Shown here one piece after another: positions 1 through 64,000 of a DNA stretch of 64,000 nt. This DNA is from Ectothiorhodospiraceae bacterium WFHF3C12 (GTDB lineage Bacteria; Pseudomonadota; Gammaproteobacteria; Nitrococcales; Nitrococcaceae): positions 1-64,000 of the forward strand of contig JACDUA010000016.1 in NCBI GenBank assembly GCA_013519935.1, given 5' to 3'. Under the pieces are notes generated by a model, which did no database searches, had not been told where the DNA came from, and worked only from the letters and a program-made list of their open reading frames with translations. Each line of letters starts with the position of its first letter. Position 1 is the first letter of the stretch. Both the position numbers and the translations under genes were made by a program.

Positions 1-699
1 CAGCGCCTCCACCGCCACGGGCGCCTCCAGTGTCAGCGCGTCCCGGGCCAGCGTATGCGGCGCGGCCGCCAGGCCGGCGCCCGCCAGCCGTTCCAGGTAG
101 GCCGCCCTGCTTTCGCGGCGAGCATTGACGCGCAGCGTCATGGGCGGGCGCTGGTTGTTGGCCTCGGCGATGGCCGCCCATTGCTCCGGCCAGTCCGAGC
201 GCAGCCGCTCCAGCAGCCAGCCGGGATGGGAAAGCCTGGCGGCGGCGTCCACGTCCACCGCCGCCGCCAGGGCGTCGGCTTCCCGGCCGAAGCGCCTCAG
301 CACGGCATTGAGCATCCCGGCCGCCCAGTCCTTGCCGAGCAGCCGCGCGGTGTCGACGCACTCCGAGACCACCCACTGGGCAGGAACGCGGGCGGCCTGA
401 AGCTGGTAGAGGCCGGATTCCAGCAGAATCGCGACGTCGGCGTCGCGGGCGCGCAGGGGCTTGTCCAGGAGCCGCTGGGCGAGGGCATCCAGCCGGCCGT
501 GCCAGCGCAGCACACCGAAGGCGAGCTCCTGGGCGAGGCCCCTGCTGTCCGAGAGATCCCCTGCGGCCCGCGGCAGGGCCTCGGCCAGGGACCGGCGCTG
601 GCGTAGCACCTCGGTCACGGCGCGGACCGCGGCGACGCGGGCCTGTAGGGCCGGCGTCGACTGAACCGGCCCGCGCCCCTGTCGCCGCCGCCCGCCCAT
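1..699 (-). CDS. rsmB: 16S rRNA m5C967 methyltransferase RsmB (3' part outside window)
   Basis: Reading the minus strand from the ATG at 699 gives an open frame of 233 codons that runs off the window edge without a stop. The translation starts MGGRRRQGRGPV, then shows an all-helical NusB-like RNA-binding domain (ELAFGVLRWHGRLDAL, VPAQWVVSECVD, GMLNAVLRRFGREAD, about residues 15-150). It enters the methyltransferase part at SHPGWLLERL and TLRVNARR. RsmB family enzymes methylate C967 of 16S rRNA with SAM; the catalytic cysteines would lie beyond the window. The start lies only 5 nt after the fmt stop, so it is the last visible gene of a def-fmt-rsmB unit. Seen: frame and domain order; function by family. 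Confidence 0.93.
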   Translation of the reverse strand, partial: MGGRRRQGRGPVQSTPALQARVAAVRAVTEVLRQRRSLAEALPRAAGDLSDSRGLAQELAFGVLRWHGRLDALAQRLLDKPLRARDADVAILLESGLYQLQAARVPAQWVVSECVDTARLLGKDWAAGMLNAVLRRFGREADALAAAVDVDAAARLSHPGWLLERLRSDWPEQWAAIAEANNQRPPMTLRVNARRESRAAYLERLAGAGLAAAPHTLARDALTLEAPVAVEAL

Positions 700-704
700 G
701 GACC

Positions 705-1634
705 TCAGCTGAACAGGTCGCCGCGGGCGATGGGGTGGCCGTTGAGGAAGTCGCTGGCGGCCAGGCGCCGCCCCCCGGGGGCCTGGAGCTCGAGCAGCCG
801 CAACACGCCGCGGCCGGCTGCCACGTCAATGCCGCTCGCGCCGACGGCGAGCACTTCACCCGGCTCGGACTGGGGGTTGCCGTCCATCGCACTCGCGCGC
901 CAGATCCGCAGCCACTGCCCGCCGAAACGGGCCTGGGCGACCGGCCAGGGGTTGAAGGCCCGCACCCGGCGGCAGATGACTTCGGCGTCCTCCGCCCAGT
1001 CCACCACGGCCTCGTCCTTGCTGAGCTTGGGTGCGTAGGTCGCATCGGCGTCGTTCTGTGGGGTGGGCTTGATGGTCCCGTCCAGGATCGCGGGCAGCGA
1101 TTCCGCCAGAAGCTGCGCGCCCAGCTCGGCCAGCCGGTCGTGCAGATCGCCCGCGGTATCGTCCTCGCCGATCTCGCAGACGCGCCACTCCAGCATGGGT
1201 CCGGTATCCAGGCCGGCCTCCATCTGCATCAGCGTAACGCCCGTCTCGGACTCGCCGGCGAGCAGGGCCCGCTGAATGGGCGCGGCGCCGCGCCAGCGCG
1301 GCAACAGCGAGGCGTGAATGTTGATGCAGCCGTGGCGCGGCATCTCCAGCACCGGCTGCGGCAACAACAGGCCGTAGGCCGCGACGACCATGACGTCCGG
1401 CTCCAGGCCGGCGAGCTCGCCCTGGGCGCTGACGTCCTTGAACGTCTCCGGCTGGAACACGGGCAGGCCGCAGGCCTCGGCGAGCTGCTTGACGGGACTG
1501 GGTCGCGGCTTGCGCCCCCGCCCGGCGGCACGGTCGGGCTGGGTGTAGACGCCGACGATGTCGTAGCCCTCGTCGATCAGGCGTCGCAGCGCGGGGACGG
1601 CGAAGTCGGGTGTGCCTGCGTAAACCAGGTTCAT
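705..1634 (-). CDS. fmt: methionyl-tRNA formyltransferase
   Basis: The 309-residue protein beginning MNLVYAGTPDFAVPALRRL transfers a formyl group from 10-formyl-THF to Met-tRNAfMet. The catalytic set is present: N105 and H107 in CINIHASL, the family signature SLLPRWRGAAP at 109-119, and D143 in GLDTGPML. A C-terminal OB-like domain ends with NGHPIARGDLFS. The frame stays open upstream of the ATG at 1634, but the upstream residues are arginine-rich noise and the family N-terminus begins at MNLVYAGTP, so that start was chosen. It follows def by about 70 nt and precedes rsmB by 5 nt, the usual co-transcribed order. Confidence 0.97.
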   Translation of the reverse strand: MNLVYAGTPDFAVPALRRLIDEGYDIVGVYTQPDRAAGRGRKPRPSPVKQLAEACGLPVFQPETFKDVSAQGELAGLEPDVMVVAAYGLLLPQPVLEMPRHGCINIHASLLPRWRGAAPIQRALLAGESETGVTLMQMEAGLDTGPMLEWRVCEIGEDDTAGDLHDRLAELGAQLLAESLPAILDGTIKPTPQNDADATYAPKLSKDEAVVDWAEDAEVICRRVRAFNPWPVAQARFGGQWLRIWRASAMDGNPQSEPGEVLAVGASGIDVAAGRGVLRLLELQAPGGRRLAASDFLNGHPIARGDLFS

Positions 1635-1704
1635 GGCTGTCGGTGTCCTGGTCTGGGGGGATGTCCGGGAACCAGCGTGACCCCGGGCCCGGCCGGCGAA
1701 CGGC

Positions 1705-2235
1705 TCAATAGATCGCGCGGGCCTCGGGCGCCGCGCCCTGGACCCGCGCCTGCTTCTCGAGGCGCTTGCGCAGCCGCTTGCGTTTGAGCTCCGAGAGGTA
1801 ATCCACGAAGAGCTTGCCCGCCAGGTGATCCATCTCGTGCTGGATGCACACGGCCAGCAGCCCGTCCGCCTCCAGCTCGAAGGGCTCGCCGTCGCGGCCC
1901 AGGGCGCGCACGGTGATACGCTCGGCCCGCTGCACCACGTCAAAGTATTCCGGCACCGACAGGCAGCCCTCCTGCATCTCCTCCCAGCCCTCGGCCCGGA
2001 CGATCTCCGGGTTGACGAAGGCCATGGGCTCATCCCCCTCCTCGGAGACGTCCACGACCAGCACCCGCTTGTGGACGTCCACCTGGGTCGCGGCCAGCCC
2101 GATGCCGGGCGCCGCGTACATGGTTTCCAGGAGATCGTCGATCAGCTGCCGGATGCCCTCGTCGACGCGTTCCACGGGCTGTGCCTTGGTTCGCAGACGC
2201 GGATCGGGGTAATGCAGGATATTGAGGATTGCCAT
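1705..2235 (-). CDS. def: peptide deformylase
   Basis: A 176-residue metalloenzyme that removes the N-formyl group from nascent proteins. All three family motifs are visible: GIGLAATQ at 44-51, EGCLSVP with metal-ligand Cys91, and HEMDH at 133-137 supplying two His ligands and the catalytic Glu. Length and [15 protein letters not shown] start are typical of the E. coli/Pseudomonas type. It is the first gene of the leftward def-fmt-rsmB group. It is divergent from the LysM/TsaP gene, with 129 nt between the two starts. Confidence 0.97.
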
Positions 2236-2277
2236 TGTGTGAATTTCGTTGCGGAAAACGAGCGTTCGCTGCTAGCC

Positions 2278-2307
2278 TTAAAATGCGCTAATGGTGGAAA
2301 CTATAAC
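2278..2307 (+). promoter_or_regulatory. candidate sigma70-type promoter for tsaP-dprA
   Basis: Within the 129-nt divergent gap, TTAAAA (2278-2283) and TATAAC (2302-2307) are separated by 18 nt and point toward the tsaP start at 2365. The -10 matches TATAAT at five of six positions; the -35 is weak. This AT-rich patch stands out from its GC-rich surroundings. Judged by eye only. Confidence 0.4.
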
Positions 2308-2364
2308 GAAATCCGCATCCAACACGCCACCGCTCAAGCGGTCTGTGAAGACAGGGAACCTTGA

Positions 2365-3396
2365 ATGCGTATCGTAAAGCTCCTTGGGCCTATTCTCGCA
2401 CTGATACTGGCCACTGCGCTATCCGCACAGGACGACGGACCGCTTCGAAACGGGCACCCCGAGCGCTACACGGTGCAGGCGGGCGACACCCTCTGGGATA
2501 TTTCCGACCGCTTCCTGCGCGATCCCTGGTACTGGCCGGAGATCTGGTACGAAAACCCGGATATCGAGAACCCCCACCTCATTTACCCCGGCGACGTCAT
2601 CAAGCTCACCACCGTTGACGGCGAGCGGCGGCTGACGGTGGAGCGCGGCGGCGGGACCGTGAAGCTCTCGCCGAAGATCCGCGAACAGTCGCTGGACGAG
2701 GCCATCAACACCATTCCCATCGACGCCATCCGGCCGTTCCTGTCCGGCAACCGCGTCGTGGACGCCGATACCTTCGAGCAGGCCCCCTACATCATCGCCG
2801 GTGCCGACGAGCGCGTCATGGGCTCGGAGGGCGACCCGGTCTATGCGCGCCGCCTGGAGAATCCGGAGCATCAGGGCTTCGCCATCGTTCGCGAGGGCAG
2901 CCCGTTCGTGGACCCCGAGACGGACGAGATCCTGGGCTACGAGGCCACCTACATCGGTGACGCCCAGTTGCTGAACACCGGGGACCCCGCGACGCTGAGC
3001 ATCGTCGCCAGCAATCGCGAGGTGCTGCCGGGCGATCGCTTGCTCGAGACCCGCAAGGACCCGCTGCGCAGCCGCTATTACCCACGGCCGCCCACCTCCG
3101 ATGTCGACGGCCAGATCGTTGCCGTGATGGACGGTGTCTCGGAGATCGGCCAGTTCAACGTGGTGGCGATCAACCGCGGCGCCGAGGACGGTCTCGAGCA
3201 GGGGCACGTGCTGGCGGTGTTCAAGAGCGGGCGGACCGTCACCGACCGCTGGAGCGGCGAAGACGAAGACGTCACCCTGCCGCCCGAGCGCGCCGGCGAG
3301 CTGATCATCTTCCGCACGTTCAAGGATATGAGCTTCGGCCTGATCATGGAGGCCACCCGCTCCATGAACGTGGCCGATGCCGTGCGCAACCCCTGA
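2365..3396 (+). CDS. tsaP: TsaP-like LysM peptidoglycan-binding protein
   Basis: A 343-residue exported protein. Residues 1-21 form a signal peptide (MRIVKLLGPILALILATALSA). A LysM domain follows at about 34-80 (YTVQAGDTLWDISDRF ... NPHLIYPGDVIKL), then a long beta-rich C-terminal region. In Pseudomonas the gene between def and dprA is TsaP, which anchors the type IV pilus secretin PilQ to peptidoglycan. Length and synteny agree, so the assignment rests on LysM plus position. No pilus gene is in this window, so a more general wall-anchoring role remains possible. The ATG is preceded by AGGGAAC. The dprA start lies 18 nt downstream. Confidence 0.8.
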   Translation: MRIVKLLGPILALILATALSAQDDGPLRNGHPERYTVQAGDTLWDISDRFLRDPWYWPEIWYENPDIENPHLIYPGDVIKLTTVDGERRLTVERGGGTVKLSPKIREQSLDEAINTIPIDAIRPFLSGNRVVDADTFEQAPYIIAGADERVMGSEGDPVYARRLENPEHQGFAIVREGSPFVDPETDEILGYEATYIGDAQLLNTGDPATLSIVASNREVLPGDRLLETRKDPLRSRYYPRPPTSDVDGQIVAVMDGVSEIGQFNVVAINRGAEDGLEQGHVLAVFKSGRTVTDRWSGEDEDVTLPPERAGELIIFRTFKDMSFGLIMEATRSMNVADAVRNP

Positions 3397-3414
3397 ACCG
3401 GCCACTGATTAAAC

Positions 3415-4524
3415 GTGTCTGATCCGCTCGGTCCCTGGCTCGCGCTATGGCGCGTGCCGGGGATCGGTCCCGCCGTATTCGCCCGGGCCCTGGAACGCTT
3501 CGGCAACCCGGAGGCGGCCCTGCGGGCCGGAACGGCCGCCTGGCGCGAGCTCGACGTCAGCGACAGCGTGATCGCCGGCCTGCGCGAGCCCGACTGGGCC
3601 GGGGCCGAGGCTGATCTGCACTGGGCCGAGCAGGCCGGCCACAATATCGTGCGCCTCGGCGATACCGCCTACCCGCCGCTGCTGGCCGACACCGCCGCCG
3701 CACCCCCGCTGCTGTTCGTCGTGGGCGACCTGGAGCTGCTGCGTCATCCGCAACTGGCGGTCGTCGGCAGCCGCAACCCCACGGCCGGGGGCCGCGACAA
3801 TGCCCGGGAATTCACGCGCTACCTGGCCGGACGCGGCCTGGGTATCACCAGCGGCCTGGCCCTGGGCATCGACAGCACCGCCCACGAGGGGGCGCTGGAC
3901 GCCGACGGCATCACGCTCGCCGTCATGGGCACCGGCCCGGACCGTATCTACCCCGCCCGCAACCGCGAGCTCGCCCACCGCATCGCCGGCAGCGGCGCCC
4001 TGATTACCGAGTTCCCCACCGGCGTCACCGCCCAACCGGCCAACTTCCCGAGGCGCAATCGCATCATCAGCGGTCTGAGCGTCGGCACGCTGGTGGTGGA
4101 GGCGGGCCTGCGCAGCGGTTCACTGCTCACCGCCCGCGCCGCGCTGGATCAGGGCCGGGAGGTCTTCGCCATCCCCGGCTCCATACACAACCCGCTGGCC
4201 CGGGGCTGCCATGCGCTTATCCGGCAGGGCGCCAAGCTCGTGGAACAGGCCCAGGACATCATCGAGGAACTGCCGCCGCTGGGTACATCGCCCGAATCAC
4301 CCCGGGAACCGGCACCGCGGGAGAGCCAGGCGGCGCGGGGGAACACACTGGACGACGAACAGCAACGGGTGCTGGAGGCGCTGGGTTATGACCCCACCCC
4401 GGTGGACGTCGTGGTGGAGCGCAGCGGATTGACCGCCGAAATCGTTTCCTCCATTCTTCTGGTATTGGAGCTAGAGGGCCACGTAACGGCCTGTCCAGGC
4501 GGGCGCTACGTGCGGGCGGGCTGA
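3415..4524 (+). CDS. dprA: DNA-processing protein DprA/Smf
   Basis: A 369-residue protein that in the DprA family binds incoming single-stranded DNA and loads RecA during natural transformation. Visible parts are an N-terminal helical SAM-like region, the Rossmann-type core (VVGSRNPTAGGRDNA, GITSGLALGIDSTAHEGAL, FPRRNRIISGLS, VVEAGLRSGSLLTARAALDQ) and a C-terminal winged helix after about residue 300 (VDVVVERSGLTAEIVSSIL). Translation starts at GTG 3415; no ATG near the start keeps the N-terminal domain. It lies 18 nt after tsaP and 10 nt before smg, so it is part of a rightward operon. Competence itself cannot be inferred from this gene alone. Confidence 0.95.
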   Translation: MSDPLGPWLALWRVPGIGPAVFARALERFGNPEAALRAGTAAWRELDVSDSVIAGLREPDWAGAEADLHWAEQAGHNIVRLGDTAYPPLLADTAAAPPLLFVVGDLELLRHPQLAVVGSRNPTAGGRDNAREFTRYLAGRGLGITSGLALGIDSTAHEGALDADGITLAVMGTGPDRIYPARNRELAHRIAGSGALITEFPTGVTAQPANFPRRNRIISGLSVGTLVVEAGLRSGSLLTARAALDQGREVFAIPGSIHNPLARGCHALIRQGAKLVEQAQDIIEELPPLGTSPESPREPAPRESQAARGNTLDDEQQRVLEALGYDPTPVDVVVERSGLTAEIVSSILLVLELEGHVTACPGGRYVRAG

Positions 4525-4534
4525 CGGTAACGCG

Positions 4535-5008
4535 ATGAAAGAGAACGTTTTTGACGTCCTGATGTACCTCTTCGAGAACTACTTCTACAACGAGGAGGAG
4601 CCCGATCCGGATCGCGATTCCCTGGAGTCCGAGCTGTTCGAGGTCGGGTTCACGCAGAAGGAAATCCGCAAGGCCTTCGACTGGCTGGACGGGCTCGCCG
4701 ACACCCGCAACCTCCCCGCCGACGGCGTCAACGTCGGTTCCATCCGGCTTTACACCGACCAGGAAATGACCAAGCTGGACCGCGAGTGCCGCGGGTTCAT
4801 CATGTTCCTGGAGCAGGCCGGCATCCTCAACGGCGCCAGCCGCGAGCTCGTCATCGACCGGCTCATGGCCCTGGACGCCGAGGACATCGACCTGGACACG
4901 CTGAAGTGGATCATCCTCATGGTGCTATTCAGCCAGCCGGGCCAGGAAGAGGCCTATGCCTGGATGGAGAACCTGGTCTTCGACAGCCCCGCTCAGTTCC
5001 TCCACTAG
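4535..5008 (+). CDS. smg: Smg family protein (DUF494)
   Basis: A 157-residue acidic protein beginning MKENVFDVLMYLFENYFYNEEE, the hallmark of the Smg family that commonly sits between dprA and topA in gammaproteobacteria. It has no signal peptide or membrane segment and is predicted mainly helical. The cellular role of Smg is unknown. The start is 10 nt after the dprA stop, which suggests co-translation. The gene is followed by a 557-nt non-coding stretch before topA. Confidence 0.93.
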   Translation: MKENVFDVLMYLFENYFYNEEEPDPDRDSLESELFEVGFTQKEIRKAFDWLDGLADTRNLPADGVNVGSIRLYTDQEMTKLDRECRGFIMFLEQAGILNGASRELVIDRLMALDAEDIDLDTLKWIILMVLFSQPGQEEAYAWMENLVFDSPAQFLH

Positions 5009-5565
5009 TATCGCTAACAGCACGCAGGCCCGCGCGGGAGCTCAGCTACGCTGAGCGAATATCCGCGCACTGGCCGAGCCCCGATTCGCCCGGCCGAGCC
5101 GGGCTCCTACAGCCGCAGGGTGGATTAGGCGCAAGCCGTGATCCACCGATAGGGCATGGTTCGCCGCATGGACCGGATCGGGCGCGGCCGGTCAGGGAAC
5201 TCGGCGGTTGTCGGCCGCCGACGACTCCGTTCCATGGGCAGACCTGCGCCCCCTGGGTGGACCACGGCTGGCGCCCAATCCACTCGACGTGTGCCGTAAT
5301 CGGTCGCGGACCCCGGATCACCGCCCAATCCGCGGCGGCGTTGGCAATTACGCACCCCCATCGCTTGCGAGATACTTCCGCATGCCGGACACTGAGGCGC
5401 CTGTGAGCCGGGACCGCGTGGCCGAACGCGGCTCCGCCACTGAACTCAATTGACGGGTTCAGGTCTACCGGGCTCCGCCGATCCATTAGATGTATGGCGG
5501 CCGGGGCCCACCGCGCCGGGCCCCGGCGTACGCAACACGACCTAACCCCGGGATACGGCCAGGCT
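5009..5565. repeat. 557-nt non-coding gap smg-topA with degenerate palindromic repeats
   Basis: No convincing gene. A degenerate REP-like unit runs from about 5030 to 5112 (GCGGGAGCTC ... GGGCTCCTACAG). A short palindrome GGTGGAT (5119-5125) / ATCCACC (5141-5147) follows, and a related GGGTGGACCACGG ... CCAATCCAC segment lies at 5255-5283. These resemble the tgtaggagc/gtggattagc families common between genes of pseudomonads and xanthomonads. The topA promoter should lie in the last 150 nt but no clear boxes were found. Confidence 0.5.
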
Positions 5566-7989
5566 ATGGGAAAGAAGCTCGTCATTGTCGAATCGCCGGC
5601 CAAGGCGAAGACCATCAACAAATACCTGGGCAGTGAATACCAGGTGATGGCGTCGTACGGCCATGTCCGCGACCTCGTGCCCAAGGAGGGCGCCGTGGAC
5701 CCGGACCGCGACTTCGCGATGAAGTACGCCACCATCGATCGCAACCAGAAACACGTTGACGCCATCGCCAAGGCGGTGCAGAAGGCCGACGCCGTCTACC
5801 TGGCTACCGACCCGGACCGCGAGGGCGAGGCCATCTCCTGGCACCTGTTCGAGCTGCTGGACGACAAGGGCCTCATCGCCGACAAGCCGGTCTACCGGGT
5901 GGTGTTCTACGAGATCACCAAACGCGCCATCCAGGAAGCGATGGAGCACCCCAGGGATCTGTCCCAGGACCTGATCAACGCCCAGCAGGCGCGCCGCGCC
6001 CTGGATTACCTCGTGGGCTTCAACCTCTCGCCGTTGCTGTGGCGCAAGATCACCAGCGGCCTGTCCGCGGGCCGGGTGCAGACCCCGGCTTTGCGGATGA
6101 TCGTGGAGCGCGAGCAGGAAATCGAGGCCTTCCAGCCCCAGGAGTACTGGACCATCGAGGCGGACACCGCCAAGGCGGGTCAGGACTTCACCGCCAAGCT
6201 GCACACGCTGGATGGCGAGCGGGTGGAACAGTTCACCATCACCGACGAGCAGCGCGCGGCGGCGGTCACCGAGAAGCTCGACAAGGCTGCCGGCGGCGAG
6301 CTGCGAGTGGCCAAGGTCGAAAAGAAACAGCGCCGGCGCAACCCGGCCGCGCCGTTCATTACCTCCACCCTTCAGCAGGAGGCCTCGCGCAAGCTCGGCT
6401 TCGGCACCCAGCGCACGATGCGCGTGGCCCAGCAGCTCTACGAGGGCATCGATACCGGATCCGGCGCCATCGGCCTGATCACCTACATGCGGACCGACTC
6501 GGTGAACCTGTCCAACGAGGCCGTACAGGCCATGCGGCAGGTCATCGGCCAACGCTACGGCCAGGAGAAGCTGCCCGGCAAGCCGCATCAGTACCGCACC
6601 AGGGCCAAGAACGCCCAGGAGGCCCACGAGGCGATCCGACCCACGGACGCCGACCGGGCGCCGGAGAAGCTCAAGGCCTACCTGAGTGAGGACCAGTACC
6701 GGCTTTACGACCTCATCTGGAAACGGGCCATCGCCTCGCAGATGATCCACGCCACCATCAACACGGTGTCCGTGGATCTGGCGGTGGACGGGGAGAATCA
6801 TTTCCGCGCCTCCGGCTCCACCATCGCCGACCCGGGTTTTCTGGCCGTCTACGAGGAGGGCGTGGACGACAGCAAGAGCGACGGCAAGGACAAGGTCCTG
6901 CCGCCGCTGGAGGAAGGCGAGACGGTCAAGCTCAAGCAGATCCGGCCCGAGCAGCATTTCACCGAGCCGCCGCCGCGCTTCAGCGAGGCGAGCCTCGTGC
7001 GGGCCCTGGAGGAGCGCGGGATCGGGCGGCCGTCCACCTACGCCACGATCATTTCCACGCTGCAGAACCGCAAGTACGTCACCCTGGAGAACAAGCGCTT
7101 CCGTCCGACGGACACCGGCCGGGTCGTGGCCAAGTTCCTGACCGAGCACTTCGACCGCTACGTGGACTACGACTTCACCGCGCGGCTGGAAGACGACCTG
7201 GACGCCATCTCCCGCGGCGAGCGGGACTGGGTACCGGTGCTGCGCGAGTTCTGGGACCCGTTCAAGCAGCGTGTGGAGGAGAAGGCCAACGTCTCGCGCA
7301 AGGAGGTCGTCCAGGATCGGGAACTGGGCGTCGACCCCAAGAGCGGCCGGCAGGTCTTCGCCAAGCTGGGCCGCTATGGCCCCTTCGCCCAGATCGGCAC
7401 CAAGGACGACGAAGAAAAGCCGAAATTCGCCGGCCTGCGCAACGGCCAGAGCATCGAGACCATCACCCTGGACGAGGCCCTGGCGCTGTTCCAGCTGCCG
7501 AGAGACCTGGGCGAGACGCCGGAAGGCGAGGAGCTGCAGGTCAACATTGGCCGCTTCGGGCCCTACGTGCGCTTCGGTAACAAGTTCGCCTCCCTGAAGA
7601 AGGACGACGACCCCTATACCATCACCAAGGAGCGGGCCCTGGAGCTGGTGCAGGAGAAGAAGGAGCGCGACGCGAACCGCGTCATTCGGGCCTTCGACGG
7701 TACCGACGTGCAGGTCCTGCGCGGGCGTTTCGGGCCCTATATCACCGACGGCAACAAGAACGCGCGCATCCCCAAGGACAAGGAGGCCGAGCAGCTGACG
7801 CTGGCCGAATGCCAGGAGCTGCTCGCCGCCGCGCCGGACAAAAAGGGCCGTGGCAAGGCCAAGAGCGCCTCCAAGTCCGGCGGGAAATCCGGGGCCAAGA
7901 GCGGCAAGGCCGGAACAGCCAAGTCCAAGGGCTCCGCCAAGGCCGGCAAGAGCACGGCCAGCCGGCGCAACACCACGGCCAATACCTAG
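5566..7989 (+). CDS. topA: DNA topoisomerase I
   Basis: An 807-residue type IA topoisomerase that relaxes negative supercoils. The Toprim domain starts at MGKKLVIVESPAKAKT and has DPDREGEA from about residue 82. The active-site tyrosine is Tyr307 in TYMRTDSVNLS. After the core come repeated C-terminal modules (LGRYGPFAQIG, IGRFGPYVRFG, LRGRFGPYITDG). The protein ends in a Lys/Ser/Gly-rich tail from about residue 765. The Cys4 zinc fingers of E. coli TopA are absent; only one Cys (LAECQELL) is seen late in the protein. The frame is open back to 5494, but MGKKLVIVESP is the conserved N-terminus, so 5566 is chosen. Confidence 0.96.
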   Translation: MGKKLVIVESPAKAKTINKYLGSEYQVMASYGHVRDLVPKEGAVDPDRDFAMKYATIDRNQKHVDAIAKAVQKADAVYLATDPDREGEAISWHLFELLDDKGLIADKPVYRVVFYEITKRAIQEAMEHPRDLSQDLINAQQARRALDYLVGFNLSPLLWRKITSGLSAGRVQTPALRMIVEREQEIEAFQPQEYWTIEADTAKAGQDFTAKLHTLDGERVEQFTITDEQRAAAVTEKLDKAAGGELRVAKVEKKQRRRNPAAPFITSTLQQEASRKLGFGTQRTMRVAQQLYEGIDTGSGAIGLITYMRTDSVNLSNEAVQAMRQVIGQRYGQEKLPGKPHQYRTRAKNAQEAHEAIRPTDADRAPEKLKAYLSEDQYRLYDLIWKRAIASQMIHATINTVSVDLAVDGENHFRASGSTIADPGFLAVYEEGVDDSKSDGKDKVLPPLEEGETVKLKQIRPEQHFTEPPPRFSEASLVRALEERGIGRPSTYATIISTLQNRKYVTLENKRFRPTDTGRVVAKFLTEHFDRYVDYDFTARLEDDLDAISRGERDWVPVLREFWDPFKQRVEEKANVSRKEVVQDRELGVDPKSGRQVFAKLGRYGPFAQIGTKDDEEKPKFAGLRNGQSIETITLDEALALFQLPRDLGETPEGEELQVNIGRFGPYVRFGNKFASLKKDDDPYTITKERALELVQEKKERDANRVIRAFDGTDVQVLRGRFGPYITDGNKNARIPKDKEAEQLTLAECQELLAAAPDKKGRGKAKSASKSGGKSGAKSGKAGTAKSKGSAKAGKSTASRRNTTANT

Positions 7990-7995
7990 TGTCCC

Positions 7996-8559
7996 ATGGC
8001 GACCTCCGCGTTCCGGCTGCGTCTCGCCGCCCGGGCCATCGCCCAGGGCGGCGTGATCGCCTACCCCACCGAGGCCGTCTTCGGACTGGGCTGCGATCCG
8101 CTGAATGAGCAGGCCGTCACCCGGTTACTGGCGCTGAAACAGCGCGACCCCGCCAAGGGCCTGATCCTGATTGCCGCCGAGCGGGACCAGCTCGAGCCGT
8201 ATGTGGACTTCGATTCGCCGCAGGTGAGCGCCCGCATCGGCGATACCTGGCCGGGCCCCGTTACATGGATCCTCCCCGCCCGGCCGCAGACGCCGGCCTG
8301 GCTGACCGGGGCGCACGACACCCTGGCGGTACGGGTCACGGCCCACCCCACGGCCGCTGCCCTGTGCCGGGCCTGCGGCGACGCCATCGTCTCCACCAGC
8401 GCCAACCACAGCGGCCAGACCCCGGCGCGCACGCTCTCGGCGGTCAGGCTTCGTTTCGGCGACGAGCTGGATAGCGTGGTACCCGGACACTGCGGCGGAC
8501 AGGCGGGCCCCACCGAAATCCGCGACAGCCGCACCGGGAAGGTTCTGCGCGCCGGCTGA
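7996..8559 (+). CDS. tsaC: L-threonylcarbamoyladenylate synthase TsaC
   Basis: A 187-residue single-domain YrdC/Sua5 protein. It makes threonylcarbamoyl-AMP from threonine, bicarbonate and ATP for the t6A37 modification of ANN-decoding tRNAs. Family features are GGVIAYPTEAVFGLGCDP near the N-terminus, LKQRDPAKGLILIA for nucleotide binding, and STSANHSGQTPA near residue 133. The size fits TsaC rather than the longer Sua5. It starts 6 nt after the topA stop, so the two are probably co-transcribed, as in related genomes. Confidence 0.95.
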   Translation: MATSAFRLRLAARAIAQGGVIAYPTEAVFGLGCDPLNEQAVTRLLALKQRDPAKGLILIAAERDQLEPYVDFDSPQVSARIGDTWPGPVTWILPARPQTPAWLTGAHDTLAVRVTAHPTAAALCRACGDAIVSTSANHSGQTPARTLSAVRLRFGDELDSVVPGHCGGQAGPTEIRDSRTGKVLRAG

Positions 8560-8664
8560 GATCCCCACACGCAAACGCCATCCCATGCTAGGTTAGCCGC
8601 AGGGAAAAAGTGAACAATGCCCCGCCGTCTCGGGATTGGCGCACAGCGAGTTGAGGAGAACGCG

Positions 8665-10898
8665 GTGGGAATGCTCGGAAGGCTCCCCGCCACAGCAATC
8701 GCGGCTGGCCTTTTCGCGGCCGCCGTGTGGGCGCTGCCGGGCGGCGCCAGCGGCAACGATGCCGCGCCCATCGTGTTCGGGGGCTCAGCGGCGTATCCGC
8801 CGCATCAGTGGCTGAACGAAAACGGCGAGCCCACGGGATTCCTGATCGACCTCCAGACCGCCATGGGCGCGGCGGGGCAGCGGCCGGTCGATCATCGGCT
8901 CATGCCCTGGTCCCGGGCGCTGGCGGCGCTGAAGGCCGGCACCGTGGACGCCGTGCCGATGTTCGCCTCGCCGGAGCGGGCACGGCGCTACGATTTCACG
9001 GATCCGTTCTACTATGTCACTCATGCCATTTTCGGGCCGGAAGACTACCCCGGCGTCGAAGGGCCGGGGGCCCTGAACGGCCGGACGGTCGCCGTGGTGG
9101 AGGGCGGCTACGCCCAGTCGCTGTTGCGTGACCGTCAGCCGAAGGCCCGGCTGACGCCCGCGGCCGACATCGAGTCCGCCGTCAAATCGGTCGCCTCGGG
9201 CGAGACCGAGTTCGCGGTCGTCGCTCAGCCCATCGCCGCCCGCCTCACCGCCGTGCTGGAGCTGCCCGTGAAGCAGATCAGCCGCCCTCTCTGGCCGCGG
9301 GCCTACGTCTTCGCGGTACGCGAGGGGAACACGGCGGACCTGAACTGGCTGCAGACCAATCTCCGCCGGGTGCAGGCCGCCGGGCGTTACCATGAGATCT
9401 ACGGCGACTGGCGCGATGAGCTCGAATGGCATCCCACTTCCTGGGGGGAAGTGCTCGCCCGGGCGTCATGGTTCATCGTACCGGCTCTGCTGGTGGCCGT
9501 GCTGGCGCTGGGCTGGAACCGCAGCCTGCGTGCCCGCGTGGCCGGGCACACCCGGGCCCTCAACGCCGAGCTCGCCCGGCGCCGGAACGTCGAGGCCAGC
9601 CTGATCCACGCGGCGAGCCACGACCCCATCACCGATCTGCCCAACCGGAGCGAGTTCAAGTACATGGCCACCGCGCACCTGGCCGAGCACCGGAACTCCG
9701 CGTCGGAAACACCGGTGGGCGTTCTGACCGTGAGCCTGGCCGACCTGGCCGAGGTGACCTCGGCGTTCGGCTACGAGACCGGCGAAGGTGTCGTACGCAG
9801 TTTCGCGGAAAAACTCTCGCGCCTCGACGAAAACCTTGTCGGCGATTTCGGCCGCGGCCACTTCGGGCTGCTCCGGTTCGGCGAGTGGAATGGCGAGGAG
9901 CTGCTCGCGGAGCTGAGTGCCCCCTTGGTGGTCGACGGGCTGGAAATCGACCCGCGCCTGAAGGCCTCGGCCGCCTGGCAGACCGACGCGCGCGAGAGTG
10001 CCGAGGAGCTGATACGCCGCGCGGAGACGGCGCTCGCCAGTACCGAGAGCGAAGCCGGGGGCTGGACCCATTACCGCCCGGGAATGGAGCCCGACCCCCA
10101 GGACCTGCTGCTGGTCCGCGACTTCCGCAGGGACTTCCCGGGCACGGCGCAAACCCTTTTCCAGGCCCAGTACGAGCCCGCCAGCGGGCGTTTCGTTGCG
10201 GCGGAAGCCCTGTTTCGGTGGGCCCATCCCGAACTGGGCCCGATCAGCCCCGGCCGGCTGATCCCGCTGCTGGACAAGGCCAACCTCACGCCGCGTGTGA
10301 CCGGCTATGTGCTGGAATCCGCCATTGCCACGGCCGTCAGCCTGCGGGGCGCGGGCCATCCGCTGCGGGTCAGCATCAACGTCTCGGGCAGTGATTTCGT
10401 CGCCGACGGCCTCGCCGACCGGGTCGGCGAACGGCTGAACGCGCTGGGCGGCCGTCCGGAGGACCTGTGCCTGGAGATCACCGAAACCAGCCTGATCAGC
10501 GATCCGCGCAAGGTCTCCCGCGAGCTGGAGGCCCTGAGCGAGATGGGTGTGAGCTGCGCCATCGACGACTTCGGCACCGGCTATTCGTCGCTGTCCTACC
10601 TGGGGCACTTCCCGCTGGACGAGGTGAAGATCGACAAGAGCTTCGTCCAGCGCATGACCACCGAAGCCCGCCATCGTGCCATCGTGCCATCGTGCACTCC
10701 AGCATCACCCTCGCCAGGGAGCTGGGCCTGCGTACCGTTGCCGAAGGTGCCGAGGACCAGGCCACGGTGGATGCCCTGCTGGAAGCCGGCTGCGACTGCA
10801 TCCAGGGCTTCTTCTACGCCCGCCCGGTGACGGCGGACGCCCTTGTGGCAATGCTCGCCACGGCTTCGGATTCAGCGAGCCGGGAGGGCGCGGAGTGA
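8665..10898 (+). pseudogene. periplasmic-sensor GGDEF/EAL protein, frameshifted near its 3' end (possibly phase-variable)
   Basis: The gene has a signal/TM segment, a SBP_bac_3-type periplasmic domain (about 35-260: PIVFGGSAAYPPHQWL, PMFASPERARRYDF), a TM helix (WFIVPALLVAVLAL), a GGDEF domain and an EAL domain. The GGDEF signature is replaced by FGRGHFG, so it is probably not a cyclase. The EAL domain keeps AEALFRW, SINVSG, LEITET, DDFGTGYSSL and VKIDKSF. After ARHRAIV the frame is lost: the current frame ends at 10830 with junk. The frame ending at 10898 carries the true end (LRTVAEGAEDQ, GCDCIQGFFYARP). Removing one 8-bp repeat unit at 10670-10693 gives a 741-residue protein. GTG 8665, 6 nt after GAGGAG, is preferred over ATG 8617 or 8671. 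Confidence 0.85.
10670..10693 (+). repeat. three tandem copies of GCCATCGT inside the EAL gene
   Basis: Three exact, adjacent copies of the octamer GCCATCGT occupy 10670-10677, 10678-10685 and 10686-10693. Two copies keep the EAL frame (A-R-H-R-A-I-V-H-S-S-I); the third shifts it. Such a unit can expand or contract by slipped-strand mispairing. Confidence 0.95.
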
Positions 10899-10946
10899 GG
10901 CGCGTTCGAACCCATACGCCGACAACGCCGCGGGTAGTCCAGGCGT

Positions 10947-11438
10947 TCAGCCGTCGCGCAGGTAGTGAAACTCCCGCCAGACCCACAAAGCGACGGCATA
11001 GCCCAGCAGGGAGATCGGCACGGCCAGCATCAGACTGCCCAGCAGCGTCAGCAACGCCTCCACCACCGCCGTGCCTTCCACGCCCGTGAGCTTGACGCTG
11101 GGGCGTACCAGGGGCTCGAAAGCCACCCGCCCGAGGGCGTTGAAGGCCACATAGAGCGGAGCCATGGTCAGCGGATTGCTGACCCAGGAAACCAGGAATG
11201 CCGCCGGAAAATTCCCGCGCAGCATCACGCAGCCGGCAATCATCAGCAGGGTCTGCACGCCCACGGTAGGCGTCAGACCGACGAACAGACCGACCGCCAC
11301 GCCCCGGGCGATGACATGATCGTCCACGCCCAGACAGCCGGCGTAATCCAGCACCCGCGCCACAATGGGATGACGGGCCAGCCAGCGGTGACCCTCGGCA
11401 CGCAACTGCTCGAATTTCTGCCGGGTCAGCCTCTTCAT
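10947..11438 (-). CDS. DUF2062 membrane protein
   Basis: A 163-residue inner-membrane protein starting MKRLTRQKFEQLRAEGHRWLARHP. It has the DUF2062 pattern: GVAVGLFVGLTPTVGVQTLLMI, then a FLVSWVSNPLTMAPLYVAFNALG segment, and a final hydrophobic helix (SLMLAVPISLLGYAVALWVW). The family is widespread in proteobacteria and its biochemical role is unknown. The frame is open to 11693, but the upstream part is Arg/Ala-rich noise; the ATG at 11438 fits family length. It is convergent with the EAL gene (48-nt gap) and divergent from the lytic transglycosylase. Confidence 0.82.
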   Translation of the reverse strand: MKRLTRQKFEQLRAEGHRWLARHPIVARVLDYAGCLGVDDHVIARGVAVGLFVGLTPTVGVQTLLMIAGCVMLRGNFPAAFLVSWVSNPLTMAPLYVAFNALGRVAFEPLVRPSVKLTGVEGTAVVEALLTLLGSLMLAVPISLLGYAVALWVWREFHYLRDG

Positions 11439-11695
11439 GGGTTGCCGCCGGCCCTCCCTATCATCTTCGCCCTGCGGCTGAGCGGTGCGTATCCGGCGCC
11501 GTTCAGCTTCGGCCTCACTGGTTTCCCAACCCGGTCGGCGAACGCTATCACGTTCGCGCGCCGCGGCACATATCACGACGGACGCAGGCAATTCACTGGC
11601 GGGCCGGAAAGCGCTGGCGCGTCGCCCGTCCGGGGCGTTAGCCTTGACCTCAATGAATCGCGTGCTTCGCGGTATTCCATGCTGAGAGTTCAAAC

Positions 11696-12892
11696 ATGCG
11701 CGCGGCGTTCCCCCTTGCCCTGCTTCTTTTTCTGATCCCCGCGACCGCCCCGGCGGCGGAGGGGTTCGCCGGCTGCGTCGCCGACCTTCGTCAGCGCGCC
11801 CTGGATGACGGCATAGCCGCCTCGGTGGTTGACCGGGCCCTGGGCGGCGTCCGGTACAGCGACCGGGTCATCGAGCTGGACCGCCGCCAGCCCGAGTTCA
11901 CCGAGTCCTTCGGCGAGTATCTGAGCAGACGGGTCAACGAGCAGCGGGTGAAGCAGGGCAAGGCCGCGCTCATCGAGAACCGGTCCCTGCTGAACCGCAT
12001 TGCCGGCCAGTACGGCGTGCCCGCCCACTACCTGGTGGCCTTCTGGGGGCTGGAGACCAACTTCGGCAACTACACCGGCAATATGCCGACCCTGGACTCG
12101 CTGGCCACCCTGGCCTGCGATCCGCGGCGCAGCGAATATTTCACCCGGGAGCTGATGGCGGCCCTGCGGCTGCTGGACCGCCGTGCGCTCGATGTGGAGC
12201 AGCTGCGCGGATCCTGGGCCGGGGCACTAGGCAACTTCCAGTTCATGCCGTCCGTGTTCCTGGATCACGCCGTGGACCGTGACGGCGACGGCCGTGCCGA
12301 CCTGTGGGACAGCCTGCCGGATGCCGCCGCATCGGCCGCCAACTACCTGCGGGCCCTGGGCTGGCGGACCGACCAGCGCTGGGGCCGTGAGGTCCTGCTC
12401 CCGGAAGGGTTCGCCTATCACCTTGCCGGACTCGACCGGCGCAAGCCGCTGCGCGAGTGGCGGCAGCTGGGGGTCCGCAGGGCCGACGGGGGCCCCCTGC
12501 CCCTGGCGGACATGCAGGCCTCGCTGCTGGTGCCCGCCGGGCACCGCGGGCCGGCCTTCCTGGTCTACGAGAACTTCCGGGTGATCATGACCTGGAACCG
12601 CTCGCAGTACTATGCGCTGGCGGTCGGCCACATGGCGGACCGCCTGGCCGCGCGCGGGCCGCTGGTACAGCCGCCGCCCATGGACGAGCCGCGGCTGGAC
12701 CGGGCCACCGTGGAAGCCATGCAGCGGCGGCTCAAGGCCAAGGGCTACGACCCGGGCGAACCCGACGGCCTGTTCGGCCCGGCCACCCGGGGCGCCGTGC
12801 GGGCTTTCGAGCGGGACCGCGGACGCATCGCCGACGGCCAGCCCGATCCGGAGCTTCTGCGAGACCTGGGCCTGGACGCGCCGGCCTCCTGA
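11696..12892 (+). CDS. lytic murein transglycosylase (MltB/SLT_2 family) with peptidoglycan-binding domain
   Basis: A 398-residue exported enzyme. The signal peptide is MRAAFPLALLLFLIPATAPA. No lipobox Cys follows, so it is probably periplasmic rather than lipid-anchored. The SLT_2 domain (about 25-325) has catalytic Glu120 in FWGLETNFG, plus GALGNFQFMPSVF and WDSLPDAAASAANYL. A PG_binding_1 domain occupies about 338-392 (MQRRLKAKGYDPGEPDGLFGPATRGAV). Such enzymes cleave the MurNAc-GlcNAc bond to give 1,6-anhydro ends. This domain pair is the standard form of the soluble MltB-like group. The next gene begins 24 nt downstream. Confidence 0.93.
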   Translation: MRAAFPLALLLFLIPATAPAAEGFAGCVADLRQRALDDGIAASVVDRALGGVRYSDRVIELDRRQPEFTESFGEYLSRRVNEQRVKQGKAALIENRSLLNRIAGQYGVPAHYLVAFWGLETNFGNYTGNMPTLDSLATLACDPRRSEYFTRELMAALRLLDRRALDVEQLRGSWAGALGNFQFMPSVFLDHAVDRDGDGRADLWDSLPDAAASAANYLRALGWRTDQRWGREVLLPEGFAYHLAGLDRRKPLREWRQLGVRRADGGPLPLADMQASLLVPAGHRGPAFLVYENFRVIMTWNRSQYYALAVGHMADRLAARGPLVQPPPMDEPRLDRATVEAMQRRLKAKGYDPGEPDGLFGPATRGAVRAFERDRGRIADGQPDPELLRDLGLDAPAS

Positions 12893-12916
12893 TTGAACGG
12901 ACAAGGAGCGAGTACC

Positions 12917-13207
12917 ATGAGCGCGCAGCTCACCGAGAACAGCATGATCGAGTGCCAAAGACACGGCCTCCGCCCGCCGGCAGTCATCTGCCAGCACCTC
13001 GAGCGGGGCCGGGATCTGGGCTTCTTCCAGCCCGACCCCGACCCGGATGACCCCCAGTCGTTCATTCAGCACGCCTGGTGCGGGCACTGCGATGAGGTGC
13101 TGGAGGCCGAAGGCGACTGGACGGACCGCGCCCAGGCATTCGCCGCGCCCTACTGCGTCTGCGAGGGTTGCCTGGACGACATCCGCAAGCGCAATCTGAG
13201 AAAATGA
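12917..13207 (+). CDS. small cysteine-rich protein of unknown function
   Basis: A 96-residue soluble protein starting MSAQLTENSMIECQRHG. The ATG at 12917 is 8 nt after AAGGAG; an in-frame earlier start at 12893 has no such site. Cys and His pairs (ECQRHG, ICQHLE, WCGHCDE, YCVCEGCL) could bind one or two zinc ions. No known domain was recognised. The central part is acidic (PDPDPDDPQ). It lies 24 nt after the lytic transglycosylase stop and 46 nt before a glyoxalase-fold gene, so it may be co-transcribed with them. Confidence 0.75.
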   Translation: MSAQLTENSMIECQRHGLRPPAVICQHLERGRDLGFFQPDPDPDDPQSFIQHAWCGHCDEVLEAEGDWTDRAQAFAAPYCVCEGCLDDIRKRNLRK

Positions 13208-13253
13208 TCACAGCTGCCGAATCGCTGAACACCGCCCCCGGGGAGGAGACGCC

Positions 13254-13604
13254 TTGCAGATCTACGCCGTGCGCATTTTCGTCAGCGACTGGGATCGCGC
13301 CTGTGCGTTCTACGAGAACCAGCTCGGGCTGCCCCTGCGCTTCGCCAGCACCGACCTGGGCTGGGCGGAGTTCAACGCGGGCGGTCCCAGCATCGCCATA
13401 GAGCGCGCGGACGACGAGTCCGCCGATCTGGTCGGCCGATTCGTTGGCGTCTCCCTGCTGGTGGACGACCTGGACGCCACCTACCATGTACTCACGGACA
13501 GGGGCGTGGTGTTCACTCAGCCTCCAACGGAGCAGGCCTGGGGCGGGCACATCGCCCACGTCCGCGACCCCGACGGCAACGTCCTCACGCTGCTGCAGTA
13601 CTGA
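13254..13604 (+). CDS. VOC (glyoxalase/bleomycin-resistance) family protein
   Basis: A 116-residue single-domain protein with the VOC beta-alpha-beta-beta-beta pattern twice: MQIYAVRIFVSDWDRACAFYENQLGLPLRF and VGVSLLVDDLDATYHVLTDRGVVF, ending RDPDGNVLTLLQY. VOC proteins are metal-binding lyases, dioxygenases or resistance proteins; the substrate cannot be read from the sequence. It starts at TTG 13254, placed 6 nt after GGGGAGGAG, the only start preserving the first strand. It is followed by the hairpin leader of the diguanylate cyclase gene. Confidence 0.85.
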   Translation: MQIYAVRIFVSDWDRACAFYENQLGLPLRFASTDLGWAEFNAGGPSIAIERADDESADLVGRFVGVSLLVDDLDATYHVLTDRGVVFTQPPTEQAWGGHIAHVRDPDGNVLTLLQY

Positions 13605-13682
13605 CCGCCCCCCAAGTCCCCGAAACTGTGAAGGGCTGCACGGGAAATACCCGCATTCCGACGCATTCTTGGGTTCGGGGGA

Positions 13683-13737
13683 GACGCTGAGGCAGCGTCC
13701 GTCCGGCAACCGCGACGCGAAAGATCGCGGACCGACA
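13683..13737 (+). promoter_or_regulatory. structured leader upstream of a diguanylate cyclase gene (possible cis-regulatory RNA)
   Basis: Two hairpins lie back to back in the 155-nt leader. The first is GACGCT (13683-13688) / AGCGTC (13694-13699), loop GAGGC. The second is CCGCGA (13710-13715) / TCGCGG (13725-13730), with a purine-rich loop containing GAAAG. An outer CGG (13704-13706) / CCG (13732-13734) pairing flanks GGCAA and leads to ACAGGGGG. It has a riboswitch-like look, but I could not match it to a known class by eye. No terminator is visible before the start codon. Confidence 0.35.
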
Positions 13738-13759
13738 GGGGGAGCGGCGGCGGCCGATC

Positions 13760-14935
13760 ATGACCGGGGATATCCAACGGGAAGACCACGTCGCCCGGCA
13801 ACAGGCGGTCCGACTGAGACGGTCCGCCATGGGCCTGGGTGCCTATGCCTGCACCCTGACGCTGGTGCTCGCCTGTTATCTGGCCGGCCAATTGCCGGGC
13901 TGGGTACTTACCGCGTACACGCTGACCATCCTGTTCATCAATGCCGTGTTCTTCCTGCTGATCCGCGGCGGATGGAACCTGCGCCTTCGCCGGCCCGACA
14001 TGACCCTGGAGCAGACCCTGGCGTCGGTCGTGCCGGGGCTGCTGGTGATCTACTTCGTGCAGGATGCCCTGGCCCGTGCAGGGTTTCTCCTTCTGGCGCT
14101 GGTGCCCATGGCCTTCGGCATCCTGGGACTGAATACCCGGCGTTCGCTGCTCACGGGGCTGTCCATCTACGCCAGCTACGTCGCCCTGCTCGGTTTGCTG
14201 GCCGTGTTCGAACCGCAGCGCGTCAATCCCGTGGGCGACGGCATCCTGCTCGTGGCCTTCCTGGCGGCAATCCTGCAGATCTCACTGCTCGGCGGTTATA
14301 TCAATGGGCTGCGGCAGAAGCTGCGTGGCAAGAACGAGGCATTGAACGAGGCGTTGACGACCATCGAGGACCTGGTCAATCACGACGAGTTGACGGGTAC
14401 CTATAACCGGCGCTACCTCCTGGACGTGATCGAGCGTGAGACCCAGCGCTGCAGCCGCGGCGCGGCCACCTTCACCGTGGGCATTTTCGATGTCGACCAT
14501 TTCAAGCGGGTCAACGATACCCACGGCCACCTGATGGGCGACCGGGTGCTCGCTGCAGTGGCGGCCGCCATTGACGGCAGCGTGCGCCGCATCGACTGCT
14601 TCGGTCGCTATGGCGGCGAGGAGTTCCTGCTGATCATGCCGCAGACGGACCTACACGGGGCCGGCATCAAGGCCGACCGGCTCCGCCGGGCGGTGGCGGG
14701 TCTGCGATTCGAGGGAGAGGGGGACGCCGGCCCCGTGGCGGTCACCATCTCCGGCGGCATCGCGGAGTACCAGCCCGGCGAGGCCTTCACCCGGACGCTG
14801 AGCCGGGCGGACGATGCCCTGTACCGGGCCAAGGACGAAGGCCGCAACCGCGTCGTGGCCGCCGGAGCGGACCGGAACCCTGGCGCCGTGGACGACAGCC
14901 CCCGCCCCGCCAGCGCCAACCCGGCTGGACCATGA
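13760..14935 (+). CDS. membrane-bound diguanylate cyclase
   Basis: A 391-residue protein with about six TM helices in the first 190 residues (GAYACTLTLVLACYLAG, VLTAYTLTILFINAVFFLLI, SVVPGLLVIYFV and others). A short coiled coil follows (LRGKNEALNEALTTIEDLV) and then a GGDEF domain. The domain is well preserved: DELTGTYNRRYLL, FDVDHFKRVNDTHGHLMGD and YGGEEF, with an upstream RRID that fits the RxxD inhibitory site. It should make c-di-GMP from two GTP under product inhibition. The N-terminal membrane domain was not assigned to a named MASE family. A hairpin-rich leader precedes it. Confidence 0.92.
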   Translation: MTGDIQREDHVARQQAVRLRRSAMGLGAYACTLTLVLACYLAGQLPGWVLTAYTLTILFINAVFFLLIRGGWNLRLRRPDMTLEQTLASVVPGLLVIYFVQDALARAGFLLLALVPMAFGILGLNTRRSLLTGLSIYASYVALLGLLAVFEPQRVNPVGDGILLVAFLAAILQISLLGGYINGLRQKLRGKNEALNEALTTIEDLVNHDELTGTYNRRYLLDVIERETQRCSRGAATFTVGIFDVDHFKRVNDTHGHLMGDRVLAAVAAAIDGSVRRIDCFGRYGGEEFLLIMPQTDLHGAGIKADRLRRAVAGLRFEGEGDAGPVAVTISGGIAEYQPGEAFTRTLSRADDALYRAKDEGRNRVVAAGADRNPGAVDDSPRPASANPAGP

Positions 14936-15030
14936 ACCGGCACGGATAGCGAGAGGATCTCGACGGGCCGGTTCTGGTACGTTCTTCATGGCAAACGAGA
15001 CAGCAACCGCCAGGATGGCCCGCCCGAACC

Positions 15031-15621
15031 ATGTATATTCCCAAAGCCTTCGCCGAGACGGATCCCGATCGCCTGCGTGCCTTCATCCGGCAGCACGGCT
15101 TCGGCACGCTGGTGACCCATACCACGGGAGGGGTCCACATCAGTCACGTGCCCATGCAGCTGAGTGGCGATACGCTCGTCGGCCACCTGGCCGCGGCCAA
15201 TCCCCAGTGCGAGCATCTGAAAGCCGGCGCGGCGGCCGTGTGCATCTTCCAGGGGCCCCATGCCTATGTGTCGCCGACCTGGTACACCAATCCCGGTGTT
15301 CCTACCTGGAATTTCACCGCCGTCCACGCCAGCGGACCGGCCACGGCGATCACCGAGCCGGGGTTGCTGCGGGAGCATGTCGAGGCGCTCGCCGAACAAT
15401 ACGAAAGCACGCGCGAGGATCCCTGGACGCCGGACTACCCGGACAGCATGCTTGGCGCCATTGTCGGTTTCCGGGTCTCCATCGAAGCCCTGGAGGGCAA
15501 ATTCAAGCTCAGCCAGAACCGCCCGGCGGCGGATCGCCGGGGCGTGATCGACGCCCTCGAGTGCTCGGAAAGCGGCGCGGACGCCGCCCTGGCGGCAATG
15601 ATGCGGGGGCGGGAGCCGTGA
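15031..15621 (+). CDS. PaiB-like FMN-binding regulator
   Basis: A 196-residue protein with the PaiB/FMN-split-barrel signature: MYIPKAFAETDPDRL, GFGTLVTHTTGGVHISHVPM, HAYVSPTWYTNPGVPTWNFTAVHASG, and KFKLSQNR near the C-terminus. In Bacillus, PaiB is linked with negative control of sporulation and protease genes. In proteobacteria the members are uncharacterised flavin-binding proteins. Length is close to family average. It is followed at 13 nt by a strong hairpin and then by a convergent small membrane protein gene. Confidence 0.88.
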   Translation: MYIPKAFAETDPDRLRAFIRQHGFGTLVTHTTGGVHISHVPMQLSGDTLVGHLAAANPQCEHLKAGAAAVCIFQGPHAYVSPTWYTNPGVPTWNFTAVHASGPATAITEPGLLREHVEALAEQYESTREDPWTPDYPDSMLGAIVGFRVSIEALEGKFKLSQNRPAADRRGVIDALECSESGADAALAAMMRGREP

Positions 15622-15633
15622 GCGATTGCCGCG

Positions 15634-15657
15634 GCGGCGGGCCGCAGGGCCCGCCGC
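15634..15657. terminator. hairpin between convergent genes
   Basis: A perfect 10-bp GC stem, GCGGCGGGCC (15634-15643) and GGCCCGCCGC (15648-15657), with a GCAG loop, lies between the convergent PaiB and small membrane protein genes. There is no T-tract, so intrinsic termination is uncertain. Confidence 0.45.
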
Positions 15658-15671
15658 CCCCCGCACGGGGA

Positions 15672-15989
15672 TCAGACACCGGCCGCCAGCGGCGTCGGCT
15701 CGCGCCCCCATTGCCGGCGCAGCAGATACGCCAGCGGACCAATGCTCCCGGCCGCCAGAGTCAGCAGCAGGTACGGCCAGGGATTTACGCCACGCTGCCG
15801 GGCGTCCCGGTACATCCACAGGGCAATGAGCGCACAGGCGATCACCAGATCGGCCAGCACCTGCATGCCGGCCCAGGTAGCGAGCTGATACTGGAACAGT
15901 CCCACATAACCACTCTCCCAGAGGGCAAGACCGGTCAGGGCCAGGAAGTCCAGCAGGATTACTGCCACCAATAGCGCCTTCCAGTTCAT
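15672..15989 (-). CDS. small membrane protein, DUF2834-like
   Basis: A 105-residue protein with three hydrophobic segments: ALLVAVILLDFLALTGLALW, MQVLADLVIACALIALWMY and PYLLLTLAAGSIGPLAYLL. A cytoplasmic RDARQRG loop lies between the last two. The pattern DLVIAC...W.YRDAR...GSIGPLAYLLRR resembles DUF2834 proteins, a family of unknown function; the match is by eye. ATG 15989 is preceded by GGAGAATCGCC. It is divergent from the MmyB-type regulator, with an 8-bp dyad midway between the two starts. This suggests it is the regulator's target. Confidence 0.72.
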   Translation of the reverse strand: MNWKALLVAVILLDFLALTGLALWESGYVGLFQYQLATWAGMQVLADLVIACALIALWMYRDARQRGVNPWPYLLLTLAAGSIGPLAYLLRRQWGREPTPLAAGV

Positions 15990-16050
15990 GGCGATTCTCC
16001 TTTGTCGTCGCGTCGAGGCGATTCCAATCTCCGCCGGCGACGCCATTGCC

Positions 16051-16073
16051 GCAATTACCCGCCAGGTAATTGC
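16051..16073. promoter_or_regulatory. 8-bp dyad in divergent promoter region (candidate operator)
   Basis: GCAATTAC (16051-16058) and GTAATTGC (16066-16073) form a perfect inverted repeat with a 7-nt spacer. It is centred about 70 nt from both divergent start codons (15989 and 16130). The right arm overlaps a possible -35 TTGCCG (16070-16075), which pairs at 16 nt with TAATGT (16092-16097) facing the regulator gene. The arrangement suits autorepression. Confidence 0.5.
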
Positions 16074-16129
16074 CGACTACCCGCGATGCGCTAATGTAGG
16101 GCGCAAGCGAGGACACGGGAGCAAGGGCG

Positions 16130-16979
16130 ATGGCAGGTGCGAGGCAGCAGGGGGATACGCTGGTCAGCGCCTTCGGAGGGCTGCTGCGGCACTGGCGTTG
16201 GAGCCGGCGTCTGAGCCAGCTGGAGCTGGCGCTGGCCACGGACGTGTCCCAGCGCCATGTGAGCTTCCTCGAGTCCGGCCGGGCGCGGCCCAGCCGGGCC
16301 ATGGTCATGCGCCTCGCCGAGGCCCTGGACGTGCCCATCCGGGAACGCAACGCCCTGCTTCATGCCGCTGGATTCAGCGCCGCCTTCAGCCGCAGCGATC
16401 TCTCGGAGCCGGCCATGGCCCCGGTGCGAGAGGCGCTGGGGTTCATGCTGGCCCATCACGAGCCATTCCCCCGCGATCGTGGTGGACCGGGAATGGAACC
16501 TGGTGATGGCCAACGAGGCGCTGGGGCGCGTCTTCCGCCTGATCGGGGAACTGGACGAGATCATCGCGGCCACCTGCGGCGACGAACCCGCCAATGTCTA
16601 CCGCCTGACCTTCCATACGTCCGGGTTGCGGCCGTACATCGCCAACTGGGAACAGGTGGCACCCCACCTGCTCCAGCGGCTTATGCGCCAGGCCAGGGAC
16701 ACCGGCAGCGAGGCGGATCGGCGGCTGCTCGATTCCCTGCTGGCGGACGAATCCATGCCCCGGCACTGGAGCGGCCCGGCCTTCGACGAACCGCTGGAGC
16801 CCGCCCTGCCGCTGGAATTGAGGGTGGCCGGATACCACCTGCGCCTGTTCTCGGTAATCTCCACCTTCGGCACGCCCCAGGACGTCACCACGGACGAGCT
16901 TCGGGTGGAGAGCTTTTTCCCCGCCGACGAGACCACCGCCGAGGCACTGCGAGCACTGGACCGGGCGGAGGACAGCTAG
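16130..16979 (+). pseudogene. XRE-family regulator with MmyB-type ligand domain, frameshifted
   Basis: The N-terminal frame reads FGGLLRHWRWSRRLSQLELALATDVSQRHVSFLESGRARPSRAMVMRLAEALDVP, a helix-turn-helix of the XRE type, and continues to LAHHEPFP. There the frame breaks at a run of five C (16468-16472). Dropping one C joins it to the frame AIVVDREWNLVMANEALGRVFRLI ... LRLFSVISTFGTPQDVTTDELRVESFFPADE. That second part is the MmyB-like PAS-type ligand domain, and the joined length of 282 residues is typical. As written, the first frame runs to 17089 with unrelated residues. The cause may be a real 1-bp insertion or a sequence error. The gene is divergent from a small membrane protein. Confidence 0.85.
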
Positions 16980-17085
16980 CGCGCGGCATCACCATCCACG
17001 CGCCAGCTTGCAGCGTCCATGAGCCGTGCCGGCCCGGGCTGATAAGCTATCGGCAACCGACCGGGCACTTTCTCGGAAACAACTC

Positions 17086-17745
17086 ATGAACGCTGGCACG
17101 CTTTTTATCGGCAACAAGAACTACTCGTCCTGGTCGCTGCGGCCGTGGCTATTGCTGCAACACTTCGGGGTGCCGTTCCGGGAGCACCGCCTGCCGCTGC
17201 TGTCGCCGACCTTCCACGAGGCCGTGGGCCAGGCGCTGCCCGCCGGCAAAGTGCCGGTGCTGGAGCTGCCGGACGGCACCCGGGTGTGGGAGTCGCTGGC
17301 GATCTGCGAGACGGTCTCGGAGCGCTTCCTCGACGGCGGCGGCTGGCCGGCCGACCCCGACGCCCGCTCGGTAGCCCGCTCAGTCAGCGCGGAGATGCAC
17401 GCCGGCTTCGGCGCATTGCGCGCGGAAATGCCGATGAATTGCCGCGCTTGCGAACGCCATGTCCAGCGAACGCCCGGGCTGGAACGGGACATCGAACGGA
17501 TCCGGGCTATCTGGATCGAGTGCCGGGAACGCTGGGGAGCGTCCGGCCCCTGGCTGTTCGGGGACTTTTCCATCGCCGATGCCATGTACGCACCCGTGGT
17601 CTCGCGTTTTCAGACCTACGGCGTCGACGCAGGGCCGGCCAACGAATACATGGCGACACTACTGGAGCACCCGGCTATGCAGCGCTGGTACGCGGATGCC
17701 GCCGCCGAGCTGGAAGCCCTGCCGAGCATGGAGCTCGGCGCATGA
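17086..17745 (+). CDS. glutathione S-transferase family protein
   Basis: A 219-residue two-domain GST. The thioredoxin-like N-terminal domain has [48 protein letters not shown] (glutathione-contacting VPVL and E-S region). The helical C-terminal domain holds [21 protein letters not shown] with the N-capping D. The substrate is unknown. ATG 17086 matches the family N-terminus; the open frame reaches back to 17026. Its stop overlaps the csaA start (ATGA), so the two are translationally coupled. Confidence 0.92.
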
Positions 17746-18086
17746 CCGGGGACTACATCGAGTGGCAGGACTTCGAGCGGGTGGAGCTGCGCGTCGGCAC
17801 GGTGATCGAGGCGGAACCGTTTCCGGAGGCCCGCCGGCCGGCGATACGGATGCGGGTGGATTTCGGCCCCGAAATCGGCGTCCTGCGGTCGAGCGCCCAG
17901 ATCACCGATCTGTACGAGCCCGAAGCGCTGGTCGGGCGGCAGGTGGTGGCCGTGGTCAACTTTCCGCCCAAACAGATCGGTCCGATCATGTCGCAGTGCC
18001 TGGTGACCGGCTTCCGGGATGAAAACGGCGCCATCGTTCTGGCCGTGCCGGACGGCAAGGTGCCCGACGGCAGCCGGCTGATCTGA
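17742..18086 (+). CDS. csaA: CsaA-type tRNA-binding-domain protein
   Basis: A 114-residue single OB-fold protein, [28 protein letters not shown] ... [44 protein letters not shown]. This matches the CsaA family, related to the C-terminal domain of methionyl-tRNA synthetase. CsaA has been described as a secretion-related chaperone in Bacillus; in other bacteria the role is unclear. It shares an ATGA overlap with the preceding GST gene. Confidence 0.93.
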
Positions 18087-18252
18087 GGCGGCCGCGACAA
18101 GTGCCGACCCGTCGCCGCGGGGACGCGCCTCCCACTCCCGATCCCGGTCCCCCGCACCCCCACCCAGGAGGCGAGATACCGGTCACGAGCGACCGCGTGC
18201 GGTGACGGGTCGAACCCTTGGCCGCCACGGCCAGGCGACGTACGCTCAAACC

Positions 18253-19251
18253 ATGACCGGGCAACTGGACTATCACAGCATCTGGCAGGGCCCTCTCTAC
18301 GAGGGCGTTGACGAGACCACGTTCCACACCGAAGCGCCGGGCGCGGACCTGTTCTGCCGTTGCTGGCGACCCGCCGCCGAGGCCGTGGCCGCCGTTCAAC
18401 TGGTGCACGGGATGGCCGAGCACAGCGGCCGCTACCGCCACGTGGCCTCGGTCCTGGCCAGCCGCGGCTGGGTCGTTTACGCCCACGATCATCGCGGGCA
18501 CGGGCATACCGCGGTGAACCGCAACCGCCTGGGACTGCTCGCGGAGAAAGGCGGCTGGCGGCACGCGGTCGACGATGTCCACCGGATCAACGAGCACATC
18601 GGGGGCGAGCATCCCGAACTGCCCGTTGCCCTGGTTGGCCACAGCATGGGGTCCTTTCTGGCCCAGCATTACGCCATCGAGCACGGCGAGCGCCTGGCCG
18701 CCCTGGTGCTGTCGGGCTCCGACAACCGCAGCGACCTCTCGGCACTGGTCGGCAGTTTTCTCGCCGGCACCATCGCGCGACTGCGCGGCCCGGGCCACCG
18801 TAGCGGACTGCTGCGTCACATGACCACCGGCGCGTTCCGCCGCCAGATCGACGATGCGGACAGCCAGGCGGCCTGGCTGAGCCGGGACCGGGCGGTTGTC
18901 AGGGCGTTCGAGGACGATCCGCTCACCGGCTTCGAGCCCAGTGCCGCCATGTGGCGGGACATCCTACGCGGGGTCCACTTCATCGGCCGCACGTCCAATC
19001 GCAGCCACGTGCCGCCCGCGCTGCCGGTGCTGCTCATGGTGGGGGGCGCCGATCCGCTCAGCGACGGCGGCCGCCGCGTCCGGCTGTTGGCCGAGGCCTA
19101 CCGCAAGGCCGGTCTGAGGGATGTCAGCGTCCGGGAGTACCCCCTGGCCCGCCACGAGGTCTTCAACGAGATCAACCGCACCGAGGTCCTGGCGGATCTG
19201 GTGGACTGGCTGGCTTCAAGGTTGTCCTCCGGCGAGGAAAGCGGCGCGTGA
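18253..19251 (+). CDS. alpha/beta hydrolase, monoacylglycerol lipase-like
   Basis: A 332-residue hydrolase with VQLVHGMAEHSGRYRHVASVLASRGWVVYAHDHRGHGHT at the oxyanion side. The nucleophile elbow is GHSMG, the acid is in VGGADPLSDGGR, and the catalytic His is in LARHEVFNEI. The HGMAEHSGRY and DHRGHGxS patterns are those of lysophospholipase/monoacylglycerol lipases. It has no signal peptide. ATG 18253 is preferred to the upstream GTG 18202 because the family begins near the FHTEAPGADLFCRCW strand. It stands alone, with a 223-nt gap to the next gene. Confidence 0.88.
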   Translation: MTGQLDYHSIWQGPLYEGVDETTFHTEAPGADLFCRCWRPAAEAVAAVQLVHGMAEHSGRYRHVASVLASRGWVVYAHDHRGHGHTAVNRNRLGLLAEKGGWRHAVDDVHRINEHIGGEHPELPVALVGHSMGSFLAQHYAIEHGERLAALVLSGSDNRSDLSALVGSFLAGTIARLRGPGHRSGLLRHMTTGAFRRQIDDADSQAAWLSRDRAVVRAFEDDPLTGFEPSAAMWRDILRGVHFIGRTSNRSHVPPALPVLLMVGGADPLSDGGRRVRLLAEAYRKAGLRDVSVREYPLARHEVFNEINRTEVLADLVDWLASRLSSGEESGA

Positions 19252-19367
19252 GGCCGGCCAGAATGACGGCTTTGGGCGCGACGGCAAGCGTTTTCCCATC
19301 CAGCGCGTGCATGGCCGTGATGTTCCTGGAGGCCACCTTGGGTTAGGATCGGACGGGCCGGGAACCC

Positions 19368-19394
19368 GTACACTTCGGAAATGTCGAAGTGTAC
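19368..19394. promoter_or_regulatory. 10-bp perfect dyad upstream of the BI-1 promoter
   Basis: GTACACTTCG (19368-19377) and CGAAGTGTAC (19385-19394) form a perfect inverted repeat with spacer GAAATGT. It ends 17 nt before the -35 of the candidate promoter. It could be a regulator site. Confidence 0.45.
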
Positions 19395-19411
19395 GGAAAG
19401 CATCATCGAAT

Positions 19412-19439
19412 TTGATCCGGCATTCCGCGACCGCATAAT
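19412..19439 (+). promoter_or_regulatory. candidate sigma70 promoter of the BI-1/YccA gene
   Basis: TTGATC (19412-19417) and CATAAT (19434-19439) with a 16-nt spacer lie 36 nt before the start codon at 19475. AAGGTGGAG provides a ribosome binding site in between. Confidence 0.5.
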
Positions 19440-19474
19440 GGCGGCATGGATACCGAACGCTAAGGTGGAGAACC

Positions 19475-20143
19475 ATGGCAATTTCCCAAGGAACCGTTTC
19501 CCGCACTGAACAACAGGCGCTGGTCGTCAACAAGGTGCTGCGCAACACCTACGCGCTGCTGTCGATGACGCTGCTGTTCAGCGCCGTCACGGCCGGTGTC
19601 GCGGCGACGCTGAACCTGCCCCATCCGGGCCTGATCATCACCCTGGTGGGTTACTTCGGCCTGCTGTTCGCCACGACCAAGACCCGCAACAGTGTCTGGG
19701 GGCTGTTCTTCGTCTTCGCCCTGACCGGCTTCATGGGTTACACCATCGGGCCGATCATCAACGCCTATCTGAGCCTGGCCAACGGCAGCACCATCGTCGC
19801 CATGGCCTTCGGCGGCACGGCGGCGAACTTCCTGGGCCTGTCCGCCTACGCGCTGATCTCCCGCAAGGACTTCAGCTTCATGGGCGGCTTCCTGATGGCG
19901 GGCATCATCGTCGCGTTCCTGGCCAGCCTCGGCGCGGTGCTGTTCAGCATCCCGGCCCTGTCACTGGCCGCCTCGGCCGCCTTCGTGCTGCTGATGTCCG
20001 GGCTGATCCTGTATCAGACCAGCGAGATCATCCACGGCGGCGAGACCAACTACATCATGGCGACGGTCACGCTGTTCGTGGCGATCTACAACATGTTCCT
20101 CAGCCTGCTGCAGCTGCTCGGCTTCTTCATGGGCGAGGAATAA
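19475..20143 (+). CDS. yccA: Bax inhibitor-1/YccA family membrane protein
   Basis: A 222-residue inner-membrane protein with seven hydrophobic helices. It has the BI-1 family motifs FALTGFMGYTIGPIINAYL, AFGGTAANFLGLSAYALISRKDFSFMGGFL and a polar C-terminal helix (YQTSEIIHGGETNYIMATVTLFVAIYNMFLSLLQLLGFF). In E. coli, YccA binds and modulates the FtsH protease; other BI-1 members are pH-sensitive calcium leak channels. It is a single-gene unit with a candidate promoter, an upstream 10-bp dyad, and a clear terminator. Confidence 0.93.
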   Translation: MAISQGTVSRTEQQALVVNKVLRNTYALLSMTLLFSAVTAGVAATLNLPHPGLIITLVGYFGLLFATTKTRNSVWGLFFVFALTGFMGYTIGPIINAYLSLANGSTIVAMAFGGTAANFLGLSAYALISRKDFSFMGGFLMAGIIVAFLASLGAVLFSIPALSLAASAAFVLLMSGLILYQTSEIIHGGETNYIMATVTLFVAIYNMFLSLLQLLGFFMGEE

Positions 20144-20168
20144 TCGCAACCGCGCAGATCGATATACC

Positions 20169-20198
20169 ACGGCCCTCTCCGGAGGGCCGTTTCTTTTT
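20169..20198 (+). terminator. rho-independent terminator of the BI-1 gene
   Basis: The stem ACGGCCCTC / GAGGGCCGT with a short TCCG loop is followed by TTCTTTTT (to 20198), 26 nt after the stop codon. It is a textbook intrinsic terminator. Confidence 0.9.
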
Positions 20199-20203
20199 GT
20201 ACC

Positions 20204-20383
20204 AGCCACAGATGGACACAGATAAACACGGATTGGTGAATCCCTTCCGGACCTTTAGGGCCGGGCCCGGCGCGAGACAGCCTTATTGGAAATCGCGGCG
20301 GGGTCGCCGCTCCCACGGGGCCACTCGCCAGCTTACATGGGCATTACAGCATTATCTGTGTTTATCTGTGTCCATCTGTGGCT
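20204..20383. repeat. A element copy 1 (26-bp perfect terminal inverted repeats)
   Basis: The ends, 20204-20229 (AGCCACAGATGGACACAGAT...) and 20358-20383 (...ATCTGTGTCCATCTGTGGCT), are perfect reverse complements over 26 bp. The 180-bp unit fills the gap between the BI-1 terminator and hemF, ending 29 nt before the hemF start. Its interior keeps one arm of a REP-like motif (GCGGCGGGGTCGCCGCTCCC). There is no transposase and no plausible gene. Confidence 0.9.
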
Positions 20384-20385
20384 AA

Positions 20386-21312
<927 letters not shown>

Positions 21313-21537
21313 CGGAACGACGCGGCCGCCCCGGCGGGCGACCGATTGGAAAGCAGGGCCAGCGCGCATTATGCTTACGGCGGAGAACAACAATCCCTTG
21401 CGCGTACCGCAAACCATGCCCCCGCGGCTCCTGCCGGCGGGTTCGGCCACCGCGCCCAAAAGGCACGGTGATTGCGAGCCAACCATGCTCCCATTGCCGC
21501 ACCCCCGTGCAATCCGCGGACAACCCAGAGGTGAGCA

Positions 21538-24219
21538 ATGGCTGCGAAGCTCCGTCCGACCCCGATCGCGGGTGACCCCGATCCCACCGAGACCCAGGAA
21601 TGGCTGGAGGCCCTGGAGGCCGTAATCGAGTACGAGGGCCCGGAACGCGCCCACTTCCTGCTCGAAGCCCTGGCGGACAAGGCCCGGCGGCGCGGCTCCG
21701 ATGCGCCCTTCAAGGCGACCACCGCCTACCAGAACACCATTCCGCCCCACATGGAGGAACGCTCGCCGGGGGACCCCGCCCTGGAGTGGCGGCTGCGCTC
21801 GTTCATGCGCTGGAACGCCATGGCCATGGTGGTCCAGGCGAACAAGGAACGGGAGGGCATCGGCGGTCACATCGCCAGTTACGCCTCCTCCGCGACGCTC
21901 TACGAAGTGGGCTTCAACCACTTCTGGCACGCCCCCAGCGAGAACCACGGCGGCGATCTGGTCTTCATTCAGGGTCATTCAGCGCCCGGCGTCTATGCCC
22001 GTGCGTACCTGGAAGGGCGCCTCACCGAGGAGCAGCTGCACAATTTCCGGGGTGACTGCCATCCCAACGGGATCAGCTCCTATCCCCATCCCTGGCTCAT
22101 GCCGGATTTCTGGCAGCTGCCGACGGTCTCCATGGGCCTCGGCCCGATCATGGGCATCTACCAGGCCCGGTTCCTGAAATACCTGCACAACCGTGGCCTG
22201 GCGGACACCAGCAACCGCAAGGTCTGGGTATTCTGCGGCGACGGGGAGATGGACGAGCCGGAATCCCTGGGCGCCATCGGACTGGCCGCCCGCGAGGGGC
22301 TGGACAACCTGATCTTCGTGGTCAACTGCAACCTGCAGCGCCTGGACGGCCCGGTACGCGGCAACGGCAAGATCATCCAGGAGCTGGAGGGCGAGTTCCG
22401 CGGTGCCGGCTGGAACGTGCTCAAGGTCATCTGGGGCAGCTACTGGGATCCGCTGCTCGCCAAGGACTACCAGGGCCTGCTGCGCCAGCGCATGGAAGAG
22501 TGCATCGACGGCGAGTACCAGAACTTCAAGGCCAAGGGCGGCGCCTATACGCGGGAGCACTTCTTCGGCAAGTACCCCGAGCTCAAGCAGATGGTCTCCA
22601 ACATGTCGGACGACGACATCTGGCGGCTCAACCGCGGCGGCCACGATCCGCACAAGATCTACGCCGCCTACCACGCGGCGGTGAATCATACGGGCCAGCC
22701 CACCGTGATCCTCGCCAAGACCGTGAAGGGCTACGGCATGGGCGAGGCCGGCGAGGGCCAGAACATCACCCATCAGCAGAAGAAGATGGGCGAGCACGCC
22801 CTTAAGCAGTTCCGCGACCGATTCCAGATTCCCATCTCGGACGAGGACATCGCCAAGGCGCCGTTCTACAAGCCGCCGGAGGACTCACCGGAGATGAAGT
22901 ATCTCCACGACCGGCGCCGCGACCTGGGCGGCTACCTGCCAGCCCGCCGGGAGGACGCGCCATCCCTGGCCATCCCGGATCTGGATGCCTTCGAGGTCCT
23001 GCTCAAGGACAGCGAGGACCGGGAGATGTCCACCACCATGGCCTTCGTCCGGGCCCTGGCCATCCTCCAGCGGGACAAGACCATCGGCCCGCACCTGGTC
23101 CCCATCGTCCCCGACGAGGCCCGCACCTTCGGCATGGAAGGGCTGTTCCGGCAGATGGGCATCTACTCGCCCAAGGGCCAGCTCTACGAGCCCCAGGACG
23201 CCGACCAGCTGATGTATTACAAGGAGGACAAGAAGGGGCAGATTCTCCAGGAGGGCATCAACGAGGCCGGCTCCACCTCCTCCTGGATCGCCGCGGCCAC
23301 GGCCTACGCGAACCACGGCGTGAACGTGATCCCGTTCTATGCCTTCTACTCCATGTTCGGCTTCCAGCGGGTGGGCGATCTGCTCTGGGCCGCCGGCGAC
23401 ATGCAGGCGCGGGGCTTTCTCATGGGCGGTACCGCCGGGCGTACCACGCTCAATGGCGAGGGCCTGCAGCACCAGGACGGCCACAGCCACCTGGCCGCCT
23501 CTACGATACCCAACTGTATCGCCTACGATCCGACCTTCCCCTACGAGATGGCGGTGATCATTCAGGACGGCCTGCGTCGCATGTTCCGCAACCAGGAGAA
23601 CGTCTTCTACTACATCACCATGATGAACGAGAACTACCCGCAGCCGGCCATGCCCAAGGGCGCCGAGGAGGACATCCGCAAGGGCATGTACCTGTTCCAG
23701 GAAGGCCGCAAGGGCAAGCACAAGGTACAGCTGCTGGGCTCGGGCACCATCCTGCGGGAGGTCATCGCCGCCGCGGACCTGCTGCGCGATGACTGGAAGG
23801 TGGAGGCGGACATCTGGAGCTGCCCGTCGTTCACGGAGCTGCGCCGCGACGGCATCGACGCCGAGCGCTGGAACATGCTCCACCCCACCAGCAAGAAACC
23901 GCGCAAGAGCTTCGTGGAGACGCAGCTCGCCGGTCGTCAGGGCCCGGCCGTGGCGTCCACGGACTACATGCGCGCTTTCGCCGACCAGATCCGGCCGTAC
24001 GTCACTGACCGGCGCTACCTGGTCCTGGGCACCGACGGCTTCGGCCGCTCGGATACCCGCGAGGCCCTGCGCCAGTTCTTCGAGGTGGATCGCTACTACG
24101 TCACGGTGGCCGCGCTGAAGGCCCTGGCCGACGATGGCGAGGTCCCGGCGAAGACGGTTACCGAGGCCATGAAGAAATATGGCATCGACCCGGACAAGCC
24201 GAACCCGGTGACGGTGTAA
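21538..24219 (+). CDS. aceE: pyruvate dehydrogenase E1 component (homodimeric)
   Basis: An 893-residue thiamine-diphosphate enzyme that decarboxylates pyruvate and acetylates the lipoyl groups of AceF. The TPP/Mg motif is GDGEMDEPESLGAIGLAAREGLDNLIFVVNCNLQ, about residues 238-270. Other E1 landmarks are GHIASYASSATLYEVGFNHFW, RTTLNGEGLQHQDGHSHL and GTDGFGRSDTREALR. Length matches the gammaproteobacterial alpha2-type E1. The ATG follows AGAGGTGAGC. The 225-nt upstream region should hold the promoter; no pdhR-type gene is present. The aceF gene is separated by an A element rather than a short operon spacer. Confidence 0.97.
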   Translation: MAAKLRPTPIAGDPDPTETQEWLEALEAVIEYEGPERAHFLLEALADKARRRGSDAPFKATTAYQNTIPPHMEERSPGDPALEWRLRSFMRWNAMAMVVQANKEREGIGGHIASYASSATLYEVGFNHFWHAPSENHGGDLVFIQGHSAPGVYARAYLEGRLTEEQLHNFRGDCHPNGISSYPHPWLMPDFWQLPTVSMGLGPIMGIYQARFLKYLHNRGLADTSNRKVWVFCGDGEMDEPESLGAIGLAAREGLDNLIFVVNCNLQRLDGPVRGNGKIIQELEGEFRGAGWNVLKVIWGSYWDPLLAKDYQGLLRQRMEECIDGEYQNFKAKGGAYTREHFFGKYPELKQMVSNMSDDDIWRLNRGGHDPHKIYAAYHAAVNHTGQPTVILAKTVKGYGMGEAGEGQNITHQQKKMGEHALKQFRDRFQIPISDEDIAKAPFYKPPEDSPEMKYLHDRRRDLGGYLPARREDAPSLAIPDLDAFEVLLKDSEDREMSTTMAFVRALAILQRDKTIGPHLVPIVPDEARTFGMEGLFRQMGIYSPKGQLYEPQDADQLMYYKEDKKGQILQEGINEAGSTSSWIAAATAYANHGVNVIPFYAFYSMFGFQRVGDLLWAAGDMQARGFLMGGTAGRTTLNGEGLQHQDGHSHLAASTIPNCIAYDPTFPYEMAVIIQDGLRRMFRNQENVFYYITMMNENYPQPAMPKGAEEDIRKGMYLFQEGRKGKHKVQLLGSGTILREVIAAADLLRDDWKVEADIWSCPSFTELRRDGIDAERWNMLHPTSKKPRKSFVETQLAGRQGPAVASTDYMRAFADQIRPYVTDRRYLVLGTDGFGRSDTREALRQFFEVDRYYVTVAALKALADDGEVPAKTVTEAMKKYGIDPDKPNPVTV

Positions 24220-24243
24220 GCAGCGAACGTCAAAAACTTCTTT

Positions 24244-24407
24244 AGCCACAGATGGACACGGATGAACACAGATTGATTGAGGTCCGTGCTGTTGTAGGAG
24301 CGCCGCGAGGCGCGATCGGTTCGTCGTCGTAACCCGCCCGATCGCGGCTTGCGCCGCTCCTACAGGTGCTGAATCGAATCTGTGGCAATCGGTGTTCATC
24401 TGTGGCT
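24244..24407. repeat. A element copy 2 between aceE and aceF
   Basis: The unit runs from AGCCACAGATGGACACGGATGAACAC to GTGTTCATCTGTGGCT at the right end. The inner right arm is imperfect (AATCTGTGGCAATCGGT). The 164-bp unit begins 24 nt after the aceE stop and ends 21 nt before the aceF start. Nested inside is a REP-like palindrome, TGTAGGAGCGCCGCGAGGCG ... GCTTGCGCCGCTCCTACA (about 24292-24363). Confidence 0.9.
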
Positions 24408-24428
24408 GAAAACCAACGGATTTCACTC

Positions 24429-26147
24429 ATGGCACAAGTAAAAGAAATCACGGTCCCCGACATCGGCGACTTCGACGAAGTCGACGTTATCGAGGTCCTG
24501 GTCAAGCCCGGCGACAGCGTTCAGCCCGAGGACTCCCTGATCACCCTGGAATCCGACAAGGCCACCATGGAGGTCCCTTGTCCGGAGGCCGGCACGGTCC
24601 AGGAGGTGCTGGTCGGCACCGGCGACAAGGTCTCTGAGGGCACACCCATCATCAAGCTGGAGCCAGCCGCGGAGGGCAACGGCGGATCCGGCGCGGAACC
24701 GCCGCAGGAGGCGGAACAGCCGGCGCCGGAAAATGAGCCGGAACCGGCCACGGACGAAACCCCGTCCAGCGGTGGTACCGCCGCCGTGGAGGAAGTCACC
24801 GTGCCCGACATCGGCGACTTCGACGAAGTGGACGTCATCGAGGTGCTGGTGAAGGCGGGCGACGAGGTCCAGGCCGAAGACTCCCTGATTACCCTGGAGT
24901 CCGACAAGGCCACCATGGAGGTACCCGCCCCCAAGGCCGGGATCGTCGAGTCGGTGAAGATCAGTGTCGGGGACAAGGTCTCGGAGGGCACGCCCATCCT
25001 GACCCTGAAGGTGGCCGGCGGCGCCAGCGCTTCGGCCGCCGAGCCGTCCGAACCTTCACAACCGTCCCGGCCGGCACCGGCCGAGCAGCAGGCGGAGGAG
25101 GCGCCGCCGGCCCCCCAGGAGCCACCGGAAATCGCCGATGCCCATCCGCCCCAGCGTCATCACGAGGGCAGGGCATCGGAAGGTGGCGGGGCAGCGCCCG
25201 CCATCGACCACGAGGGTCACCGACTGGCCCACGCCAGTCCCTCCGTGCGCCGCTTCGCCCGGGAGCTGGGCGTGGACCTGTCGCGGGTGAAAGGCAGCGG
25301 GCCCAAGGACCGCATCCTCAAGGAGGACGTCCAGGCCTTCGTGAAGGGGGTCATCCAGGGGGCACCCACCGGCGCGGCGGCGGCCACCGGGACGGCGCCC
25401 GCCGCCGGCGGCGCCATCCCGGCCGTGGAGGTACCCGACTTCAGCAAGTTCGGCGAGGTGGAGCGCCAGGAGCTCACCCGCATCCAGAAGATCTCCGGGC
25501 CCCACCTGCACAAGAGCTGGCTCAATGTTCCCCACGTCACCCAGTTCGACGAGGCCGATATCACGGAGATGGAGGCCTTCCGCCAGTCCATGAAGAAGGA
25601 GGCCGAGGAACGCGGCGTGCGACTCACGCCGCTGGCCTTCCTCATCAGGGCCGTCGTGGCGGCGCTGAAGGAGCACCCGCGATTCAACAGCTCCCTGGCC
25701 CCCGAGGGCGACGCCCTGATCATGAAGAAGTACTACAACATCGGCGTGGCCGTGGACACGCCCGGCGGCCTGGTGGTGCCCGTGGTCAAGGGCGCCGACC
25801 AGCTCGGCATCTACGAGCTGGCCGAGGAGCTGGCGCGGCTGTCGAAGAAGGCCCGCGACGGCAAGCTCTCGCCCGGCGAAATGCAGGGCAGTAACTTCAG
25901 CATCTCCAGCCTGGGCGGCATCTCGGGTACGGCCTTCACGCCCATCGTCAACGCGCCGGAGGTGGCCATCCTGGGTGTGTCCAAGTCGGCGACCAAGCCG
26001 GTGTGGAACGGCAAGGAGTTCGAACCCCGGCTGATGCTGCCCCTGTCGCTGTCCTACGACCACCGGGTCATCGACGGCGCCATGGCGGCAAGGTTTACCG
26101 GCTTCCTCAACCGGGCGCTCGGCGACATCCGCCGGCTGCTGCTGTAA
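24429..26147 (+). CDS. aceF: pyruvate dehydrogenase E2, dihydrolipoyl acetyltransferase
   Basis: A 572-residue E2 core protein. Two lipoyl domains (about 3-76 and 120-195) share VPDIGDFDEVDVIEVLVK and ESDKATMEVP; the lipoylated lysines are K44 and K160. Acidic, Pro/Glu-rich linkers follow each. The E1/E3-binding domain is at about 278-313 (ASPSVRRFARELGVDLSRVKGSGPKDRILKED). The acetyltransferase domain carries His545 in SYDHRVIDGA. It transfers acetyl from lipoamide to CoA. ATG 24429 is used because the frame upstream of it is encoded by the A element. The ribosome binding site (AACGGA) is weak. Confidence 0.97.
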   Translation: MAQVKEITVPDIGDFDEVDVIEVLVKPGDSVQPEDSLITLESDKATMEVPCPEAGTVQEVLVGTGDKVSEGTPIIKLEPAAEGNGGSGAEPPQEAEQPAPENEPEPATDETPSSGGTAAVEEVTVPDIGDFDEVDVIEVLVKAGDEVQAEDSLITLESDKATMEVPAPKAGIVESVKISVGDKVSEGTPILTLKVAGGASASAAEPSEPSQPSRPAPAEQQAEEAPPAPQEPPEIADAHPPQRHHEGRASEGGGAAPAIDHEGHRLAHASPSVRRFARELGVDLSRVKGSGPKDRILKEDVQAFVKGVIQGAPTGAAAATGTAPAAGGAIPAVEVPDFSKFGEVERQELTRIQKISGPHLHKSWLNVPHVTQFDEADITEMEAFRQSMKKEAEERGVRLTPLAFLIRAVVAALKEHPRFNSSLAPEGDALIMKKYYNIGVAVDTPGGLVVPVVKGADQLGIYELAEELARLSKKARDGKLSPGEMQGSNFSISSLGGISGTAFTPIVNAPEVAILGVSKSATKPVWNGKEFEPRLMLPLSLSYDHRVIDGAMAARFTGFLNRALGDIRRLLL

Positions 26148-26166
26148 CCGGAAACCGAAAATTTTA

Positions 26167-26388
26167 AGCCACAGATGAACACGGATAGACACAGATATTT
26201 CCGCCGGTCGTTCATGGCCGTGTTCCACTTGTGGGAGGCGCGTCCTCGCGGCGACGGCGCTCCAGCCATCGCGGCGGGGACGCCGCTCCCACAGGGGAGT
26301 ACACCACTTCGGGGCAAATTCGACCGTAATAGTGGGTCTAGCGTCACGCTCTCGCGAAATCTGTGCGCATCTGTGTTCATCTGTGGCT
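26167..26388. repeat. A element copy 3 between aceF and lpd
   Basis: The 222-bp unit has ends AGCCACAGATGAACACGGAT and ATCTGTGTTCATCTGTGGCT. It starts 19 nt after the aceF stop and ends 20 nt before the lpd start. A REP-like palindrome is nested inside (GTGGGAGGCGCGTCC ... GGACGCCGCTCCCAC, about 26232-26293). Confidence 0.9.
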
Positions 26389-26408
26389 AAAGAAACACGG
26401 ACAAAACC

Positions 26409-28226
26409 ATGACAGACATCCAGGAAATCAAGGTACCGGACATCGGCGACTTCGACGAGGTGGACATCATCGAGGTGCTGGTGAAGCCGGGCGACACGGT
26501 CAACGTCGAGGACTCGCTGATCACGCTGGAGTCGGACAAGGCCACCATGGAGGTGCCCTCGCCGGTGGCGGGGACCATCAAGGAGGTGAAGGTCAGTGTC
26601 GGCGACAAGGTCGCCGAGGGCTCGGTGATCTGCACTGCCGAGGTGGGTGAGGCCGCCGGTGGCGCCACAGAGAGTGAGGAGCCCGAAGCGGACAAGCCGG
26701 CCGCCGAGCCCGCCGGGACGGAAGATCGGCCGTCGGAATCGCCGCCGGAGCCGGAGAGGCCCCCTACCGCCGCAGGTGCACCGGAGCCCGAGCAGGTCAC
26801 CGCACCGGAGAGCGCCGACTGCGATGTCGTGGTCATCGGCGCCGGGCCGGGCGGTTACACCGCGGCTTTCCGCGCCGCGGACCTGGGCCTGAAGACGATG
26901 CTGGTGGAACGCTATCCGAACCTCGGCGGTGTCTGCCTGAATGTGGGCTGTATCCCGTCGAAGGCGCTGCTCCACGCCGCCAAGGTCATCGACGAGGCCA
27001 ACCACTTCGCCGAGCAGGGCATCACCTTCGGCAAGCCGCAGATCGATCTCGGCAAGCTCGGCGGCTGGAAGGACAAGGTGGTGGGCAAGCTCACGGGCGG
27101 GCTCAAGTCCATGGCCAAGCAGCGCAAGGTGGAGGTGGCGCAGGGCAAGGCCACCTTTGTTTCGCCCCACGAGCTGGACATCGAACACGAGGGCGAGCGC
27201 CGCCGGGTGACCTTCCGCAACTGCATCATAGCCGCCGGCTCCCGGGCCGCGGTTCCGCCGGGCTTCGACATGTCCGACCCCCGAATGATGGATTCCACCG
27301 ACGCCCTCAAGCTCGAGGAAGTCCCGGAACGACTGCTGGTTGTCGGCGGCGGCATCATCGGCCTGGAGATGGCCACGGTCTACGAGGGCCTGGGGTCGAA
27401 GATCACCGTGGTGGAGATGCTGGACCGGCTCATGGCAGGCGCCGACGCGGACATCGTTCGCGCCTACCAGAAGCGGATCAAGAAGCGCTACGAGAACATC
27501 TATCTCAACGGCAAGGTCACGGGCATCAAGGCCAACAAGAAGACCCTGACAGTGAGCTTCGAGGGCAAGGACACGCCGGAAACCGACCGCTTCGACCGGG
27601 TACTGGTGGCTGTCGGCCGCCGGCCCAACACCGACCTGCTCAACCTCGAAGCCGCCGGCGTGCAGCTGGACGACCAGAACTGCATTGCCGTGAACGAGCA
27701 CATGCAGTCCAGCGTCGCCCACATCTACGCCATCGGCGATATCGTCGGCCAGCCCATGCTCGCCCACAAAGCCACCCACGAGGGCAAAGTGGCCGCCGAG
27801 TGCATCGCCGGCGAGAAAAGCGCCTTCGACGCCCGCGTCATTCCCTCCGTGGCCTACACGGACCCGGAGGTGGCCTGGGTGGGCGTCACCGAGGAGCAGG
27901 CCAGGCACGAGGGCATCGAGTACGAAAAGGCGACGTTCCCCTGGGCCGCCAACGGCCGCGCCCTGAGCCTGAGCGCCGACGACGGCGTCACCAAGCTGCT
28001 GTTCGACGCCAAGACCGAGCGCATCATCGGCGGCGCCATCATCGGCCCCAACGCGGGCGACCTGATCTCGGAGGTCTGCCTGGCCATCGAGATGGGCGCC
28101 GACTGCCATGACATCGGGTTGACCATCCACCCGCACCCGACCCTGTCGGAGACCGTGGCCATGGCGGCCGAGGCGGCGGCGGGGACGTTGACCGACCTTT
28201 ACATTCCGAAAAAGAAGAAAGGTTAG
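26409..28226 (+). CDS. lpd: dihydrolipoyl dehydrogenase with N-terminal lipoyl domain
   Basis: A 605-residue E3 that reoxidises dihydrolipoamide with NAD+. Residues 3-76 are a lipoyl domain almost identical to those of AceF (K44 lipoylated), then an acidic Pro-rich linker to about 135. The flavoprotein part has VVIGAGPGGYTAAFRAADLG for FAD, the redox pair C176/C181 in GGVCLNVGCIPSKAL, VVGGGIIGLEMATVY for NAD, and the HPHPTLSE active-site segment of the partner subunit. The fused lipoyl domain is known in several proteobacteria. Its TAG stop overlaps the first bases of A element copy 4. Confidence 0.97.
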   Translation: MTDIQEIKVPDIGDFDEVDIIEVLVKPGDTVNVEDSLITLESDKATMEVPSPVAGTIKEVKVSVGDKVAEGSVICTAEVGEAAGGATESEEPEADKPAAEPAGTEDRPSESPPEPERPPTAAGAPEPEQVTAPESADCDVVVIGAGPGGYTAAFRAADLGLKTMLVERYPNLGGVCLNVGCIPSKALLHAAKVIDEANHFAEQGITFGKPQIDLGKLGGWKDKVVGKLTGGLKSMAKQRKVEVAQGKATFVSPHELDIEHEGERRRVTFRNCIIAAGSRAAVPPGFDMSDPRMMDSTDALKLEEVPERLLVVGGGIIGLEMATVYEGLGSKITVVEMLDRLMAGADADIVRAYQKRIKKRYENIYLNGKVTGIKANKKTLTVSFEGKDTPETDRFDRVLVAVGRRPNTDLLNLEAAGVQLDDQNCIAVNEHMQSSVAHIYAIGDIVGQPMLAHKATHEGKVAAECIAGEKSAFDARVIPSVAYTDPEVAWVGVTEEQARHEGIEYEKATFPWAANGRALSLSADDGVTKLLFDAKTERIIGGAIIGPNAGDLISEVCLAIEMGADCHDIGLTIHPHPTLSETVAMAAEAAAGTLTDLYIPKKKKG

Positions 28227-28543
28227 CCACAGATGGACACCGATAAACACAGATCTTAAAGACCAGCCTGTAGATACCGTCTCGCCGGTCAAGCCACCAG
28301 CAACATGCAGGGAGCCAATCCCGGCAGCGCACGTAGGAGCGGCCCATGGCCGTGAACGGACAGAACCGGCCCCCGTCCGCGGCCATGGGCCGCTCCTACA
28401 ACCGTCACGGCTTCGACTTCACCGTGGGAGCGGCGACCCCGCCGCGAACGGGCATCCAAACGAAACCCGGGTATTCGCGCCGGGGTCGGCGCTCCCACAG
28501 GGTTACGAACCCAATCTGTGTTTATCCGTGTCCATCTGTGGCT
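28225..28543. repeat. A element copy 4 (largest) between lpd and algC
   Basis: This 319-bp unit starts inside the lpd stop codon (TTAGCCACAGATGGACACC) and ends GTGTCCATCTGTGGCT, 12 nt before the end of convergent algC. It carries two nested REP-like palindromes. The first is GTAGGAGCGGCCCATGGCC ... GGCCATGGGCCGCTCCTAC (28333-28399). The second is GTGGGAGCGGCGACCCCGCC ... GGGGTCGGCGCTCCCAC (28424-28499). Transcripts from either side would form a long hairpin. Confidence 0.9.
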
Positions 28544-28554
28544 AAAGAACGGAT

Positions 28555-29901
28555 CTAACCCCCCATCCGCTGCAGCAGCTCGGCGGTCTTCGCCTCCATC
28601 AGTCCCCGGTCGCCCCGACTCTCAACGTTCAACCGCACCACCGGTTCAGTGTTGGACGCGCGCACGTTGAAGCGCCAGTCCTCGAACTCGACGCTCAGGC
28701 CGTCCGTGTGGTCCACGACCTGCGCGGCGGGTCCATACTCCGCCTCCAGGGCCTTGAGCATGGCCGGCGGATCGTCGATGGTGCGGTTGATTTCCCCGCT
28801 GCAGGGGAAGCGCTCGATGCATTCGTCCACCAGCCGCGACAGCGGCTTGCCGGTGCGGCCGATGAGCTCGGCGACCAGCAGCCAGGGGATCATGCCGCTG
28901 TCGCAGTAGGCGAAGTCGCGGAAGTAGTGGTGGCCGCTCATCTCCCCGCCGTAGAGGGCGTCCTCGGCGCGCATGCGCTCCTTGATGAAGGCGTGGCCGG
29001 TCTTGCTCCGCACCGGCGTGCCGCCGAAGGTGTTACAGATGTCGATGGTGTTCCAGGTCAGGCGCGGGTCGTGGACGATCTTCCCCCCACCCGACTTGCG
29101 CAGGAAGACTTCGGCCAGCAGGCCGACAATGTAATAGCCCTCGATGAAGCGGCCCTTCTCGTCGAAGAAAAAGCACCGGTCGAAGTCGCCGTCCCAGGCG
29201 ACACCGAAATCCGCGCCGGTTTCCCGGACCCTGGCCGACGTGGCCTTGCGGTTCTCCACCAGCAGGGGATTGGGCACGCCGTTGGGAAAATGGCCGTCGG
29301 CCTCGTGATGCAGCCGTTGGAAGCTGAGCGGAACGCTGGATTCGAGGGCGTCGACAACCCAGCCGGCGCCACCGTTGCCCGGGTCGGTAACGATGGTCAG
29401 CTCTGGGAGGGCGTCCGCCGTGACCAGGGACAGCAGCCGCTCGATGTAGGCCTGGCGGTGGTCCAGCGACCGGGTGGTGCCGGCCTTCTCCACCGGATTC
29501 CAGTCACCGGCGTCCACGCGCTCGGCCAGATCCTTCAGGCCGGTGTCGCCGCTGACCGGCTTCGCCCCGTCGCGGACCAGCTTCATCCCGTTGTAGTCCT
29601 TGGGGTTGTGGCTGGCGGTGACCATGATGCCGCCGTCCATGCCGTAATGCGCGGTGGCGAAGTAGACCTCCTCGGTGCCGCACTCGCCGATGTGGTGGAC
29701 ATTGGCGCCACCGTCGTTCAGGCCCCGGGCCAGGGCGTCGGCCATGGCCGGGCTGGTCAGGCGGATGTCGTGGCCGACGATCACCTCGGTGCCCGGTAAC
29801 CAGTCGGCAAAGGCCCGGCCGATGCGCCAGGCGAGGTCTTCGTTCAACTCGTCGGGCACGCGGCCACGGATGTCGTAGGCCTTGAAACAGTCAACGGACA
29901 C
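28555..29901 (-). CDS. algC: phosphomannomutase/phosphoglucomutase
   Basis: A 448-residue alpha-D-phosphohexomutase interconverting hexose 1- and 6-phosphates for LPS and exopolysaccharide precursors. It has the four signature loops: phosphoserine loop [13 protein letters not shown] (Ser97), metal loop DGDFDR, sugar loop GEMSGHHYF and phosphate loop RASNTEP. Family starts with [17 protein letters not shown] 29901, 8 nt after AGAGGAG, is preferred over the longer frame from 29985, whose extra residues are unlike the family. AlgC-type dual specificity is inferred from overall resemblance to Pseudomonas. Confidence 0.93.
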
Positions 29902-30075
29902 GGGCTTCGCTCCTCTGAGTCTCTCGCGATTGGCGTTGGCGGAATTGTAACGCCCAACCCGCCGTCCGGGTTTTCCGGATACCATGGGAATTGATTGCCG
30001 CCGAGCCAGGTATTACATTTGGCTTACCAAACATGACGAATAATTCATGTCGCCAACGGGGGCAGGAGCCGGTCC

Positions 30076-31074
<999 letters not shown>

Positions 31075-31088
31075 GCAAGATTGGCCTT

Positions 31089-31128
31089 CCCCCTCTCCCA
31101 GGCCTCTCTGCCGCCAGGGGAGAGGGGG
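31089..31128. other. 11-bp GC hairpin after the FabH-like gene
   Basis: CCCCCTCTCCC (31089-31099) pairs perfectly with GGGAGAGGGGG (31118-31128) around an 18-nt loop. No T-tract follows, so it may be a processing or terminator-like structure. Confidence 0.4.
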
Positions 31129-31234
31129 GGCACCACCACGACCAGCGCCAAGCGCCGCACCGCGCGTAGCCGGCGTAACAACCCAGCGCGTATCGCCCCT
31201 TCACCGATCGGCGATTGAGCCGTAGCCTGCTGCG

Positions 31235-31510
31235 ATGGACGCCGACCCCGACAAGCTGCTCAAACGACACCGCAACCTGACCCACTCCGAGGGCCTGACG
31301 GTCACCTCCCACGTCCAGCGCGCCGAGGGCGACTGGTACGTCAACACGCTCATGGTCGAGGGCTACGACGTCCCCTTCAAATACAAGCGCCAGAAGCGCT
31401 ACAGGAGCCTGGAAGGTCAGCGCGTGAACCTGACCTATTACCCCGAAACGCAGAAGGTGGCCGGCCTGGAATTCGAGATCATGAAAGTGGTTCGCGTCCG
31501 GGTCGCCTGA
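31235..31510 (+). CDS. small conserved-looking protein of unknown function
   Basis: A 91-residue soluble basic protein, MDADPDKLLKRHRNLTHSEGLTVTSHV..., with alternating strands (GDWYVNTLMVEGYDVPFKYKRQKRYRSLEGQRVNLTYYPETQ) that suggest a small beta-barrel. Codon use is like the neighbours and the composition is protein-like, so it is probably real. No domain was recognised. It is convergent with the GST-like gene 33 nt downstream. Confidence 0.65.
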   Translation: MDADPDKLLKRHRNLTHSEGLTVTSHVQRAEGDWYVNTLMVEGYDVPFKYKRQKRYRSLEGQRVNLTYYPETQKVAGLEFEIMKVVRVRVA

Positions 31511-31543
31511 CCTCCGGCATAACGACCACTGCGCGGAGGAGCG

Positions 31544-32647
31544 CTACGCCGGCCAGAGCTGGTTGTTCCGCCGCACCAGCCGCCGGGGAATCTCCATACC
31601 CATGGCCTCCCGGCCGCCGGCGGCGTCCAGGAGCTGCTCGGCCGCCTCGCGATCCGCGCCGGCGAGCCCGTTGTAGTAGTCCAGGGCACGCTGCAGCATC
31701 CACTGGGGATAGGCCATGACGGCCCGCTCGCCCTCGGCGTCACCGATGCGGAAACGGTGCTGTCCGACGCGGCGGCGGACGCGCTCGCCCGGGTGCTCGG
31801 AAACGTAGTCCGCCACCGTCTCGACGGTCTCCCGGAGCACGGGGAACTGCTCCCGGAACTGGTGCCGGAGAATCGGCAGCAGGGTATCGGGAACTTCGTC
31901 CCCGGGCAGCCACTCGCCAATGGCGGGCTGGTCCTCGAACATGCGCTCCACCCAGCGGGCGACGCTCGGAGCGCGCTCGCGCATGATCCGGCCGGGTGCC
32001 GGATCGCGATAAAGATGGGCGTAGAGCGGGGCGATCAGGCCAAAGTCGGCCATGCTGGCCCGCTCGCCCAGGGCGTAGCGGTGGCGGCTGAAGTGCTGCT
32101 CCAGGTGATCCAGCAGCGATTCGTACCACTGCTCGATGGCCGGGCCGGTTTCCTTCGAGATACCCAGCACGGGCAACATACCGGAGAAGAACGAGGCCCG
32201 CTTCCGGGCCAGGGCCCGCCGGATGAAGGCCGGTGCCCAGGGCGCCGCCACCTTGCCGAATTCGGCCATGATGAAGCGCTCGTTCTGCTCGGGGAAGCTC
32301 CAGCGGTAGTGCATCGCCGGGATCAACAGCCATTCGTCGGCGTAGAGCTCGATCAGCAGCGAGGCCAGGCGCTGCCGGGGCGTCTCGGGATAGATACCCC
32401 GCTCGGGGAAGCGCGCCTCCAGAGCGTCGATGATCTCGGTGGTGTCCTGGATGAACTCGCCGCTGGGCGTCTGCACCACCGGGATCATCCGCACCCCGGT
32501 ATTGGGCACGATTACCCGCTCGTAAACACCCATGGTCGAGAGCACCTCCTTGTAGGGGATGCCCTTGTAGCGCAGATAGGCGCGGACCTTGCCGGTATAG
32601 AGGGAGAACTCGGTGCCGTAGAGGGTGTAGTTCCGTTCGTCTGCCAC
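31544..32647 (-). CDS. glutathione S-transferase-like protein, extended C-terminus
   Basis: A 367-residue protein starting at GTG 32647 (AGGAGC 4-10 nt upstream), MADERNYTLYGTEFSLYTGKVRAYLRYKGIPYKEVLS. It has an N-terminal thioredoxin-like GST domain (VRMIPVVQTPSGEFIQDTTEIIDALEARFP) and a helical domain with SRHRYALGERASMADFGLIAPLYAHLYRDP. A further 110 or so residues after the GST fold are unusual in length. The substrate is unknown. The frame extends further upstream to 33049, but that part overlaps the amidase gene in another frame and is rejected. An amidase gene lies 133 nt upstream on the same strand. Confidence 0.85.
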   Translation of the reverse strand: MADERNYTLYGTEFSLYTGKVRAYLRYKGIPYKEVLSTMGVYERVIVPNTGVRMIPVVQTPSGEFIQDTTEIIDALEARFPERGIYPETPRQRLASLLIELYADEWLLIPAMHYRWSFPEQNERFIMAEFGKVAAPWAPAFIRRALARKRASFFSGMLPVLGISKETGPAIEQWYESLLDHLEQHFSRHRYALGERASMADFGLIAPLYAHLYRDPAPGRIMRERAPSVARWVERMFEDQPAIGEWLPGDEVPDTLLPILRHQFREQFPVLRETVETVADYVSEHPGERVRRRVGQHRFRIGDAEGERAVMAYPQWMLQRALDYYNGLAGADREAAEQLLDAAGGREAMGMEIPRRLVRRNNQLWPA

Positions 32648-32780
32648 GACCGCTCCTGATCGATGTCGCAAAAACCGGCATGGTAACCAATCGGCGGCGC
32701 CAGCGCTTTCACGCCCCCGCGCGTTGCCCGATGGCGGCGGTTGGCGGAGTCCCGCGCCGCGCCGGAGGCGCGACGTCGTT

Positions 32781-34280
32781 CTAGGGCCCGTCCGGCATCG
32801 CCTCCAGCCCCTTCGCGAACCAGGGCTTCGCCTGCTCCAGCTGGGCCGCCAGCGACAGCAGCTTGCCCTCGTCGCCGTGGCCGGCGACGAACTGAACTCC
32901 CAGGGGCAGGCCGTTGGCGCACCAGTGCAGCGGCACGGACATGGCCGGCACGCCGGTGACGTTGGCCAGCTGGGTGAACGGCGTCGCGGCGAGGCTCTCC
33001 AGCGCGGTGCGCTCGATGATGCCGCTCTTCGCCGCCAGCTTGCCGGCACGCAGGGCCAGCGCCGCCTTGAGCAGCCGCTCCTGTCCCGGCGGGGTCTTGA
33101 ACGCCCCGACCCGCGGTGCCGGCAAAGCCGTGGTGGGCGTCAGCCAGAAGTCGTAGATGCCCAGGAACTGGTCCAGCGCGATCATGTACTGCTGCCAGCG
33201 CCCGACGCACAGGGCGTACTGGTCGGCGGGCATCGCGCGGCCGGCGGCGGCCATGGCCAGGGTATCCGCCTCGAAGCCGGACCGTCCCGCACCGGTGAGC
33301 TCGCGAATGGCGTCGATGGCTACCGCGCACTGGGCGAACCAGACGCGCAGCCAGTCCAGGGCCATCTGCTGCATATCCATCCTGGGGCGGGCTTCCTCCA
33401 CCTCGTGGCCCAGGTCCTGAAGCAGAGCCACCGCCTCTTCCACCGCCTTGACCGCTTCCGGGTCGACCTCTCGGCCGAGCGGCGACTCGGTGGAGAAGCC
33501 GATGCGCAACCGGCCGGGTGCCGTCCGCGCGGCCTCAACGTAGGAACGCGCCGGCGGTTCGATATGGAACAGACTGCCGGTTTCCGGCCCTTGGGTCAGA
33601 TCCAGGATCAGCGCGCTGTCCCGGACCGAGCGCGTCAGCACGTGGTTCATGGCGATGCCGTGCTGAGCCTCCGTAATCTCCGGCCCCCAGGGTGTGCGGC
33701 CGCGGCCCGGCTTGAGCCCGAACAGCCCACAGTGGGAGGCCGGAATACGGATGCTGCCGCCGCCGTCGTTGCCGCCGGCCACCGGCACCACGCCGGCTGC
33801 CACCATGGCCGCGGAGCCGCCGGAGGAGCCGCCGGGGGTGTGGTCCGTGTTCCAGGGGTTGCGGCAGGGGCCGTAGGCGTCCGGCTCCGTGACCCCCTTG
33901 GCGCCGAGCTCCGGCGTATTGGTCCGGCCGAAGGGCACCAGACCGGCCGACTTCCACCGGCGCACCAGCGTGGCGTCCTGCAGCCCCCTGTTATCCGCCG
34001 CCTTCAAGGCCCGATTGCCCATATGGTGCGGCGCGCCGCCGATCTCCTGAAACAGGTCCTTGACCAGCATCGGTACGCCGGCCAGGGGGCCCGAGACCCC
34101 ATCCGCTATCTGCCGGCGTGCGAGGTCATAGAGCGGATGGATCAAGGCGTTGAGACGACCGTTGACCGCCTCCGCCCGCGTGATGGCGAGCTCCAGCACC
34201 GTTTCGGCATTGACCTCGCCGCTTTGGATCAGCTCCGCGAGAGCGGTGGCGTCGAGCTTTTGGTATTCGTCGAATTTCAC
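32781..34280 (-). CDS. amidase-signature family hydrolase
   Basis: A 499-residue enzyme of the amidase signature family. The Ser-cisSer-Lys triad is visible: Lys in PMLVKDLFQE, Ser in PGGSSGGSAAMVAAG and Ser in GGNDGGGSIRIPASHCGLFGLKPGRGR. The C-terminal region keeps NVTGVPAMSVPLHWCANGLPLGVQFVAGHGDEGKLL. GatA-specific context is absent, so it is a small-molecule amidase; the substrate is unknown. It resembles the group containing 6-aminohexanoate cyclic-dimer hydrolase, by eye. ATG 34280 has GGAGACGACGTG upstream. It may be co-transcribed with the GST-like gene. Confidence 0.9.
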   Translation of the reverse strand: MKFDEYQKLDATALAELIQSGEVNAETVLELAITRAEAVNGRLNALIHPLYDLARRQIADGVSGPLAGVPMLVKDLFQEIGGAPHHMGNRALKAADNRGLQDATLVRRWKSAGLVPFGRTNTPELGAKGVTEPDAYGPCRNPWNTDHTPGGSSGGSAAMVAAGVVPVAGGNDGGGSIRIPASHCGLFGLKPGRGRTPWGPEITEAQHGIAMNHVLTRSVRDSALILDLTQGPETGSLFHIEPPARSYVEAARTAPGRLRIGFSTESPLGREVDPEAVKAVEEAVALLQDLGHEVEEARPRMDMQQMALDWLRVWFAQCAVAIDAIRELTGAGRSGFEADTLAMAAAGRAMPADQYALCVGRWQQYMIALDQFLGIYDFWLTPTTALPAPRVGAFKTPPGQERLLKAALALRAGKLAAKSGIIERTALESLAATPFTQLANVTGVPAMSVPLHWCANGLPLGVQFVAGHGDEGKLLSLAAQLEQAKPWFAKGLEAMPDGP

Positions 34281-34559
34281 GTCGTCTCCTGAGACGGCTC
34301 TGGTTCCGGGGCGCCGGCCGGCGCAGCATGCCAGATCGTGAACACCCGTTCAGCATCTCACCAGCATCGCCGCAGGCGGCGCGGAATGCCAGTATCAGAT
34401 CGCTGTCTTCGATTGGCCCCTTCCGGATACTCGGTCTATGAAAAGTCCGCTGAGCGGTCGGTTCGGAACGCGAGCTACCGACACAGTACAAGCTTGGCAA
34501 GCAACATCCGTCTGGTGCGTACCGACTCGGTACGGCGCATTCACACCATCGGGTACGCG

Positions 34560-35462
34560 CTACGGGTCGGGACTCCAGGTTCGGGCGGAGAGTTCGACTT
34601 CGGCTGATCGCGAGAGCACCGACTTGGCACGGCTGTCATGGGCCGGCAATATCTCCAGGCCGGGCAGCCCGGCCTTCAAACCCCTGGCCCGCGCGTAGGA
34701 TTCCAACAGTTGGTCTCTGTCGCCAGTGCCCGGAATCTGGTCCGTCATCAGCGATCGAGCTTCGTAGGCCAGATCGCCGATCAGAAGCAGTGGTGCGCGG
34801 CCCTCGACGTGCACCAGCATGGACAGCGAGCCAGGGGTATGACCAGGGGTCGGCAGCAGGATCATGGCCCCGTCGCCCATGACATCGTGACATCCGCCGA
34901 AGGGCGCCAGGAGCCGATCGTTCGTCGGCTGAAAATCAACGATGCGCCAGCGGGCCCCGGGCCGCCGGATGTGCTCCCTAAAGATGAAGTCCCGCTCCGG
35001 GTGCAGCCCATCGAGCTGATTCCATTCAGTCCGGCTGACCAGAAGATCCGCCTGCGGCACATCACCGATACCCCCGACGTGGTCGAAATGCAGATGCGAG
35101 ATAATCGCCTTCTGGACATCGCCCGCGCGGAAACCAAGTGTGGCGAGGCGGCTGCTCAGACTATCGACCGAAGCAGGTTCGAGCCGGAACAACCGACGCA
35201 TGAAGAACCGGCCAATGGCGCTGTCGACGTAGCGCGGATCGGTGAACACGGCCGGGTCCAGACCTGTGTCAAAGAGGACGAGACCCTGTGGATGCTCGAT
35301 GACGAACACGTTGATTGGCACCTGGACCCACCGGCGCGAGAACAGCACCCACCAAAGCTGGGGCGCGCTCGAACCATAGCGATGCTCCATGTGAATGCTG
35401 CCGGTCCCCGCGGAGAGGACATGTACCGCCCTGACCGTACCGGCGGAGCTCCGAGTAGTCAT
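34560..35462 (-). CDS. MBL-fold metallohydrolase, lactonase-like
   Basis: A 300-residue metallo-beta-lactamase-fold enzyme with the dinuclear metal motifs SHLHFDHVGG, a His in LLPTPGHTPGS, Asp in LLIGDLAYEA and a late His in LPAHDS. The layout with a short N-terminal lead (PINVFVIEHPQGLVLFDTGLDP) is that of the AiiA/AttM N-acyl-homoserine-lactonase group, although substrate cannot be proved from sequence. ATG 35462 sits 5 nt after AGGAGG; the frame upstream of it is dropped. The 267 nt before it hold no gene. The 279 nt downstream to the amidase also show no gene or clear signal. Confidence 0.88.
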   Translation of the reverse strand: MTTRSSAGTVRAVHVLSAGTGSIHMEHRYGSSAPQLWWVLFSRRWVQVPINVFVIEHPQGLVLFDTGLDPAVFTDPRYVDSAIGRFFMRRLFRLEPASVDSLSSRLATLGFRAGDVQKAIISHLHFDHVGGIGDVPQADLLVSRTEWNQLDGLHPERDFIFREHIRRPGARWRIVDFQPTNDRLLAPFGGCHDVMGDGAMILLPTPGHTPGSLSMLVHVEGRAPLLLIGDLAYEARSLMTDQIPGTGDRDQLLESYARARGLKAGLPGLEILPAHDSRAKSVLSRSAEVELSARTWSPDP

Positions 35463-35729
35463 CACCGCCTCCTGTGCGTAATTGCCCGCATTTCCGTGAC
35501 TGCAGGGGACCACGGCCGGGAAACCCGTTGCCGACGCCGATCCCACACTCCAGGCCGATGAAAAGGAGCTTGGTCGAGAAATGACCTACGCGCTACTGCC
35601 GCCGGCAGTGTGGCCCTGGATGGACCGCCCGGTTCCAGCCGGTCGATGACCGGTTCACGCCGCAGGCTGGACGCCATCGGCACCCGGATTCGTTCCAGCC
35701 GCGACCCGGGAGCCGCACGACAACGCGGA

Positions 35730-36419
35730 TCAAGGGCTTCCAGCATGGGCCAGCGCCGAGGGCGCCCGGCAGCCGACGATGGCGGGCGCTTCGCGGATCA
35801 GCGCTTCATCCTCCAGCGCCGCCACCATGAACAGCGCGAAATCGATGCGGCGGGTGAGGTTGCTCGCCAGGACGGGATCGCCCACGTGCCGGCTCCAGAC
35901 CGGCAGGCCCTGGCTGTCACCCTCTTCCAGGTCACTCCCCCTGACGACGGTCCAGCTCCTGTCACTGGCGAAAATCCGCCGGCTGGCCTCCACCTGATCG
36001 TTCAGGTCCACGACGCGGAAGAGCCTCGCCAGAAAGCCGAAGACCCGTACCAACAGCCTCAGCTTCCAGGAGTAGACGTCCCGGCCGTCCCGGGTGATGT
36101 GCCAACCGCAGGAGAAGATCAGCCGGGCACCGGGCTCGGCGTAGTCCAGCACGGCCTGCGCCGTCCCCGAGGCATACCGTTGCATGCCCCAGGGCACCAG
36201 GACCGTGAGCACGCCGTCGCATCCGGCGACGGCCTTCCTGATGACCGCCCGGTCATTGGTCGCGCCCGGCACGATGGTGATGCGGCCGCGAAAGCCATCC
36301 AGCTTGCCCACGCTCTGTTCGCGGCAGACACCCACCACGTCATAGCCGCGGTCCAGGGCATGCTGGATCATGTACCGGCCAAGCTTGCCCGACGCGCCGA
36401 CGATGCAAACCTTGTGCAT
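35730..36419 (-). CDS. NAD(P)-binding Rossmann-fold protein (NmrA/atypical SDR type)
   Basis: A 229-residue protein beginning MHKVCIVGASGKLGRYMIQHALDRGYDVVGVCR, the glycine-rich GxSGxLG dinucleotide motif of atypical short-chain dehydrogenases. It lacks the YxxxK pair of classical SDRs, which fits an NmrA-like sensor or isomerase-type member. A WTVVRGSDLEEGD segment lies in the usual substrate region. Substrate and pathway are unknown. It is divergent from the lipoprotein gene across 343 nt. Confidence 0.82.
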   Translation of the reverse strand: MHKVCIVGASGKLGRYMIQHALDRGYDVVGVCREQSVGKLDGFRGRITIVPGATNDRAVIRKAVAGCDGVLTVLVPWGMQRYASGTAQAVLDYAEPGARLIFSCGWHITRDGRDVYSWKLRLLVRVFGFLARLFRVVDLNDQVEASRRIFASDRSWTVVRGSDLEEGDSQGLPVWSRHVGDPVLASNLTRRIDFALFMVAALEDEALIREAPAIVGCRAPSALAHAGSP

Positions 36420-36762
36420 AACCCGTCCTCTGCAATGAGGGAGCGCCGCAGCGGGGCCGACGCGGGAATGCTGAGCTTAGTTCGCGGCCCGCGTGTCAAC
36501 AACTCGCACGTTCAACCTGAATGCCGGGCGTCGAGCCGGTCAGCCCGGTGCAACAGCTCCTTCCTGCCAAGGGCCCACGCGCGAACTGCGCGGGCGCTTC
36601 CGTCCGCCAACATAGTCCGTGCGGGTCGTGACATCCCCCATGCGGGCCATGCCGTTGCTTTGCGTCGGTGGCGCGGCGTGTCCTAGCCTCGTCGATCAAC
36701 CACTCCACACTACGAGGCAGGGTGCCGAAGAAGCGCTCGCCCAATCTCTCCATGGGGGTCCC
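36420..36762. other. 343-nt divergent intergenic region, no gene seen
   Basis: The region lies between the divergent NAD(P)-binding protein and beta-propeller lipoprotein genes and must hold both promoters. No convincing -35/-10 pair was found. A short CGCGC/GCGCG hairpin lies near 36583. Short frames here lack coding character. Confidence 0.4.
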
Positions 36763-38379
36763 ATGCAACGCCCGGCTCTTACCCGCAATTCGATTCTCGC
36801 CGTGGCCGTCCTCCCGGCATTTGCCGGTCTCGCCGCCTGTGGGGGCGGGGGCGGCGGCGGAGGCGGTGGCTCAACCGCCTCCGGTAACACCACCGATGAC
36901 GTGGTGGTCTTCGAGGCCGACACCACCACCGACGGCTGGAACGAGCTCTGGCGCGCCGGGTTTGACGGCGGTCCCGTCATGGTAACGGCGCCCCGGGCCG
37001 TAGACGGGGATGTAACGACCGTGAGGCGATCGCCGGGCGGCGACCGGATCGCCTTCCTGATGCGCAATGCCGGGAGCAGCACGCCCGAGTTGCTGTACAC
37101 GGCTGACGTGCGAAGCAATGACCCACCCGTGCTGGTATCCAACAACGCCGAGTCAGCCGGCGCGGATGTCACGCGCTTTGCCTGGTCGCCGAATGGGGAC
37201 CGGCTGGCCTTCATCGCCGAAACCGGCACCAACGGCACCTCGGAGCTGTTCATCGCCTTTCCGGATGGCAGCGGCCGGGCGACGATCACCAGCAGCGCGG
37301 CCATGGGCACCGGCAAGAAGCTGGAATGGGCGCCGGATAGCAGCCAGCTGGCATACGTGGCGGAGGATCTGGAGCTGTTCGTGGTGTCACCCGACACCCC
37401 CGGCCAGACCACACGGGTGAGCGAGGACTACGGTAATGGCGGCGGGCGTTCCGTCGTTGGCTTCGCCTGGGCACCCGACAGCGGCGCCATCGCCTACATG
37501 GCCGACCAGGATACCGTCGGCCGGCAGGAGCTGTACGTCGCGGCCCCCGACGGCACCGGTGATACGGCGGTCAATGAATCCATGGTCAGCGGCGGCGATG
37601 TGCTCTCTTTCGCCTGGGCGCCCGACGCCGGTCGGCTGGCCTACAAGGCGGACGCCGACACGGACGGCATCGAGGAGTTGTTCACCGTGGACCCGGACGG
37701 CAACGCCCACGCCAAGGTGCATGCCGCTTACGGCAGCGGCAATGACATAGTGGACTATCAGTGGTCGCCGGACGGGGCATACCTGGCCTATCTGGCACAG
37801 CAGGACGACCCAGGCCAGGAAGAGCTCTACGCCTCCGCTGCCGACGGCTCGGGCAACGTGCGGTTGAACTCGACGAGCATGGCCAGCGACGTCCTGAACT
37901 ACGCCTGGGCACCGGATTCGTCGCGGGTGGCCTATTCCGTTTTCGACGGCGGCGCGGCGATCCTGGCTGCCTCCAGCCTTCACACCGTGCGCCCGGACGG
38001 CAGTGGCCGCGCCCAGGTCAACGGGCCGCTGGCCAGCAACGGCAACGTCTTCACGTTCAAGTGGGCCCCGTCGGGAGGACGCATCGCTTACGTCGCCGAA
38101 CAGGACACGGTGGACGTCCGGGAGCTGTATACAACGGCGGGTGACGGCAATGACGGTCACAAGGTCAACGCCGATCCGGGCGGCAACGGCGATGTGCTGT
38201 CCAACACGCTCGACTGGTCCAGCGACGGTTCGCGGATCGCCTACGTGGGCGACACACGCACAGCGGGCGTGGCGGAGCTATTCTCGGCATCGCCCGACGG
38301 CTCGGACCGTGTCCGCATCAGCCCCGACCTGTCTCTGGCCGATTCGGATGTCACGGAGCTGCACGAGGACAATCGCTAG
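36763..38379 (+). CDS. outer-surface or periplasmic lipoprotein with TolB-like beta-propeller
   Basis: A 538-residue protein. The signal peptide ends in the lipobox GLAAC. The mature Cys is followed directly by ten glycines and a Ser/Thr linker. The rest is about nine PD40/WD40-like repeats, each built on W(S/A)PD(G/S)xxLAY ... ELYxxxxDGxG, as in TolB and TolB-like propellers. The repeats should form a closed propeller for protein or ligand binding. No enzyme motif is seen. ATG 36763 is chosen because it opens the signal peptide; the frame upstream is not protein-like. A strong hairpin follows the stop. Confidence 0.88.
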   Translation: MQRPALTRNSILAVAVLPAFAGLAACGGGGGGGGGGSTASGNTTDDVVVFEADTTTDGWNELWRAGFDGGPVMVTAPRAVDGDVTTVRRSPGGDRIAFLMRNAGSSTPELLYTADVRSNDPPVLVSNNAESAGADVTRFAWSPNGDRLAFIAETGTNGTSELFIAFPDGSGRATITSSAAMGTGKKLEWAPDSSQLAYVAEDLELFVVSPDTPGQTTRVSEDYGNGGGRSVVGFAWAPDSGAIAYMADQDTVGRQELYVAAPDGTGDTAVNESMVSGGDVLSFAWAPDAGRLAYKADADTDGIEELFTVDPDGNAHAKVHAAYGSGNDIVDYQWSPDGAYLAYLAQQDDPGQEELYASAADGSGNVRLNSTSMASDVLNYAWAPDSSRVAYSVFDGGAAILAASSLHTVRPDGSGRAQVNGPLASNGNVFTFKWAPSGGRIAYVAEQDTVDVRELYTTAGDGNDGHKVNADPGGNGDVLSNTLDWSSDGSRIAYVGDTRTAGVAELFSASPDGSDRVRISPDLSLADSDVTELHEDNR

Positions 38380-38431
38380 GTCACCGCGTGCGGCGTCACG
38401 CCGGGGCGGGCTGAATGCCGCCCGCATCGAC

Positions 38432-38467
38432 CGCCACGCCGGCCACCCACCAGTGGCCGGCGTGGCG
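38432..38467. terminator. 15-bp perfect hairpin after the lipoprotein gene
   Basis: CGCCACGCCGGCCAC (38432-38446) pairs perfectly with GTGGCCGGCGTGGCG (38453-38467), loop CCACCA, 53 nt after the stop. There is no T-tract. An 18-bp perfect palindrome, ACCGCGGCCGGCCGCGGT, follows at 38475-38492. Confidence 0.5.
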
Positions 38468-38548
38468 TGAATCAACCGCGGCCGGCCGCGGTCGCCTCCT
38501 TCCACTCCGGGCGCTCGGATGTAGCTCGCAGTTCGGCTGCGTGGTCCG

Positions 38549-38562
38549 TTGACGCGCATCAA
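38549..38562. promoter_or_regulatory. FNR/Anr-like box upstream of the small secreted protein
   Basis: TTGAC-GCGC-ATCAA matches the FNR/Anr consensus TTGAT-N4-ATCAA at nine of ten fixed positions. It lies 73 nt before the start codon at 38636. If it acts at about -41, transcription would begin near 38597. Confidence 0.35.
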
Positions 38563-38635
38563 CGCGCACGTGCACCGTGAGGCGAATAATCCGGCGTCGA
38601 AACCATGCCGTATCCAGGACCCGGAGACACCGTCC

Positions 38636-39100
38636 ATGCAGCATTTCCGACCCGACGCACGCGCGCTCGCGAGTCGAGTCCTTCTCGCCACTGCCCTGAC
38701 ACTGACCGCTACGGCGCTCGCCGCCGCCTCCAGCGTTCGCGTTCCCTCACATGCGGACCGACCGGTCCTTGTGGCAAGTCATCAGGCCGGCCCGGAAGAC
38801 GTTGACAGGCATGAGCGCATCCGTACGCCGGACCAGATGGACGCGCACCTGAACCGTATGGACGCGCTGCGCGATCGGGTCCGGTACGCCGAGGCCGACA
38901 GTCGCCAGCGCGAAGGCCTGCTGCGTCAGTATCGTCGCCACATCCACCAGGCACTGCAGGGCATGGATCGTATGCCGCGCCCGGAACCGGACGCCTCCGG
39001 CGAAGAGGTACTTCGGTACATGGAGCAGCGGCAGCGACAGATGGAATGGCTGCTGCGGCACATGTGGCAGTACCAGCAGGCGCAGGACACCGGCGGCTAG
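38636..39100 (+). CDS. small secreted helical protein of unknown function
   Basis: A 154-residue protein with a signal peptide (ASRVLLATALTLTATALAAAS). The mature part is charged and helical: DAHLNRMDALRDRVRYAEADSRQREGLLRQYRRHIHQALQGMDRM, then EEVLRYMEQRQRQMEWLLRHMWQYQQAQD. It is rich in Met, Arg and Gln, with heptad-like spacing. No domain was recognised; Met/His-rich periplasmic helical proteins can bind copper, but that is only a thought. ATG 38636 opens the signal peptide, with GGAG 10 nt upstream. It lies between two other exported-protein genes. Confidence 0.72.
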   Translation: MQHFRPDARALASRVLLATALTLTATALAAASSVRVPSHADRPVLVASHQAGPEDVDRHERIRTPDQMDAHLNRMDALRDRVRYAEADSRQREGLLRQYRRHIHQALQGMDRMPRPEPDASGEEVLRYMEQRQRQMEWLLRHMWQYQQAQDTGG

Positions 39101-39200
39101 CATCCACCCGCGCCGGCTGCGCGTCCCGCACGCGCAAGGCGCTGCCACGAGGGAAACGCCGGCCACCGTGGGTTCCCACCTCCAATGACCGCGTCCGTGG

Positions 39201-39214
39201 TTGACCATTGTCAA
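39201..39214. promoter_or_regulatory. FNR/Dnr-like dyad upstream of the CxxCH protein
   Basis: TTGAC-CATT-GTCAA is a perfect dyad of the FNR/Dnr family type. It lies 232 nt before the start at 39447, inside a 346-nt gap that holds no gene. The rest of the gap includes a GCCTC/GAGGC hairpin near 39388-39410, just upstream of the start. Confidence 0.4.
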
Positions 39215-39446
39215 AAAGTCGCCGACCCGGCGCTGGCATGGTCACGGGCGAGGGTTTCTCGAAGGGCAAAAAATGGGGGCTGCCGGCACTGCGACCGCGG
39301 TACGGCAAAAGAACCGCCCACGAAAGCCGCATCCCGCATTGAATCGCACCTGCATGCGCGGGGTCCTTCTCAGCGACGACGGTCAAGCCTCCGCGGGAAA
39401 CCGGCAGAGGCAAGCATCCCACGGGATCAAGAACGAGGTGCATGAC

Positions 39447-41090
39447 ATGGCGGCGCGACACAACAGGCATTGGCTACTGGGCGGCGCGATGGTGGCCGCT
39501 GTTACGATGGGCGTGGTCGCAGTCGCGGCGAAGGCCCAGACGACCTTGCAGACACCCGCGCTGACGGCCTGGAGCGACACGAACGCGCTCACAGTCGATC
39601 CCGATTCGCCCGAGACCGGCCGGACCTACCTCTACCCCGACACGGCAACCCGGGACATGGACCAGAGCGGCGCCGCGGACGGCACGGGGAGCCGGGCCTA
39701 TATCCACTGGGATATCGATAGCGGGCTCGGTGAGCCCCCGGGCGTGCAGAGCGTAACCAACGATTACGATTTTCCCCGGCGCAACTGCATCATGGCATCC
39801 GGGACGGACGCGACGTCCCTGGCGCGGAAGACGTGCAGCGACCCGCAAGGCAGCGCGAAGCGCTTCTGGTTGACCATCACCGAGGCCGACCAGCCGGTGG
39901 ACGTAGTGTTCGAGACCGGCCAGGCCGATATCGTTTACGACGAGGGCATCGACCCGACGGCAGAAGGGTTCGAGGTCGGCCGCATCTACCGGGTGATCCA
40001 GAAGCTCGCCAACCACACTGGTGAGCGCATACAGGGATTCCGCATGGAGCTCGGTTTCGGTACCGGGGATGATTTCACGCCGGCATCCTTCGCGGACGAC
40101 GACGTGGCCTTCGAGCTACGCCCGTCCATACCCCGGTCGTTCTTCGGCGAGGCCGGGGATATCGTTATAGACCCAGGGCACGGCGGCGGGCAGGAATGCA
40201 CGGTTTGCCACTCGGGCAACCAGCAGCTGCTGCGCGAGGCCCGGGAGGTCTGGCTGCCGGGTGAGTACGCCACCTTCTCGCCCAAGATGTTCGACGTCGA
40301 GGACGGCGGCCGCTTCGTCGGCGTACCCGGGTTCTTCGATGAGCAGATCGCCGGTCTGGTCCCGCCCCAGGAGGTGGCGGACGGCGACAAGAGCCAGTAC
40401 ATCGCCAGCGGCGACACGGTGGATCCGGCCACCGGCATCATCGGGCCAACCACGGCGAATTACTTCGATATTCCCGCCAACCAGGGCGCCGGCGCCGGCC
40501 TGAGCGGCAACATCTTCGGCTACCTGCTGCCCGATGGCCGGGGCGCGCCGGGCATCTACGAGGACGACGATGGCGATCCCGCCACCGAAGGCGATCTGGT
40601 CGCCTGGTGGGATGGCAGCGACTGGCGTTGGGGCAATGAACGGAACTTCGCGGTGGTGCCCGACAGTCAACTTGCCGTCTGGGCCCGCCGTCCGCTCAGC
40701 GAGGATGAGGTCCTGGAGCCGCCGCGCTACGAAGTGGGGCCGATCGATGATGTCTCGGCCCTGAACGTGGACACGTTCATCTACATTGGCGAGGACTTCG
40801 ATCCCGAGGCGCATCCAACCCGGACCGTACGTTACGAAGTGACGTCCATTGCCTCGGGTACGGTGGCCGGGACGGAGATGCCGCCCTGGTCCCTGGACGG
40901 AAACGAGCCCACGGAGCTGACGGCGGAGAACTATCCCAGGTCCGGTGACGACGAAGACTTCTTCGAGGAGGTTCTGGGTTGCACCTACAGTCCGGGGGCG
41001 CCATTCGATCCGCTGCTCCCCGGCCTGCTGGCCGGTGCGATCGGCCTGCTCGCCTGGCGCCGGACTCGAACCGGCCCGTCGAACGGCTAA
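39447..41090 (+). CDS. exported protein with CxxCH heme motif and C-terminal anchor signal
   Basis: A 547-residue protein. The signal peptide is MAARHNRHWLLGGAMVAAVTMGVVAVAAKAQ. The bulk is an acidic beta-rich domain resembling choice-of-anchor proteins. CTVCH at 251-255 is a c-type heme attachment motif in the middle of the chain. The C-terminus is a sorting-type signal: Cys512 in GCTYSPGAP, FDPLLP at 520-525, a hydrophobic helix and RRTR. This resembles JDVT-CTERM-like tails, by eye. GAGGTG lies 6 nt before ATG 39447. An FNR/Dnr-like dyad and a terminator bracket the gene. Whether heme is really bound is unknown. Confidence 0.82.
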   Translation: MAARHNRHWLLGGAMVAAVTMGVVAVAAKAQTTLQTPALTAWSDTNALTVDPDSPETGRTYLYPDTATRDMDQSGAADGTGSRAYIHWDIDSGLGEPPGVQSVTNDYDFPRRNCIMASGTDATSLARKTCSDPQGSAKRFWLTITEADQPVDVVFETGQADIVYDEGIDPTAEGFEVGRIYRVIQKLANHTGERIQGFRMELGFGTGDDFTPASFADDDVAFELRPSIPRSFFGEAGDIVIDPGHGGGQECTVCHSGNQQLLREAREVWLPGEYATFSPKMFDVEDGGRFVGVPGFFDEQIAGLVPPQEVADGDKSQYIASGDTVDPATGIIGPTTANYFDIPANQGAGAGLSGNIFGYLLPDGRGAPGIYEDDDGDPATEGDLVAWWDGSDWRWGNERNFAVVPDSQLAVWARRPLSEDEVLEPPRYEVGPIDDVSALNVDTFIYIGEDFDPEAHPTRTVRYEVTSIASGTVAGTEMPPWSLDGNEPTELTAENYPRSGDDEDFFEEVLGCTYSPGAPFDPLLPGLLAGAIGLLAWRRTRTGPSNG

Positions 41091-41111
41091 AAGCGAGCGT
41101 CGTAAGCTCGG

Positions 41112-41137
41112 GAGGCCCGCCGTGGCGGGCCTCCTTT
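41112..41137 (+). terminator. rho-independent terminator of the anchored CxxCH protein gene
   Basis: GAGGCCCGCC (41112-41121) pairs with GGCGGGCCTC (41124-41133) around GT, followed by CTTT. It begins 21 nt after the stop codon. The remaining 300 nt up to 41440 show no gene or clear promoter. Confidence 0.75.
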
Positions 41138-41440
41138 GTGCGAATCTCGCCCGCGAAGACGCGAACCAGGCGCGCTCCCGGGGCCCCATGATGCCTTCTG
41201 CCGCGAATTCGCTCTTCGAGTTCGGACATTGCCTGGACTCCTCCCTCGGCTGAAAGGCCGCTCATCCCGATGCCGGTATCGGCTTCCCGCGCGGGGCGAG
41301 GGAAACAAAGGCATTCGCCGGACCCGGGAAGGTTGGACCCGCGCCCACTGTCTCGGGGTATCCTTCGGTCCTGCTACGTGAGCGGGCCGCCGCCCGCTGC
41401 CGGACCGTCCCAGCAACAACAATCGGGAAAACGTGAACTC

Positions 41441-42364
41441 ATGAGCTTCGATACCCCGCTCCACCTCTGTGGCCCGCTGCGGCAACCGCGGCAGATGCTG
41501 GCCGAGCAGGAATATGCCGGCCACAGCTCCATTCACGACGATTCGACGGCCGAGCAGCTCGGCCTCCAGGCCGGGCCCATCGAGGGACCCACCCATTTCA
41601 GCCAGTTCGTGCCCCTGCTCGCCGACCTCTGGGGTCGGGCGTGGTTCGAGCGGGGCTGTTTCTCGGCGCACTTCCAGAACATGGTCGTGGAGGGTGAATC
41701 CGTCCGGGCCTTCGTCGCGCGTCCGCAGCAGGGCGCCGCAAGGACAAAGGCGTGGGCGGAGAAGGCCGACGGCACGCCGGTACTGGACGCCAGCGCCAGC
41801 CTCGGTCCCGACGACGGCGAAACCCTGCTCGAGCAGCGCATGGCCAGGCTGCGCCCGCCGGAAGAGCTGGTCATCCTCTCGGACCTGCGCGAGGGCATGA
41901 CCGGCGCCGAGGACGAACCGGTGCGCATGGACGCCGACCAGGACATGGGCAAGCTCTACCCGTTCTCCCTGAACCAGAAGCTGGAGAAGATCACCGAGAA
42001 CTCCCCCTGGTACTCGGATGCCACCACCTCACCCTGGGGCCGGCCGGTCATCCCGCTGGAGATGGTGAGCGTGCTGGTCGAGCACACCAGCCACAAGGCG
42101 CGTTTCCCGATGAAGCAGCCCAGCGTCGGCCTGTTCGCCGACCTGGAGATCCGCATGGTCGACGGCCCGCTGTTCGTCGGCGAGGACTACCTGCTGCGGC
42201 GGGAGATCGTTGCCCTCTCCGAGAGCAAACGCACCGAATCGTACTGGGTGCGCACCCGCGTCTATGATGCCGCAGGGGAGACCCTCAAAGCGCAAATGCT
42301 GCTCAACCACGCGGTGATGAAGGCGTCCTTCCCCGGGTACCAGGAGGAGCGGCAGGGCGGATAG
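41441..42364 (+). CDS. conserved-looking protein, possibly hot-dog/MaoC-like
   Basis: A 307-residue soluble protein starting MSFDTPLHLCGPLRQPRQML. The stretch HSSIHDDSTAEQLGLQAGPIEGPTHFSQFVPLLADLWG recalls the MaoC-like hydratase pattern, with H/D followed by a GxxxGPTHxS turn. A second hot-dog-like half may occur at PVIPLEMVSVLVEHTSHKARFP. No CoA-enzyme signature is certain. The chosen ATG 41441 begins the protein-like region; the frame back to 41270 is not. It is convergent with an alpha/beta hydrolase gene 72 nt away. Confidence 0.7.
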   Translation: MSFDTPLHLCGPLRQPRQMLAEQEYAGHSSIHDDSTAEQLGLQAGPIEGPTHFSQFVPLLADLWGRAWFERGCFSAHFQNMVVEGESVRAFVARPQQGAARTKAWAEKADGTPVLDASASLGPDDGETLLEQRMARLRPPEELVILSDLREGMTGAEDEPVRMDADQDMGKLYPFSLNQKLEKITENSPWYSDATTSPWGRPVIPLEMVSVLVEHTSHKARFPMKQPSVGLFADLEIRMVDGPLFVGEDYLLRREIVALSESKRTESYWVRTRVYDAAGETLKAQMLLNHAVMKASFPGYQEERQGG

Positions 42365-42436
42365 CGCGACTCGGACATCCCGAACGGCTCCGGTCCGGGG
42401 GCGCGGTGCCTGCGCCGGCATCGGCATGCCGTGGCA

Positions 42437-43426
42437 TCAATCGACGCGCCCCCGCCCGTTCCCGTGCATGGCGCCCAGCGATGCCCGGACCGCCCGGATA
42501 CCCGCCGGCTCCAGCGTCAGTCCGACGTGCCCGATGCCGGGGACCAGACGGACGGGGACATCCTTGCCGGCCAATGCGAACACATCGCCGAATCGCGCTG
42601 CGTGGAACAGCTCATCGGCCTCGCCGGCGACGACGCGCACGGGCTGATTCACCGCCCGAATATTGGCCCGATATTCCTGGCGGGGCCGGAAGTTCTCGGC
42701 CAGCGCGAAGGAGTAGGCCGGTGTCAGATGCGCCCGGGCCTCCTCCGCCAGCGCGTACCGGATCACCGGCAGGTGATTGAAGGCCTTGACGCCGAAACCG
42801 TTGAGAATCGCGATCGCGATGTAACGGGGCAATCCGACGCTCACCCAGCCCCCGGCGTCATCCCGGCTGGTGGACGCGTCCTGGCTGATGAACGGTGCGA
42901 GCAAGAGGTAGCCGGCGAACAGCGTCTGGCGTTCGCTACCGGCGAAGCGCAGGGCGAAGCCGCCGCCCGACGAGAAGCCGATGAGGGTCCGCGGCGCCTC
43001 CGGGCTCACCGATTCCAGGAAGTCCGCCAGGTCGTCTTCGAGCTGGCCGATGTAGTCGATATCGCCGCGCGGACCGGAGCTGCCGTGGCCGCGCACGTCC
43101 AGCGCGTACACCCGGTAACCCGCGCCGGCGAGGGCGCGGGACAAGGGATGCATGCTTCGGCTGTTGGCGGAGGAGCCGTGAATCAACACGACGCTGCCCG
43201 GTCTCGCGCGGTCGGCCGGCGGATACGCCCGGTACCCCAGCGCTTCGCCGTCGCGGGCCGTGTACCGGCGCAACGGCGGGACGTTGGCGTAGTCGACCGC
43301 CTCGAAGGGATCGTTGATCGCCGCCACCGGCTCGGGTGTCTCCGGGCCGCCCAGTATGATCGCCAGCGCCGCGGCGGCGGCAAAGCCCGCGACGATGATC
43401 GTCGCGACGACCAGAAAAACCCTCAT
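42437..43426 (-). CDS. membrane-anchored alpha/beta hydrolase
   Basis: A 329-residue hydrolase with an N-terminal TM anchor or signal (MRVFLVVATIIVAGFAAAAALAIILGG). Catalytic features are VVLIHGSSANSRSM (oxyanion), LDVRGHGSSG, the nucleophile elbow GFSSGG, Asp in VVAGEADELF and His in VPGIGHVGL. It belongs to the Hydrolase_4/serine aminopeptidase-like group; the substrate is unknown. The chosen ATG 43426 opens the TM segment and has AAGGG just upstream; the frame beyond it to 43711 is noise. Confidence 0.87.
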   Translation of the reverse strand: MRVFLVVATIIVAGFAAAAALAIILGGPETPEPVAAINDPFEAVDYANVPPLRRYTARDGEALGYRAYPPADRARPGSVVLIHGSSANSRSMHPLSRALAGAGYRVYALDVRGHGSSGPRGDIDYIGQLEDDLADFLESVSPEAPRTLIGFSSGGGFALRFAGSERQTLFAGYLLLAPFISQDASTSRDDAGGWVSVGLPRYIAIAILNGFGVKAFNHLPVIRYALAEEARAHLTPAYSFALAENFRPRQEYRANIRAVNQPVRVVAGEADELFHAARFGDVFALAGKDVPVRLVPGIGHVGLTLEPAGIRAVRASLGAMHGNGRGRVD

Positions 43427-43735
43427 TCCCTTGCCCCCAATGCGCCAGCGACCCGTTGATGCCCGTCCCGGAGCGAGCGCTAACCATGGCGACCCGGAGT
43501 GCTGGTGCCGCGCGCCCGGTCCCCGGCCGTGCCCGCGACGGTAACAGGCCGGGCCGGCCACGTCAGGCGCATGCGGATACGAAGCGTTACCACGCCGGCC
43601 CGAGCCGTCTCCTCGCGCCGTTATGGGGCTAACCCAGACAAAGGAGTAACTGCACGGCACATGGGGCCGTGGCGTGACCGGAGCGGCCAGCCCGCCGCTC
43701 CGGCGCCCCATTCCTGATCCGACGGTGAGCCGGGC
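43427..43735. other. 309-nt intergenic region, no gene seen
   Basis: The stretch lies between two leftward genes. It holds a hairpin CCGGAGCGG / CCGCTCCGG (43677-43702) that could end the exported-protein operon upstream. No convincing promoter for the hydrolase gene was found. Confidence 0.4.
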
Positions 43736-44395
43736 TCAACGCCCCTGCATCATCTTCTGCAGATCCATCGGCTCGGCGGGCAGCTCGAAGGCCCCCGGCG
43801 GCGGTTCGTCGCCGGAGATGGACTCGATGCGGAAATCCTCGCCGCTTCGCAGCAGCCCGCGCTCGCCCTCCGGCAGGGATTGCCGATAGGCGTCAGTGTC
43901 GGCGCCGGACATGGCCTGGACGGCACCCAGGTAGGCCTCCGTCATTTCCGCGACCAGGGCGTCATCGGTAAGCACCACGTCGCCCGAATGGCGCTGGCCG
44001 TCCCCATCCGTCCAGGTCACCTGGTAGACGCGGCCCTCGATGCCCGCCACCGTCTCGCTGGCGCCCGTGGCGTTCACCGACTCCACGCGGCCGAAGGTAT
44101 CGCCGGCCGGAACATTGCCCACCTGCCCGGCAGCCATCTTCATCATGGACGCCAGCTCCATGACCATCGTCTGCCCGCCCTGCTGCATAACGACGTAGGC
44201 CTTGCCTTCGCGGACGATGAAGTAACCCGGGCCGGTACCGGTCTCCATGCGCAGCGCGCCGTCGCCGGACCAGCTGATCTCAATGGCGCCGCTGCCGGCG
44301 TCCGTGTCGGCGCGAAGCGTGGCGTTACCGCCGGCCAGGCCGGTCAGCGGCGCTACCAGCAGCAGGCATGCGGATAGAATTCCGAACGTTTTCAT
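43736..44395 (-). CDS. exported protein of unknown function (DUF4412-like)
   Basis: A 219-residue protein with a signal peptide (MKTFGILSACLLLVAPLTGLAGG). A beta-rich region follows: EISWSGDGALRMETGTGPGYFIVREGKAYVVMQQGGQTMVMELASMMKMA, then VAGIEGRVYQVTWTDGDGQ. The pattern of a purine-free beta sheet with repeated Met-rich loops resembles DUF4412 periplasmic proteins. Function is unknown. It lies 30 nt after a 71-residue exported protein gene, likely in one operon. Confidence 0.72.
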   Translation of the reverse strand: MKTFGILSACLLLVAPLTGLAGGNATLRADTDAGSGAIEISWSGDGALRMETGTGPGYFIVREGKAYVVMQQGGQTMVMELASMMKMAAGQVGNVPAGDTFGRVESVNATGASETVAGIEGRVYQVTWTDGDGQRHSGDVVLTDDALVAEMTEAYLGAVQAMSGADTDAYRQSLPEGERGLLRSGEDFRIESISGDEPPPGAFELPAEPMDLQKMMQGR

Positions 44396-44425
44396 GGCAA
44401 GGCGTCCCTGTTCGTCAGCGATTGA

Positions 44426-44641
44426 TCAATCACCGAATATGCTGTCGAGGACCCGGTCGACGGCACTGTCCGCCGCCTCGTCCGTCTCCTCGTCGACCCG
44501 GCTCTCCACGCGGCTTTTCTGCCGCTCCTCCTGGCGTTCCGTCTTTTCCTCGGCGATGTTGTCGGAATCGTCCTCGGCTGCCAGGCAGAGGGCGGGCAGA
44601 TAGGCTGCGGTCAGCGCCACGGTCAGTATCAGAACTCGCAT
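44426..44641 (-). CDS. 71-residue exported acidic protein
   Basis: A small protein with a signal peptide (MRVLILTVALTAAYLPALCLA). The mature part is highly charged, EDDSDNIAEEKTERQEERQKSRVESRVDEETDEAADSAVDRVLDSIFGD, and probably helical or disordered. AAGGAG lies 8 nt before the ATG. It precedes the DUF4412-like gene by 30 nt. No homologous family is recognised. Confidence 0.65.
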   Translation of the reverse strand: MRVLILTVALTAAYLPALCLAAEDDSDNIAEEKTERQEERQKSRVESRVDEETDEAADSAVDRVLDSIFGD

Positions 44642-44787
44642 GAAGTCGGCTCCTTTGCCTGCACGATGTTGGCGGGGCCCGATGGCACGTCGAGCCCTGG
44701 TTCATTATCCAAGATTAGGACGCCCACCGGGCTGCCGCAGCCCCCCGAATAAGGGGTGTCCGTCGCGCGAAGCATTTCCATGCGACT

Positions 44788-45387
44788 TCAGCCGCCGGCC
44801 TGCCAGTGCGAAATCGCCTCGATGGGGTGAATCAGCTGCACCACGTTGAGCGTCAGATTGTCGCGGATCACCAGGGCGAGGACGACTTCCATGGCGAGTA
44901 CCAGGCCCAGCGCCCACCACACCGGCAGCCGCCGTGCCATGACGAAACCCGCCAGCATGGCGATGGAGTCGACCAGGGAGTTCACCACGCTGTCGCCGAA
45001 GTATCCCGCCGCCAGGGCCGTCTGGCGATAGCGCTCGATAATGATGGGCGTGTTCTCGACGATTTCCCAGCCGGCCTCGATCCCCAGACCCGCGAGCACC
45101 ATCAGCGAAAAGGGCGCGCCCGGAACCGCGATCCAGAGCAGCAGGTAGAACAGAAAGCCGTGGACGACATGCGTGAAGGTGTACCAGTCAGTGAGATGCT
45201 GCGAGGTGCCGGGTCCGGCAGTGGGTCCGTACCACAGCTCCACGGTGCCGCAGGTGCAGATCGGGGAATGGCCCATGGCCAGTAGCGCGGCCGCCTGCAC
45301 CGCGAGGATCGCCACCGCGACCAGCGAGCAGGTACGCCAGCCGGGCGCCGGCCAGGCGCTCGCGTCAACCCTCGGAATCCAGGTCAT
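44788..45387 (-). CDS. DUF2585/UPF0314 membrane protein
   Basis: A 199-residue multi-pass protein. Family features are ICTCGTVELWYGPTAGPGTSQHLTDWYTFTHVVHGFLFYLLLW, EAGWEIVENTPIIIERYR and GDSVVNSLVDSIAMLAGFVMARRLP. These fit the UPF0314 family, of unknown function, better known from alphaproteobacteria. Several TM helices are evident. The ATG at 45387 follows the gap after the DUF4412 operon; it appears to be a single-gene unit. Confidence 0.85.
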   Translation of the reverse strand: MTWIPRVDASAWPAPGWRTCSLVAVAILAVQAAALLAMGHSPICTCGTVELWYGPTAGPGTSQHLTDWYTFTHVVHGFLFYLLLWIAVPGAPFSLMVLAGLGIEAGWEIVENTPIIIERYRQTALAAGYFGDSVVNSLVDSIAMLAGFVMARRLPVWWALGLVLAMEVVLALVIRDNLTLNVVQLIHPIEAISHWQAGG

Positions 45388-45498
45388 TTAGCGCTCAACC
45401 ATCCGGCAGACGCCCCTGGCGGCCTTGCACGGCCGAATTCGCGGTGCGGCTCGGGCCATCGGGTACGTTCGCGCCAGCCTGGCCGCCGCGGGCCTCGT

Positions 45499-45849
45499 TC
45501 AGTGATGCGGCCCCGGAGGGGTGTCGGTAGAGAAATAATCCTGCATCCAGCCGAACAGAGTCCCTGCATCCACGTCGGCCAGTGCCATGCGCTGGAAATC
45601 GCCGCCCACGTCTTCGTCGATGGTCACGAACTGATAGAGCAGCGTGCCGGGCTCGTCGTCATGCAGGATCAGCACGATGCGCCGGCGACTGCGCAGGCAG
45701 TCAATGGTCATCACGTCGGCGGGGATGCCCACGTCGCGCATGCCGCGACGCACGCCCACCACCGGGTTGATGTGTCCGTGCGCCTCCTGGATGCGCGCGT
45801 GGGCCTCGCTCGCCAGGTCGGACAGCTTTTCCAGGCTCTCTTCGGACAT
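45499..45849 (-). CDS. small soluble protein of unknown function
   Basis: A 116-residue acidic protein, MSEESLEKLSDLASEAHARIQEAHGHINPVVGVRRGMRDVGIPADVMTIDC..., with a helical start and a strand-rich middle (RRRIVLILHDDEPGTLLYQFVTID). Composition and codon use are protein-like. No domain was recognised. The start codon is ATG 45849. It lies between the DUF2585 gene and an orphan substrate-binding protein gene on the same strand; the gaps of about 100 nt on each side leave its operon status open. Confidence 0.6.
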   Translation of the reverse strand: MSEESLEKLSDLASEAHARIQEAHGHINPVVGVRRGMRDVGIPADVMTIDCLRSRRRIVLILHDDEPGTLLYQFVTIDEDVGGDFQRMALADVDAGTLFGWMQDYFSTDTPPGPHH

Positions 45850-45954
45850 CGGCGAGTCTCCAGCAACGCGTCGGAGCAGGGTAGCAGATCCCTGCCAGCC
45901 CGCGCGTCGAGGCCGGGCTGCCTGTTCATGCGGTGCCGGTCGACGGGACGCACC

Positions 45955-47169
45955 TCAGAGGGATTCGCAGCGGCTGGCCTCCAGCGGCATGAACGCCTCA
46001 TCCCCCGGTATCGTTTTCAGGGGCTTGTAATAATCCCAGGCCTGCTCGGACTCACGGGCCGATTTCACTTCCACCAGCGACAGATCCTGCACCAGGAGGC
46101 CGTCCTTCCGGATATAGCCGTTACGCGCGAAGGCATCGTCGATCTTCATCTCACGCAGCACCCTCGCGACAATGCGCGGCTTGTCGGTTCCCGCCTCGTT
46201 GACCGCCTTGAGGTAGTTGGAGATGGCGGAGTAGACACCCGCGTGAATCATGGTTGGCATCGCGCCGGACCGGGCGTGAACCCGTTCCGCGAATGCCCGC
46301 GAGGCCTCGTCTCGGGACCAGTAGAACGGCGTTACGAACTTCAGCCCCTTGGCAACGTAAAGCCCGATTCGGCGGATGTCGGTTGCGAACATCAGGATGG
46401 CGGCGAGATCGCGGCTGCCGTCGCGAAGTCCGACCGAATAGCTCTGACGGATGGCCCGCTGGGTGTCGCGCCCGCCGCTGGCCAGTCCGATGATGGTTGC
46501 GCCGGAATCGGTAGCGGCCCGAAGATTCTCCCGGATGTCAGTGGCCTTGTAGGGGTAGCGCGAGCTGCCGAGCACCTTGCCGCCGGCCGCCTCGGCCAGA
46601 GCGCCGGTCGCGCTCTCGACGTTGTGCCCGAATGCATAATCGGCGGTGACGAAGAACCAGGTGTCTTCGGGGCCGTCCGTCAGGGCCACCGCGATGCCCT
46701 TGGACTGGGCGTAACCGTCGAGCCCCCAGTGAAACGCCAACGGCGAGCACAGCTCGTTGTAGAGCTGGGACGCGCCGGCGCCCGTCGGCATGACGATGAC
46801 GCCGTTGTCGGTGAGGTATTTCTGCACCGCGAGGGCCGTATTGGAGCGCACCAGGTCGGTCACCATGTCGACGTTATGCTCTTCCACCAGGGCCCTGGCG
46901 CGTTTCAGCGCGACGTCGGCGTCGCTCTCGTGGTCCATCGCGATGATCTCTATGGGCGCGCCGAGGACCTCCCCCTCGTTGTCTTCCAGGGCGAGCTCGG
47001 CCGCGATGACGCTGTTCTGACCCGCGTCCCCGCTGGAAACCCCCGAGAGGTCGGTCAATACACCGATCCGGATGACGTCATCCGAGACGGCACCGGCGGC
47101 GTTGGCACTCGCACCGGCCACAAGTATCACTGGAAAAATCAGAACGACGTAAAGGAAGTGCCTGGACAC
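45955..47169 (-). CDS. ABC-type branched-chain amino acid substrate-binding protein (orphan)
   Basis: A 404-residue periplasmic binding protein of the Peripla_BP_6 type. Signal peptide MSRHFLYVVLIFPVILVAGASANA, then VIRIGVLTDLSGVSSGDAGQNSVIAAELALED, and the two-lobed fold with VEEHNVDMVTDLVRSNTALAVQKYL and WFFVTADYAFGHNVE. Related proteins are often found with PQQ alcohol dehydrogenase or amide/urea transport genes, but no permease or ATPase is nearby. GTG 47169 follows GGAGGAG by 7 nt. The 615-nt upstream region is unusually AT-rich in part. Confidence 0.9.
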   Translation of the reverse strand: MSRHFLYVVLIFPVILVAGASANAAGAVSDDVIRIGVLTDLSGVSSGDAGQNSVIAAELALEDNEGEVLGAPIEIIAMDHESDADVALKRARALVEEHNVDMVTDLVRSNTALAVQKYLTDNGVIVMPTGAGASQLYNELCSPLAFHWGLDGYAQSKGIAVALTDGPEDTWFFVTADYAFGHNVESATGALAEAAGGKVLGSSRYPYKATDIRENLRAATDSGATIIGLASGGRDTQRAIRQSYSVGLRDGSRDLAAILMFATDIRRIGLYVAKGLKFVTPFYWSRDEASRAFAERVHARSGAMPTMIHAGVYSAISNYLKAVNEAGTDKPRIVARVLREMKIDDAFARNGYIRKDGLLVQDLSLVEVKSARESEQAWDYYKPLKTIPGDEAFMPLEASRCESL

Positions 47170-47292
47170 GATATCTCTCCTCCATTTTTGTTATGCGATT
47201 TCGGGGAAACGCTCGTCCGCGACCGGCTTCCGTGCGCTGCCAGAAGCGTGCTCCGGCCTTCGGCCGACGAACCGCAACAGGGATAACGTACC

Positions 47293-47395
47293 CATTTAGT
47301 TTTTTCCGGAACTAGTTGGCGGTATGAGAGCCCAGAAAGATTCCTTTAATTTTATGGTTTAAAAGGATTTTTCTTCTTCTTGTTGAAGCCTGCGG
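47293..47395. other. AT-rich patch in the 615-nt gap upstream of the orphan SBP gene
   Basis: This part of the gap (47170-47784) contrasts with its GC-rich surroundings. It includes a TCCTTT (47342-47347) / AAAGGA (47362-47367) stem followed by TTTTTCTTCTTCTT. On the plus strand this could act as a terminator; on the minus strand it would lie in the leader or promoter of the SBP gene. The rest of the gap shows no gene. Confidence 0.4.
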
Positions 47396-47784
47396 ATGCT
47401 TTCAATATCGCTCGCAACCAATCGCCCTGGCAGATCATGCTCGCCCGTCCGCAGGCCATAGGGGCCGATACCCTCGAAGGCACACCCCGACAGCGGCTCA
47501 CGGAACCAGGAATGGCATCGTCCGCCCGGTTCCTTGCCTGGTCGCGCTGGCTTCCGTCGACTATTTCCTCAGCGGCATGGCGGCGCGGCCGGAACCGATG
47601 GCCGGAGCCACGTTCGCCGGGCATTCGGCCGGCGTGTCCGCCCTGTTGTCGCGAATGATCACCCGTGGGTCGCAACCCGTCACACCCGGCGACCGGCCCG
47701 GGCGTAAGCTGGATACGTCGCCCGGCGAGCGGCGCGGCGACTGCATTGCTTTCACCGCCGGTCACCATCGCAAGGATGAGCCGC

Positions 47785-49167
47785 ATGGCCATCAGCCTGT
47801 TCGAACTGTTCAAGGTCGGTATCGGGCCGTCCAGCTCCCACACCGTGGGACCCATGACGGCGGCGCGGCGTTTCGCGCGGGGCCTTCGAAAGGCCGGGCA
47901 ACTCGAGAACGTCCACCGCGTGCGTATCCAGCTGTACGGTTCCCTGGGTGCCACCGGCAAAGGGCACGGCACCGGACCAGCCGTGCTGCTGGGACTGGAA
48001 GGGCACCGGCCGGACCGCATCGACCCGGCGGTCATGCCGGGGCGCGTGGAGGCCATCGACCGGGACGGCGTGTTCCTGGTGGATGGCGAGCGCCGCGTCG
48101 CCTTCGACGCCGATTCGGACCTGGTCTATCACCGCGGGCAGACCCTGCCGTTCCATCCCAATGGCCTGATGTTCACCGCATTCGACAATGGTGGCGAAGT
48201 ACTGCGCGAGCGAACGTACTACTCCGTCGGCGGCGGCTTCGTCGTCAACGAGCAGGCAGCGGGTGCCGACCGCATCGTCGAGGACCGGACGGCGCTGCCC
48301 TATCCGTTCACGAGCGCCGCGCAGCTACTCGATCATTGCCGGGCGGGGGGACTGTCCATCGACGCGGTCATGCTCGCCAACGAGACCGTCTGGCGCAGTC
48401 CGGGCGCCGTGCACGAGGGCATCCTGCATATCTGGCAGGTGATGCAGGAATGCGTGCGAAACGGCATCAGCCACGAGGGCACGCTGCCCGGGGGGCTGAA
48501 GGTCCGGCGCCGGGCCGCCACGCTGTACGCCTCCCTGATGGACACCGAACGGCAGGACCGGATTTCCACGGCCCTTGGGGCCATGAGCTGGGTGAATCTC
48601 TACGCCCTGGCCGTCAACGAGGAGAACGCGGCCGGCGGCCGCGTGGTCACCGCGCCCACCAACGGCGCGGCAGGCATCATCCCGGCCGTCCTTCACTACT
48701 ACTGGCACTGGTGCCCGAACGCGGACGAGGACGGCGTCGTCCGCTTTCTGCTCACCGCCGCCGCCATCGGCATTCTGTTCAAAGAGAATGCCTCGATCTC
48801 CGGGGCGGAAGTGGGCTGCCAGGGCGAGGTGGGATCGGCCTGCGCCATGGCCGCCGCGGGGCTCGCCGCCGCGGCCGGCGCGACGCCGGAGCAGGTGGAG
48901 AACGCCGCCGAGATCGGCATGGAGCACCACCTGGGCCTGACCTGCGACCCCATCGGCGGCCTGGTCCAGATCCCCTGCATCGAGCGCAACGCCATCGGCG
49001 CCGTGCAGGCCGTCAACGCCGCCGTAATGGCGATGCGCGGCGACGGCCAGCACCTGGTCTCGCTGGACAAGGTCATCCGCACCATGCGCGACACTGGCCG
49101 GGACATGCTCGACAAGTACAAGGAAACCGCCCGCGGCGGGCTGGCCGTGAACGTGATCGAGTGTTGA
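47785..49167 (+). CDS. sdaA: L-serine ammonia-lyase (iron-sulfur)
   Basis: A 460-residue enzyme that deaminates L-serine to pyruvate. The E. coli-like N-terminus [30 protein letters not shown] is followed by the alpha chain region with [16 protein letters not shown] and [28 protein letters not shown]. The cysteines in [10 protein letters not shown] and [14 protein letters not shown] suit a 4Fe-4S cluster. ATG 47785 is chosen because the family starts there; the frame is open upstream. A hairpin with a T-tract follows about 120 nt after the stop. Confidence 0.96.
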
Positions 49168-49285
49168 GCGTGCCGTGAGGACTATCCGGCGCTTCGACTC
49201 AGGTTTGAGACCTTTCTCACCGCTCTCGCCCGTGACTTGCTACGAGCAACCGTGAGCCGGAAGGTCTCGACATCCGGATACTGAC

Positions 49286-49323
49286 GGTCGGCGCCGGCTT
49301 CGCCGGTGCCGACCTACGCTTTT
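49286..49323 (+). terminator. probable terminator of sdaA
   Basis: GGTCGGC (49286-49292) pairs with GCCGACC (49307-49313), with further CCGGC/GCCGG pairing inside and a TTC loop. TACGCTTTT follows. It lies about 118 nt after the stop in a convergent gap. Confidence 0.6.
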
Positions 49324-49373
49324 CCGGGGAACTCGGCCACCGTGGCGGCGATGCCGTCGGTTCCCCTGACCGC

Positions 49374-49988
49374 TCACTCCGATCGCCGTAACCGGAAATA
49401 CCGGAATGCCTGCTCGCGGCCGCCCGGCGTGACGTGGATTTCGTCCCGGCTGTCCAGCAACTGGAAGGATTCTCCCAGGACCGCGGCCAGGCGCTGCTCG
49501 TCGTAGCGGACCACCGGCAGGCCGCTGCACTGCTCCGGTCCCTCCGGCCCGAAGGTCGCGATCACCACGTGCCCATCCCGCTCCAGCGCCGCCTTCAGGG
49601 TGGCCACGTAGCGGGCCCGGTCGGCGGCATCGACCAGAAAATGGAACACCGCGCGGTCGTGCCATAACTCGAAGCTGTGCGGCGGGCGAAACTCGCGGAC
49701 GTCCTCGGCAAACCACTCTACGGATTCGGCCCGGCGGCCCAGCCGCCGGCGGGCGGCCTCCAGCGCCCGCTCGGCGATGTCGAGGACGGCCGGCCGCGTG
49801 TAGCCGAGATCCAGCAGCCGGTCGACGAGTACCGATGCGCCGCCGCCCACGTCGATGACCGGCGCCTCGCGGCCGATCCCCGAAGCCTCGATCAGCGCCA
49901 GGGACACCGCCGGTTCCGCCTGGTACCAGCTCACCTCATCGGCGGCGCGGCTTGAGTAGACTTGCTGCCAATGCGCCCGCGTATCCAT
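49374..49988 (-). CDS. class I SAM-dependent methyltransferase
   Basis: A 204-residue protein with HWQQVYSSRAADEVSWYQAEPAVSLALIE, then motif I VIDVGGGASVLVDRLLDLG, motif II LDIAERALEAARRRLG and a DLWHDRAVFHFLVD-like segment (FELWHDRAVFHFLVDAADRARY). This is typical of small class I methyltransferases related to tellurite/thiopurine-type enzymes. The substrate is unknown. ATG 49988 has AGGAG 6 nt upstream. The 283-nt gap to the upstream hydrolase gene holds no gene. Confidence 0.87.
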   Translation of the reverse strand: MDTRAHWQQVYSSRAADEVSWYQAEPAVSLALIEASGIGREAPVIDVGGGASVLVDRLLDLGYTRPAVLDIAERALEAARRRLGRRAESVEWFAEDVREFRPPHSFELWHDRAVFHFLVDAADRARYVATLKAALERDGHVVIATFGPEGPEQCSGLPVVRYDEQRLAAVLGESFQLLDSRDEIHVTPGGREQAFRYFRLRRSE

Positions 49989-50271
49989 GTCCGCTCCTGA
50001 CGCTGGGCAGGGAGTGCGCCTGCCCGCCCCTTTATGACGATGCATAGACTATCGGACCGCAGACGCCCCGGGTCCGTTCGCACCCATTGGGCTGTCAGAC
50101 ATGGCGGCGTCAGCGATCAGCACCTGACATCGCGCCCTACGACCCAGTCACGGTTACGCCGCGATCCCCTCCACATGGAGTTGGCTGACATTCGTGCGCT
50201 TGCTCGCATGCTCGAACGTGATCGCGCATACGTTGCCGTCGGCATCCAAACACTCCCTGTCCGCGCCGGCC

Positions 50272-51336
50272 TCAGGAGCGCGAACGGGTCTTCGGCTGGT
50301 TGGGCTTCCCGTGGCCGCTCGTCTTCGGTGACCGGGCGGGACCGGACTTCGCCGCGCCCTTGCGGCCTGTCTGTTGCGTCTTTCCGGTGGTCTTCCTGCC
50401 GGCGGGCCGCTTCGGTTCCCCCGCCGGCAGCGGAATGAAGCGCAAGGGATCCCCTTCGCACGGAAACGCCACCGGCTCCTTTTGCGGGTCCTCGTTGGCG
50501 ATCCACACCGACTGGTCGCCCTGCCACCTGTTTTCCTCCACCTGACGGACGAAATCGGCAATGAGCCGCGACGTGAGCTCCGGCACCTCCAGGGTGAAGG
50601 CGTGGCATACGTGGGGGATCAGCATCAGCCGGGAATTGGGGATGTGCCGGCGCATGGTGTCGTGGAGGTGGCGCGGGGTCAGGGCGTCGTACTCGGCATT
50701 CATGATAAGCGCCGGGCACTGGATGCGGTCCAGATTCCCGGTGATGCTCTCGAAATTGGCCAGGGATTCCATCAGGTTCTGGATGCCGTAGAGCTCGAAG
50801 CTGGTCATGCCCACGCGCTTGATGATGCCGATGAGCTCCTTGTTCTCCCGCAGCCACTTGTCCGAGAAATTCAGCGGGATCAGCAGGTCCAGATAGAACT
50901 CGAAGCCCACCCGCACCAGGCCCATGTACAGGTTGTAGGCATGGGCGCGCAGCTGCTCGTCCATCTCGCTGAAGGTGGAGGTGGGCAGGATGCCGCCGAC
51001 CCGGTCCGGGTAAGTATAGGCGTACTTGAGAACCACCACGCCGCCGAAGGAGATGCCCATGACATAGGGCCGCTCGATGCCGAGATGTTCGTGCAGCGCG
51101 TTGAGCGAGGCGGCGTGATCGTCGAAGTCCAGGCCCAGGATGGGCTTGGACGAGGCGCCCTGGCCGATCATGTCGTAGGTGAGCACCCGCAGGCCGAGCT
51201 TCGGCAGCAGCTCGAAGTACGGCGCCCAGTGCGAGGTGCGCATGGACAGCCCGTTGCACAGGGTGACCACCGGGCTGCCGGGCTCGCCGTAGAGCTCGTA
51301 GTGAACGTCGTGACCCTTGTAATTGAATTTCGGCAA
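50272..51336 (-). CDS. alpha/beta hydrolase with long basic C-terminal tail
   Basis: A 354-residue protein starting at TTG 51336, 9 nt after AGGAGG. The hydrolase part (1-275) has VVTLCNGLSMRTSHWAPYFELLPKLGLRVLTYDMIGQGASSKP, the nucleophile elbow GISFGG, Asp in NAEYDALTPRHL and His in PHVCHAFTLEVPEL. After about residue 300 the chain turns basic and low-complexity (RPAGRKTTGKTQQTGRKGAA, KSGPARSPKTSGHGKPNQPK). Such tails often bind nucleic acid or polyanions. It starts 1 nt after the upstream stop codon, so it is translationally coupled to that gene. Confidence 0.85.
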   Translation of the reverse strand: MPKFNYKGHDVHYELYGEPGSPVVTLCNGLSMRTSHWAPYFELLPKLGLRVLTYDMIGQGASSKPILGLDFDDHAASLNALHEHLGIERPYVMGISFGGVVVLKYAYTYPDRVGGILPTSTFSEMDEQLRAHAYNLYMGLVRVGFEFYLDLLIPLNFSDKWLRENKELIGIIKRVGMTSFELYGIQNLMESLANFESITGNLDRIQCPALIMNAEYDALTPRHLHDTMRRHIPNSRLMLIPHVCHAFTLEVPELTSRLIADFVRQVEENRWQGDQSVWIANEDPQKEPVAFPCEGDPLRFIPLPAGEPKRPAGRKTTGKTQQTGRKGAAKSGPARSPKTSGHGKPNQPKTRSRS

Positions 51337-51337
51337 C

Positions 51338-51994
51338 CTACTCGGCCTCCTGGTCCTGCTGGATCTGCTGCTCGATGGACGCGGTGACCTCGGAGAGCAG
51401 CCGGTCGTAGAGTCCCTCCACCACGGCCCACTTGCTGTCGATGAGCTGCTCCTTGTCGCGGTCGCTCAGGCCGATGTCCAGGTCCTTGAGCAGCCGGATC
51501 TGGCTCTGGATCTGCCGGCCGTTCTCCTCCTCGATCTCCGCCAGGGCGGCCAGAAACGGCGTATCCAGGGGCAGGTGGGCCGGCAGCAGCGGCAGGAACC
51601 GGATATCGGCCATGAACGCGTGGCTCAGCGCCAGGTACTCGTAGAACAGCGCGTCCACCTGGAAGGGCGCCTGCATGTACTTGGCCGCCTCGGTCTTCTC
51701 CCACAGCGCCAGGTTCAGGCTGGTCGCCTCCATGTACACCATGGGGTTCGTGCTCCACTCGGTCGCCCGCCCGATGAGCGTGGACAGCTCCACCTCCTTG
51801 AAATACTGGTTGTGCAGGAAGCGGTAGGGCGCCCACTCGAAGGGCTGGAACTCGATCTTCGCCAGCACGGCGGCATTGATGCCCTTCACCCCCTGGATGA
51901 ACAGGGCGATGCGGGTCTGCTGGTCCGGTCCCAGACTATGATCGGCCAGCAATGCCTTGGCCTTCTTGCGGACGCTGATGGAGGTGGACGGCAT
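51338..51994 (-). CDS. protein of unknown function paired with the basic-tailed hydrolase
   Basis: A 218-residue soluble, mostly helical protein: MPSTSISVRKKAKALLADHSLGPDQQTRIALFIQGVKGINAAVLAKIEFQPFEWAPYRFLHNQYFKEVELSTLIGRATEWSTNPMVYMEATSLNLALWEK, ending in SIEQQIQQDQEAE. No signal peptide. No family recognised. The C-terminal third looks like a coiled coil. ATG 51994 follows AAGGAGCGCATCG. It is translationally coupled to the hydrolase gene and divergent from gdhB with 144 nt between the starts, so it may share a regulatory region with it. Confidence 0.78.
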   Translation of the reverse strand: MPSTSISVRKKAKALLADHSLGPDQQTRIALFIQGVKGINAAVLAKIEFQPFEWAPYRFLHNQYFKEVELSTLIGRATEWSTNPMVYMEATSLNLALWEKTEAAKYMQAPFQVDALFYEYLALSHAFMADIRFLPLLPAHLPLDTPFLAALAEIEEENGRQIQSQIRLLKDLDIGLSDRDKEQLIDSKWAVVEGLYDRLLSEVTASIEQQIQQDQEAE

Positions 51995-52138
51995 CGATGC
52001 GCTCCTTGGATGGAATGGCGGCCCACGCGCCAGTGTAATACCCACCGGGCGGCTTTAAGTAATTGCCGCAGTGGCAAGAGCCCGACGTTGTGCCCAGAAT
52101 GAGGTAAGACTTCGAATAAAAACAGCGAGGGTGTGCCG

Positions 52139-55100
52139 ATGAACCCCGGCGCGGCAGCCGAAGCGAAAAGAACGGACGCCATCGAAGCGGTGGTGCAGCG
52201 CATCTCACGGCGCTGGCCCCGCGAGGATCAGGACCGGGTCCAGGGTTTCGTGCGCAGCTATTATGCCGGCGTGGCGCCCGAGGACCTCGTCCCCCGCGAG
52301 CCCGCCGATCTCTACGGCGCCGCGCTGTGCCACTGGAACCTGGGCGCCAGGCGCCGTCCCGGCCAGCCCAACCTGCACGTCTACAACCCCGATACCGAGC
52401 GCCATGGCTGGGACTCCACCCACACCATCGTGGAGATCGTCACCGACGACATGCCGTTCCTGGTGGACTCGGTGTCCATGGCCCTGAATCGCCTGGGGCT
52501 GACCATCCACCTCATCGTCCATCCGGTGCTGGGCGTGCAACGGGACCGGAACGGGCAGATCGTCTCCCTGTCCGAGAAGGCCGACGCCGACGGCCACCAG
52601 GGCGAGGCCTGGATGCATTTCGAGGTGGATCGCCAGGGCGACGAGCAGCGCCTGGCCAATATCCGCAAGGACGTGCTCGATGTCCTCGAGGACGTGCGCC
52701 TGGCCGTCACCGACTGGCAGCCCATGCGCAAGCAGCTGGAGAACGTGCTGCGCGGCCTGTCCCGCAACCCGCCCCCGGTGGAAGAGAGCTACCTGGAGGA
52801 GGTGCGGGAGTTCCTGCGCTGGATCCGCGACGATCACTTCACCCTGCTTGGCTACCGCCGCTACAGCTTCGTCCAGCACAGGGGCGGGGAAGTACTCAAA
52901 TCCCACGGCGACAGCGGGCTGGGACTGCTGAGGGAGAAGGGCAAGGGCCATATTTCCGCCAGCTTCGGCGCCCTGCCGGAAGACGTGCGCCGGCGGGCCA
53001 AAGATCCGGCGGAGGTGCTGATCATCACCAAGTCCAATTCCCGGGCCACGGTCCACCGGCCGGGCTATATGGACTACCTGGGCATCAAGCGCTACGACGC
53101 CGAGGGCAACGTGATCGGCGAGCACCGATTCCTGGGGCTCTATACCTCCGCGGCCTACAACCGCAATCCCCGCGGCATTCCGCTGCTGCGGCGCAAGCTC
53201 GAGCACGTGCTGGGCCGCGCCCGGCTGCGTCAGGACAGCCACGCCGGCAAGGCGCTGATCAACATCCTGGAGACCCATCCGCGGGACGAGCTGTTCCAGT
53301 CGGAGCCGGACCAGCTCTACGAGACGGCCAAGGGCATCCTGCACCTGCAGGAGCGCCAGAGAGTGCGCCTTTTCGTGCGCTACGACACCTACCGGCGCTT
53401 CGTTTCCTGCCTCGTCTACGCGCCCCGGGAGCGCTACGACACCCAGGTGCGAAAGGAGATGCAGCGACTGCTGCAGGACGCCTTCAATGGCAGCCAGTCC
53501 GAGTTCGCGGTGCAGCTCTCGGAGTCGGTGCTGGCCCGGATCCATTTCATTATCCGCCTCAGCGAGCCCGGCCAGCCGGAGTACGACCACGCGGAGCTGG
53601 AGCACCGCCTGGCGGCGACCATGCGTTCCTGGAACGACGACTTCCACGACGCGCTGCTGGAGCATTTCGGCGAAGAGGCCGGCAATCGGCTGTTCGAGCG
53701 CTACGGCGAGGCCTTCGGCGCCGCGTACCGGGAGGACACCAGTCCCCGGGCAGCCACCCATGACCTGGAGCGTCTGGAGCGCATCGCCGAGGCGGGCGAT
53801 CTCGCCATGAGCCTGTACCGGCCGCTGGAAGCCCCGGAGGGCGTGCTGCGTTTCAAGCTCTTCCACGGCGGCCACCCGATCACCCTGTCCGACGTGCTGC
53901 CGGTGCTGGAGCACATGGGCGTGGAGGTCACCGACGAGCATCCCTACGACGTGGACCGGGCCGACGGCAGCACCGCCTGGATCCACGACTTCGGGCTGTA
54001 TTACTCCGGCGCCGGCCAGCTGGAGGCGGAGCAGATCCGCGACGCGTTCCAGGACGCCTTCGCCGCCATCTGGCAGCAGCGCGCCGAGGACGACGGCTTC
54101 AACGCCCTGGTGCTCTCCGCCGGGCTGAGCTGGCGGGACATCGTCGTCCTGCGCGCCTATTCCAAGTACCTGCGGCAGGTGGGCACGCCGTTCAGCCAGC
54201 AGTACGTGGAACGCACCCTGGCCAGCCACCCCCGCATCACCCCGTTGCTGGTGCAGCTCTTCCACGCCCGGCTGGACCCCTCGCGCCGGGACGACGGCCG
54301 CGCGGCCAATATCGCCGAGCAGATGGAGGCGCTGCTGGAGGACGTCTCCAGCCTGGACGAGGACCGCATCCTGCGGCGTTTCCTGGCGGCGGTGAACGGC
54401 ACGCTGCGGACCAACGCCTTCCAGTACGACGCCCATGGCAACAACAAGGATTACCTCTCCTTCAAGGTAAACCCGGCGGTGATTCCCTGGATGCCCAAGC
54501 CGGTGCCGGCCTACGAAATCTTCGTCTATTCCCTGCGAACCGAGGGCGTCCATCTGCGCGGCGGCAAGGTCGCCCGCGGCGGCATTCGCGCCTCCGACCG
54601 GCCGGAGGACTTCCGCACCGAGATCCTGGGCCTGATGAAGGCGCAGATGGTCAAGAACGCCGTTATCGTGCCCGTGGGGGCCAAGGGCGGATTCGTGGTC
54701 AAGCAGCCGAAGGAGGACCGCGAGGCCCAGGCGGAGGAGACCCGCGCGTGTTACCGCATATTAATCTCCGGGCTGCTGGACATCACCGACAACATGGTGG
54801 AGGGTGGCGTCGAGCCGCCGCCGCAGGTCATCCGGCGGGACGAGGACGACCCCTATCTGGTGGTGGCCGCGGACAAGGGCACGGCCACGTTCTCCGATCT
54901 GGCCAACGCCATCGCCGACGAGTACGGCTTCTGGCTGCGTGACGCCTTCGCCTCCGGCGGCTCCAGCGGCTATGACCACAAGAAGATGGGGATCACCGCC
55001 CGGGGCGCCTGGGAAGCGGTGAAACGCCATTTCCGGGAGATGGGCAAGGACATCCAGAACGAACCGTTCACGGCGGTGGGCGTGGGCGACATGTCCGGCG

Positions 55101-56998
55101 ACGTGTTCGGCAACGGCATGCTGCTGTCCCGGCACACGCGGCTGATCGCCGCCTTCGACCACCGGCACGTGTTCATCGACCCGGATCCGGATATCGAGCG
55201 CAGCTACGCAGAGCGCGAACGGCTCTTCCACGCCGGACGCACCACCTGGGCGGATTACGACGACAGCCTGATCTCCGAGGGCGGCGGCGTGTACCCGCGC
55301 ACCGCCAAGTCCATCAAGCTCTCCGAGCCAGCCCGGCGGGCACTGGGCGTGGACGCCGAGCAGCTACCGCCCAACGAGCTCATCGCCGCCATCCTCAAGG
55401 CGCCGGTGGACCTGCTCTGGAACGGCGGTATCGGCACCTACATCAAGTCCTCCGACGAGTCCCACGCCGACGTCGGCGACAAGACCAACGACGCGGTGCG
55501 GGTCAACGGGGAGGATCTGCGCTGCAGGGTCGTCGGCGAGGGGGGCAACCTGGGCGTGACCCAGCTCGGCCGCGTGGAGTTCTGCCACAACGGCGGGCGC
55601 ATGAACACCGACGCCATCGACAACTCCGGCGGCGTGGACTGCTCCGACCACGAGGTCAACATCAAGGTGCTGCTGAACCAGGTGGTGGACGACGGCGACC
55701 TCACCGGCAAGCAGCGCGACGAGCTGCTGGCGCAGATGACGGAGGAAGTGGCCGGCCTGGTGCTGCGCAACAACTACCGTCAGACCCAGGGGCTGAGCCT
55801 GAGCGAGCACCGGGCGGTGGCGATGGTGGACGAGCACGGCCGGTTCATGCGGGCCCTGGAGCGTGAGGGCCGGCTGGAGCGGCAGGTGGAACAGCTGCCG
55901 GACGAGGAGGGCCTCAACGACAGGCAGAAATCCGGCGCGGGTCTGACCCGGCCGGAGCTTTCCGTGCTGCAGGCCTACGCCAAGAACCTGGCCTACGACG
56001 CGCTGCTGGAGTCGGACGTTCCGGAGCTCGACTACCTGCGCGGCGACCTGCACGGTTATTTCCCGACGCCCATCCGCGAGCGCTTCGCCGGGGGAATCGA
56101 CGGCCACCGCCTGCGCCGGGAGATTCTGGCGACCGTCCTGGCCAATCATGTCATCAACCGCATGGGGGGCACGTTCCTGTACCGCATCGAGGAGAGCACC
56201 GGACTGCCGCCCGCCGCGGCGATCCGCGCCTACCTGGCGGCACGGGACGTGTTCGACCTGCGCGAGCTGTGGCGGGAAATCGACGCCCTGGACAACCACG
56301 TGGACAGCACGCTGCAAACGGAGATGCTGCTGGACCTCGGCGCACTGCAGGAGCGGGCCACGCTGTGGCTGCTGCACAACCTGCCGGCGCCGCTGGATAT
56401 CGAATCGGCCATCGCCCGCCTGCAGCCGGCCGTGGCGCACCTGGCCGAGCGCCTGCGCGCCTGCCTGCCCGGCAGCGACTGCGAGCACCTGGATGCCCGC
56501 ACCGCGGCGCTCGCCGAGGCCGGCGTACCCGAGGAGCTGGCCTGGCGGGTGGCCCGGGCCGACAGCCTGTTCCCGGCCCTGGACCTGGTGAAGGTCTGCA
56601 GCGAGACGGACGCGGACCTGGAATATGCCAGCGACGTCTACTACGCGACTCTGGACCGCCTGGGCCTGGCCACGCTCCGCGACAGGGTGGACACCTTCGA
56701 GGCCGGAGACCCCTGGCAGGAGCGCTACCGCCAGGGCCTGGCCGAAGAGTTCTTCGTGCAGCTGCGGCTGCTGACCCTGCGAGTGATCAACAGCGCCGGG
56801 GAGGCGGCCGCGGTCGAAGCAGTGGACGCCTGGATGGAGCACCAGGCGGCCATGGTCAACCGCCTGTCGCAGACCCTTCAGACCCTCACCGGCACCGCCC
56901 AGGTGGACCTGGCCATGCTCGGCGTCGCCATCCAGGAGCTGCGCAGCCTGGCCCAGAGCGGTGCCGCCCACGCGCTCGCCGACGTCCGGCGGGGTTGA
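52139..56998 (+). CDS. gdhB: NAD-specific glutamate dehydrogenase, 180-kDa class
   Basis: A 1619-residue enzyme converting glutamate to 2-oxoglutarate and ammonia with NAD+. The length equals the Pseudomonas GdhB class. The N-terminal regulatory region is followed by ACT-like segments. The catalytic core, about 800-1200, has [67 protein letters not shown] and [9 protein letters not shown]. A helical C-terminal domain follows. ATG 52139 is chosen over GTG 52133 because GAGGG is 9 nt upstream. It is divergent from the unknown 218-residue protein gene. Confidence 0.97.
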   Translation: [1619 protein letters not shown]

Positions 56999-57030
56999 GG
57001 ACCCTATCGGACACGGCGGCATCGGGCGCC

Positions 57031-57102
57031 TGTAGGGGCGGCGCAAGCCGCCATCGGGGGTTGGCGGGTCCACGGTCAATCGCGCCTTGCGGCGTTCCTA
57101 CA
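57031..57102. repeat. REP-like palindrome (B element) downstream of gdhB
   Basis: TGTAGGGGCGGCGCAAGCCG ... CGCGCCTTGCGGCGTTCCTACA is an imperfect palindrome of the tgtaggagc type. It lies in a 474-nt gap (56999-57472) without a gene. Confidence 0.75.
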
Positions 57103-57188
57103 GGGGTCTGATGCCCTGATGGGATTGTCAGATGGCAAGCCCATCCGACCTACGCCATCTGGCCCTGGGAGACACGCCCCCTGCTGCT

Positions 57189-57253
57189 GTGGGAGGCGCG
57201 CCCCGCGGCGACGGCTTTCGGATGCCGCATTCGCGGCGGGGTCGCCGCTCCCA
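57189..57253. repeat. REP-like palindrome (B element, gtgggag type)
   Basis: GTGGGAGGCGCGCCCCGCGG ... GCGGCGGGGTCGCCGCTCCCAC is an imperfect palindrome. An unpaired single arm (GTGGGAGGCGCGTCC) follows at about 57290-57318. Confidence 0.75.
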
Positions 57254-57472
57254 CTACCGATGACCCGGCCCCGCGGCATAATCCACCCTGTGGGAGGCGC
57301 GTCCACGCGGCGATGGGTGGTCTATCGGTTCGCTGCCATGGGCCGCCCCCACGACGACCCTTTCCCCACCTCGACGCAGGCCATCGCCAAGGCCGACGCC
57401 TGCTTACCCGCGTCCCGTGGTCCGTTATGATGGGCACAGCCACCAACGGCCCAGGCAACCAGGGAGATCCCG

Positions 57473-58273
57473 ATGACCGACCGCCCCAGGCCGGTTGAGC
57501 TGGAATACCAGACCCGCGGCGACGGCGAGCCGCTGATACTGCTGCACGGCCTGTACGGCTCCGGTCAGAACTGGGGCCGCCACGCCCGCCGCCTGGCGGA
57601 GCGCTACCGGGTGGTTACGCCGGACCTGCGCAATCACGGAGGCTCGCCCCACGTCAGCGAGATGACCTATCGCGCCATGGCGGCGGACGTGCTGGCGCTG
57701 ATGGACCGCCTGGAGATCGATAGGGCCACGCTGGTGGGCCATAGCATGGGCGGCAAGGCGGCCATGGCCACGGCCCTGGAGGCCCCGGAGCGGGTGCGGC
57801 GGTTCTGCGCCGCCGACATCGCGCCGGTTGCATACAGTCATGGCCACGACCGCATCATCGAGGCCCTGCAGGCGGTGGATACGACATCCCTGAGCAGCCG
57901 GCAGGATGCCGACGACGCCCTGGCGGACCGAATCGAGGAGGGCATGGTGCGGCAGTTCCTCCTCACCAACCTGGAGCGCGGCGAAGGCGGCTACCGCTGG
58001 CGCATCCCGCTGGATATCCTCGCCGGGGCCCTGGCGGACATCGAGGGCTGGCCCGAATACCAGAACACCTTCGACGGACCGGCCCTGTTCCTCTACGGGG
58101 GGCAATCGGACTACATGGACGCCTCCGGCAAGAAAGCGGCGCGCGCCCATTTCCCGGCCGCGCGGCTGGCCTGCATCAAGTCCGCCGGGCACTGGCTGCA
58201 CGTCGAGGCGGCCGACACTTTCGCCGAGATTCTCGACACCTGGCTGGCACGCGAGACACCGGCGGCCAGCTGA
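57473..58273 (+). CDS. YbfF-like esterase (alpha/beta hydrolase)
   Basis: A 266-residue cytosolic hydrolase, EPLILLHGLYGSGQNWGRHARRLAERYRVVTPDLRNHGGSPHVSEMTY..., with the nucleophile elbow VGHSMGG and a catalytic His in SAGHWLHVE. LYGSGQNW, DLRNHGxSPH and HSMGGK are the YbfF family marks; E. coli YbfF is an acyl-CoA/short-chain esterase. ATG 57473 has AGGGAGATCCCG upstream. It stands alone after a repeat-filled gap. Confidence 0.92.
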   Translation: MTDRPRPVELEYQTRGDGEPLILLHGLYGSGQNWGRHARRLAERYRVVTPDLRNHGGSPHVSEMTYRAMAADVLALMDRLEIDRATLVGHSMGGKAAMATALEAPERVRRFCAADIAPVAYSHGHDRIIEALQAVDTTSLSSRQDADDALADRIEEGMVRQFLLTNLERGEGGYRWRIPLDILAGALADIEGWPEYQNTFDGPALFLYGGQSDYMDASGKKAARAHFPAARLACIKSAGHWLHVEAADTFAEILDTWLARETPAAS

Positions 58274-58449
58274 GACAGGGCGGCTGAAATCGGCAACTGA
58301 CGGGGGCTGACACCACGGTGTCAGTGTTCAGCGTTACCCTCAGGCCGTATAATGTCCGGTTCACCCCTTGATCAACATTTCAGGGACACGCCGGGCATTC
58401 CGCGCATGCCCCGGTGTTTTCCAAGACCCGGAGAAGAAAAGGAAGCCTC

Positions 58450-60756
<2,307 letters not shown>

Positions 60757-60810
60757 CGCGGTTCGCGGCCATGGGCCGCTCCGACGCACCCAACTCCGCC
60801 CCCGGCACCC

Positions 60811-60880
60811 GTAGGAGCGACGCGAGCCGCGATCCGAGTTCACGGGTCGATGGACAATCGCGCCTTGCGGCGCTCCTGCA
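60811..60880. repeat. REP-like palindrome (B element) downstream of maeB
   Basis: GTAGGAGCGACGCGAGCCGC ... CAATCGCGCCTTGCGGCGCTCCTGC forms an imperfect palindrome. A GGCCATGGGCCGCTCC arm at about 60767 and a GTGGGAGCGCCGACC arm at about 60898 flank it. The 340-nt gap (60757-61096) holds no gene. Confidence 0.75.
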
Positions 60881-61096
60881 GGTGTCGCGTCCCAGTCGTG
60901 GGAGCGCCGACCCCGGCGCGAATGACGCAATGCAGCCGCCGTGGGCGGTGGCAAGCTGGCGGACCTCGACGAGGTTTGGTCCGCAGACCGACTCCGCACC
61001 CCGCATTCGCCCAAACCTTGAACTCGACCCCGCCAGCACCAACCATATTCGGCTCGGGACGGCACGGGCACTGCCGACCATTCACCAGGGGGCCGA

Positions 61097-62137
61097 ATGG
61101 CTGAATCGACACAGACCGAACGCAAGGTCGGCGTGCTGCTGACCAACCTGGGCACGCCCGACGCACCCACGGCACCGGCCCTTCGCAAGTACCTGGCTGA
61201 GTTCCTGTGGGATCCGCGCGTGGTGGAGGCGCCCCGGCCGATCTGGTGGCTGGTGCTCAACGGCTTCATCCTGCGCTTCCGCCCGCGCAAGTCGGCCGAG
61301 GCCTACGCCAAGATCTGGACCGAGGAAGGCTCGCCGCTGCTGAGCATCGCCCGCCGCCAGGCCCAGGCACTGGAGCCGCGGCTGGGGGAGGTCCTGAACC
61401 GGGACGTGCCGGTGGCGCTCGCCATGCGCTACGGCACGCCGTCCATCGCCCAGGGGCTCGAGGCCCTTCGGGAGGCCGGCTGCCGGCGGGTACTGGTCTT
61501 CCCGCTCTACCCCCAATACGCGGCGGCCACCGGCGCCTCTACCGTGGACAAGGTGGGCGAAGTGCTGCGCCGCTGGCGCGACATGCCGGAGCTGCGCTTC
61601 ATCCGTGACTACCACGACCAGCCCGCCTACCTGGACGCCCTGGTCGAGTCCATCCGCCGCCACTGGGCGGAGAAGGGCCGCGGCCAGCTACTGCTGTTCT
61701 CCTTTCACGGCATTCCCAAGAAATACGTCCAGAAGGGCGATCCCTACCCCGCGGAGTGCGGCCAGACCGCCCAGGCGGTGGCGCGGCGGCTGGGGTTGAA
61801 GCGCGAGGAGTGGAAAACGACATTCCAGTCCCGCTTCGGACCGGAGCGCTGGCTCAAGCCCTATACCGACGAGACCCTGCAGGCGCTGCCCAAGAACGGT
61901 ATCACTTCCGTGGATCTGTGCTGCCCCGGCTTCTCGGCCGACTGCCTGGAGACGCTGGAGGAGAACGCCATGACCAACCGGGACATGTTCCTGGACGCCG
62001 GCGGCGAGCACTTCAGCTACATCCCCTGCCTGAACGACGACCCGCGCCACATCGACGCCCTGGCGCGCATCGCCGCCCAGCACCTGAAGGGTTGGCTGGA
62101 AACCGCGGGCTCCAGAGCGACGGATGAAGACAGGTGA
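61097..62137 (+). CDS. hemH: ferrochelatase
   Basis: A 346-residue enzyme inserting Fe2+ into protoporphyrin IX. Conserved features are VGVLLTNLGTPDAPT, LSIARRQAQALEPRL, VPVALAMRYGTPSI, FPLYPQYAAATGAST, LLFSFHGIPKKYVQKGDPYP (catalytic His) and TFQSRFGPERWLKPYTDETL; LCCPGFSADCLETLEE closes the site. The Cys residues near LCCPGFSADC could suit a 2Fe-2S cluster in some relatives, but this is not shown. ATG follows AGGGGGCCGA. It overlaps nothing; a convergent OsmC gene ends 7 nt away. Confidence 0.97.
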   Translation: MAESTQTERKVGVLLTNLGTPDAPTAPALRKYLAEFLWDPRVVEAPRPIWWLVLNGFILRFRPRKSAEAYAKIWTEEGSPLLSIARRQAQALEPRLGEVLNRDVPVALAMRYGTPSIAQGLEALREAGCRRVLVFPLYPQYAAATGASTVDKVGEVLRRWRDMPELRFIRDYHDQPAYLDALVESIRRHWAEKGRGQLLLFSFHGIPKKYVQKGDPYPAECGQTAQAVARRLGLKREEWKTTFQSRFGPERWLKPYTDETLQALPKNGITSVDLCCPGFSADCLETLEENAMTNRDMFLDAGGEHFSYIPCLNDDPRHIDALARIAAQHLKGWLETAGSRATDEDR

Positions 62138-62144
62138 ATCCGGC

Positions 62145-62645
62145 TCAGTCACGGACCAGGGTCACCGGCACCCCCTTCGTCAGGGTCTGCAGCACGACGC
62201 AGTAACGCTCGGTCAGCTGCAGCAGGGTGTCGAGCGTCTCCGGCGGCTCGGGGCTGTCGATGGCCCAGCGCAGACGCACGGCCTTGAAACCCACCGGCAC
62301 GTCCTTCGCCACGCCCAGCGTGCCGCGGGCGTCCAGCTCACCCTCCGCCGTGACACGTGCGTCGTCGACCACCACGCCCATGGACGTGGCCACGGCACCG
62401 AAGGTAACACCCGCGCAGGCGGCGAGCGCCTGCAGCAGCATGTCACCGGAACAGGCATGCAGGCCGGTGCCACCGCCGGACGGATGAAGCCCGGCCTCGA
62501 CCAGCGCCCGGCCGGTGTCCACCGAGCAGGTGACGTCCTCGCCCACCCGGCCCTCGGCGCGCAACGTGATCATCGCGGCCTCTGGCTCGGTGCGGTAGCG
62601 GGATTTCAGAGGGGCCTGTTTCGCCCGCAGGGCTTCAGTGTCCAT
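62145..62645 (-). CDS. OsmC family protein
   Basis: A 166-residue OsmC-like protein. Paired cysteines occur in LHACSGDMLLQALAACAGVTF, where family members reduce organic hydroperoxides using Cys thiols; GGTGLHACSGDMLL-type spacing is typical of the YhfA/OsmC-like subgroup. The start ATG 62645 is preceded by GGAGG at 10 nt; the frame back to 62693 is dropped. It is convergent with hemH and divergent from the quinone oxidoreductase gene. Confidence 0.9.
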   Translation of the reverse strand: MDTEALRAKQAPLKSRYRTEPEAAMITLRAEGRVGEDVTCSVDTGRALVEAGLHPSGGGTGLHACSGDMLLQALAACAGVTFGAVATSMGVVVDDARVTAEGELDARGTLGVAKDVPVGFKAVRLRWAIDSPEPPETLDTLLQLTERYCVVLQTLTKGVPVTLVRD

Positions 62646-62783
62646 GGTCTGCTGTCCTCCGATTACCGAATTGTGACGGTAAGGATAGGTCATGGCGGAG
62701 TGGTCGGCGGATAGTGCTAACCTGTGGCGTTCGAAGCGTCAACGACACAGAATCGCGATACAGCCTGGACGAGGAGAACACCG

Positions 62784-63764
62784 ATGAGCCACGCGATCCG
62801 CGTCAACGAGAACGGCGGCCCCGAGGTCATGCAGTGGGAGGCCGTCGACCCCGGCCAACCGGGGCCGGGTCAGGCCCTCATCAGCCAGAACGCCGTCGGC
62901 GTCAACTTCATTGACGTATACTTCCGCACCGGCCTGTATCCCCCGCCGCAGCTGCCGTTCACGCCCGGCATGGAGGGCGCTGGCGTGGTCGAGGCGGTGG
63001 GCGAGGGCGTCGCCGACCTCAAACCCGGCGACCGCGTGGCCTATGCCTCCGGCCCGCCCGGCGCCTACGCCGAACGGCGCCTGATCGCCGCCGACCGCCT
63101 GGTGCCCATTCCCGACGGGATCAGCGACGAGCAGGCCGCGGGCATGATGCTCAAGGGCATGACCGCCCAGTACCTGCTGCGCCGGACCTTCCGGGTGGAG
63201 CCGGGCCACACCGTGCTCATCCACGCCGCCGCCGGCGGCGTCGGTCTCATTGCCAGCCAGTGGGCGAAGCACCTGGGGGCGCGGGTAATAGGCACCGTGG
63301 GCTCGGAGGAGAAGGCCGAGCTTGCCCGGGCCCACGGCTGCGAGCATCCCATCCTCTACACCAGGGAGGACTTCGTGGAGCGGGTGAAGTCCATCACGGA
63401 GGGCGAAGGCGTGGACGTGGTCTACGATTCCGTGGGCCAGGCCACGTTCATGAAGTCGCTTGACTGCCTCAAGCCGTTCGGCCTCATGGCGAGCTTCGGC
63501 CAGTCGTCCGGCAACGTGGACCCGCTGAATATCGGGCTGCTGGCGCAGAAGGGTTCGCTGTTCCTCACGCGGCCGACATTGTTCACCTATACGGCCAAGC
63601 GCGCGGACCTGCTGGACACGGCGGCGGATCTGTTCGAAGTGGTCAACAGCGGCGCGGTGAAGGTGGAAGTGAAACAGCGCTTCGCGCTGAAGGAGGCCGC
63701 CGAGGCCCACCGCGCGCTGGAGGGCCGGCAGACCACCGGCAGCACCGTGCTCATGCCGGGCTGA
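62784..63764 (+). CDS. quinone oxidoreductase (zeta-crystallin-like MDR)
   Basis: A 326-residue NADPH-dependent reductase of the medium-chain dehydrogenase family without structural zinc. MSHAIRVNENGGPEVMQWEAVDPGQPGPGQALI, NFIDVYFRTGLYPPPQLPFTPGMEGAGVVEAVG, then the Rossmann motif HAAAGGVGLIASQWAKHLGARVIGTV, and VVYDSVGQATFMKSLDCL. This layout matches QorA, which reduces quinones by one electron. ATG 62784 has GAGGAG 7 nt upstream. It is followed after 88 nt by a further plus-strand gene. Confidence 0.95.
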   Translation: MSHAIRVNENGGPEVMQWEAVDPGQPGPGQALISQNAVGVNFIDVYFRTGLYPPPQLPFTPGMEGAGVVEAVGEGVADLKPGDRVAYASGPPGAYAERRLIAADRLVPIPDGISDEQAAGMMLKGMTAQYLLRRTFRVEPGHTVLIHAAAGGVGLIASQWAKHLGARVIGTVGSEEKAELARAHGCEHPILYTREDFVERVKSITEGEGVDVVYDSVGQATFMKSLDCLKPFGLMASFGQSSGNVDPLNIGLLAQKGSLFLTRPTLFTYTAKRADLLDTAADLFEVVNSGAVKVEVKQRFALKEAAEAHRALEGRQTTGSTVLMPG

Positions 63765-63852
63765 GGCGTATATACCCGAAACGGGTGATTGTCCCCCGCC
63801 GGATACCCTGATTAGGGTTGGGGTCAACAGGCTGCAACCTGGCGGGGGCATC

Positions 63853-64000
63853 GTGACGGGCCTTGACGAGGAGTCCGCCGCGCCGGCGATGACACGGCGG
63901 GGGCTGCGGCTGCGTTTTCGGCACAAACGCAACGAGGAAGCATTCCGCCGCGACTATGCGGAGCGCATCCGCGTGCAGTCTCAGCTGGGGCTGCTGGCCG
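63853..64000 (+). CDS. 5' end of a further gene, product uncertain (3' outside window)
   Basis: From GTG 63853 an open frame runs to the window edge, 49 codons: VTGLDEESAAPAMTRRGLRLRFRHKRNEEAFRRDYAERIRVQSQLGLLA. The basic, helical start followed by a hydrophobic turn recalls the N-terminus of membrane-bound cyclases, but this is a guess. Two short dyads precede it: ACCCG/CGGGT (63774-63786) and ACCCT/AGGGT (63805-63818). No further statement is possible without downstream sequence. Confidence 0.45.
   Translation, partial: MTGLDEESAAPAMTRRGLRLRFRHKRNEEAFRRDYAERIRVQSQLGLLA

Follow-up and report, generated by a model that had tools for sequence, protein, structure and literature searches.

Phase-variable c-di-GMP phosphodiesterases have been described in Clostridioides difficile, where pdcB and pdcC are switched via an invertible promoter (PMC9286219), and in Escherichia coli, where the variation is under epigenetic control (PMC11868660). 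No repeat-switched EAL gene was found in the literature searched, which comprised open-licence papers. Small repeats of few copies can switch alleles in other genes, as illustrated by the three 6-bp repeats of Salmonella mutL, which interconverted in a mutator strain but in none of more than 10,000 colonies of non-mutators (PMC2955026). The window analysed here, a stretch of 64,000 nucleotides at the start of contig JACDUA010000016.1 of Ectothiorhodospiraceae bacterium WFHF3C12, contains a sensor/GGDEF/EAL gene interrupted at a short tandem array. Like the singleton fs-genes of the GeneTack survey (PMC3711429), it carries one indel, not common to its orthologues, in an otherwise intact Pfam-validated gene; it differs from them in that the inserted sequence exactly duplicates one unit of an apparently pre-existing 8-bp repeat. 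As in the mutL repeat of Salmonella and E. coli, the copy number of a short, few-copy coding repeat makes or breaks the protein. However, in mutL three copies are functional, the frame is kept and interconversion has been seen experimentally (PMC2955026), whereas the array in the window is known from one sequence. With pdcB and pdcC it shares the possible stochastic loss and gain of a phosphodiesterase, although those genes depend on site-specific recombination at the promoter (PMC9286219), and the window gene has a repeat in its coding sequence and no recombinase.

The reading frame as found occupies positions 8617-10830 of the forward strand, on which the parts of the gene described below are also located, and codes for 737 amino acids plus a stop, the last 46 or so residues being out of frame. 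The N-terminal part comprises an SBP_bac_3 periplasmic solute-binding sensor domain (8770-9411, residues 52-265; PF00497, E=9e-21), followed by a probable membrane-spanning helix, WFIVPALLVAVLALGW (9469-9516), proposed from its residues, and a weakly matching GGDEF domain (9613-10044, residues 333-476; PF00990, 39 bits). The position of the GGDEF motif is occupied by FGRGHFGLL, and this domain is therefore degenerate. The EAL domain comes last in the order. Its first part (10150-10692, residues 512-692) contains the EALFRW, NVSGSDF, EITET, DDFGTGYSS and KIDKSF segments, while the remainder, with VAEGAED and CIQGFFYARP, lies in another frame (10680-10826). The original C-terminal frame runs over 10692-10898, up to a stop codon at 10896-10898. 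In its intact form, the gene probably encoded a periplasmic-sensor EAL protein functioning as a c-di-GMP phosphodiesterase.

The array consists of three exact head-to-tail copies of GCCATCGT at 10670-10693, and its periodicity extends two bases past the third copy, to 10695, giving 3.25 copies in 26 bp, one unit above the in-frame state. Since the unit of 8 bp is not a multiple of three and lies within a coding frame, the number of copies determines which frame is read. The gene's own codons still show the precursor repeat: those for R-H-R-A-I-V correspond to GCCATCGT twice plus GC, and the A-I-V portion is common among EAL domains.

No single frame continues across the EAL domain. The Pfam match is divided into profile positions 14-194 and 188-236, in two frames which meet at the array (10670-10695), and in a single solved chain, that of MucR (5m1t), the residues matched by one half (54-226) adjoin those matched by the other (224-280). 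All of the conserved EAL segments (EAL/EALFRW, N, E, DDFGTG, KID, AEG and QG) are present, but they are divided between the two frames. The window gene is accordingly a periplasmic-sensor GGDEF/EAL gene disrupted by a frameshift at the array. In the EAL family, catalysis requires the glutamate of AEG and the glutamine of QG. The truncated product would lack the C-terminal portion of the EAL barrel, with these two residues, and is predicted to be inactive as a phosphodiesterase.

Two orthologues, from genomes of another gammaproteobacterial family (G414, a frame of 762 codons, and G421, 767 codons), share the domain order and the degenerate GGDEF domain of the window gene, with about 40% identity over 641-646 residues. 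Unlike the broken window copy, both keep a single frame across the whole EAL domain, including the array site, where neither has a tandem repeat of at least 5 bp. Relative to these intact homologues, the window gene contains a frame-disrupting indel, as in a frameshifted pseudogene or null allele. The distance from KID to the end of AEG is 38 residues in both orthologues and in 12 of the 13 paralogues from the strain's own genome in which the segment could be read (three of these spacings were counted by eye), the remaining one having 36. The halves of the window gene sum to 38 residues only if one GCCATCGT unit is discounted, which indicates that one unit has been gained.

Upstream of the lesion the frame is open over 685 codons and the motifs are conserved. 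Downstream, the GC content by codon position is 0.72/0.54/0.84 in the old frame, close to the 0.71/0.50/0.87 measured upstream of the lesion; the present frame there gives 0.48/0.87/0.71 and differs from the upstream coding frame. In a genome of 66% GC the lack of stop codons is by itself weak evidence of youth; however, the absence of decay elsewhere, together with the conserved AEG and QG segments, points to a recent lesion. The initial annotation had described three exact copies of the unit, the loss of the frame and of the last catalytic segments (AEG and QG) from the product, an in-frame state with two copies, and a recent lesion with the other motifs undecayed. These points agree, respectively, with the sequence as read directly, the Pfam halves in two frames, the 38-residue spacing recovered upon removal of one unit, and the intact orthologues together with the codon-position GC on both sides.

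The repeat content of the genome was surveyed in 1.69 of its 4.62 Mb (37%) and compared with 25 simulations of the same 1.69 Mb under an order-5 Markov model. For primitive units of 7, 8, 10 or 11 bp, exact arrays with three or more copies were represented by a single case, the GCCATCGT array, against 0.0 expected; the expectation rises to 0.75 three-copy arrays if sub-periodic units are included. Exact 8-mer arrays of at least two copies numbered 30, compared with approximately 45 in the simulations, so that a two-copy precursor is ordinary. The third GCCATCGT unit thus records a genuine duplication or, with much lower probability, an error; coincidence is excluded. The 1.69 Mb sample is nearly devoid of long simple repeats, containing one A10 and one G9, and has no tetranucleotide repeats of four or more copies.

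To find close relatives, 144 related genomes were searched using the whole protein, and the family (23 genomes), the order (54) and a sample of the class (369) using the sensor region. With the sensor region, no orthologue was found in the other 53 genomes of the order at the threshold used; one of the two orthologues came from the class sample, and the second from that genome's own order. A scan of genome contigs revealed only distant GGDEF/EAL relatives, and a plasmid search for relatives gave no match. The topA-sua5 neighbourhood is conserved across the family, where the window gene is absent beside sua5, so that gene order yields no second allele; the species and genus are represented by one genome. 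Missing from the other genomes of the order at that threshold and, within the family, from the position next to sua5, the window gene is an accessory gene. A mutator background was also considered. In the strain's genome (G000) mutS is intact, and mutL, which bears on the mutation rate, is split between two contig ends (C82:1-1077 and C4:10798-11313); ordinary mutL sequence continues to both edges, so the split probably reflects a gap in the assembly rather than a disrupted gene.

An ordinary recent slippage duplication at a short repeat, producing a null or truncated phosphodiesterase allele, is the probable origin of this structure. The R-H-R-A-I-V codons would have happened to supply the short repeat, and one 8-bp unit would recently have been gained there, most likely by replication slippage, a mechanism suggested by the repeat itself; the resulting frame shift would leave the sequenced strain with a null or truncated allele of the periplasmic-sensor EAL protein. 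Within this explanation we infer the slippage mechanism, the loss of enzyme activity and a stable loss rather than switching. The loss of one enzyme is plausibly tolerated, considering that the same genome contains 41 EAL and 81 GGDEF matches, two of the EAL matches being the halves of the window gene. A sequencing or assembly error, with a true array in frame and an intact gene, is unlikely: the 26-bp array fits easily within one read on any common platform, and the gain of an exact 8-bp unit is atypical of base-calling errors, although the assembly is a draft of 168 contigs and the gene, otherwise intact, has a singleton frameshift, a class in which the authors of a large survey regard many cases as errors (PMC3711429). 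There is only a slight chance that programmed ribosomal frameshifting restores the full protein. By frame arithmetic a -1 shift would bring translation back into the EAL frame, but the KID-AEG spacing would then be 41 instead of 38 residues; the overlap (10467-10830) contains no X-XXY-YYZ slippery heptamer, local folding is not stronger than in shuffled sequence (DNA parameters, z=0.74), and the orthologues need no shift. Recoding was rejected on these grounds.

Phase variation had also been proposed, with slipped-strand mispairing adding and removing units at a rate sufficient to turn the phosphodiesterase on and off across a population. The dependence of the frame on copy number, the undecayed remainder of the gene and the singular position of the array in the genome sample are consistent with this proposal, as are the mutL precedent for few-copy repeats (PMC2955026) and the phosphodiesterases switched by other means in C. 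difficile (PMC9286219) and E. coli (PMC11868660). However, the tract is short (3.25 copies), the related genes have not kept it, and the sampled genome has almost no long simple repeats; moreover, the mutL repeat did not switch in non-mutator colonies (PMC2955026), and mutS is intact here. Phase variation is thus quite improbable, and the fallback offered in the initial annotation, a plain mutation, fits better than switching, given the short tract, the lack of the repeat in orthologues and the intact mutS. It is more doubtful still that the copy number of an 8-bp repeat within the catalytic domain switches a c-di-GMP phosphodiesterase and thereby creates stochastic c-di-GMP states in an environmental gammaproteobacterium. 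The lesion would gain in importance only if reads showed mixed copy numbers, since the known phase variation of phosphodiesterases operates by promoter inversion or epigenetic control and not by a repeat in the catalytic domain. As it stands, the duplication at the short repeat offers a clear snapshot of a gene apparently just after its loss, the lesion being precise and the precursor repeat still legible in the codons; reversal through the same slippage mechanism would be possible in principle.

The c-di-GMP gene set is very large for a 4.6 Mb genome. It includes a second, more decayed EAL gene on contig C81 (1302-1727), in which the EAL match is interrupted by an internal TGA and a TAG. Identically scoring EAL matches end at the contig ends of C21 and C32, and C21, C32 and C111 carry identically scoring GGDEF matches; these are copies of a repeated gene that probably breaks the assembly. 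Elsewhere in the window, a 10-bp repeat type, CACAGATAAA/TTATCTGTGT, forms short intergenic arrays at 20207-20233, 20352-20380, 24247-24273, 26170-26197 and 26359-26385, which surround a hemF-like gene (20413-21312) and pyruvate dehydrogenase genes.
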